Positions 1-23,409 of a stretch of 23,409 nucleotides of DNA are shown here, piece by piece. Source of the stretch: a virus. Under the pieces are notes generated by a model. That model had not been told where the DNA came from and did no database searches. It worked only from the letters and a program-made list of their open reading frames with translations. Within the stretch, counting starts at the first letter, position 1. The number at the start of each line of letters is the position of its first letter. The stretch is from IMG/VR virus record IMGVR_UViG_3300036719_002395, positions 1 to 23,409 of that record. One strand, 5' to 3'. Both the position numbers and the translations under genes were made by a program.

Positions 1-670
1 TCGATGCCGTGCCAAACGACACCGCAAACGTCCGGCTAGCGGTCAGATCGCCGCCACCCGTCAGGCCCGTGCCTGCGGTAAGGACGATGCTATTCGCCGC
101 CTTGGCCGCGAGGTCGGTGGTCAGGTTGGCAACCTGGGACTGCGCGAGGCCAGCAGCCGGGATAGGGTCGCTGCCAGCGCTGCCGTGGGTGCTGCCGTGA
201 GAAGTCGGGGTGCGCGCATTAGAGAGGCGCGAATCGTTGCCAACGCACACGGTATCCGTCAGCGTGCCAAACAGCACTTCCAACGACACATTGCTTGCAA
301 GCGTTCCGCCGCCGGACAACCCAGCGCCAGCAATGATCGAACGGGTGGTCGGGACTTTGGCCGCGAGGTCCGTAGTCAGGTTCAAGACTTGCGACTGCGC
401 CAAACCATCAGCGGGAATCGGATCGCTACCAGCGGACCCGTGCGAGCTACCGTGCGTGGACGGGGTTCGGGCGTTCGACAGGCGGCTATCCGTAGCCTCT
501 ACGATCTTGCCCGCCGTAGCCGCGCCGCTGGCTGCAAAGTCCGCGGCAATGGTTCCGGTGGCGGTAATCGTTCCGCCTGTCAGGCCCGTGCCAGCGGTCA
601 CGCTTACGACCGCGCCAGCGGAAACGGTAACGCCCGAATCAACCACCGATATGGATACCTGTTCGGGCAT
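1..670 (-). CDS. Tail fibre protein, partial (3' end beyond window)
   Basis: The minus-strand frame opens with ATG at 670, overlapping the stop of the upstream gene as TAATG, and stays open to the window edge for about 223 codons, so the C terminus is missing. The product is low-complexity and rich in Gly, Ala, Ser and Thr. It has repeats typical of phage tail fibre shafts: three AGTGLTGGG-type blocks, each followed by a short beta-like stretch, and two copies of a block that begins DSRLSNARTP, passes through HGS-x-HGSAGSDPIP and ends NLTTDLAAK. Such proteins trimerise into beta-structured shafts, with the receptor-binding tip usually at the C terminus, here unseen. Its place at the end of the tail module agrees. 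The fibre call is good; the receptor is unknown. Confidence 0.8.
   Translation of the reverse strand, partial: MPEQVSISVVDSGVTVSAGAVVSVTAGTGLTGGTITATGTIAADFAASGAATAGKIVEATDSRLSNARTPSTHGSSHGSAGSDPIPADGLAQSQVLNLTTDLAAKVPTTRSIIAGAGLSGGGTLASNVSLEVLFGTLTDTVCVGNDSRLSNARTPTSHGSTHGSAGSDPIPAAGLAQSQVANLTTDLAAKAANSIVLTAGTGLTGGGDLTASRTFAVSFGTAS
101..236 (-). repeat. Tail fibre repeat, copy 2
   Basis: This is the second copy of a roughly 136-bp in-frame direct repeat in the tail fibre gene. It encodes the block from DSRLSNARTP to NLTTDLAAK. Most differences from copy 1 (355-490) are single-base changes, many at third codon positions, so the protein is more conserved than the DNA. Confidence 0.75.
355..490 (-). 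repeat. Tail fibre repeat, copy 1
   Basis: This is the first copy of the 136-bp coding repeat, offset by 254 bp from copy 2. Including the AGTGLTGGG-type segment in between, the repeating unit is about 85 codons. Repeats of this kind are a known route to changes in fibre length by recombination. Confidence 0.75.
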
Positions 671-1017
671 TAGACGGACCCCGCGTAGATGTTGACCTGT
701 GCCGAACCGAGAGAGATCAACCGCTTAACCACGCTGCTGGGGAACAGGATGTCAAGGTCATACAGCGCGTTGCCGCACGGGAACGCGTTGGTGATGGCCG
801 AAGGAATCACGATGGTCCCCACGGTCTTTGCACCGTTCAGCGTGATGTAGTTGGCCGTGTTTGCCGTCAGGTAGGCCGCCTCGCCAGCCTGGGCCACGCG
901 GAGCCGCCAATCCGTGGCCGTTGCAAGCGCGGGGTAGGTCGCAGGCCAATCGCTGACCGTTACCTGTGCCTGAAATTCCGCGCCCTGCTCAAAGATGATG
1001 TTCCAAGTAGTTGTCAT
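670..1017 (-). CDS. Small tail protein, BppU N-terminal-like
   Basis: The 115-residue protein starts at ATG 1017, with GGAGGTG about nine bases upstream, directly after the stop of the 593-residue gene. The pattern is that of the small beta-sandwich adaptor proteins (BppU N-terminal type) often found just before tail fibres: a FEQGAEFQAQ start, a WRLRVAQ strand, a central Thr/Ile-rich portion and a closing YDLDILFPSSVVKRLISLG segment. These proteins usually link fibres to the baseplate. The stop overlaps the fibre start as TAATG, so the two are probably translated together. Family membership is inferred from the strand pattern only. Confidence 0.55.
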   Translation of the reverse strand: MTTTWNIIFEQGAEFQAQVTVSDWPATYPALATATDWRLRVAQAGEAAYLTANTANYITLNGAKTVGTIVIPSAITNAFPCGNALYDLDILFPSSVVKRLISLGSAQVNIYAGSV

Positions 1018-1020
1018 GGT

Positions 1021-2802
1021 TTATTCACCTCCACCCGTAGTGCATTCTACGACCACAGCGTTCGGCATTGAGAACCAATATTGCGGTCCAAACGGCGGCG
1101 ATCCGGTCGTGTACGAGGTCGGGAATTGCTCCACCATCATCACGATGGTGTCGTTGGCAATGGCAACCGCTTCAATGGTCGCATTGGTGTAGTCGCTCTG
1201 CGCGACTCCTGGCGCAATGAAGTTGCGCGTGTCGCCCGCTCCATAGTTCAGGTTGGCGTTCTCTGCCATGTTGCGGGCCAAAATCGACCCGCTGCGCCCA
1301 TATGCGCCGATGGCAACGCTCGGCGTTCCGCCTGCGCCAGCGGCCGGATTCGGTTCGACTTCCTCAAACGAGTACCGCCACCGCCAGTTGGTATACAGCT
1401 CCGACCCCGTGATCTTGGCAGGGAACACCCGGCACATCGGCGGGGGAACGTCGATGATGGTTGCGCCCACGAGGTTGCGGTACGCCTGGGCGTTTCCCTT
1501 GGCCGTCACAAGGTCGGACGGGTTCACCTCCGAAGTACCCTGCAATCCGAACCGCCAATCGTCCTCGCGGGCCTCGCTAATCGTGTACGGGGCAAGCTCG
1601 CCGTCGATCTCGGCCATCCGGTAGGACACGTTGCCGATCTGCCCGATGGTCGTGGACGCATCCGTGTACCACGGAATCCACCCAGCCCACACCGTTCTTC
1701 CAAACGGGATGACGCTATTCCGGGAGACGTAATCGTCCCGGATCTTGGTGCGGGACAGCAGCGGATTCCATCCGGGCGACGAGGTCAGCTCCGCGCCAGC
1801 GGAATCGTTCACCACGATGGACGCATCCGTGAGGTATGCCGATCCGATGTCGTTGGGTGCGCGCACCCAGGTAGGGGTGTCGCCCTGCGTGTCAACCGCC
1901 TGCTGGCTGAAGTTGATGTCCGCCGCCGGGGTATTGGCGATGGTGACGTTGTTGAACACCGTACGAGCCTCAACGCTGCGCCGCGGCATGACCACGGAGG
2001 CAATGCGCGGGGCGCGCGCCTGGTATCCGGTCGCGTTCCACAGGCTCACCAGCGCATCCGTAGACAGCGCCGCGCCATTGACGGGCTGCATACCCCCGCG
2101 CATGGCAGCCTGATAGGTGTTCATTGCAGAGTTGTATTGCGTCTTGAGGGACGTTCTGCTGATGAACCGCGTGGCGCTGCCCGTCGATACAACGATCTGC
2201 TGATTGGCCGATGCAATGGCATCAAGCAGGATGGAGAGGCTGACGTTGGGTGATCCGCACAGGTCCGCAAGGCGGCGGATGTATTCCGGGCTTTGCGCGG
2301 TGAAGCCCGTGGGCATCGTCAGGTTGTCACCCGATGCCACCGTCCCGATGTCCGTGATGAGATCCGAATAGGTGCGGGTCGAATCAACCCGCCAGCGACC
2401 ATCGCTTGACCAAGTGGGGGACAGGTTGGTGTTCAGGATGGCGGCGCTGGAGAACTTCCAATACCACCGCTCGTCCACCAGCTCCACCATGACCACGCCG
2501 CCCGACTCACGCCAAAAGAACGGCTGCTGCGGACGGGCATACAGGCCCGACAGCACGACCGTCCGTCCGCTTGAGTCCTCGAGGGTAAGGCTGACGGTGG
2601 TAGACCCGTACAGGGTCGCAATCTGCGTGGAGGCTACGAGGACGCTTGCCCGCGTGTGCTGCGTCATGCCCACCGGGACATCAACGCGGAACAGATCCTC
2701 CTCCGCGATGCCGATCTGCCGCGCCGTGCTTCGCATCTCCTGCGTGGGCAGGAGCGTGGGGATAACGGTCGCGCCTGCGGTGATGTACGCGCTCACGCTC
2801 AT
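1021..2802 (-). CDS. Large tail/baseplate structural protein (593 aa)
   Basis: The 593-residue protein overlaps the upstream gene by ATGA at 2799-2802. It has no recognisable catalytic motif, signal peptide or membrane segment. Composition and pattern (Ser, Thr, Asn, aromatic residues, alternating short strands) suggest a beta-rich virion protein. The N-terminal half has a segment around residues 100-115 with many Trp residues (FFWRES, DERWYWKF), then a helical stretch around 180-240. The C terminus ends in an acidic/Gly tail. It lies between the putative tape measure plus its partner and the fibre genes, where distal tail, hub and baseplate proteins are normally encoded. I do not recognise the family. 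Confidence 0.5.
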   Translation of the reverse strand: MSVSAYITAGATVIPTLLPTQEMRSTARQIGIAEEDLFRVDVPVGMTQHTRASVLVASTQIATLYGSTTVSLTLEDSSGRTVVLSGLYARPQQPFFWRESGGVVMVELVDERWYWKFSSAAILNTNLSPTWSSDGRWRVDSTRTYSDLITDIGTVASGDNLTMPTGFTAQSPEYIRRLADLCGSPNVSLSILLDAIASANQQIVVSTGSATRFISRTSLKTQYNSAMNTYQAAMRGGMQPVNGAALSTDALVSLWNATGYQARAPRIASVVMPRRSVEARTVFNNVTIANTPAADINFSQQAVDTQGDTPTWVRAPNDIGSAYLTDASIVVNDSAGAELTSSPGWNPLLSRTKIRDDYVSRNSVIPFGRTVWAGWIPWYTDASTTIGQIGNVSYRMAEIDGELAPYTISEAREDDWRFGLQGTSEVNPSDLVTAKGNAQAYRNLVGATIIDVPPPMCRVFPAKITGSELYTNWRWRYSFEEVEPNPAAGAGGTPSVAIGAYGRSGSILARNMAENANLNYGAGDTRNFIAPGVAQSDYTNATIEAVAIANDTIVMMVEQFPTSYTTGSPPFGPQYWFSMPNAVVVECTTGGGE

Positions 2803-4631
2803 ACGTAGTCCTGGGCCGTGCCGACGTTGTACGCGGCCGCGTTGGTGTTGGCGTTGAACACAGACACGGCGGTGTTCTGCCCGTCCACATCGGTGTTAAA
2901 CCCGAGCGATGCCGGGGCAATGACCGTCTGCGTGGGCGACCACCATTGCCGGCGACCGGACACGGTGCTGTACCCGTTGCTCGTCGCGCCACCACCGTCA
3001 TAGGACTTCAGGGTGCGGGTATAGACCCCGATGAACGTGCGCTGGCCGCCCGTATCAACATCGCCGAAGTTGACCTTCCAATCGTCCTTGACCACCACGA
3101 AGCCCGCCGGGATCGGTCGGAAGATGCGCTGCGGCGGGGTGTTGACCCCCTTGACCGTGGTGACTTCCTCAAGGACCGTGCTTGCCTTGCCCGCCTGGAA
3201 CACAAAGTCGGACCCCTGCGTGTAGAGGGTTTGCAGGCGGTGCATCTTGGTATCGGTATAGACGCTCGTCACCGTCTGCGACCGCTCCACGCCAGCGGGC
3301 TGATTGGCCGCGTTGTTGGTCATGCGCGGCAGCGTGGCGAACGGACCTTGGTTCATGGCCGCATTGGCCGCGTCAAAGTTCGTATCTGGGGCCACCATTG
3401 AGGTGGTCGGAGTGCCAGGGCTGCAATAGTCCGTGATGGCGGTGATGACCGCCGCCACGGGAAGGCTGCTAGCCACGCCCTGATTCTTGGCCGACAGCTC
3501 GTTGTTGTACCAATGCGGGATGGACGCAATGCCCTTGTATCCGCCGTAGGCATCCGGGTATTCGGGACAGGTCCGCGTGACCGTGAAGAATTGACCGATC
3601 AGGTTGGCAAGCGGGACAGGCGGAAGCGTGGTAGATGGGGTTTGATCGCCAGCAAAGGCGTAGCACCGCGCCTGGATCTCCACGCGCACCTTGGACCGCG
3701 TCATCATGTCCTGCTCGGAGAACACGATGCGGTCAAGCTGCGACGAGCGGAACGGGATGCGGGTTTGCGCCAGCACCACCGCTGCCCACATCATGTGGCG
3801 CACATCGCCATTCACCGGACCCTCGAGGTCACAGTTGAACCGCAGCGTGGCAAAGGTCAGGTCGGTACGGGAACGCTCGTAGGTGAATTCGCAGTTACCC
3901 GTCAGCGCGCTGTCCGGGAGCTTGATGCGCGCCTGGGTGTCAACAATGGTGTAGATGAGCGAGTTGCCGCTTTCGTTGTAGGCAAACGTCTGCGACTCAC
4001 GCCGCCAAATGCTGTCATCCGGCGGACGGGTCGGCAGGATGGCCTTACGGAACAGGTCGGCCCAAGGCGCTTTGCCGTTGACTTGGGCAGCGGTGTTGTC
4101 CTCGGCGTAGGTCGTGTCCGCGTTCGTGTTCGACAGGTCAACAACAATGCTGCCCGTGACCGTGCGCGTCATGTGGCCCGCGGCATCAAGAGTGAACGAC
4201 TGCACCCAGCGATGGGACACAATCGGGCAATCGTCCTCCTCGGCCATCGCATGGCCCACGATGGTGAACGTGACCATCGCCGCCTGCCGGCCGCTGATTT
4301 CCGTGACCGTCATGGACATCAAAGGACCACGCAGCGCATCCGGCCCGGAGGACTCGTAGACCGCTTCGGTTGCGCCGTCTGCCGTCACCCAAATCTTCAC
4401 CTCATCGACACGCCCAGGCTCCTTCTTGGTGAGGTTGGCAAGCGTGGTGTAGGTCGAAGTGCCGTAGGACACCAGCGCGGACCCGGAGATGGTGGTCTCG
4501 TAGCGGATCTGCGTGTAGCCGTCCTCCGCGTAGATTGCCCGCGCATCCCACGAGGTGATGTTGGCATACGGAAGCGTGAACGTGTCATCGCCCAGCTTGA
4601 ACGCCACCCATGTATTGCCGTTGGTAGACAT
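2799..4631 (-). CDS. Large tail/baseplate structural protein (610 aa)
   Basis: The 610-residue protein starts at ATG 4631, overlapping the stop of the tape-measure candidate as TGATG. It ends in an ATGA overlap with the 593-residue gene, so the three are likely co-translated. The first roughly 130 residues read as an all-beta domain (WVAFKLGDDTFTLPYANITS, later RYETTISGSALVSYG). The remainder is beta-rich, with several Cys residues and a long Thr/Ser/Asn-rich C-terminal third. No enzyme motif is visible. Size, position and overlaps fit a tail hub or baseplate wedge protein. The exact role cannot be set from sequence. Confidence 0.5.
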   Translation of the reverse strand: MSTNGNTWVAFKLGDDTFTLPYANITSWDARAIYAEDGYTQIRYETTISGSALVSYGTSTYTTLANLTKKEPGRVDEVKIWVTADGATEAVYESSGPDALRGPLMSMTVTEISGRQAAMVTFTIVGHAMAEEDDCPIVSHRWVQSFTLDAAGHMTRTVTGSIVVDLSNTNADTTYAEDNTAAQVNGKAPWADLFRKAILPTRPPDDSIWRRESQTFAYNESGNSLIYTIVDTQARIKLPDSALTGNCEFTYERSRTDLTFATLRFNCDLEGPVNGDVRHMMWAAVVLAQTRIPFRSSQLDRIVFSEQDMMTRSKVRVEIQARCYAFAGDQTPSTTLPPVPLANLIGQFFTVTRTCPEYPDAYGGYKGIASIPHWYNNELSAKNQGVASSLPVAAVITAITDYCSPGTPTTSMVAPDTNFDAANAAMNQGPFATLPRMTNNAANQPAGVERSQTVTSVYTDTKMHRLQTLYTQGSDFVFQAGKASTVLEEVTTVKGVNTPPQRIFRPIPAGFVVVKDDWKVNFGDVDTGGQRTFIGVYTRTLKSYDGGGATSNGYSTVSGRRQWWSPTQTVIAPASLGFNTDVDGQNTAVSVFNANTNAAAYNVGTAQDYV

Positions 4632-5446
4632 CAGAAGCCCTTCATTCCCATGAGTTTCAGATCCGCAAGGAACGGCTGATTGATCGCGCCGTAGTCAATC
4701 TTGGGGTCCGGGGTCTTGCGGTTCAGGGCGCGAAGGTCGCGTGCCATCTCCCTGAACGTGGCAACAATGCCGCCCGCAGGATTCATAAAATCAAAGAGCG
4801 CTTGTCCCTGCTCTCCATAATTGTATCCAACAGCCATACGCGCAAGGGAACTTGATGTACCGCCGTAGGAGGAAAGCTGAACCATCACCGCAACGGCCTC
4901 CGCTGCCTTTGCCATTGCCTCCGTGATTTTCGGCAAATACTCTTTTAGGTTGTCGAGAACGTCGGCAACGTACTTGGTGATTGGGCGAAGAAAGATTGCG
5001 CCCATGCCAGCGAACGCAGATCGGATTTCCACGAACGCACGCTCAATTCGGCCCACCTCGAGCATCTGTGCGCCGATGGCCCCGCCGTACTGAAGTCCCA
5101 TGCGGAAGCGCGTGTTGACCATCGCAATCTGATTCTGCATCTCGGCAAGCTGAATGCCGGGGCTGTAGTCGCGGAGGTCGCTTGCCACCTCAAGCACAAA
5201 GCGATTCAGGGCGAGGAGCGCCTTGCCGACTTCGTTTACCACCTTGGTCATCACCGCAAACACACCAGCCACCGCCGTGAACGCCGTAGATGCAAACGAT
5301 GCGGCCGATGCCATCGCTCCAATATCTTCGGCGGCTTCCGCCATGCCACCTCCACCGTCATCCATATCGCCAACGCCGCTGATGCCTTCGGTTTGGCCGC
5401 CGCCCTGCTCGTTGATGTCGATGACGATGCGTCCAAGGTCTTGCAT
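4631..5446 (-). CDS. Putative short tape measure protein
   Basis: The 271-residue protein starts two bases after the upstream stop. A Gly/Asp-rich N terminus (about residues 1-35) leads into a hydrophobic Ala/Val/Phe-rich helix at about 40-75, then long amphipathic helices. One of these contains DLRDYSPGIQLAEMQNQ, similar to the N-terminal helices of small tape-measure proteins. It lies where a tape measure belongs, after the chaperone pair. Only the terminator candidate intervenes, and the two large tail proteins follow. It is very short for this role: at about 0.15 nm per residue it would specify at most about 40 nm of tail. A membrane-interacting tail-tip protein is an alternative. Confidence 0.45.
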   Translation of the reverse strand: MQDLGRIVIDINEQGGGQTEGISGVGDMDDGGGGMAEAAEDIGAMASAASFASTAFTAVAGVFAVMTKVVNEVGKALLALNRFVLEVASDLRDYSPGIQLAEMQNQIAMVNTRFRMGLQYGGAIGAQMLEVGRIERAFVEIRSAFAGMGAIFLRPITKYVADVLDNLKEYLPKITEAMAKAAEAVAVMVQLSSYGGTSSSLARMAVGYNYGEQGQALFDFMNPAGGIVATFREMARDLRALNRKTPDPKIDYGAINQPFLADLKLMGMKGF

Positions 5447-5448
5447 GG

Positions 5449-5901
5449 TTACAGTCCGTTCTCAAAGGCGCACACGAAGGTCTCCGTGCCGCGCATCCAA
5501 CCAACCAAGTCCTCGGCCGGCTCAACCTGACCGCCGTTGCGCCAGGTCAGCGCGATGGTGAGGATGCCGTTGAGGTCGTTCTGATTGAGCAGCACCCGCA
5601 GCCCGTCGATGAATTGCTCGATGCCATTGGAACCGGAGATGCGCTCCGTGGCCCGGTTGACCGGGTCAAGGAGGCCGCGCCACCACACCACGATGTCGAT
5701 CTTGGCCTCCTGCAAGCCAACGCCGGACCGCCAATGCAGCGCGGTGTCGCCGCCTGGGATGACCTGTACCGCGTACTGCGCGATGGTCTCATCACTCGGC
5801 CGCTCCGACAGGTACACGGCGCTGCCGTAGCCCTCGGTCACCATCCAGTTGGCAATCTCGGTCAGGAGCGCGTTCCACACCGCTGCATTCTGCGTAGCCA
5901 T
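5449..5901 (-). CDS. Putative tail terminator/neck protein
   Basis: The 150-residue protein starts at ATG 5901, overlapping the chaperone fusion stop as TGATG. The mixed alpha/beta pattern includes an N-terminal helix (VWNALLTEIANWMVTEGYG), a central strand KIDIVVWWRG and a helix IEQFIDGLRVLLN. This resembles small tail terminator or DUF1834-like proteins that cap the tail tube. Its place downstream of the chaperones is not the lambda order, where the terminator gene precedes the tube gene. The assignment rests on size, fold pattern and context. Another tail component is possible. Confidence 0.4.
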   Translation of the reverse strand: MATQNAAVWNALLTEIANWMVTEGYGSAVYLSERPSDETIAQYAVQVIPGGDTALHWRSGVGLQEAKIDIVVWWRGLLDPVNRATERISGSNGIEQFIDGLRVLLNQNDLNGILTIALTWRNGGQVEPAEDLVGWMRGTETFVCAFENGL

Positions 5902-6415
5902 CAGCCCACCGCCTTCTGATGCTCAAGGTTCATGCGGATACGGAAGGCGAGGTCGGCATCCCCGGTAGCAAGCGCCACCGTCTGCTGCGCCACCTCTGCC
6001 GATCCCAACGCCATAGCAATGGCCCGTGCCTGAACGATGCTCTGCCGCGCCTCAATCATAGGAATGTTCTGCGCGAGGCCCATAGCAGTCTCCGGGTCAA
6101 AGTCGGTGGGAGGCCGCCCATAGGTCGCCAAGAACACGGCGGCCTCCCGTGTCAGTTTCCCGCGTTCTGTACCGCCTTGCCCAACCGGGCAAAGACCGCA
6201 AACAGCACCTCGTCGGCCGCCTGCTGGGCCACCTCGGGGGTGCGTGCCACGGCTCGGATCGCGTTGGCGATGTCGGCCACGGTCGGCTGTTCGCCGCCGG
6301 CAATGCTGCGCTTCTGCACAGAGGCCACCAGCTCGTTCCATTGGATCACGAGCGCGCCCGTGGGGATGGTGACGCGGAACAGCATCGGGTCGTTGTCTTC
6401 GTTCAGGTCGATCAT
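5901..6415 (-). CDS. Tail assembly chaperone, long -1 frameshift product
   Basis: This is the predicted product of -1 ribosomal frameshifting on GGGAAAC at 6155-6161. Residues 1-87 are read in the frame starting at ATG 6415. The ribosome slips, base 6155 is read twice, and 84 further residues are read to the stop at 5901, giving 171 residues. The downstream part, starting LTREAAVFLATYGRPPTDFD, is helical, has no good start codon of its own, and is only sensible as an extension. This matches the lambda G/G-T type of chaperone, in which a minority frameshift product binds the tape measure and recruits tube subunits. The location between tail tube and tape measure is the standard one. Confidence 0.8.
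6152..6415 (-). CDS. Tail assembly chaperone, short product
   Basis: This 87-residue acidic, helical protein is made when ribosomes do not slip. It terminates at TGA 6154-6152, directly after the slippery heptamer. The start ATG at 6415 overlaps the tail tube stop as ATGA. Residues 1-35 carry a beta-rich start (MLFRVTIPTGALVIQWNELV) and the rest is helical. By analogy with lambda gpG, this would be the abundant form that coats the tape measure before tube polymerisation. It is not found in finished virions of the known systems. Confidence 0.75.
   Translation of the reverse strand: MIDLNEDNDPMLFRVTIPTGALVIQWNELVASVQKRSIAGGEQPTVADIANAIRAVARTPEVAQQAADEVLFAVFARLGKAVQNAGN
6155..6161 (-). other. 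-1 ribosomal slippery heptamer G GGA AAC
   Basis: On the minus strand, G GGA AAC is followed at once by UGA. It fits X XXY YYZ with X=G, Y=A and Z=C, with codon boundaries in the zero frame of the short chaperone. It closely resembles the GGGAAAG site of lambda G-T. I saw no obvious strong stem-loop directly downstream, but the adjacent stop codon may promote slippage. Confidence 0.8.
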
Positions 6416-6903
6416 GTGGATGCCGAGGTAGCAAGGACGTTGGTGGTCGGATCGGGGATAGCCTTGAAAGTCAAGCCCAGGCGCTGCTCTACGTTGCCGA
6501 AGTTGCTGTGGTTGATCGCGTCACCCATCAGCAGGCAAGTGGAGAACGTGTACGAGGTCTTGCCCGCCGTCAGCGGCAGGATCTTCACCCCAAACGTGCC
6601 GCTGCCGTTGATGAGCAGGCGACCGACCGTGGTGGTGTATTCCGCGCCGCGCTCCCGCACGGCAAGGGCCGTCAGGTACGCAGCGTCCCACTTGACCAAA
6701 GTGCAGGAAATGACCGCCGTGGTGTTCTGAAGCACCAGTTCCGCGGGAGCCGCGCCGGAGGCCACGGTCTTGATCTCGTGGACGTTGTCGGTGTAGGTGA
6801 TCTGCGGGAGGCTGTCGTTGTCGGTATACCCGAGGTCAACGTAGCCAGCTCCCAGGTTCACCTGGATCTTGGTTGGGCCTGCGACGAAAATTGCGGTAGC
6901 CAT
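6412..6903 (-). CDS. Putative major tail tube protein
   Basis: The 163-residue protein starts at ATG 6903 with AGGAAG upstream. It is a mostly beta protein, with strand pairs such as YVDLGYTDNDSLPQITYTDN, a middle segment TTAVISCTLVKWD and a C-terminal LGLTFKAIPDP strand. This is the pattern of small tail tube subunits, which form hexameric rings. Immediate placement before the chaperone pair supports this strongly, since the tube gene normally precedes the frameshifted chaperones. There is no signal peptide or enzymatic motif. Confidence 0.6.
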   Translation of the reverse strand: MATAIFVAGPTKIQVNLGAGYVDLGYTDNDSLPQITYTDNVHEIKTVASGAAPAELVLQNTTAVISCTLVKWDAAYLTALAVRERGAEYTTTVGRLLINGSGTFGVKILPLTAGKTSYTFSTCLLMGDAINHSNFGNVEQRLGLTFKAIPDPTTNVLATSAST

Positions 6904-7589
6904 CAGCTTCTTCCTTTCAGGATTCGGGCGAGGCCTAGTCTAATCGACTTTCCGATCTCTCCCCATTCATCGTTGGTCGGAATCATAAACGGACGCTTGG
7001 GGACGGTCACGCCCTGCCAAGCCATCACGAAGTCCTTGCCGCGCACCAATCCCTCCTTGGTCGGGTTGCGGCCAGTAGCGTGCGACCGCTTGCCCTTGCG
7101 CGTTAGCGGAATGTAGTTGGGGCCGCTGGTCTCAAATCCAAGCTCGTGGAAGATGGCGTGCAGCGGGCCGTAGAGGATGATCGAAACGCCGTTGCCGCCC
7201 GTCTGTCCCTTGGCGTTGACTTCCCGCATCATCTGCCCGGTGTCGCGCAGGGGCTTCCCGCCAGCGCGGTAGGACTCGCCCGTCACGAGGTACTCCGTGA
7301 CCGAAGTGGGCTTCGCCACGGTCTTGCCGTTCTTCATCTTGCGCTGCCGCACCACGACCACCGTTCGCGTGGCCTTGATGGCCGCGGAGTCCTTCGGCTT
7401 GGTCGTGGTCCAGTATTCGCCCTTCACCGCTGCCAAGGGCTGCAAGGCCGTTTCCCCGCCGCTCTCGTCCCGGCCACGGCTCGTTGCAATGTGCTGCTTC
7501 GCGTAGCGGCCTACGAGGGTGGCAATGCCGTTGACCACCGCAGGGTCGCGCAGCGCCTTGGCAACGCGCTTGCCCCAATCGGATGCCAT
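6903..7589 (-). CDS. Tail completion/neck protein, Mu gpG or HK97 gp10-like
   Basis: The 228-residue basic protein overlaps its neighbours by one base at each end. A helical N terminus (WGKRVAKALRDPAVVNGIA) is followed by a long Lys/Thr-rich insertion. Then comes a motif that marks this family: RAGGKPLRDTGQMMREVNAK, followed by a strand and AIFHELGFETSG, and near the end PKRPFMIPTNDEWGEIGKSI. The LRDTGQ...RPF signature is typical of virion morphogenesis and tail completion proteins that join head to tail. The TSRGRDES and YWTTTKPKDS stretch near residues 37-70 looks like a lineage-specific insert. Confidence 0.6.
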   Translation of the reverse strand: MASDWGKRVAKALRDPAVVNGIATLVGRYAKQHIATSRGRDESGGETALQPLAAVKGEYWTTTKPKDSAAIKATRTVVVVRQRKMKNGKTVAKPTSVTEYLVTGESYRAGGKPLRDTGQMMREVNAKGQTGGNGVSIILYGPLHAIFHELGFETSGPNYIPLTRKGKRSHATGRNPTKEGLVRGKDFVMAWQGVTVPKRPFMIPTNDEWGEIGKSIRLGLARILKGRS

Positions 7590-8083
7590 TAGCCGCCTCG
7601 GTAGATGCTGGTGGCGCGAGGACGGAAGAACGCGCTGCTGCTCATGTTGTTGTACCAGGCGAGGTTGTTGATCGGCACAACGGCTACCTCACCCACGCCG
7701 GCATCGGCGGCCTTGGCAACCGCTCCGAAGATCATCTTGCCGTCCCGCAGCGCCTCGAGCATGGCGCGGGCCTGGGTCACCCGCGCTTCCACGGCCGGGG
7801 TGATCTTCATGGCGCGGCGCTGGAACAGCATCTCGGTCGCCAGGTCAACCGTCAGCATCACGAGGAGGCCATCACTAGCGGCCGCCAGCGTGTTCAGGTC
7901 GGTGTCCGTGTAGATGTTCCCCACGCGGGCGTACGCCTGCACCACGCTACTGGCGCGTTGCAGGATGGTGTCCACGAGGCAGTTCGCGCCGGGGTTGTTG
8001 CTGCCCGTATCGCTTGAGAGCTGCGCGATGATGTTGGCATCAAGCGATGACTCAAGTTCCGCATAGCCGGCGTACTGTGGCAT
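7589..8083 (-). CDS. Head-tail connector, DUF1320 (Mu gp36)-like
   Basis: The 164-residue protein starts at ATG 8083, with AAGGGG upstream. It is largely helical: an N-terminal short-helix region (AELESSLDANIIAQLSSDTG), a helix with ILQRASSVVQAYARVGNIY, and a second helix with LLVMLTVDLATEMLFQRR. The arrangement of an early Glu-Leu start, then an Asp/Ala helix ending in Tyr-Ala-Arg-Val, then a hydrophobic helix is that of the connector proteins encoded right after the capsid gene in Mu-like phages. The position after the capsid gene and before the tail completion protein agrees. Confidence 0.55.
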   Translation of the reverse strand: MPQYAGYAELESSLDANIIAQLSSDTGSNNPGANCLVDTILQRASSVVQAYARVGNIYTDTDLNTLAAASDGLLVMLTVDLATEMLFQRRAMKITPAVEARVTQARAMLEALRDGKMIFGAVAKAADAGVGEVAVVPINNLAWYNNMSSSAFFRPRATSIYRGG

Positions 8084-8104
8084 GGTGTCCCCTTATGCGA
8101 ACAC

Positions 8105-8136
8105 GGGGGGGCAGGAATCGAAACTCCTGCCCCCCC
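8105..8136 (-). terminator. Perfect 12-bp hairpin after the capsid gene
   Basis: Seven G plus CAGGA at 8105-8116 pair perfectly with TCCTG plus seven C at 8125-8136 around an 8-base loop. The hairpin lies 20 bases past the capsid stop. On the minus strand no run of T follows, so it is not a classic intrinsic terminator. It may be a partial terminator or may protect the 3' end of the capsid message so that capsid is made in excess over the tail genes. Confidence 0.6.
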
Positions 8137-8156
8137 ATGACTGTGGCTAGCAAACG

Positions 8157-9197
8157 TCAGCTCGTGACATCAGCAACCAGCACGCCGGACACCGGGGCAA
8201 CCAGTTCCGAGGTGCTGTTGTCGATCACGCGGCCTTCGATGCGACGATCACGCGGATCATCCCAGTTCTCAACCGTCATGTCTTCAAAGGCGAAGATCTG
8301 ACAGGTGGAGAACGAGGTGGAGCCTTCCACGCCCACCAGGCCACCCGGACGGCTCACGAACACGGCCGAGTTGCCGTAGACGAAGGAGCGGGTGGTGCTG
8401 GCAGCACCCTTGCGGGTGGTGACCTTCACGCTGTCATCGACCACGACCTGCACGCCGAACAGGTTCGGCGGGAGGCCGTACTTGGCGAACGTGTCAGCGC
8501 CCTGGAGGAAGGGCAGAGCGGCCGGGTAGTTCTTGACGTAGTTCCGAACTTCTTCGGTCTGCGACAGCAGATTGGCAACCGTGGGCGAGATAACGAGCAT
8601 GATGTCGGTCTCACCACGCACCGCGCCGCCCGTGGCGAGCGAGATGCGCTGGAGAGCCGTCTGAATGCCCTTCTGAATCACGTTGGTGCTGGAGGTGGTC
8701 CATGCACCGCCCGAGATCGCCGTTCCGGTCGCGTAGTAGTTGCCCACGTTGGTGAACGCGGTAACCGCCGCGCTGCCCGTCAGGGCGGTCGCGGTACGCA
8801 TGGAGCGAGCCGTCATGGCGAGCTGCGCCTTCGCACGAGCGTGCTGGGCAACAACGTCCCACGCGGCCTGCTTCACGGTCTCGTTCGGGATGTAGAACGG
8901 GTAGGCGTAGCGGGCAGCGGTGAACGACACGAAGTCGTGCTGGTTCATCTTGCCGACCGGGCGGTCGTTGCCCAGGGGCCAAGCGAACTCGTTCACATCA
9001 GTCACGCGGACGTTGTCGTCCGAGTCAAGACGGAGGTAGTAGCCCGTCATCTGCTGGGTGGGAACGATCTGCGCGTACTTCGTGATGGGAAAGGTGTTCA
9101 CCGCACGGGTGAATTCAACCTGGAGAGCGCCCGTTGCGAGGGCATTGGTGGAGGGGACGAACGTATTCAGTCCGCCACCGACGGTCACATAACTCAT
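8157..9197 (-). CDS. Major capsid protein
   Basis: The 346-residue protein has the best ribosome-binding site in the window (AAGGAGGT, six bases before ATG 9197). Features of an HK97-like capsid protein include an N-terminal arm, a helical region (ETVKQAAWDVVAQHARAKAQ) that would form the spine helix, an alpha/beta middle with DIMLVISPTVANLLSQTEEV, a GLPPNLFGVQVVVDDSV strand (commonly seen before the E-loop/P-domain end) and a C-terminal beta part. It follows a protease-scaffold gene and a decoration-like gene. Residues 6-15, VGGGLNTFVP, recur in the protease-scaffold protein, which suggests that the N-terminal arm is trimmed during maturation. Confidence 0.85.
   Translation of the reverse strand: MSYVTVGGGLNTFVPSTNALATGALQVEFTRAVNTFPITKYAQIVPTQQMTGYYLRLDSDDNVRVTDVNEFAWPLGNDRPVGKMNQHDFVSFTAARYAYPFYIPNETVKQAAWDVVAQHARAKAQLAMTARSMRTATALTGSAAVTAFTNVGNYYATGTAISGGAWTTSSTNVIQKGIQTALQRISLATGGAVRGETDIMLVISPTVANLLSQTEEVRNYVKNYPAALPFLQGADTFAKYGLPPNLFGVQVVVDDSVKVTTRKGAASTTRSFVYGNSAVFVSRPGGLVGVEGSTSFSTCQIFAFEDMTVENWDDPRDRRIEGRVIDNSTSELVAPVSGVLVADVTS
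9153..9182 (-). other. Shared peptide VGGGLNTFVP in capsid N terminus
   Basis: Codons 6-15 of the capsid gene encode VGGGLNTFVP, then Ser-Thr. The same ten residues followed by Ala-Thr occur at residues 278-287 of the protease-scaffold protein (10280-10309). The two 30-bp stretches share 24 bases. Confidence 0.8.
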
Positions 9198-9203
9198 GGT
9201 AAG

Positions 9204-9211
9204 ACCTCCTT
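9204..9211 (-). promoter_or_regulatory. Strong ribosome-binding site of the capsid gene
   Basis: AAGGAGGT on the minus strand lies six bases before ATG 9197. It is a full match to the anti-Shine-Dalgarno core and clearly stronger than most other sites in the operon, fitting the high demand for capsid subunits. Confidence 0.75.
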
Positions 9212-9223
9212 AAGGTCAGGGAA

Positions 9224-9613
9224 TCAGAGCGCCTTGGTGGCGGGAAGACGGTAAGCCCAAAAGATGGTGTCCACGGCTGCGGCTTCAAGAGCCACAAACA
9301 GGGGAACATCGCCCGACACAGCCGTGCCAAGCGCCGCACCAGCGGTCGTTGCCTTGAGAGCCTGACCAGCGGTGATGGCCGTGGAGCCGTTGCACTTGAG
9401 CTGCACGCAGTTGGACGGCTGGAGGCTGATCGGGTCGCCCGAAGCCGCGTGGAGCGCGGAGTCGAAACGCTTGGTCGAACCGTCAGCAACGCCGACAACG
9501 TAGTCAGCAGCAGCGGTGGAAGCAAGGCCCGTGAATGCCGTGGTGGACATCTTCACGATGGCGTAGGGGTTGATGTCGCCGCCTGCGATGAGATTGGGGG
9601 AGAACTGAAGCAT
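9224..9613 (-). CDS. Head decoration protein, DUF2190-like
   Basis: The 129-residue protein starts at ATG 9613, after a GAAGGA motif. It is a small Ala/Thr/Gly-rich beta protein: a PNLIAGGDINPYAIVKMSTT start, a DYVVGVADGS strand and an AITAGQALKATTAGAALG turn region. The pattern resembles DUF2190 proteins, small beta-barrel proteins that bind the outside of capsids at three-fold or quasi-three-fold positions and stabilise them. Its place directly upstream of the capsid gene is normal for head decoration proteins. It is short but complete. Confidence 0.6.
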   Translation of the reverse strand: MLQFSPNLIAGGDINPYAIVKMSTTAFTGLASTAAADYVVGVADGSTKRFDSALHAASGDPISLQPSNCVQLKCNGSTAITAGQALKATTAGAALGTAVSGDVPLFVALEAAAVDTIFWAYRLPATKAL

Positions 9614-9634
9614 TTCTGTAGTGTCCTTCTGCGA

Positions 9635-11140
9635 TTAACGCTTGATGCGGGAGTTGATGGCCTTGGCGAACTCTTCCGGCTTGCCGGCGAATTCCTTGAC
9701 CAACGAGGAGATGTCGCCACCGCTGACGGTCTTCGGCATGGCCGCACGGCTCATGTCGATCTTCGCACCGATGGGATCACGGGAGAACAGGGAGCGCCAC
9801 GACTCAAGCAGGGCAACCGGATCGCGGCTGGCCTGGAGCTGGGTCATGAGGTTGTCGCGCTGCGACTCGGGGATGCGGTAGCCGTCCTGCTCGAGGATGT
9901 CGATCTCGCGGGAGAACTTCTCGCGGCGGATCTCGGCCTCAAGGCGCTCCATGCGGGACTTCAGGCGGGCGTTCTCCGAACGCAGCGAGTAGGTCGAACG
10001 GGCAGCGACCACGGGCATGGCCTCTTCTTCTTCCTCTTCCTCGGGAGCCTCAACGTCATGGCTGCCGATGTCGATGTGAACGCCTTCGTCGCCTTCATTG
10101 GCCTGGAATTCCATGTCTTCCATGGTCTCGGCGGACATCTCGTCCTTCTCGTCCTCGGACTCGTCCTCACCGAACTTCTTCTTCATCATGTCAGCGAGTT
10201 CGCCGATGGCGCACTTCATCGCCTCAAGCTCTTCGCGGTAATCGTTGGATGCCATTGAGGCTTCCTCCTTGGTGGTCGCCGGGACAAAGGTGTTGAGTCC
10301 GCCTCCGACCCCGGCGAGGTCGAAGTTTGACTTGGAACAAGTGATCTTCTTTCCCTCGCGGGCGAAGTGGGTATCGGGCAACGGCCGGCGCGGGGTTTCG
10401 CGGCCCAGCAGGGCCACTTCCGACAGGTGGTTCGATTCAGCCCAAATCTCTGCCGACCGACGCGGGAATGCGTTGGTTGCAATGAGGCTGTCGAAGATGG
10501 GCTTGTTCACCTCCATGTCTCCCACAATGTAACCGATGCCATTGCGTTCTTCGTAATTGATCGAAGGAATTCTGCCCACGGCGCTCTTCGGCTCGTCCCC
10601 GTTCTTCTCGTGCATGACCACGACCTGGGGGAAGGAGCCACGCGCCATGTGGGCGCGGGTGGCGCGGACGATGGACTTCAGGCGCTCGTTGTTGAACCGC
10701 TTCAGCTCCGGGTCGGCCTCGCCATCGTCAATGGCCGGGTCGAACGCCATAAACAACTCCACGCGCTCAATCTTGATCTTCTCGCCGTCATCCTTCACGC
10801 TGTGCGATGCCTTGCTATTCACGGTCTTGTCCTCCTTGCGGTCAAGTTCCTTGCTCTTGCGGTCGGCCCACGCCTTGCCAGCATCGCCCCCCCACAGAAG
10901 CCACGCGATATACCCGGCCGAATCCTTGCCCCAGCCCTCGCCCTTCTTGTCCACCTCGTGGCGGGCGAAGTAGGAGTGCATCCGGCGCACCGTATCCGGG
11001 GACAGGTTCTTGCGGTTCTTGATGTCCCGCGCTCGAGCCACGCCTACCTCCGTGCCACCGCGGCCGTGCTTCTCGCGCAGCGCCAGCCCACGCTCGGCGT
11101 TGGCGGCCATCTCTTCGGTTGGCTTGAGGTCGATTTCCAT
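9635..11140 (-). CDS. Head maturation protease-scaffold fusion
   Basis: The 501-residue protein starts in a TAATG overlap at 11140. Residues 1-100 form a module with GRGGTEVGVARARDIKNRK, RMHSYFARHEVDKK and AWLLWGGDAGKAWAD, a domain seen in other phage head proteins. Residues 120-260 look like a Mu I/DUF2213-type prohead protease: VVVMHEKNG with candidate His177, VGRIPSIN, and FPRRSAEIW with candidate Ser229, then VALLGRE. Residues 278-287 are VGGGLNTFVP, shared with the capsid N terminus. Residues 296-501 form an acidic scaffold-like part with an E/D-rich stretch (365-373), a coiled coil (about 385-425) and a helical basic C terminus. Catalytic residues are inferred. Confidence 0.65.
   Translation of the reverse strand: MEIDLKPTEEMAANAERGLALREKHGRGGTEVGVARARDIKNRKNLSPDTVRRMHSYFARHEVDKKGEGWGKDSAGYIAWLLWGGDAGKAWADRKSKELDRKEDKTVNSKASHSVKDDGEKIKIERVELFMAFDPAIDDGEADPELKRFNNERLKSIVRATRAHMARGSFPQVVVMHEKNGDEPKSAVGRIPSINYEERNGIGYIVGDMEVNKPIFDSLIATNAFPRRSAEIWAESNHLSEVALLGRETPRRPLPDTHFAREGKKITCSKSNFDLAGVGGGLNTFVPATTKEEASMASNDYREELEAMKCAIGELADMMKKKFGEDESEDEKDEMSAETMEDMEFQANEGDEGVHIDIGSHDVEAPEEEEEEEAMPVVAARSTYSLRSENARLKSRMERLEAEIRREKFSREIDILEQDGYRIPESQRDNLMTQLQASRDPVALLESWRSLFSRDPIGAKIDMSRAAMPKTVSGGDISSLVKEFAGKPEEFAKAINSRIKR
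10280..10309 (-). other. Shared peptide VGGGLNTFVP between protease and scaffold parts
   Basis: Residues 278-287 of the protease-scaffold fusion lie exactly at the junction of the protease-like part and the acidic scaffold part. They repeat residues 6-15 of the capsid protein. Such placement suits a linker that the protease would cut. Confidence 0.75.
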
Positions 11141-11445
11141 TAGATGAACACCCGGTACGGGACGGACGGCTCGGGCGTAAAGGTCGGCAGAGCCTCCACC
11201 TGTTCCTCGGTCAGCTCAATGGTCGCCCGGATGTTCGCGTGGTAGCGGGGGTCGCCAGGGCGCACGATCACGCCTTCCTCGTCCACGACCGCCGGGATCG
11301 GCCCGATGCGGTCGACATAGCAGCCGGGGACGGGCATGAGCGCGATCTCGCCCTCGCCCTGATCGACCTCGACCAGCAGTCCTGCGGCTTCCAGCGCATC
11401 GTCCATCTGCGCCTCGGTGTCGGTGCGGAGCATGTAGTCGGTCAT
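11140..11445 (-). CDS. Small acidic protein of unknown function
   Basis: The 101-residue protein starts in an ATGA overlap with the fibre-like gene and ends in a TAATG overlap with the protease gene, so it is embedded in the operon. It opens with a helix (TDTEAQMDDALEAAGLLVEV), has a hydrophobic beta-like centre (IALMPVPGCYVDRIGPIPAV), an IVRPGDPRYHANIRATIELT segment and ends PYRVFI. It is rich in Glu and Asp. Similar short proteins with a YHANI/RA motif are common in phages near fibre or structural genes, but I do not know a function. Confidence 0.5.
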   Translation of the reverse strand: MTDYMLRTDTEAQMDDALEAAGLLVEVDQGEGEIALMPVPGCYVDRIGPIPAVVDEEGVIVRPGDPRYHANIRATIELTEEQVEALPTFTPEPSVPYRVFI

Positions 11446-12710
11446 AGGGTGGTCAGGGAGTTAAGGGTTGCTTGCGGGAGAGCCGTGGGCCAGAACTTGA
11501 ATGACTGAAAATGCTGTCTGCCGGTCAAACCGCCGAAAGGACTTCCCGCATCATTTCCAAAGCCGATAATGGTTTGGTTGAATGATGTGATTGCTTGCGT
11601 ATTGCTATTTGCAGTCGCGCCATTGCTGGAAACCAGTTGCGATCCGTTCGTTACGCTGATCGCAAACTTTCGCGCAACGCCATAGGTCAACGAGTTGGGG
11701 CCGAACGACTCGGTGGCAGTCGTGCCATTACTTGTGCGATGAGCCGTGTTGTATGTGCCGTCGTTGTAATAGTACGAACGCGATCCCGAATCGCTTGGCC
11801 CTCTGATGCAGACCATTGGAGGGAATGAACCAGACTGACGGCTCTGCGGACTGCACGACCACAACATCGAATAGCCAGTCGTGATGCCAGTAAACCACGA
11901 CGAGAAGTTTGTCCCGGTCATGCTGCACTCGTCCGCATTCCTCGTCCCCGTGCTTGCCCCGGTCGGGATGTATGACGATGCGCCGGAGCCAGCTTCTATT
12001 TGGCATCCATAAACAAGAACATCGGCGGTCTCATCGTTGCCGATGATGTTGTCCCAAAGCATGATTTGCGCGTTTGCGTCTGTACCAGACAGCGTGTAGG
12101 TGTATTGAAAACGCTTCCATGTCGTAGTAACGACGCAGTTAAATCCGGCAGGATCGGCACCGATGCGAAGTCCAACATTCTGCGTAGCCGCACCACCGCT
12201 CGCGGTGTTTGCCTTCATCCACACCGACATGGTGTACGGTTGTGACGCGGAACCTACTGCCGAATTCCTAATGCGACTAAATGTGCCGCCCGTCTTGTTG
12301 AAGGTAATACGAGTAACCGTTGATGCACCATCCGGGCCAGTCTGCGAAACAGTAGAGACTGCTGGATTTGCCGCGCCGCTGTTGTCAAGCAACCAAACCG
12401 CATTGGAAAAATCGTTGCTATATGTCAGCAGGCTGCTTGCACTCCCCTCAATCAGCAGCCCACGAGGCGTGGGTGGCGTAGTGGTGGGGTCGTAGTCGAA
12501 GCGGGGGGTGTTGATTGCCGCGCTGGTGACGTAGCCGCTGCTGTTGATGTACGTTCCGGTAGTGCTGCGCGTGAACGTCAGGCGCGAGTCAAGGACACCC
12601 GTGGTGAAATCAAGCGACAGCGTGGAACCATCGCCGGCACGAGTCATCAGCTTGCTCGCAACGGACGAGCCGCTGATCCGTGACATCCTTGGGCGGTTGG
12701 CGCGGTTCAT
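11442..12710 (-). CDS. Fibre-like protein with lectin/LamG-type domains
   Basis: The 422-residue beta-rich protein starts in a TGATG overlap at 12710. Residues 25-95 carry a segment widespread in phage fibre and head-fibre proteins: a beta start (LSLDFTTG), LTFTRSTTGTYINSSGYV, then RFDYDPTTTPPTPRGLLIEG and LLTYSNDFSNAVW. Residues 100-250 resemble a carbohydrate-binding jelly roll (SVWMKANTASG, TTTWKRFQYTYTLSG). Residues 270-415 resemble a concanavalin/LamG fold (FSSWFTGITTGYSMLWSCSP, RKFAISVTNGSQ, FQSFKFWPTALPQATL). The lectin folds suggest glycan binding. It is encoded in the head block, so a head fibre is as likely as a tail-associated receptor binder. Confidence 0.55.
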   Translation of the reverse strand: MNRANRPRMSRISGSSVASKLMTRAGDGSTLSLDFTTGVLDSRLTFTRSTTGTYINSSGYVTSAAINTPRFDYDPTTTPPTPRGLLIEGSASSLLTYSNDFSNAVWLLDNSGAANPAVSTVSQTGPDGASTVTRITFNKTGGTFSRIRNSAVGSASQPYTMSVWMKANTASGGAATQNVGLRIGADPAGFNCVVTTTWKRFQYTYTLSGTDANAQIMLWDNIIGNDETADVLVYGCQIEAGSGASSYIPTGASTGTRNADECSMTGTNFSSWFTGITTGYSMLWSCSPQSRQSGSFPPMVCIRGPSDSGSRSYYYNDGTYNTAHRTSNGTTATESFGPNSLTYGVARKFAISVTNGSQLVSSNGATANSNTQAITSFNQTIIGFGNDAGSPFGGLTGRQHFQSFKFWPTALPQATLNSLTTL

Positions 12711-13525
12711 CAGAGGGTGGACCAGAACGCGCCCATGTCGGGCGTGCCGCTGGACTTGAACTGGGCGGTGACGTACTGCGCGCCCGCCAGGTCGATCATG
12801 GCGTAGGCAGGTTCCACGTTGGCCGTTGCGGCCGTGGCCGGGGAATACAGGTTGCCTGACGGGGTTCCCGCGACCTGCGTGATGCCGCTGAAGGTACGGT
12901 GATTGGCCGTCCCGTCGATGGTGTAGTTCGGGACCGTGCCGCTCGTAAAGGTCAGCGTCAAATCAGCCACAACGGTCGGAACGTACCAAAAGGAAGAAAC
13001 ATTCGACCGCGTGTAGGTCAGCCCGGTCGGAGTACCAGCGGTCGTTGTGATCGCCGTACCACCTGAGGTTGCCGAGAGCTGGAACGTGCTTGATCCGTTC
13101 GTGGCGATGATGTAGTAAGTGGTCGGGTTTGAATACGCCGGAAGGGTGATTGATCCAGTACCGCCAAATGTTCCGGCAATGGTCAGCGCCTGCCCGACCG
13201 CCAGGGTTGGGTTGGCATTACAGGTAAAGTTGCCGGCTGTATCCGCAATGGTCACGCCCGTGAGCGTGCCGCTGGTGTCCAGGTACTTGCGCCAACCAAG
13301 GAGCCGCATACCGATGGCGGTCTGCGCGGTGGTTGCCGACACCATGAACGGCATGACGTAGAGCAGCGAGGGGTTCTGCCCGTTGACCGATGCCGAGGTG
13401 TAGTCGAACAGCAGCCCGGTGGTGGGCGGGGTCTGAACGAGGGTCGCCCCGCCAGCGGTGTAGGTGGCCGGAACGGACGCGGCCGTCACCTTGCGGAAGT
13501 TGTTCTGTGCGGTGGTGATGTCCAT
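12710..13525 (-). CDS. Beta-rich decoration or fibre-like protein
   Basis: The 271-residue protein starts at ATG 13525, one base after the upstream stop. The first 70 residues include TGLLFDYTSASVNGQNPSLL. Residues about 95-170 form a beta-repeat seen in many phage surface proteins: LAVGQALTIAGTFGGTGSIT, then YYIIATNGSSTFQLSATSGG and TGLTYT. The end (AMIDLAGAQYVTAQFKSSGT) resembles the close of coat-bound Ig-like proteins. The gene lies in the head block beside the lectin-like gene, so a capsid surface component is likely. Its exact attachment is not visible. Confidence 0.5.
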   Translation of the reverse strand: MDITTAQNNFRKVTAASVPATYTAGGATLVQTPPTTGLLFDYTSASVNGQNPSLLYVMPFMVSATTAQTAIGMRLLGWRKYLDTSGTLTGVTIADTAGNFTCNANPTLAVGQALTIAGTFGGTGSITLPAYSNPTTYYIIATNGSSTFQLSATSGGTAITTTAGTPTGLTYTRSNVSSFWYVPTVVADLTLTFTSGTVPNYTIDGTANHRTFSGITQVAGTPSGNLYSPATAATANVEPAYAMIDLAGAQYVTAQFKSSGTPDMGAFWSTL

Positions 13526-13526
13526 A

Positions 13527-14933
13527 TCAGAGTTCTCCTCGGCGCTTCATGTCGAGCGCAATGGCAACCGCCTGGTCCTGCGGCTTGCCTTCCTTGATGA
13601 GTGTGCGGATCTTGTCGCTGACGGCCTTGTCGGCCTTCTCCATAAGCTTGAGGCCGGCCTTGTCCTGCTCGGTATCATCGATCTCGGGCTTGGCGGCGGT
13701 GGCCTTCGCGCCGGGGCGGGAAGCGGTAATACGCGCCGAATTCATCTTTTGTACTTCCGATGCCTTGCGCTTGATCGCGTCAAACTTTGCAGCCAAGATT
13801 GCAGTCTTGCGAACTATGTCTTGACTCTTGTCTGCATCTGCCTTCATGTCGTCAAAAGACTGTCCGTATTCCATACCAAGACCGCTTGCGTCCATAGAAA
13901 CGTTGTCCATGTCACGCAGAAGCGAATTGAGTTCTTTGATCAACGCAGCAAACTGATTTGCCTTGTCATTCTTCTTTTGCTTCTTTGCAGCAGACTGCTT
14001 GTCTTTGAGATTCCACTCAAAGTCGCTTGCGAGACCTTGAAGGCGTTCGGCCGCCTTGAATGCTTTGCTGATCTGCTTCTTGTATTCCGTATAAAGTTGA
14101 CGGCTCTGTGAAACAAATTCGGTCTTTTCACCCAGGCGCGAGAACGTTCCCGACTTTTCCACCTTTTGTGCGTTGCGGCGAATCATGTCCGCCTTTTGGT
14201 TCAATGGCACAAGCTTGCGAAGTAGGTCTTGAGCCTTGGCTACTTCTGCGCGCAGCTCTTCAGTCGTCTTGATTCGTCCCTTGTATTGACCAAGTTGACT
14301 CGCCTCAACGGCAAGATCGTTGATTTTATCTGCCAACCAATAGGCTTCAACCTTCAAAGCCTTGAATTGGTTTCCCTTTTCATTCTTCCGGTTGTCGTCT
14401 GCGGCATACCGAAGGATTTTTTCAAGATTCTGACAAGCATCCCACGACTTGATAATCTTGCTCAATGCGTTGCTGATTTGAGTGTTCAATGCCCTATCAG
14501 CATCGCTCATCTGTGAGGCGAACACAGTCTTCGCTTGAGACCGAGAGAACGGGGTCTTCATGGAAGACTGCACGAACACACGCGCAGCCACCGCGGCCTT
14601 GAGGCCAGCAATGAGCCGCTGGATATCGGCCGTGGAGTTCATCTTGGCAATCATGCTGCTCGTCACCTTGACGTAATTGTCAAGCTGCTTGAACCGAGCA
14701 TCGTTCAGATCGGCCATGTAGTCGTAGTTGCTCTTGGCATCCTCCGCGGCCTTCTTCGCGGCGTTCAGGCCGGAGGCATACTGCGGCGTGGTGGGATCAA
14801 CGGGCTTTGCCGTGGCGGCACTCAAACCGCGGCTGATGCGATCCAGGATGCCCATCTTCGCCTTTGCGCCAGGTCGCGCAAACACCCCGAGCCGCTGTTC
14901 GATTTCGTTGCGATTGTTGCTCATACCTTCCAT
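13527..14933 (-). CDS. Long helical virion-associated protein with internal duplication
   Basis: The 468-residue Lys/Ala-rich protein is almost wholly helical. It starts at ATG 14933, with AGGAGG eight bases upstream. An about 110-residue unit occurs twice: about 150-262 and 280-402. The alignment is best at EKGNQFKALKVEAYWLADKI versus DKANQFAALIKELNSLLRDM, and at AKAQDLLRKLVPLNQKADMI versus DKSQDIVRKTAILAAKFDAI. The C terminus ends LIKEGKPQDQAVAIALDMKR, a short motif common at the ends of phage head-associated proteins. The middle is more A+T-rich than its neighbours. A scaffold, internal head or ejected protein is possible. I do not recognise the family of the repeat. Confidence 0.5.
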   Translation of the reverse strand: MEGMSNNRNEIEQRLGVFARPGAKAKMGILDRISRGLSAATAKPVDPTTPQYASGLNAAKKAAEDAKSNYDYMADLNDARFKQLDNYVKVTSSMIAKMNSTADIQRLIAGLKAAVAARVFVQSSMKTPFSRSQAKTVFASQMSDADRALNTQISNALSKIIKSWDACQNLEKILRYAADDNRKNEKGNQFKALKVEAYWLADKINDLAVEASQLGQYKGRIKTTEELRAEVAKAQDLLRKLVPLNQKADMIRRNAQKVEKSGTFSRLGEKTEFVSQSRQLYTEYKKQISKAFKAAERLQGLASDFEWNLKDKQSAAKKQKKNDKANQFAALIKELNSLLRDMDNVSMDASGLGMEYGQSFDDMKADADKSQDIVRKTAILAAKFDAIKRKASEVQKMNSARITASRPGAKATAAKPEIDDTEQDKAGLKLMEKADKAVSDKIRTLIKEGKPQDQAVAIALDMKRRGEL

Positions 14934-14954
14934 CGTAGCGTCCTCCTATGCGAT

Positions 14955-16871
14955 TTATGCATTCACAAATCCGGGATCGGGAATCTGCCGCGTGTCGATG
15001 AGCTGCTGGCGCTTCCCGTTGTGCCGCTTCAGCGCGGCGTAGTTCACGTTGCCATTCACATCCGTCCACCCGCGCTCGAGGGCGCGAGCCGCCGGCACGG
15101 GTATCAGCGCGCAGCGGCAATTACTCACGATCAAACCGTCAGCGAGTAGAATGCCGCTGCTGCTTCGGAAGTCATACACATGCCCCTCCCACTTAGAAAC
15201 AACATCGACATCGACAACATCGTCAAGCGTTACCGTGCCGGCGAAAGCACCAACCAAATCGCCAAATCGCTCGGCGTATCTCGTGGTGCGATTGATCGCC
15301 GACTCCTCAAGCGAGGCATCAAGCTCCGCACGCAGGGGGAGGCCGAAACGCTCAAATGGAGCGGAATCAAGCAAGATCCGGCTGCCGTCAAACGGCAATG
15401 CGGGGCGGCTTGGGCTGCCGTTCGTGGCCGAAAGCGAAGCATGAACGAATTGATCCGATGCGCCAAATCCAAGGCTCGGCTGACCAGCCCCGACGAGCTG
15501 CCGCTCTTGGAGGCTATTCGCGCCCTGGGCGTTGAACACATCGAACACCAGTACGCGGTCGGTCCTTACAACGTCGATTTCGCCATGCGCGCTCATGGCA
15601 TCGCCATCGAACATATGGCCGTTGGCCTTCGCGCTGACAGTCGTACGGGTTACAGCCTTCGCCGCGAGCGCGTTGAATATCTGCAAGGCCGTGGGCTGCA
15701 AGTAGTTGCCCTGGTTGTATCCAAGTCCTTCCGCCGCGTTCACGGGCTTGACGCTGCGGCGCAGCATCTTGTCGCCAACCTTGACAGCGTGGGCCGGAAT
15801 CCATCCCCGGTCGGTCAGTATTGGGTGATTGGCTGTCGCTGCGATAGTGCCACCCGACCGCGTATTGAGGTGTACCAGCGCACCGCAATATGACGTACGG
15901 AAGCCCATGTCCACGGCCCCCTCAACAGGTTGCCAAGACGGGAAACAGTTGAATCCGCACGGCGGTGCGATCCCCTGGCGGTCGAACATCTCCATCGTGC
16001 CGATGTAGCCGTCCAAGCCCTGATGCGTGGGCCGCGTCCGGTTGTCCCCGGTCGCGCTGTATTCCACCAGCGGCACGAACGCCTGCACCTTCGGTTCGCG
16101 CAGGGTCTCCGCAAGCCCTTCCGTGGCCGCCCGGTTGGTGTTCGTGCGTAGCACGGTCTCAAGCCGCGCCGTGGTCAGGTGCGTACCCGTGACCATCTGC
16201 GTGGTGGTCACGAAGTCCCCGAGGTTCATCTTGCGTATCCACTTGCCCACCACGGACTTGCCGGGTTTCTCTTCGATGACGCGGGCAATCAGCTCCTGCG
16301 TCTGCCGCGTCTGCTTGGGGTTCATGGCGGTCACAAAGAACGTGCCGTCCGTGATCCGCTTGGCCGTGGAGATTTGCCCACCCTGGGGGTTGACCGTGAT
16401 GCCGCGCAGGAGCGAATCAAGCACCGGGTTACGGGCGCGCATATCGGGCAGGGCGTTGTCGCGCTCGTGGTCGGCCACCTCGCCGCCGCTGCGCTGGGCG
16501 GCCTCAATCAGCACATCCCAATCCGTGCGCGAGATCGGCACGCGGGTGCGGAACCAGTTGGCGATGGGGGCGAGGAAATCGCGGCCGAACCCCTCCAGCA
16601 CAACGCCCGTTTCAAGGCGGTCGAAGGTCAGGGCCGTGTTGTCCTCGAGCATCCCCGCCACGGCCTCGTCCGGGATCTTGGCCTTGTCGATGGCCTGCCG
16701 TGCGCCAAAGAGCCACGATGCCATCAGAAGGGCCGACGTTGCCTCGTGGAACGTCTGCCAATGCTCCGCGCCCGTTTCCCCCAGTACCTGGGCTGCGATG
16801 CCCTTGCGGTACGCCTGCTGCGCCTCCTTGAGGACGCTGCGGAGGTGCTTGTCTAGCGCGGCGCGGTTCAT
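14955..16871 (-). CDS. MuF-like minor head protein precursor, intein-containing
   Basis: The 638-codon frame starts in an ATGA overlap with the portal gene at 16868-16871. Removing the intein (residues 309-584) leaves 362 residues. The N terminus (1-200) is helical. The MuF core follows: VLRTNTNRAATEGLAETLRE, VEYSATGDNRTRPTHQGLDG, then GIAPPCGFN joined after splicing to CRCALIPV. In this family the core ends in the same Asn-Cys-Arg-Cys-x-x-x-x-Pro motif. MuF proteins are few-copy head proteins bound near the portal and often ejected with DNA. The C-terminal 54 residues are basic and end with IPDPGFVNA. Splicing is required for an intact core motif. Confidence 0.85.
   Translation of the reverse strand: MNRAALDKHLRSVLKEAQQAYRKGIAAQVLGETGAEHWQTFHEATSALLMASWLFGARQAIDKAKIPDEAVAGMLEDNTALTFDRLETGVVLEGFGRDFLAPIANWFRTRVPISRTDWDVLIEAAQRSGGEVADHERDNALPDMRARNPVLDSLLRGITVNPQGGQISTAKRITDGTFFVTAMNPKQTRQTQELIARVIEEKPGKSVVGKWIRKMNLGDFVTTTQMVTGTHLTTARLETVLRTNTNRAATEGLAETLREPKVQAFVPLVEYSATGDNRTRPTHQGLDGYIGTMEMFDRQGIAPPCGFNCFPSWQPVEGAVDMGFRTSYCGALVHLNTRSGGTIAATANHPILTDRGWIPAHAVKVGDKMLRRSVKPVNAAEGLGYNQGNYLQPTALQIFNALAAKAVTRTTVSAKANGHMFDGDAMSAHGEIDVVRTDRVLVFDVFNAQGANSLQERQLVGAGQPSLGFGASDQFVHASLSATNGSPSRPALPFDGSRILLDSAPFERFGLPLRAELDASLEESAINRTTRYAERFGDLVGAFAGTVTLDDVVDVDVVSKWEGHVYDFRSSSGILLADGLIVSNCRCALIPVPAARALERGWTDVNGNVNYAALKRHNGKRQQLIDTRQIPDPGFVNA
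15147..15171 (+). promoter_or_regulatory. Candidate promoter -10 and RBS for the antisense nuclease
   Basis: TAGAAT at 15147-15152 differs from TATAAT at one base. It lies 27 bases before the start codon, leaving room for a short leader containing GGAAG at 15167-15171. No good -35 box is seen at the normal spacing (TTACTC at 15121 is too far, 20 bases). The element is just inside the intein edge, so it would move with it. Weak evidence. Confidence 0.25.
15180..15893 (+). CDS. Antisense-nested HTH-Vsr/DUF559-like homing endonuclease
   Basis: This 237-residue plus-strand gene lies wholly inside the intein coding sequence, 60 bp from its C-terminal boundary and 54 bp from its N-terminal one. 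ATG 15180 has GGAAG (15167-15171) eight bases upstream. Residues 11-48 form a helix-turn-helix (STNQIAKSLGVSRGAIDRRL), then KRGIKLRTQGEA, a linker common in HTH-type homing nucleases. Residues 104-183 match a Vsr/DUF559-like core: helix with Glu111, Gln124, VGPYNVDFA with Asp133, GIAIEHM with Glu144, then RRERVEYLQGRGLQVVALVV. The Trp-His often following the second acidic residue is absent. The last 45 residues may be non-essential. It probably cuts intein-free MuF genes. Confidence 0.8.
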   Translation: MPLPLRNNIDIDNIVKRYRAGESTNQIAKSLGVSRGAIDRRLLKRGIKLRTQGEAETLKWSGIKQDPAAVKRQCGAAWAAVRGRKRSMNELIRCAKSKARLTSPDELPLLEAIRALGVEHIEHQYAVGPYNVDFAMRAHGIAIEHMAVGLRADSRTGYSLRRERVEYLQGRGLQVVALVVSKSFRRVHGLDAAAQHLVANLDSVGRNPSPVGQYWVIGCRCDSATRPRIEVYQRTAI

Positions 16872-18364
16872 GCCTTGCGCTTGCGCTTGCGGACGGCCAC
16901 GACCTTGGGAGCCTGCGGGGCGGGTTCCTCACCCTCCGGGGCATCGTTGCCCATGCCAAGCATGGCTGCAATGGGGTTGTCCCCGCCGGCCGACTTGCCA
17001 CCGAGGACGGGTTCGCCGTCCATCGGTTCGGCAAGGCCGAGGAGGTCGCGCACCTCGCGTTCGCTGACGCGGCCGCCGAGGGCCACGAACTTCTCCACGG
17101 CCTCCAGGCGCTCCTTGGTGTCCGGGCGCTCCGGGGCGAAGTTGAAACGGATGGCGCGGGCTTCGTCATCGGACGCGCCGAGCATCTTGGCGACCACGCG
17201 CACCAGGTCGGTGGTGATGGATTCCGCCAGCGCGTCCGCGTGGTAGCGGATCACGCGGGACAGGGTGTCAGCGTGAAGGTCGGCAACGCCGGAGCCGAGG
17301 CCCGTGCTGCCCGCCTCGCTCGAGAGCGACTGCCCCAGGATGGCCTCCTTGAGCTTGCTGCTGCACCAATCGACCATCTCCATGAAGATTTGAGCGCGGC
17401 CCGCGTTCGCGTCCTTGATGTCGATGTCGTACATCGACTCGTTCGGGCCGATGCGCGGCAGCACCACGGAGTTGTCGTTGACGAGGTTCTGAAGAACCGT
17501 CAGCATCTCGCTCTTGGCCGCATCGTTGCCAGCGGGGTAGTAGCCCACCCGGATGCCGAGCGCGTACCGCTCCGCGTAGGCGGCGGCGTTCTGAAGGATC
17601 TCCTGCTTCAGCAGCCAAATGTACCAGCACACATCGCGTGCGCCCACGCCGCGGTAGACCTGGTCGGCGCTGTTCGGGTCGATGAAATTTGGGGCGGTCG
17701 TGAACACGCGGTGCAGGACAATGGCGCGTCGCTCGTTCTCGTCGAACAGGTGGACGAGCGAGTCAAAGCCAAGGTCGGTCACCGACGATTCATTGATGTA
17801 CGCCGCACCCACGCGCATTGCCACGTTGCCGCGCTGGTCGAATGCTAGGGTGTCAGCGGCGAACGGAATCCATTCGGCCACGCGCACGCCGAGCTTCGCG
17901 TCCTTCTCGTAGACGATGTTGGTCGCGGACACGCCGTACCACACGGCCTCGTGCATGGCGCGGAACAGGTCGCTGCGCCGAGGGATGGCGTTGATGATGT
18001 CGGCAATGCGGGACGCGAGTTTCTGCGTCCGAGGGTTGTCATCATCGTCCGCCGTCACGGACCACTCAAGGCCAGCAAGGGTGACGAGGAGGGAGCGCAG
18101 GACACCTTCGATGTCCGCGTCCATCCGCATCATGGCCTGGTAGTTCACATCCAGGCGGTACGCGAGGCTGCTGTTTCGCAGCATCAGGGACGCGGTACGG
18201 AAGTACGACCGCTGCACTTCCACGGGCAGGGCAAGCGGCCCGGTGGGTCCGCGGCTCGTGGGCGCGGGCAGGGGCTTGCGCGGCCGTCGTGCGGGCGGAA
18301 GGCCAGCGCCCGGAACGGCGTTCGGCATCAGAGGATTGCTGTGCTGCGGGTCGGCCATTCGCAT
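16868..18364 (-). CDS. Portal protein, DUF935 (Mu gp29)-like
   Basis: The 498-residue protein starts 12 bases after the large terminase stop (ATG 18364; ATG 18358 is an alternative). A Pro-rich N terminus (1-45) is followed by a portal core: LDVNYQAMMRMDADIEGVLR, then VTLAGLEWSVTADDDDNPRT, a helix with LFRAMHEAVWYGVSATNIVY, and a wing region with VAEWIPFAADTLAFDQRGN. Residues about 300-400 hold the stem and clip helices (FMEMVDWCSSKLKEAILGQS, then LSRVIRYHADALAESITTDL). This order matches DUF935 portals. Twelve copies would form the DNA channel and terminase docking site. The C terminus is Pro/Lys-rich (VVAVRKRKRKA). It overlaps the MuF-like gene by ATGA. Confidence 0.85.
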   Translation of the reverse strand: MRMADPQHSNPLMPNAVPGAGLPPARRPRKPLPAPTSRGPTGPLALPVEVQRSYFRTASLMLRNSSLAYRLDVNYQAMMRMDADIEGVLRSLLVTLAGLEWSVTADDDDNPRTQKLASRIADIINAIPRRSDLFRAMHEAVWYGVSATNIVYEKDAKLGVRVAEWIPFAADTLAFDQRGNVAMRVGAAYINESSVTDLGFDSLVHLFDENERRAIVLHRVFTTAPNFIDPNSADQVYRGVGARDVCWYIWLLKQEILQNAAAYAERYALGIRVGYYPAGNDAAKSEMLTVLQNLVNDNSVVLPRIGPNESMYDIDIKDANAGRAQIFMEMVDWCSSKLKEAILGQSLSSEAGSTGLGSGVADLHADTLSRVIRYHADALAESITTDLVRVVAKMLGASDDEARAIRFNFAPERPDTKERLEAVEKFVALGGRVSEREVRDLLGLAEPMDGEPVLGGKSAGGDNPIAAMLGMGNDAPEGEEPAPQAPKVVAVRKRKRKA

Positions 18365-18376
18365 CAGTCTAACGAC

Positions 18377-19822
18377 TCACCCGAACATCCTTCGCTTCGG
18401 ACCACGCGATTCAAACATCCGCGTGGGCGTGGTGTTGACGGTGACCACGCCGCCTTGGCTCACCACCGTGCCGCTGGCGGCCGCGTTGCAGAGGTCCACC
18501 ACAACGTCCACGGTGTCATCGTGCGACCCGGCGGGGAACGACAGCAGCTCGTCCAGCACCACGCGGAAGTCGGGCGCGGCTTGGCCGTTGGCAGCCTGGG
18601 GGAAGTGAAGGCGGCCCTGCTCAACGAAGGGCTGCGCCCCAGCGGCGCGGAGGTGCTTGTCCGCCCCGCGTTCCACGGGGATGACGGGTTGACGGCAACC
18701 CATGCGGAATTGGTCGAACACGCCCTTTTGCGGCCCATTGGCCTCGGCGAGAACCAGTTGGCAGCCCCGGCGCTCCACCAGTTCCTTCGCCATGCGGGCG
18801 AAGTCCGGGAAGGACTCGCGCACGCGCAGGATGTCGGTCAGGTACAGGTTGCGGTTGTAGTCCACCTCGCCCACGATGCAGACGGAGTAGTCGGGATCGT
18901 CGCGCTCCTGGCGCTTGCGGCCGTACCCCCAGTCGATGGCGGCGATGGTGCGCGACCCCGTGTGGTTGCCATCGTGATAGCGCACCCATTCGGGCCGGAA
19001 CACGAGGAGGTCAGAGGACAGCGGCACAAGCTCGTAGGCGCGGGCGTAGGCCATCGGCCCCATCTCGCGGCGGTTGCGGTTGAGCAGTTCGGCCGTAAAG
19101 ACTTCGGGCCACGGGCTTTCCAAGCCCCGGCATGGCTTCCGCAGGAGCGTGCCGTTCTCCTCGCACTCGCGCCGCCATTGGGCGGTGATGTCATCCGTAT
19201 GGAAGGGCGTGGCCGTGCGCCAAATGCGCGCCGGGTGCTTGGCGGACGGGTCAAGCATCGGCAGCCAAATGTTCGCCATCGCCTCCTTGACCTGTTCGCG
19301 GAGTGCGGGTTGCAGTACCGCGTTGCGGAGGTCGCAGATGTCATCGGGCCACAGGATGTCAGCGCGGCCGCCCGTGCGGCCGAAGATGCCGGAGGCTTGC
19401 ACGGACGGGTCGCGGCGGGCAGGCAGACCGGGCGCGGTCACGCTCCAGGCCGTCACGGTGTCCTCACCGGGCTTGAGGGCAACGTGGGGGAACACGGCCC
19501 GGTACAGGGGGCTGCGGATGATGTCGCGCAGGAAGCGGCTCGTGGCGCTGGCGGCCTCGTCGTTGGACCCGATGAGTTTGAAGCGGGTAGCAGGGCGGCG
19601 GCCAAGCCACCACGCGGCCAAATACGTCAGACTAGACGTTTTCCCGTGACCTCTTGGTAGTTCACCGTACCAGCGGTGGTGGGTGGTGGCGTGGATCAGC
19701 AGTTCGCGTTGCAGTCCGCTGATGGGCTTGCCGATGAGCAATGCGATAAAGGCCGCCGGGTTCTCCCGTGCGGCCTCCACGGCCTGGGTCGCGGTCAGGG
19801 CTTGCGCTTGGGCTTTTGGCAC
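18377..19822 (-). CDS. terL: Large terminase subunit (ATPase-nuclease)
   Basis: The 481-residue protein starts at GTG 19822, overlapping the upstream gene by 28 bases. Residues 55-63, LPRGHGKTS, are the Walker A loop (Lys61). Residues 154-161, ADILWPDD, are Walker B with Asp160/Asp161. The C-terminal RNase H-like nuclease has AIDWG (Asp297), LAEANG (Glu360) and a SHDDTVDVVVD end with Asp435/436/439. The enzyme translocates DNA into the prohead and cuts the concatemer. The length is normal for the family and all expected catalytic acids are present. The adjacent small terminase candidate and portal gene give the usual packaging block. Confidence 0.93.
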   Translation of the reverse strand: MPKAQAQALTATQAVEAARENPAAFIALLIGKPISGLQRELLIHATTHHRWYGELPRGHGKTSSLTYLAAWWLGRRPATRFKLIGSNDEAASATSRFLRDIIRSPLYRAVFPHVALKPGEDTVTAWSVTAPGLPARRDPSVQASGIFGRTGGRADILWPDDICDLRNAVLQPALREQVKEAMANIWLPMLDPSAKHPARIWRTATPFHTDDITAQWRRECEENGTLLRKPCRGLESPWPEVFTAELLNRNRREMGPMAYARAYELVPLSSDLLVFRPEWVRYHDGNHTGSRTIAAIDWGYGRKRQERDDPDYSVCIVGEVDYNRNLYLTDILRVRESFPDFARMAKELVERRGCQLVLAEANGPQKGVFDQFRMGCRQPVIPVERGADKHLRAAGAQPFVEQGRLHFPQAANGQAAPDFRVVLDELLSFPAGSHDDTVDVVVDLCNAAASGTVVSQGGVVTVNTTPTRMFESRGPKRRMFG

Positions 19823-20217
19823 GGCTTGGAAGGTTCTGCCGGGGCCACGCCGGCGATGGAGCGGGCCACGGCCTCAAGCGCCCCGTCCGGCATATCGGCG
19901 GTGATCTCCACGCGCTCGGTGGCGGTTCCGTCCTCAAGGCGGTAGATGCGGTCCAGTTGGACGGTGGCATCGACCCGATCACGCGACAGGGCGGCCATGA
20001 CCTCCACGGCGCGCACGCGGGTGCGGGTGTCCATGTTGGGGTCGTTCATCACATCCATGAGGAACGCGGGAGCGGCCTGCGCGGCAGGGGCGGGAATGTC
20101 CCACCCGCCGTACACGGCGCGCTCAAGGCATGACAGGTGCAGGGTTTTCTCGCGCCGGGAAACCAGGTCACGAGTATCCCCCTTCCCCCTACGGGGGTCG
20201 GGCGTTTCGTCGGGCAT
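19795..20217 (-). CDS. Putative small terminase subunit
   Basis: The 140-residue protein overlaps the large terminase gene by 28 bases. I chose ATG 20217 because AGAAGGGGG lies directly upstream. ATG 20238, two bases past the upstream stop, would add seven residues. The N terminus is charged (DPRRGKGDTRDLVSRREKTL), the middle is helical (PAFLMDVMNDPNMDTRTRVR, then AVEVMAALSRDRVDA), and the C terminus is basic and Pro/Lys-rich. No clear helix-turn-helix is seen. Position and size are those of a small terminase, which recognises the packaging site and loads the motor. The call rests mainly on context. Confidence 0.5.
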   Translation of the reverse strand: MPDETPDPRRGKGDTRDLVSRREKTLHLSCLERAVYGGWDIPAPAAQAAPAFLMDVMNDPNMDTRTRVRAVEVMAALSRDRVDATVQLDRIYRLEDGTATERVEITADMPDGALEAVARSIAGVAPAEPSKPCQKPKRKP

Positions 20218-20239
20218 AATGCCCCCTTCTGACTGCATC

Positions 20240-20491
20240 TTACCGTGCCTTTCGGTTTTGCAACACGAGGTCAAACCCGGCGGCGTTCGCCACCTTCAGG
20301 ATGGAGTCGAAGGTGGGCTTGCGCTTCCCGATGACCGTGCCGGGTGTGCCGAGGAGGCATCGGACGGTATGGGCGCGCAGGATGCCGTTGGCTTCCATCT
20401 CGCGGGCAAGGCCGGATCGCGTGCCGCCAGCGGCGGCCACGGCTTCGGTGATGGTGGCCTTGAATTGATCGTAGGTCGTGATTACTGCCAT
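20240..20491 (-). CDS. XRE/Cro-like helix-turn-helix protein
   Basis: The 83-residue protein starts at ATG 20491 inside the 3' end of the membrane gene (10-base overlap). ATG 20503 is an alternative. No strong ribosome-binding site is visible, so translation may depend on coupling. After an N-terminal helix (YDQFKATITEAVAAAGG), residues 25-70 carry SGLAREMEANGILRAHTVRC, then GKRKPTFDSILKVANAAGFD, a Cro/C1-type domain also typical of HigA/RelB-like antitoxins. It could be a regulator of the late operon, which follows directly. No partner toxin gene is adjacent, so an antitoxin role is not supported. Confidence 0.6.
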   Translation of the reverse strand: MAVITTYDQFKATITEAVAAAGGTRSGLAREMEANGILRAHTVRCLLGTPGTVIGKRKPTFDSILKVANAAGFDLVLQNRKAR

Positions 20492-20631
20492 ACGCGGAAG
20501 CATATCACGCCAACGTAACCCATGATGGCGGCGGCGACGAAACCGATGCAGATGACCACGGCATTGATGACGCGGTCCTGGGATCGGTACTCGCGGCAGA
20601 TTTCGCACTCGCAGCGGTCATTGTCCTTCAC
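20482..20631 (-). CDS. Small Cys-rich single-pass membrane protein
   Basis: The 49-residue gene starts at GTG 20631 in a GTGA overlap with the stop of the upstream gene, with GAGGA six bases before it. The N-terminal 20 residues are charged and contain Cys-x-Cys-x-x-Cys (RCECEICREY). Then comes one hydrophobic segment, VINAVVICIGFVAAAIMGYV, continuing GVICF, and a short tail RVWQ. The frame was chosen over another short frame in the same stretch because the start coupling, ribosome-binding site and membrane segment agree. The function is unknown; a lysis-related or inner-membrane role is possible. Confidence 0.6.
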   Translation of the reverse strand: MKDNDRCECEICREYRSQDRVINAVVICIGFVAAAIMGYVGVICFRVWQ

Positions 20632-20843
20632 TTGCCGTCCTCGTTGAAACAATCCCAGTTGTTCTTTACTGCCACGTCTTGCGGTGGCTCATTTGTAAAC
20701 AGCCCGCACCATTCGCACACCTCCCGCCGCGCATCATCGCGCTCCTCGCGGAGGCGTTCGATGGTGTCAGCCGCCTCAAGCATGATCGACGGCGCAAGGC
20801 ACTCGCTGTTCTTCCTCAGTCGGTTCACGATTTCGGATGTCAT
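20628..20843 (-). CDS. Small coiled-coil protein of unknown function
   Basis: The 71-residue protein starts at ATG 20843 in an ATGA overlap, with AAAGGA upstream. A helix (residues 15-45) with AADTIERLREERDDARREVC forms a coiled coil. The end, CEWCGLFTNEPPQDVAVKNN, has one Cys-x-x-Cys pair. It resembles the many small early phage proteins with an EAADTIERLR helix, none of which I can assign a function. A longer upstream reading of the frame was rejected because the start at 20843 has both a ribosome-binding site and coupling. Confidence 0.55.
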   Translation of the reverse strand: MTSEIVNRLRKNSECLAPSIMLEAADTIERLREERDDARREVCEWCGLFTNEPPQDVAVKNNWDCFNEDGK

Positions 20844-20932
20844 CGCATTCCTTTCAGGATGGGCGGCATGGGTCGAGGGGCGCACTCCGCCCCTTCTTTC
20901 GTCAACTCGCGCTTCTCGTGATCGACGTTCAT
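20840..20932 (-). CDS. 30-codon coupled mini-gene
   Basis: ATG 20932 overlaps the stop of the DruA-like gene as TAATG, and the frame ends in an ATGA overlap with the next gene at 20840-20843. The encoded 30-residue peptide is charged at the start (NVDHEKRELTKEGAE) and Pro/Met-rich at the end. Its last codons contain the ribosome-binding site of the next gene. It may be a true small protein or only a translational link. There is no strong ribosome-binding site beyond GGGGGAC upstream. Confidence 0.4.
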   Translation of the reverse strand: MNVDHEKRELTKEGAECAPRPMPPILKGMR

Positions 20933-21783
20933 TATGTCCCCCGTTCAAGAATATTGACATCTTCATGCAGACCGTGATTGTATGGAGGACACATGTATTG
21001 CGTCCTTGTCCATCGCGGATACCCCCATCTTTCATACCAAGCATTGATAATTTCAGCGCGCTTGGAAGTTGATAGTGCAGCATGGATGTACACGCCGCGT
21101 TGATGACCGTGCTTTAAATGAATCTCACGGTTTTGTGACGCCTTTCGGTATGCAGCAATGCGTCGCATTCTTGGATTTGATCCTTCACCAAATCGGCATG
21201 ATGGAATTGGGATTTTGTTGTCGCGCATCCACGAAAGCATTCGTGAATATTCCCAATCATCAATATGTTCATGTCCGTAACCTTTTGTATATCCAAGAAA
21301 CTTATAAATCCTGTTGTATTGACATCCACGTCCATACAGGGAGGTTGTTGTCACCCACAATAACGGATCTCCGTACCTAGACGTAAATTCATCTACAAGG
21401 GTCGTTGCAAGCATTGCGCATAATTTCCCAATATTCCAATGCCAAGCCAATGGTTGGGATCCGACGCATACAGACAAATCCATGATTGACCTCAATGCCC
21501 TACCACGTTCCGTTGGTTCTTTGGGAAGGTTCAAGTATTTGTCGCGTACTCCAAGATTTATGACTGGTGATGCAAGAAATATAAGTCCAATCAATACATC
21601 ATCGTGTTGTACAAAAAATGCAAGTTTTCTTCCTGGAGCCGGACGCCAAACGGCCTTTGACATGCACCTTTGCATTTCCAACATGTCACTACTGTTAACT
21701 TGCCGAACGTGAATACTGCGTGGATTTAGCGGCATCGCGGCAACTGTGTGGGGAATTCGATCAAACAATGATTTTGCATTCAT
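20932..21783 (-). CDS. DruA (DUF4338)-like or Mom-like protein
   Basis: The 283-residue protein starts at ATG 21783, overlapping the Dam-like gene as ATGA, with AAGGA eight bases upstream. The central part, residues 64-170, has LIGLIFLASPVINLGVRDKY, then QPLAWHWNIGKLCAMLATT, LLWVTTTSLYGRGCQYNRIY and KFLGYTKGYGH. This arrangement of SP-x-RD, GK-hydrophobic helix, TTTS-x-YG, QYNR and GxTKGYG is one I associate with DUF4338, the DruA family of Druantia defence and related phage proteins. A GNAT-like fold similar to Mom DNA modification enzymes is possible. The C-terminal 80 residues are basic. The DNA is clearly more A+T-rich than its neighbours, suggesting recent acquisition. Confidence 0.55.
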   Translation of the reverse strand: MNAKSLFDRIPHTVAAMPLNPRSIHVRQVNSSDMLEMQRCMSKAVWRPAPGRKLAFFVQHDDVLIGLIFLASPVINLGVRDKYLNLPKEPTERGRALRSIMDLSVCVGSQPLAWHWNIGKLCAMLATTLVDEFTSRYGDPLLWVTTTSLYGRGCQYNRIYKFLGYTKGYGHEHIDDWEYSRMLSWMRDNKIPIPSCRFGEGSNPRMRRIAAYRKASQNREIHLKHGHQRGVYIHAALSTSKRAEIINAWYERWGYPRWTRTQYMCPPYNHGLHEDVNILERGT

Positions 21784-22013
21784 TGGCGTATCCTTGCGCC
21801 TTGGCGCTCGATCTCGTTGCGAAACGCACTTTTCTCTGCAATGGCGTTTTCGGCAATCGAGAAATGCCGAGTTGCTGGTATCCACGGAAGGCCGCCAGTT
21901 GGCGCGCAGACATCGATGTCAAATGTCAGTCCAAGGCGCTCAAACAAACACGGCGGGGTGTAGACCTCATCGCTACCGTTGATTTCCATTTCCGGCAGGG
22001 AATACAGATTCAT
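21780..22013 (-). CDS. Truncated Dam-like adenine-N6 methyltransferase
   Basis: The 77-residue product starts at ATG 22013, in an ATGA overlap with the upstream gene, with GGAGGAC upstream. It matches the N terminus of phage Dam-type methyltransferases: SDEVYTPPCLFERLGL, then FDIDVCAPTGG, PWIPATRHFS and AENAIAEKS. The family would continue with a Trp-x-Gly-x-Val-Trp and Asn-Pro-Pro-Tyr catalytic motif. Here the frame ends after ERQGARIRQ and no NPPY is found in any nearby frame. The protein alone cannot be an active methyltransferase. The 3' end coincides with the start of the A+T-rich DruA-like gene, which probably replaced the missing part. Confidence 0.65.
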   Translation of the reverse strand: MNLYSLPEMEINGSDEVYTPPCLFERLGLTFDIDVCAPTGGLPWIPATRHFSIAENAIAEKSAFRNEIERQGARIRQ

Positions 22014-22309
22014 CGGGAGTCCTCCACCACGGTGTGAATGCCGTGCTGCACCATGATGCCGCGGGGTTCGCCCTCAAGGCCGCGGCGGTCGAACCCGCCG
22101 CCAAGGCGCACGATGATGGATTCCAGGCGGTCGCGCTCGGCGCGGTGCTTGGCGGCGGATTCCCAGTTGTATTGCAACGATTTGACAAGCATGGACACCA
22201 CTTGTTCCGCCGCAAACGCGGTCGCTGGTCCGGCCTTGTCGGCAAGTTTGCGTAGGTCATTGATTCGGTTGCGCTCAAATGGCAGAAGGTTTTCCGGTAG
22301 TTCGATCAT
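22010..22309 (-). CDS. Small helical coiled-coil protein
   Basis: The 99-residue protein starts at ATG 22309 in an ATGA overlap, with AAGGAG upstream. It starts MIELPENLLPFERNRINDLR and continues with a helix containing AFAAEQVVSMLVKSLQYNWE, then AAKHRAERDRLESIIVRLGG, a coiled coil. The C terminus is Gly/Arg-rich. No domain is recognised. A longer frame reaching 22759 shadows the adjacent genes and was not used. Confidence 0.55.
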   Translation of the reverse strand: MIELPENLLPFERNRINDLRKLADKAGPATAFAAEQVVSMLVKSLQYNWESAAKHRAERDRLESIIVRLGGGFDRRGLEGEPRGIMVQHGIHTVVEDSR

Positions 22310-22578
22310 GCGCGCTCCTTGAGGGCGTTGAGGTTGAGGACACCGGGGCTGACGAGTTCGTAGCCCCGGTTGCGTTCGGTGACGGAGCGCACGCGCACTC
22401 CGTAAGTGTGCTTGGCGTGGTCCACGAGGTGGGAGACGGCCCTGGGGCTGCATCCCCAAACCGTGGAGAGGGCGAGGCGGGTGGGGTAGATGCCCTTGTC
22501 GGTCTGCACCACCAGGTAGATGACGCGGTCGAAGAGGTCGGCGTAGCCGCGCCGGCGGCCTGTGCGCTTGTGCTTCAT
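22306..22578 (-). CDS. Winged-helix DNA-binding protein
   Basis: The 90-residue basic protein starts at ATG 22578, within an ATGA overlap, with AAGGAG eight bases before it. After KHKRTGRRRG, the segment DLFDRVIYLVVQTDKGIYPT, then RLALSTVWGCSPRAVSHLVD reads as the first helices and recognition helix of a winged-helix fold. VRVRSVTERNRGYELVSPG forms the beta wing. Such folds occur in HTH_11/DeoR/BirA-type regulators. The gene is coupled to the alpha-CTD-like gene upstream, so the two may act together on transcription or replication. The operator is unknown. Confidence 0.6.
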   Translation of the reverse strand: MKHKRTGRRRGYADLFDRVIYLVVQTDKGIYPTRLALSTVWGCSPRAVSHLVDHAKHTYGVRVRSVTERNRGYELVSPGVLNLNALKERA

Positions 22579-22934
22579 TGCGCGTACTCCTTGACGAGCT
22601 GCGTGTAGCGGTCGAAGGCCGCCAGCGTGTTGGGGGCAAGCATGGCGCGCAGGACAGCGTTGGCCTCCTCGAGTTCCTTGAGGCGGGCGCGGACGGCTTC
22701 GATGTCGCCTGAATGCTGCCCACCCCACCACAGTCCTGCGGAGCGCAGGAGGCGGTCAAATTCGGCTAGGGTGACCGCGCCGCATTGCCGCCACTTGGCT
22801 GCGGTGGCGCGGTCAACGGCGGCAAGGTCGCCCACGGTAGGGATGGCCTGCCCAATCATGAGAACGTGCAGGGCGCGGGTGGAGAGCATCTGATGCACGG
22901 GGTCGGAGTCGATGGGTGTTTGTGCGGTGATCAT
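22575..22934 (-). CDS. RNA polymerase alpha-CTD-like helix-hairpin-helix protein
   Basis: I chose ATG 22934 (119 residues). A start at 23009 would translate through a strong hairpin. Residues 16-70 match the C-terminal domain of bacterial RNA polymerase alpha: MLSTRALHVLMIGQAIPTVG, then DLAAVDRATAAKWRQCGAV and LAEFDRLLRSAGLWWG, aligning with LTVRSANCL, IGDLV, GKKSLTEIKDVL and SRGLSLG of E. coli alpha. The DNA-contact Arg265 is matched by Arg20; Lys298 is Val. Residues 76-100 form a coiled coil (EAVRARLKELEEANAVLRAM). No alpha N-terminal dimer domain is present. It may bind DNA or mimic alpha. Moderately sure. Confidence 0.5.
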   Translation of the reverse strand: MITAQTPIDSDPVHQMLSTRALHVLMIGQAIPTVGDLAAVDRATAAKWRQCGAVTLAEFDRLLRSAGLWWGGQHSGDIEAVRARLKELEEANAVLRAMLAPNTLAAFDRYTQLVKEYAQ

Positions 22935-22972
22935 GGGTGGTAAGGTTAAAACGAGAGTCTTGGAAACAGGAA

Positions 22973-22998
22973 GGCCGACCCCCCAAAGGGGGCCGGCC
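22973..22998 (-). terminator. G+C-rich hairpin between early genes
   Basis: GGCCGA plus CCCCC at 22973-22983 pairs with GGGGG plus CCGGCC at 22988-22998. On the minus-strand RNA this is an 11-bp stem with one G-U wobble and a 4-base loop. It starts just past the stop of the first early gene. A weak T-containing stretch (TTCCTGTTT) follows. It may terminate or attenuate transcription between the first gene and the rest of the early genes. Confidence 0.5.
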
Positions 22999-23002
22999 CT
23001 GT

Positions 23003-23251
23003 TCACCATCGCGGGTTTGCCATGCTGCGCTGCCGTGTTTCAAGTTCCACGCGCCTCTTGCTGATTTCTGCAAGCAGAGCCTGGAGAACGGTTTCGGTCT
23101 TGCGAAGGTCTGCCAGCCGTGCGGCCAGTTCAAACTGCTCCGAGACCATCGTTTTCCCGTACTCCGCCATGCAATGCAAGGTAGCGATGGCGTTTGAAAC
23201 AACGGTTGCAGCTTCAGGCTGCGCGACGATGACTGCGTGTGCCTTTCTCAT
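23003..23251 (-). CDS. Small helical protein, first gene of the operon
   Basis: I chose ATG 23251, with GAGAGG nine bases upstream (82 residues), over GTG 23272, which lacks a ribosome-binding site. The protein is almost wholly helical: AATVVSNAIATLHCMAEYG, then EQFELAARLADLRKTETVLQ and ALLAEISKRRVELETRQRS form a coiled coil. There is no signal peptide and no recognised domain. It is the first gene after the promoter at the window's right edge and is followed by a strong hairpin, so it may be expressed more than the later genes. Confidence 0.55.
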   Translation of the reverse strand: MRKAHAVIVAQPEAATVVSNAIATLHCMAEYGKTMVSEQFELAARLADLRKTETVLQALLAEISKRRVELETRQRSMANPRW

Positions 23252-23320
23252 GGACACGTTCCTCTCTGCCACTTGGTGGCATTACCGTACTTCCGCAACG
23301 TGCATCCATACGGCACAAGG

Positions 23321-23348
23321 ATGATACCCCTCCATATACAGCCGTCAA
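23321..23348 (-). promoter_or_regulatory. Sigma70-like promoter for the leftward operon
   Basis: On the minus strand TTGACG (23343-23348) and TATCAT (23321-23326) are 16 bases apart. Each differs from the consensus boxes at one position. It points into the first gene, about 70 bases from ATG 23251. It is the best promoter match I found. Confidence 0.6.
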
Positions 23349-23360
23349 GGGGGTAACATC

Positions 23361-23379
23361 AATAATTCCAAGAATTATT
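23361..23379. promoter_or_regulatory. AT-rich perfect dyad near the promoter (operator candidate)
   Basis: AATAATTC, CAA, GAATTATT: two perfect 8-base arms with a 3-base centre. It sits 12 bases upstream of the -35 box. In such G+C-rich DNA an AT-only dyad of this size stands out and is of a form typical of repressor or activator operators. The region 23273-23409 holds no gene. Confidence 0.5.
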
Positions 23380-23409
23380 TGAGGCCGTAGGATGGCTTCT
23401 ACGGGGCAG

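Follow-up and report, generated by a model that had tools for sequence, protein, structure and literature searches.

The tail gene cluster of the viral genome described here, which belongs to a phage from environmental DNA, very probably uses a -1 programmed ribosomal frameshift of the lambda G/GT type to produce two forms of a likely tail assembly chaperone, the type being assigned from gene position and from the frameshift signal. The window, which denotes the whole stretch of DNA that was analysed, is a virus record of 23,409 bases and contains a Mu-like portal (about 24% identity to Mu- and D3112-like portals) along with a terminase match, a capsid protein, head-tail connectors and tail genes. 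The slip region lies on the minus strand at 6164-6152 and reads CGC GGGAAAC TGA, so that a short open reading frame, ORF1, ends with the codons GCG GGA AAC TGA. The features that bear on the frameshift, in the order of transcription, are as follows.

6412 to 6903, minus strand: tail tube protein, the upstream neighbour (Pfam PF25681, Phage_TTP_17)
6152 to 6415, minus strand: ORF1, the short form, a gpG-like tail assembly chaperone as judged by position; 87 aa, with an ATG at 6415 and the ending NAGN followed by the stop
6155 to 6161, minus strand: slippery heptamer G_GGA_AAC, an in-frame XXXYYYZ kept in relatives
6152 to 6154, minus strand: UGA stop of ORF1, abutting the heptamer (intercodon position)
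6138 to 6148, minus strand: 5' arm of the hairpin, GGGAGGCCGCC, starting 6 nt after the heptamer
6108 to 6118, minus strand: 3' arm of the hairpin, GGCGGCCTCCC, pairing with 6148-6138
5901 to 6158, minus strand: -1 frame extension, gpT-like as judged by position; 84 residues after the slip, for a predicted fusion of 171 aa
5449 to 5901, minus strand: downstream neighbour of 150 aa, conserved in place, whose ATG overlaps the TGA of the extension
4631 to 5446, minus strand: putative short tape measure protein of 271 aa, proposed from length variation and a family match

In the proposed mechanism, most ribosomes would stop at the UGA after the final Gly-Asn and release the short chaperone. A minority, delayed by the hairpin, would re-pair their tRNAs from GGA-AAC to GGG-AAA, bypass the stop and add the residues of the extension to yield the fusion. 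By analogy with lambda, the segment shared by both proteins would be the one that binds the tape measure protein, recruitment of the tail tube protein would fall to the extension, and the ratio of short to long forms would be set by the frameshift rate.

Several elements of this arrangement had been recognized in an earlier note made from the sequence of the window, and they hold up. GGGAAAC abuts the TGA at 6161-6152 on the minus strand, at the end of the short open reading frame, and in translation the -1 frame stays open for 84 residues to the stop at 5901. It begins with the codons CTG ACA CGG GAG, and its residues after the Gly-Asn run from LTREAAVF to KAVG. Standard gene calling was expected to misplace the extension, and the mechanical ORF caller did give this frame a TTG start at 6434. 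The extension was also described as helical, which can be said with moderate confidence, as the AlphaFold2 model places helices at residues 2-13, 22-51, 54-65 and 68-84 of 85, with a mean pLDDT of 77.9 and a pTM of 0.43. The model of ORF1 has a pLDDT of 87.5 and a pTM of 0.77.

The evidence for the frameshift comes from relatives of the window, all of which are uncultured IMG/VR loci. They were retrieved with the capsid protein, the tail tube protein, the extension and the 150-aa neighbour as queries; five of the scans took the best 80 loci of 118, 101, 101, 113 and 127 confirmed, so more distant relatives are under-sampled. Many loci are one contig retrieved repeatedly, and counts therefore refer to distinct sequences. 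The first set comprises loci encoding the extension and provides 63 distinct junctions, the window's own among them. The second was assembled so that cases would be selected independently of the extension itself: of 202 loci retrieved via the flanking genes, 186 match both flanks and give 59 distinct junctions (34 different 67-base stretches), while the 16 loci that lack a match to one flanking gene were left out. The sets overlap, with 49 of the 59 junctions sharing their 67 site bases with the first set and 10 being new. Their union consists of 79 distinct sequences of 267 bases, or 41 that are non-redundant at 90%. One count dropped 4 of 142 loci in which the ORF1 frame ran off the contig end, and one dropped 3 of 53 groups in which the extension or the upstream edge was incomplete.

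Within the window, the heptamer by itself would not exclude chance. GGGAAAC occurs seven times where 2.95 occurrences are expected, a number that 6 of 100 shuffles reach, and an in-frame XXXYYYZ is present at 11 of 6301 codon positions, six of them with A or T as Y. Conservation in relatives does exclude it, because the heptamer is kept in all junctions of both sets and is accompanied by a co-varying hairpin. Specifically, an in-frame XXXYYYZ heptamer is found in 63/63 distinct junctions of the first set (GGGAAAC in 45, GGGAAAA in 17 and AAAAAAC in one). All 59 junctions of the flank-retrieved set possess a heptamer, a nearby stop and a -1 frame that is open for 60 codons or more. Thus X_XXY_YYZ stands in the right frame before the 0-frame stop in the window and throughout both overlapping sets. 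The codon that holds the first base of the heptamer varies (GCG, TCG, CAG, GTG, AAG and CTG, with TCA in the AAAAAAC case). It changes some 14 times on the tree, a rough count since long branches join uncertainly, and its third base is always the one that the heptamer needs (G, or A in the AAAAAAC row). What is conserved is the ability to slip, not a fixed string of letters.

The -1 frame is open and conserved as protein but possesses no conserved start of its own. The residues just after the slip are strongly conserved among relatives, and for the extension dN is lower than dS in seven of eight pairs of the window with a relative, the eighth having no usable dS. Across eight pairs dN is below dS in both frames, although many dS values are saturated. 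In 11 of the 63 junctions only three codons of the -1 frame are open before the slip. A start codon between the last -1 stop and the slip is absent from 25 junctions, and 12 have no -1 start codon from that stop through the tenth codon past the slip. As starts are this sparse, yet the residues after the slip are conserved, slippage by ribosomes at the heptamer is the one route into the -1 frame that by itself accounts for all the relatives. The earlier note had named relatives with a second-frame start codon and no slippery site as a contrary case; every junction examined has the heptamer, with the caveat that some -1 frame start codon lies upstream of it in 38 of 63.

Those 38 upstream starts are one reason to consider that the two frames are separately translated genes, the second of which starts alone or by re-initiation at the stop. 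In the window, candidate starts would be a CTG overlapping the TGA, a GTG 17 nt, a TTG 23 nt and an ATG about 71 nt downstream of it. The GTG and TTG lie behind a GGGAGG that resembles a ribosome-binding site, and the ATG, at codon 25 of the extension, is found in 55 of the 63 junctions. However, the GTG at codon 7 recurs in only 7/63 and the TTG at codon 9 in 19/63, and a dozen junctions are devoid of any start from the last stop through codon 10. The residues before codon 25 (K..R....F.A.YGR.P) belong to the invariant ones of 15 aligned members and look translated. Moreover, separate starts leave the conservation of both heptamer and hairpin unexplained. Because the start codons at the junction are not conserved, separate initiation was rejected and is regarded as very improbable. 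Slippage by RNA polymerase, which would yield the fused frame at the level of transcription, can be dismissed with near certainty. A single relative (L264) has AAAAAAC and might permit it, whereas 78 of the 79 sequences contain GGGAAAC or GGGAAAA and no long run of a single base, and a co-varying hairpin at this distance from the heptamer fits ribosomes.

This hairpin provides the strongest evidence for ribosomal frameshifting, and it was overlooked in the earlier note. RNA structures that stimulate frameshifting are usually found about 5-9 nt downstream of the slip site, and the stem here begins 6 nt after the heptamer, with arms that co-vary; stimulation is its presumed role. In the window it is an 11-pair stem whose fold has an energy of -27.0 kcal/mol (z -3.51), and none of 200 shuffles is as stable. 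Nevertheless, stability alone is indecisive: equal or greater stability is reached by 14 of 2001 coding windows in this contig, and 23 relatives folded singly have z values from -3.40 to +0.22 against mononucleotide shuffles, many of them weak.

Covariation decides the matter. Among 22 representatives, 84.7% of cells are paired, compared with 46.7-66.5% when one arm is slid. Three column pairs are intact in 22/22 while their bases differ: 17-51 as GC, CG or AU; 18-50 as AU, GC or GU; and 19-49 as GC, UA or AU. The covariation score of these representatives is above that of all 500 shuffles, as are three of five measures; the other two fall within the shuffles, with changes on both sides reached by 144/500 and further pair types by 266/500. 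The same hairpin core is recovered by RNAalifold when no structure is given. When every pair of columns was scanned without guidance, across 267 columns in 34 non-redundant sequences (one of the 63 was dropped for an incomplete flank), it proved to be the sole helix of at least five pairs at 80% pairing. Its pairs rank first, third and fifth by compensatory changes, and ranks two and four are taken by pairs whose neighbours pair poorly. On a quick tree the variable core pairs change state 6, 12 and 11 times, counts that are again rough, yet they remain paired in 40, 41 and 40 of the 41 non-redundant sequences. Pairs toward the outer and inner ends are less well kept (14-54 in 25/41, 23-45 in 19/41), and an A-C mismatch stands at 16-52 in 3 of the 79 sequences. 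Both arms also code for protein in the -1 frame, and a Met in the 3' arm goes with Ala-Ser in the 5' arm in 7/7 non-redundant sequences. A pseudoknot was considered and rejected, there being no second helix of at least five pairs at 80% pairing in the 267 columns. The hairpin matches no known RNA family in Rfam at gathering scores.

The position of the 0-frame stop is a further constant of the group. It follows the heptamer at 0 nt in 40 and at 3 nt in 23 of the 63 junctions and, among all 79 distinct sequences, at 0 nt in 46 and at 3 nt, or one sense codon, in 33. The stop itself is TGA in 42, TAA in 29 and TAG in 8. Its distance changed about three times on the quick tree and twice on a careful one, on which one sequence (L263) seems to have arrived at 0 nt separately from the main group, the long branches again leaving these numbers approximate. 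This closeness is unusual beside other phage sites, for which mean stop distances of 26 nt in the SEA-PHAGES set and 36 nt in the Xu set are given (PMC10274946).

The earlier note proposed that the abutting stop promotes ribosome pausing. This part of its account is not supported, as one sense codon intervenes in 33 of the 79 sequences and the published tests point the other way. In those tests, frameshifting fell when the codon that follows the HIV-1 slip site was exchanged for a stop (PMC4373837). In a bacterial system, with a construct that had no stem-loop, a stop decreased frameshifting and raised RF2 abolished it, and in mammalian cells a stop after the slip site caused a fall of about 70%, for which the authors urge caution about the reporter (PMC4373837). 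Most likely, then, the abutting stop would act as a competitor that sets release factor against slippage and holds the rate low, not as a stimulator. It is a possible but rather improbable further proposal that the stop at 0 or 3 nt serves this clade as a built-in brake, through which the ratio of short to long forms would follow the supply of release factor in the host and the output of the next gene would be set as well. Since the stop of the extension overlaps the start of that gene, the same event would also set the level of its low-copy product, which is probably a tail terminator. A rival to the brake, not to the frameshift, is that the stop came to lie beside the heptamer by chance, or merely because the short form has to terminate ahead of the hairpin, and leaves the rate unaffected. 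This is a serious possibility, though somewhat short of an even chance. It accords with the stop falling one codon later in 33/79 and with the far more distant stops of other phage sites (PMC10274946). Against it, none of the 79 sequences has the stop anywhere but 0 or 3 nt from the heptamer, even though the stop codon itself has changed and the distance has done so a few times.

Gene order points to a tail assembly chaperone. Among the 12 members of the tail tube family, five match PF25681, with a best E of 2.1e-7, and the copy in the window matches at E 2.7e-4, below the curated cut-off. Two of the 12 members in the same alignment match phrog_2175, a protein with an Ig domain (best E 1.2e-6). 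On the other side, the 150-aa gene is probably the tail terminator, as suggested by its position and sequence; none of 11 members of its family matches PHROG at E 0.01, and a PDB sequence search gave no match. In 57 of the 59 flank-retrieved junctions the end of the extension and the beginning of the following gene overlap, by 1, 4 or 8 nt, with starts placed from tblastn. The gene two places downstream of the frameshift pair probably encodes the tape measure protein, because the 16 aligned members differ in length (250-379 aa) and one of them matches the tape measure family phrog_991 (E 2.9e-4). Its neighbours vary much less in length. A tape measure of 271 aa, within that range, suggests short tails of varying length. 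In 186/186 loci that match both the tail tube gene and the 150-aa gene, ORF1 is found between them, which places it between the tail tube gene and the putative tape measure gene, with one gene separating the frameshift pair from the latter.

The name of tail chaperone, which the earlier note had used, is supported by this gene position and by the frameshift signal, and not by protein homology from family or sequence searches. No useful Pfam or PHROG family was found for either half of the frameshifted pair, and the ORF1 fold matches labelled tail assembly chaperone are weak, so the chaperone role is a probable one, read from position and signal. For ORF1, a PDB sequence search returned one match (8qaf_A, named sc-apCC-8, E 0.021), and a PDB fold search none at E <= 0.001. 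Its best viral fold match is a protein without a name (E 2.9e-4, TM 0.79); among the matches listed, those labelled tail assembly chaperone have TM 0.42-0.50 and E 0.43-1.9. Matches of ORF1 by tblastn in four Xanthomonas records (E 0.8-0.9), two of which are annotated as terminase small subunit, were attributed to chance. Two scans of genome contigs for a host or prophage confirmed no relative of the extension or the capsid protein. Likewise, tblastn of 50,697 phage records gave no match to the extension, tail tube, capsid or 150-aa proteins, and blastn of the tail tube against isolated phages gave none.

The heptamer of lambda itself is GGGAAAG, of the same class as that found here. In lambda gpG/gpGT, a -1 frameshift occurs near the end of a small tail gene (PMC5009743), and in the window as well the shift near the end of such a gene would fuse a -1 frame extension to it. 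The arrangement differs from that of lambda in that 0 or 3 nt separate heptamer and stop and that a conserved hairpin lies downstream, and no sequence similarity to lambda was shown. G_GGA_AAC is the heptamer of the archaeal virus HCTV-1 (PMC5009743). A precedent is Burkholderia phage KL1, where the gene for the short tail protein gp18 ends in GGGAAAC followed at once by TGA, reported as a predicted frameshift into gp19 (PMC3483164). The KL1 record, JF939047, contains the same decamer and annotates the pair as a joined gene; as in the window, a single gene separates it from the tape measure gene. In contrast, the proteins have no detectable relation (best E 0.012 over 48 residues in a two-sequence database), and the downstream RNA of KL1 folds weakly, at -7.8 kcal/mol compared with -27.0 in the window. 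Heptamers of the same kinds are known from another phage group, that of phiCbK, whose chaperones have AAAAAAC in most cases and GGGAAAC in one (PMC3556154). Measured frameshifting amounts to 6% and 7% in two genes that belong to an HK97-like cluster of tail chaperones (PMC3711429). GGGAAAC also serves as a site in a polerovirus (PMC3719023). Published eukaryotic cases share a stop directly after the slip site, although their ribosomes are eukaryotic and the genes are other ones. The literature search found no paper on a stop codon immediately downstream of a slip site and none on a tail assembly chaperone frameshift with covariation. Overall, the mechanism has long been known and GGGAAAC-TGA in a tail gene was already in print for KL1 (PMC3483164), while the chaperone family is new and well supported.

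These results add a family of frameshifted tail chaperones that is backed by RNA covariation, beyond the motif alone. They would allow gene callers to treat both frames as one joined gene in dozens of IMG/VR contigs. In addition, the family offers a natural comparison, between stops at 0 and at 3 nt and among UGA, UAA and UAG, for the effect of a stop on the rate of frameshifting in bacteria.

Other parts of the window contain further features of note, all on the minus strand unless stated. The gene at 20932-21885 matches Pfam DruA (Druantia) at E 2.1e-14, in a phage contig. The Mu-F-like head protein at 14955-16871 contains an internal weak match to inteins (HINT) below the curated cut-offs, and antisense to it, on the plus strand at 15180-15893, lies a 237-aa open reading frame with helix-turn-helix matches. 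Finally, the gene at 11442-12710 has a weak match to the carbohydrate-binding family CBM_4_9 (E 0.003, below the curated cut-off) and may encode a receptor-binding protein.
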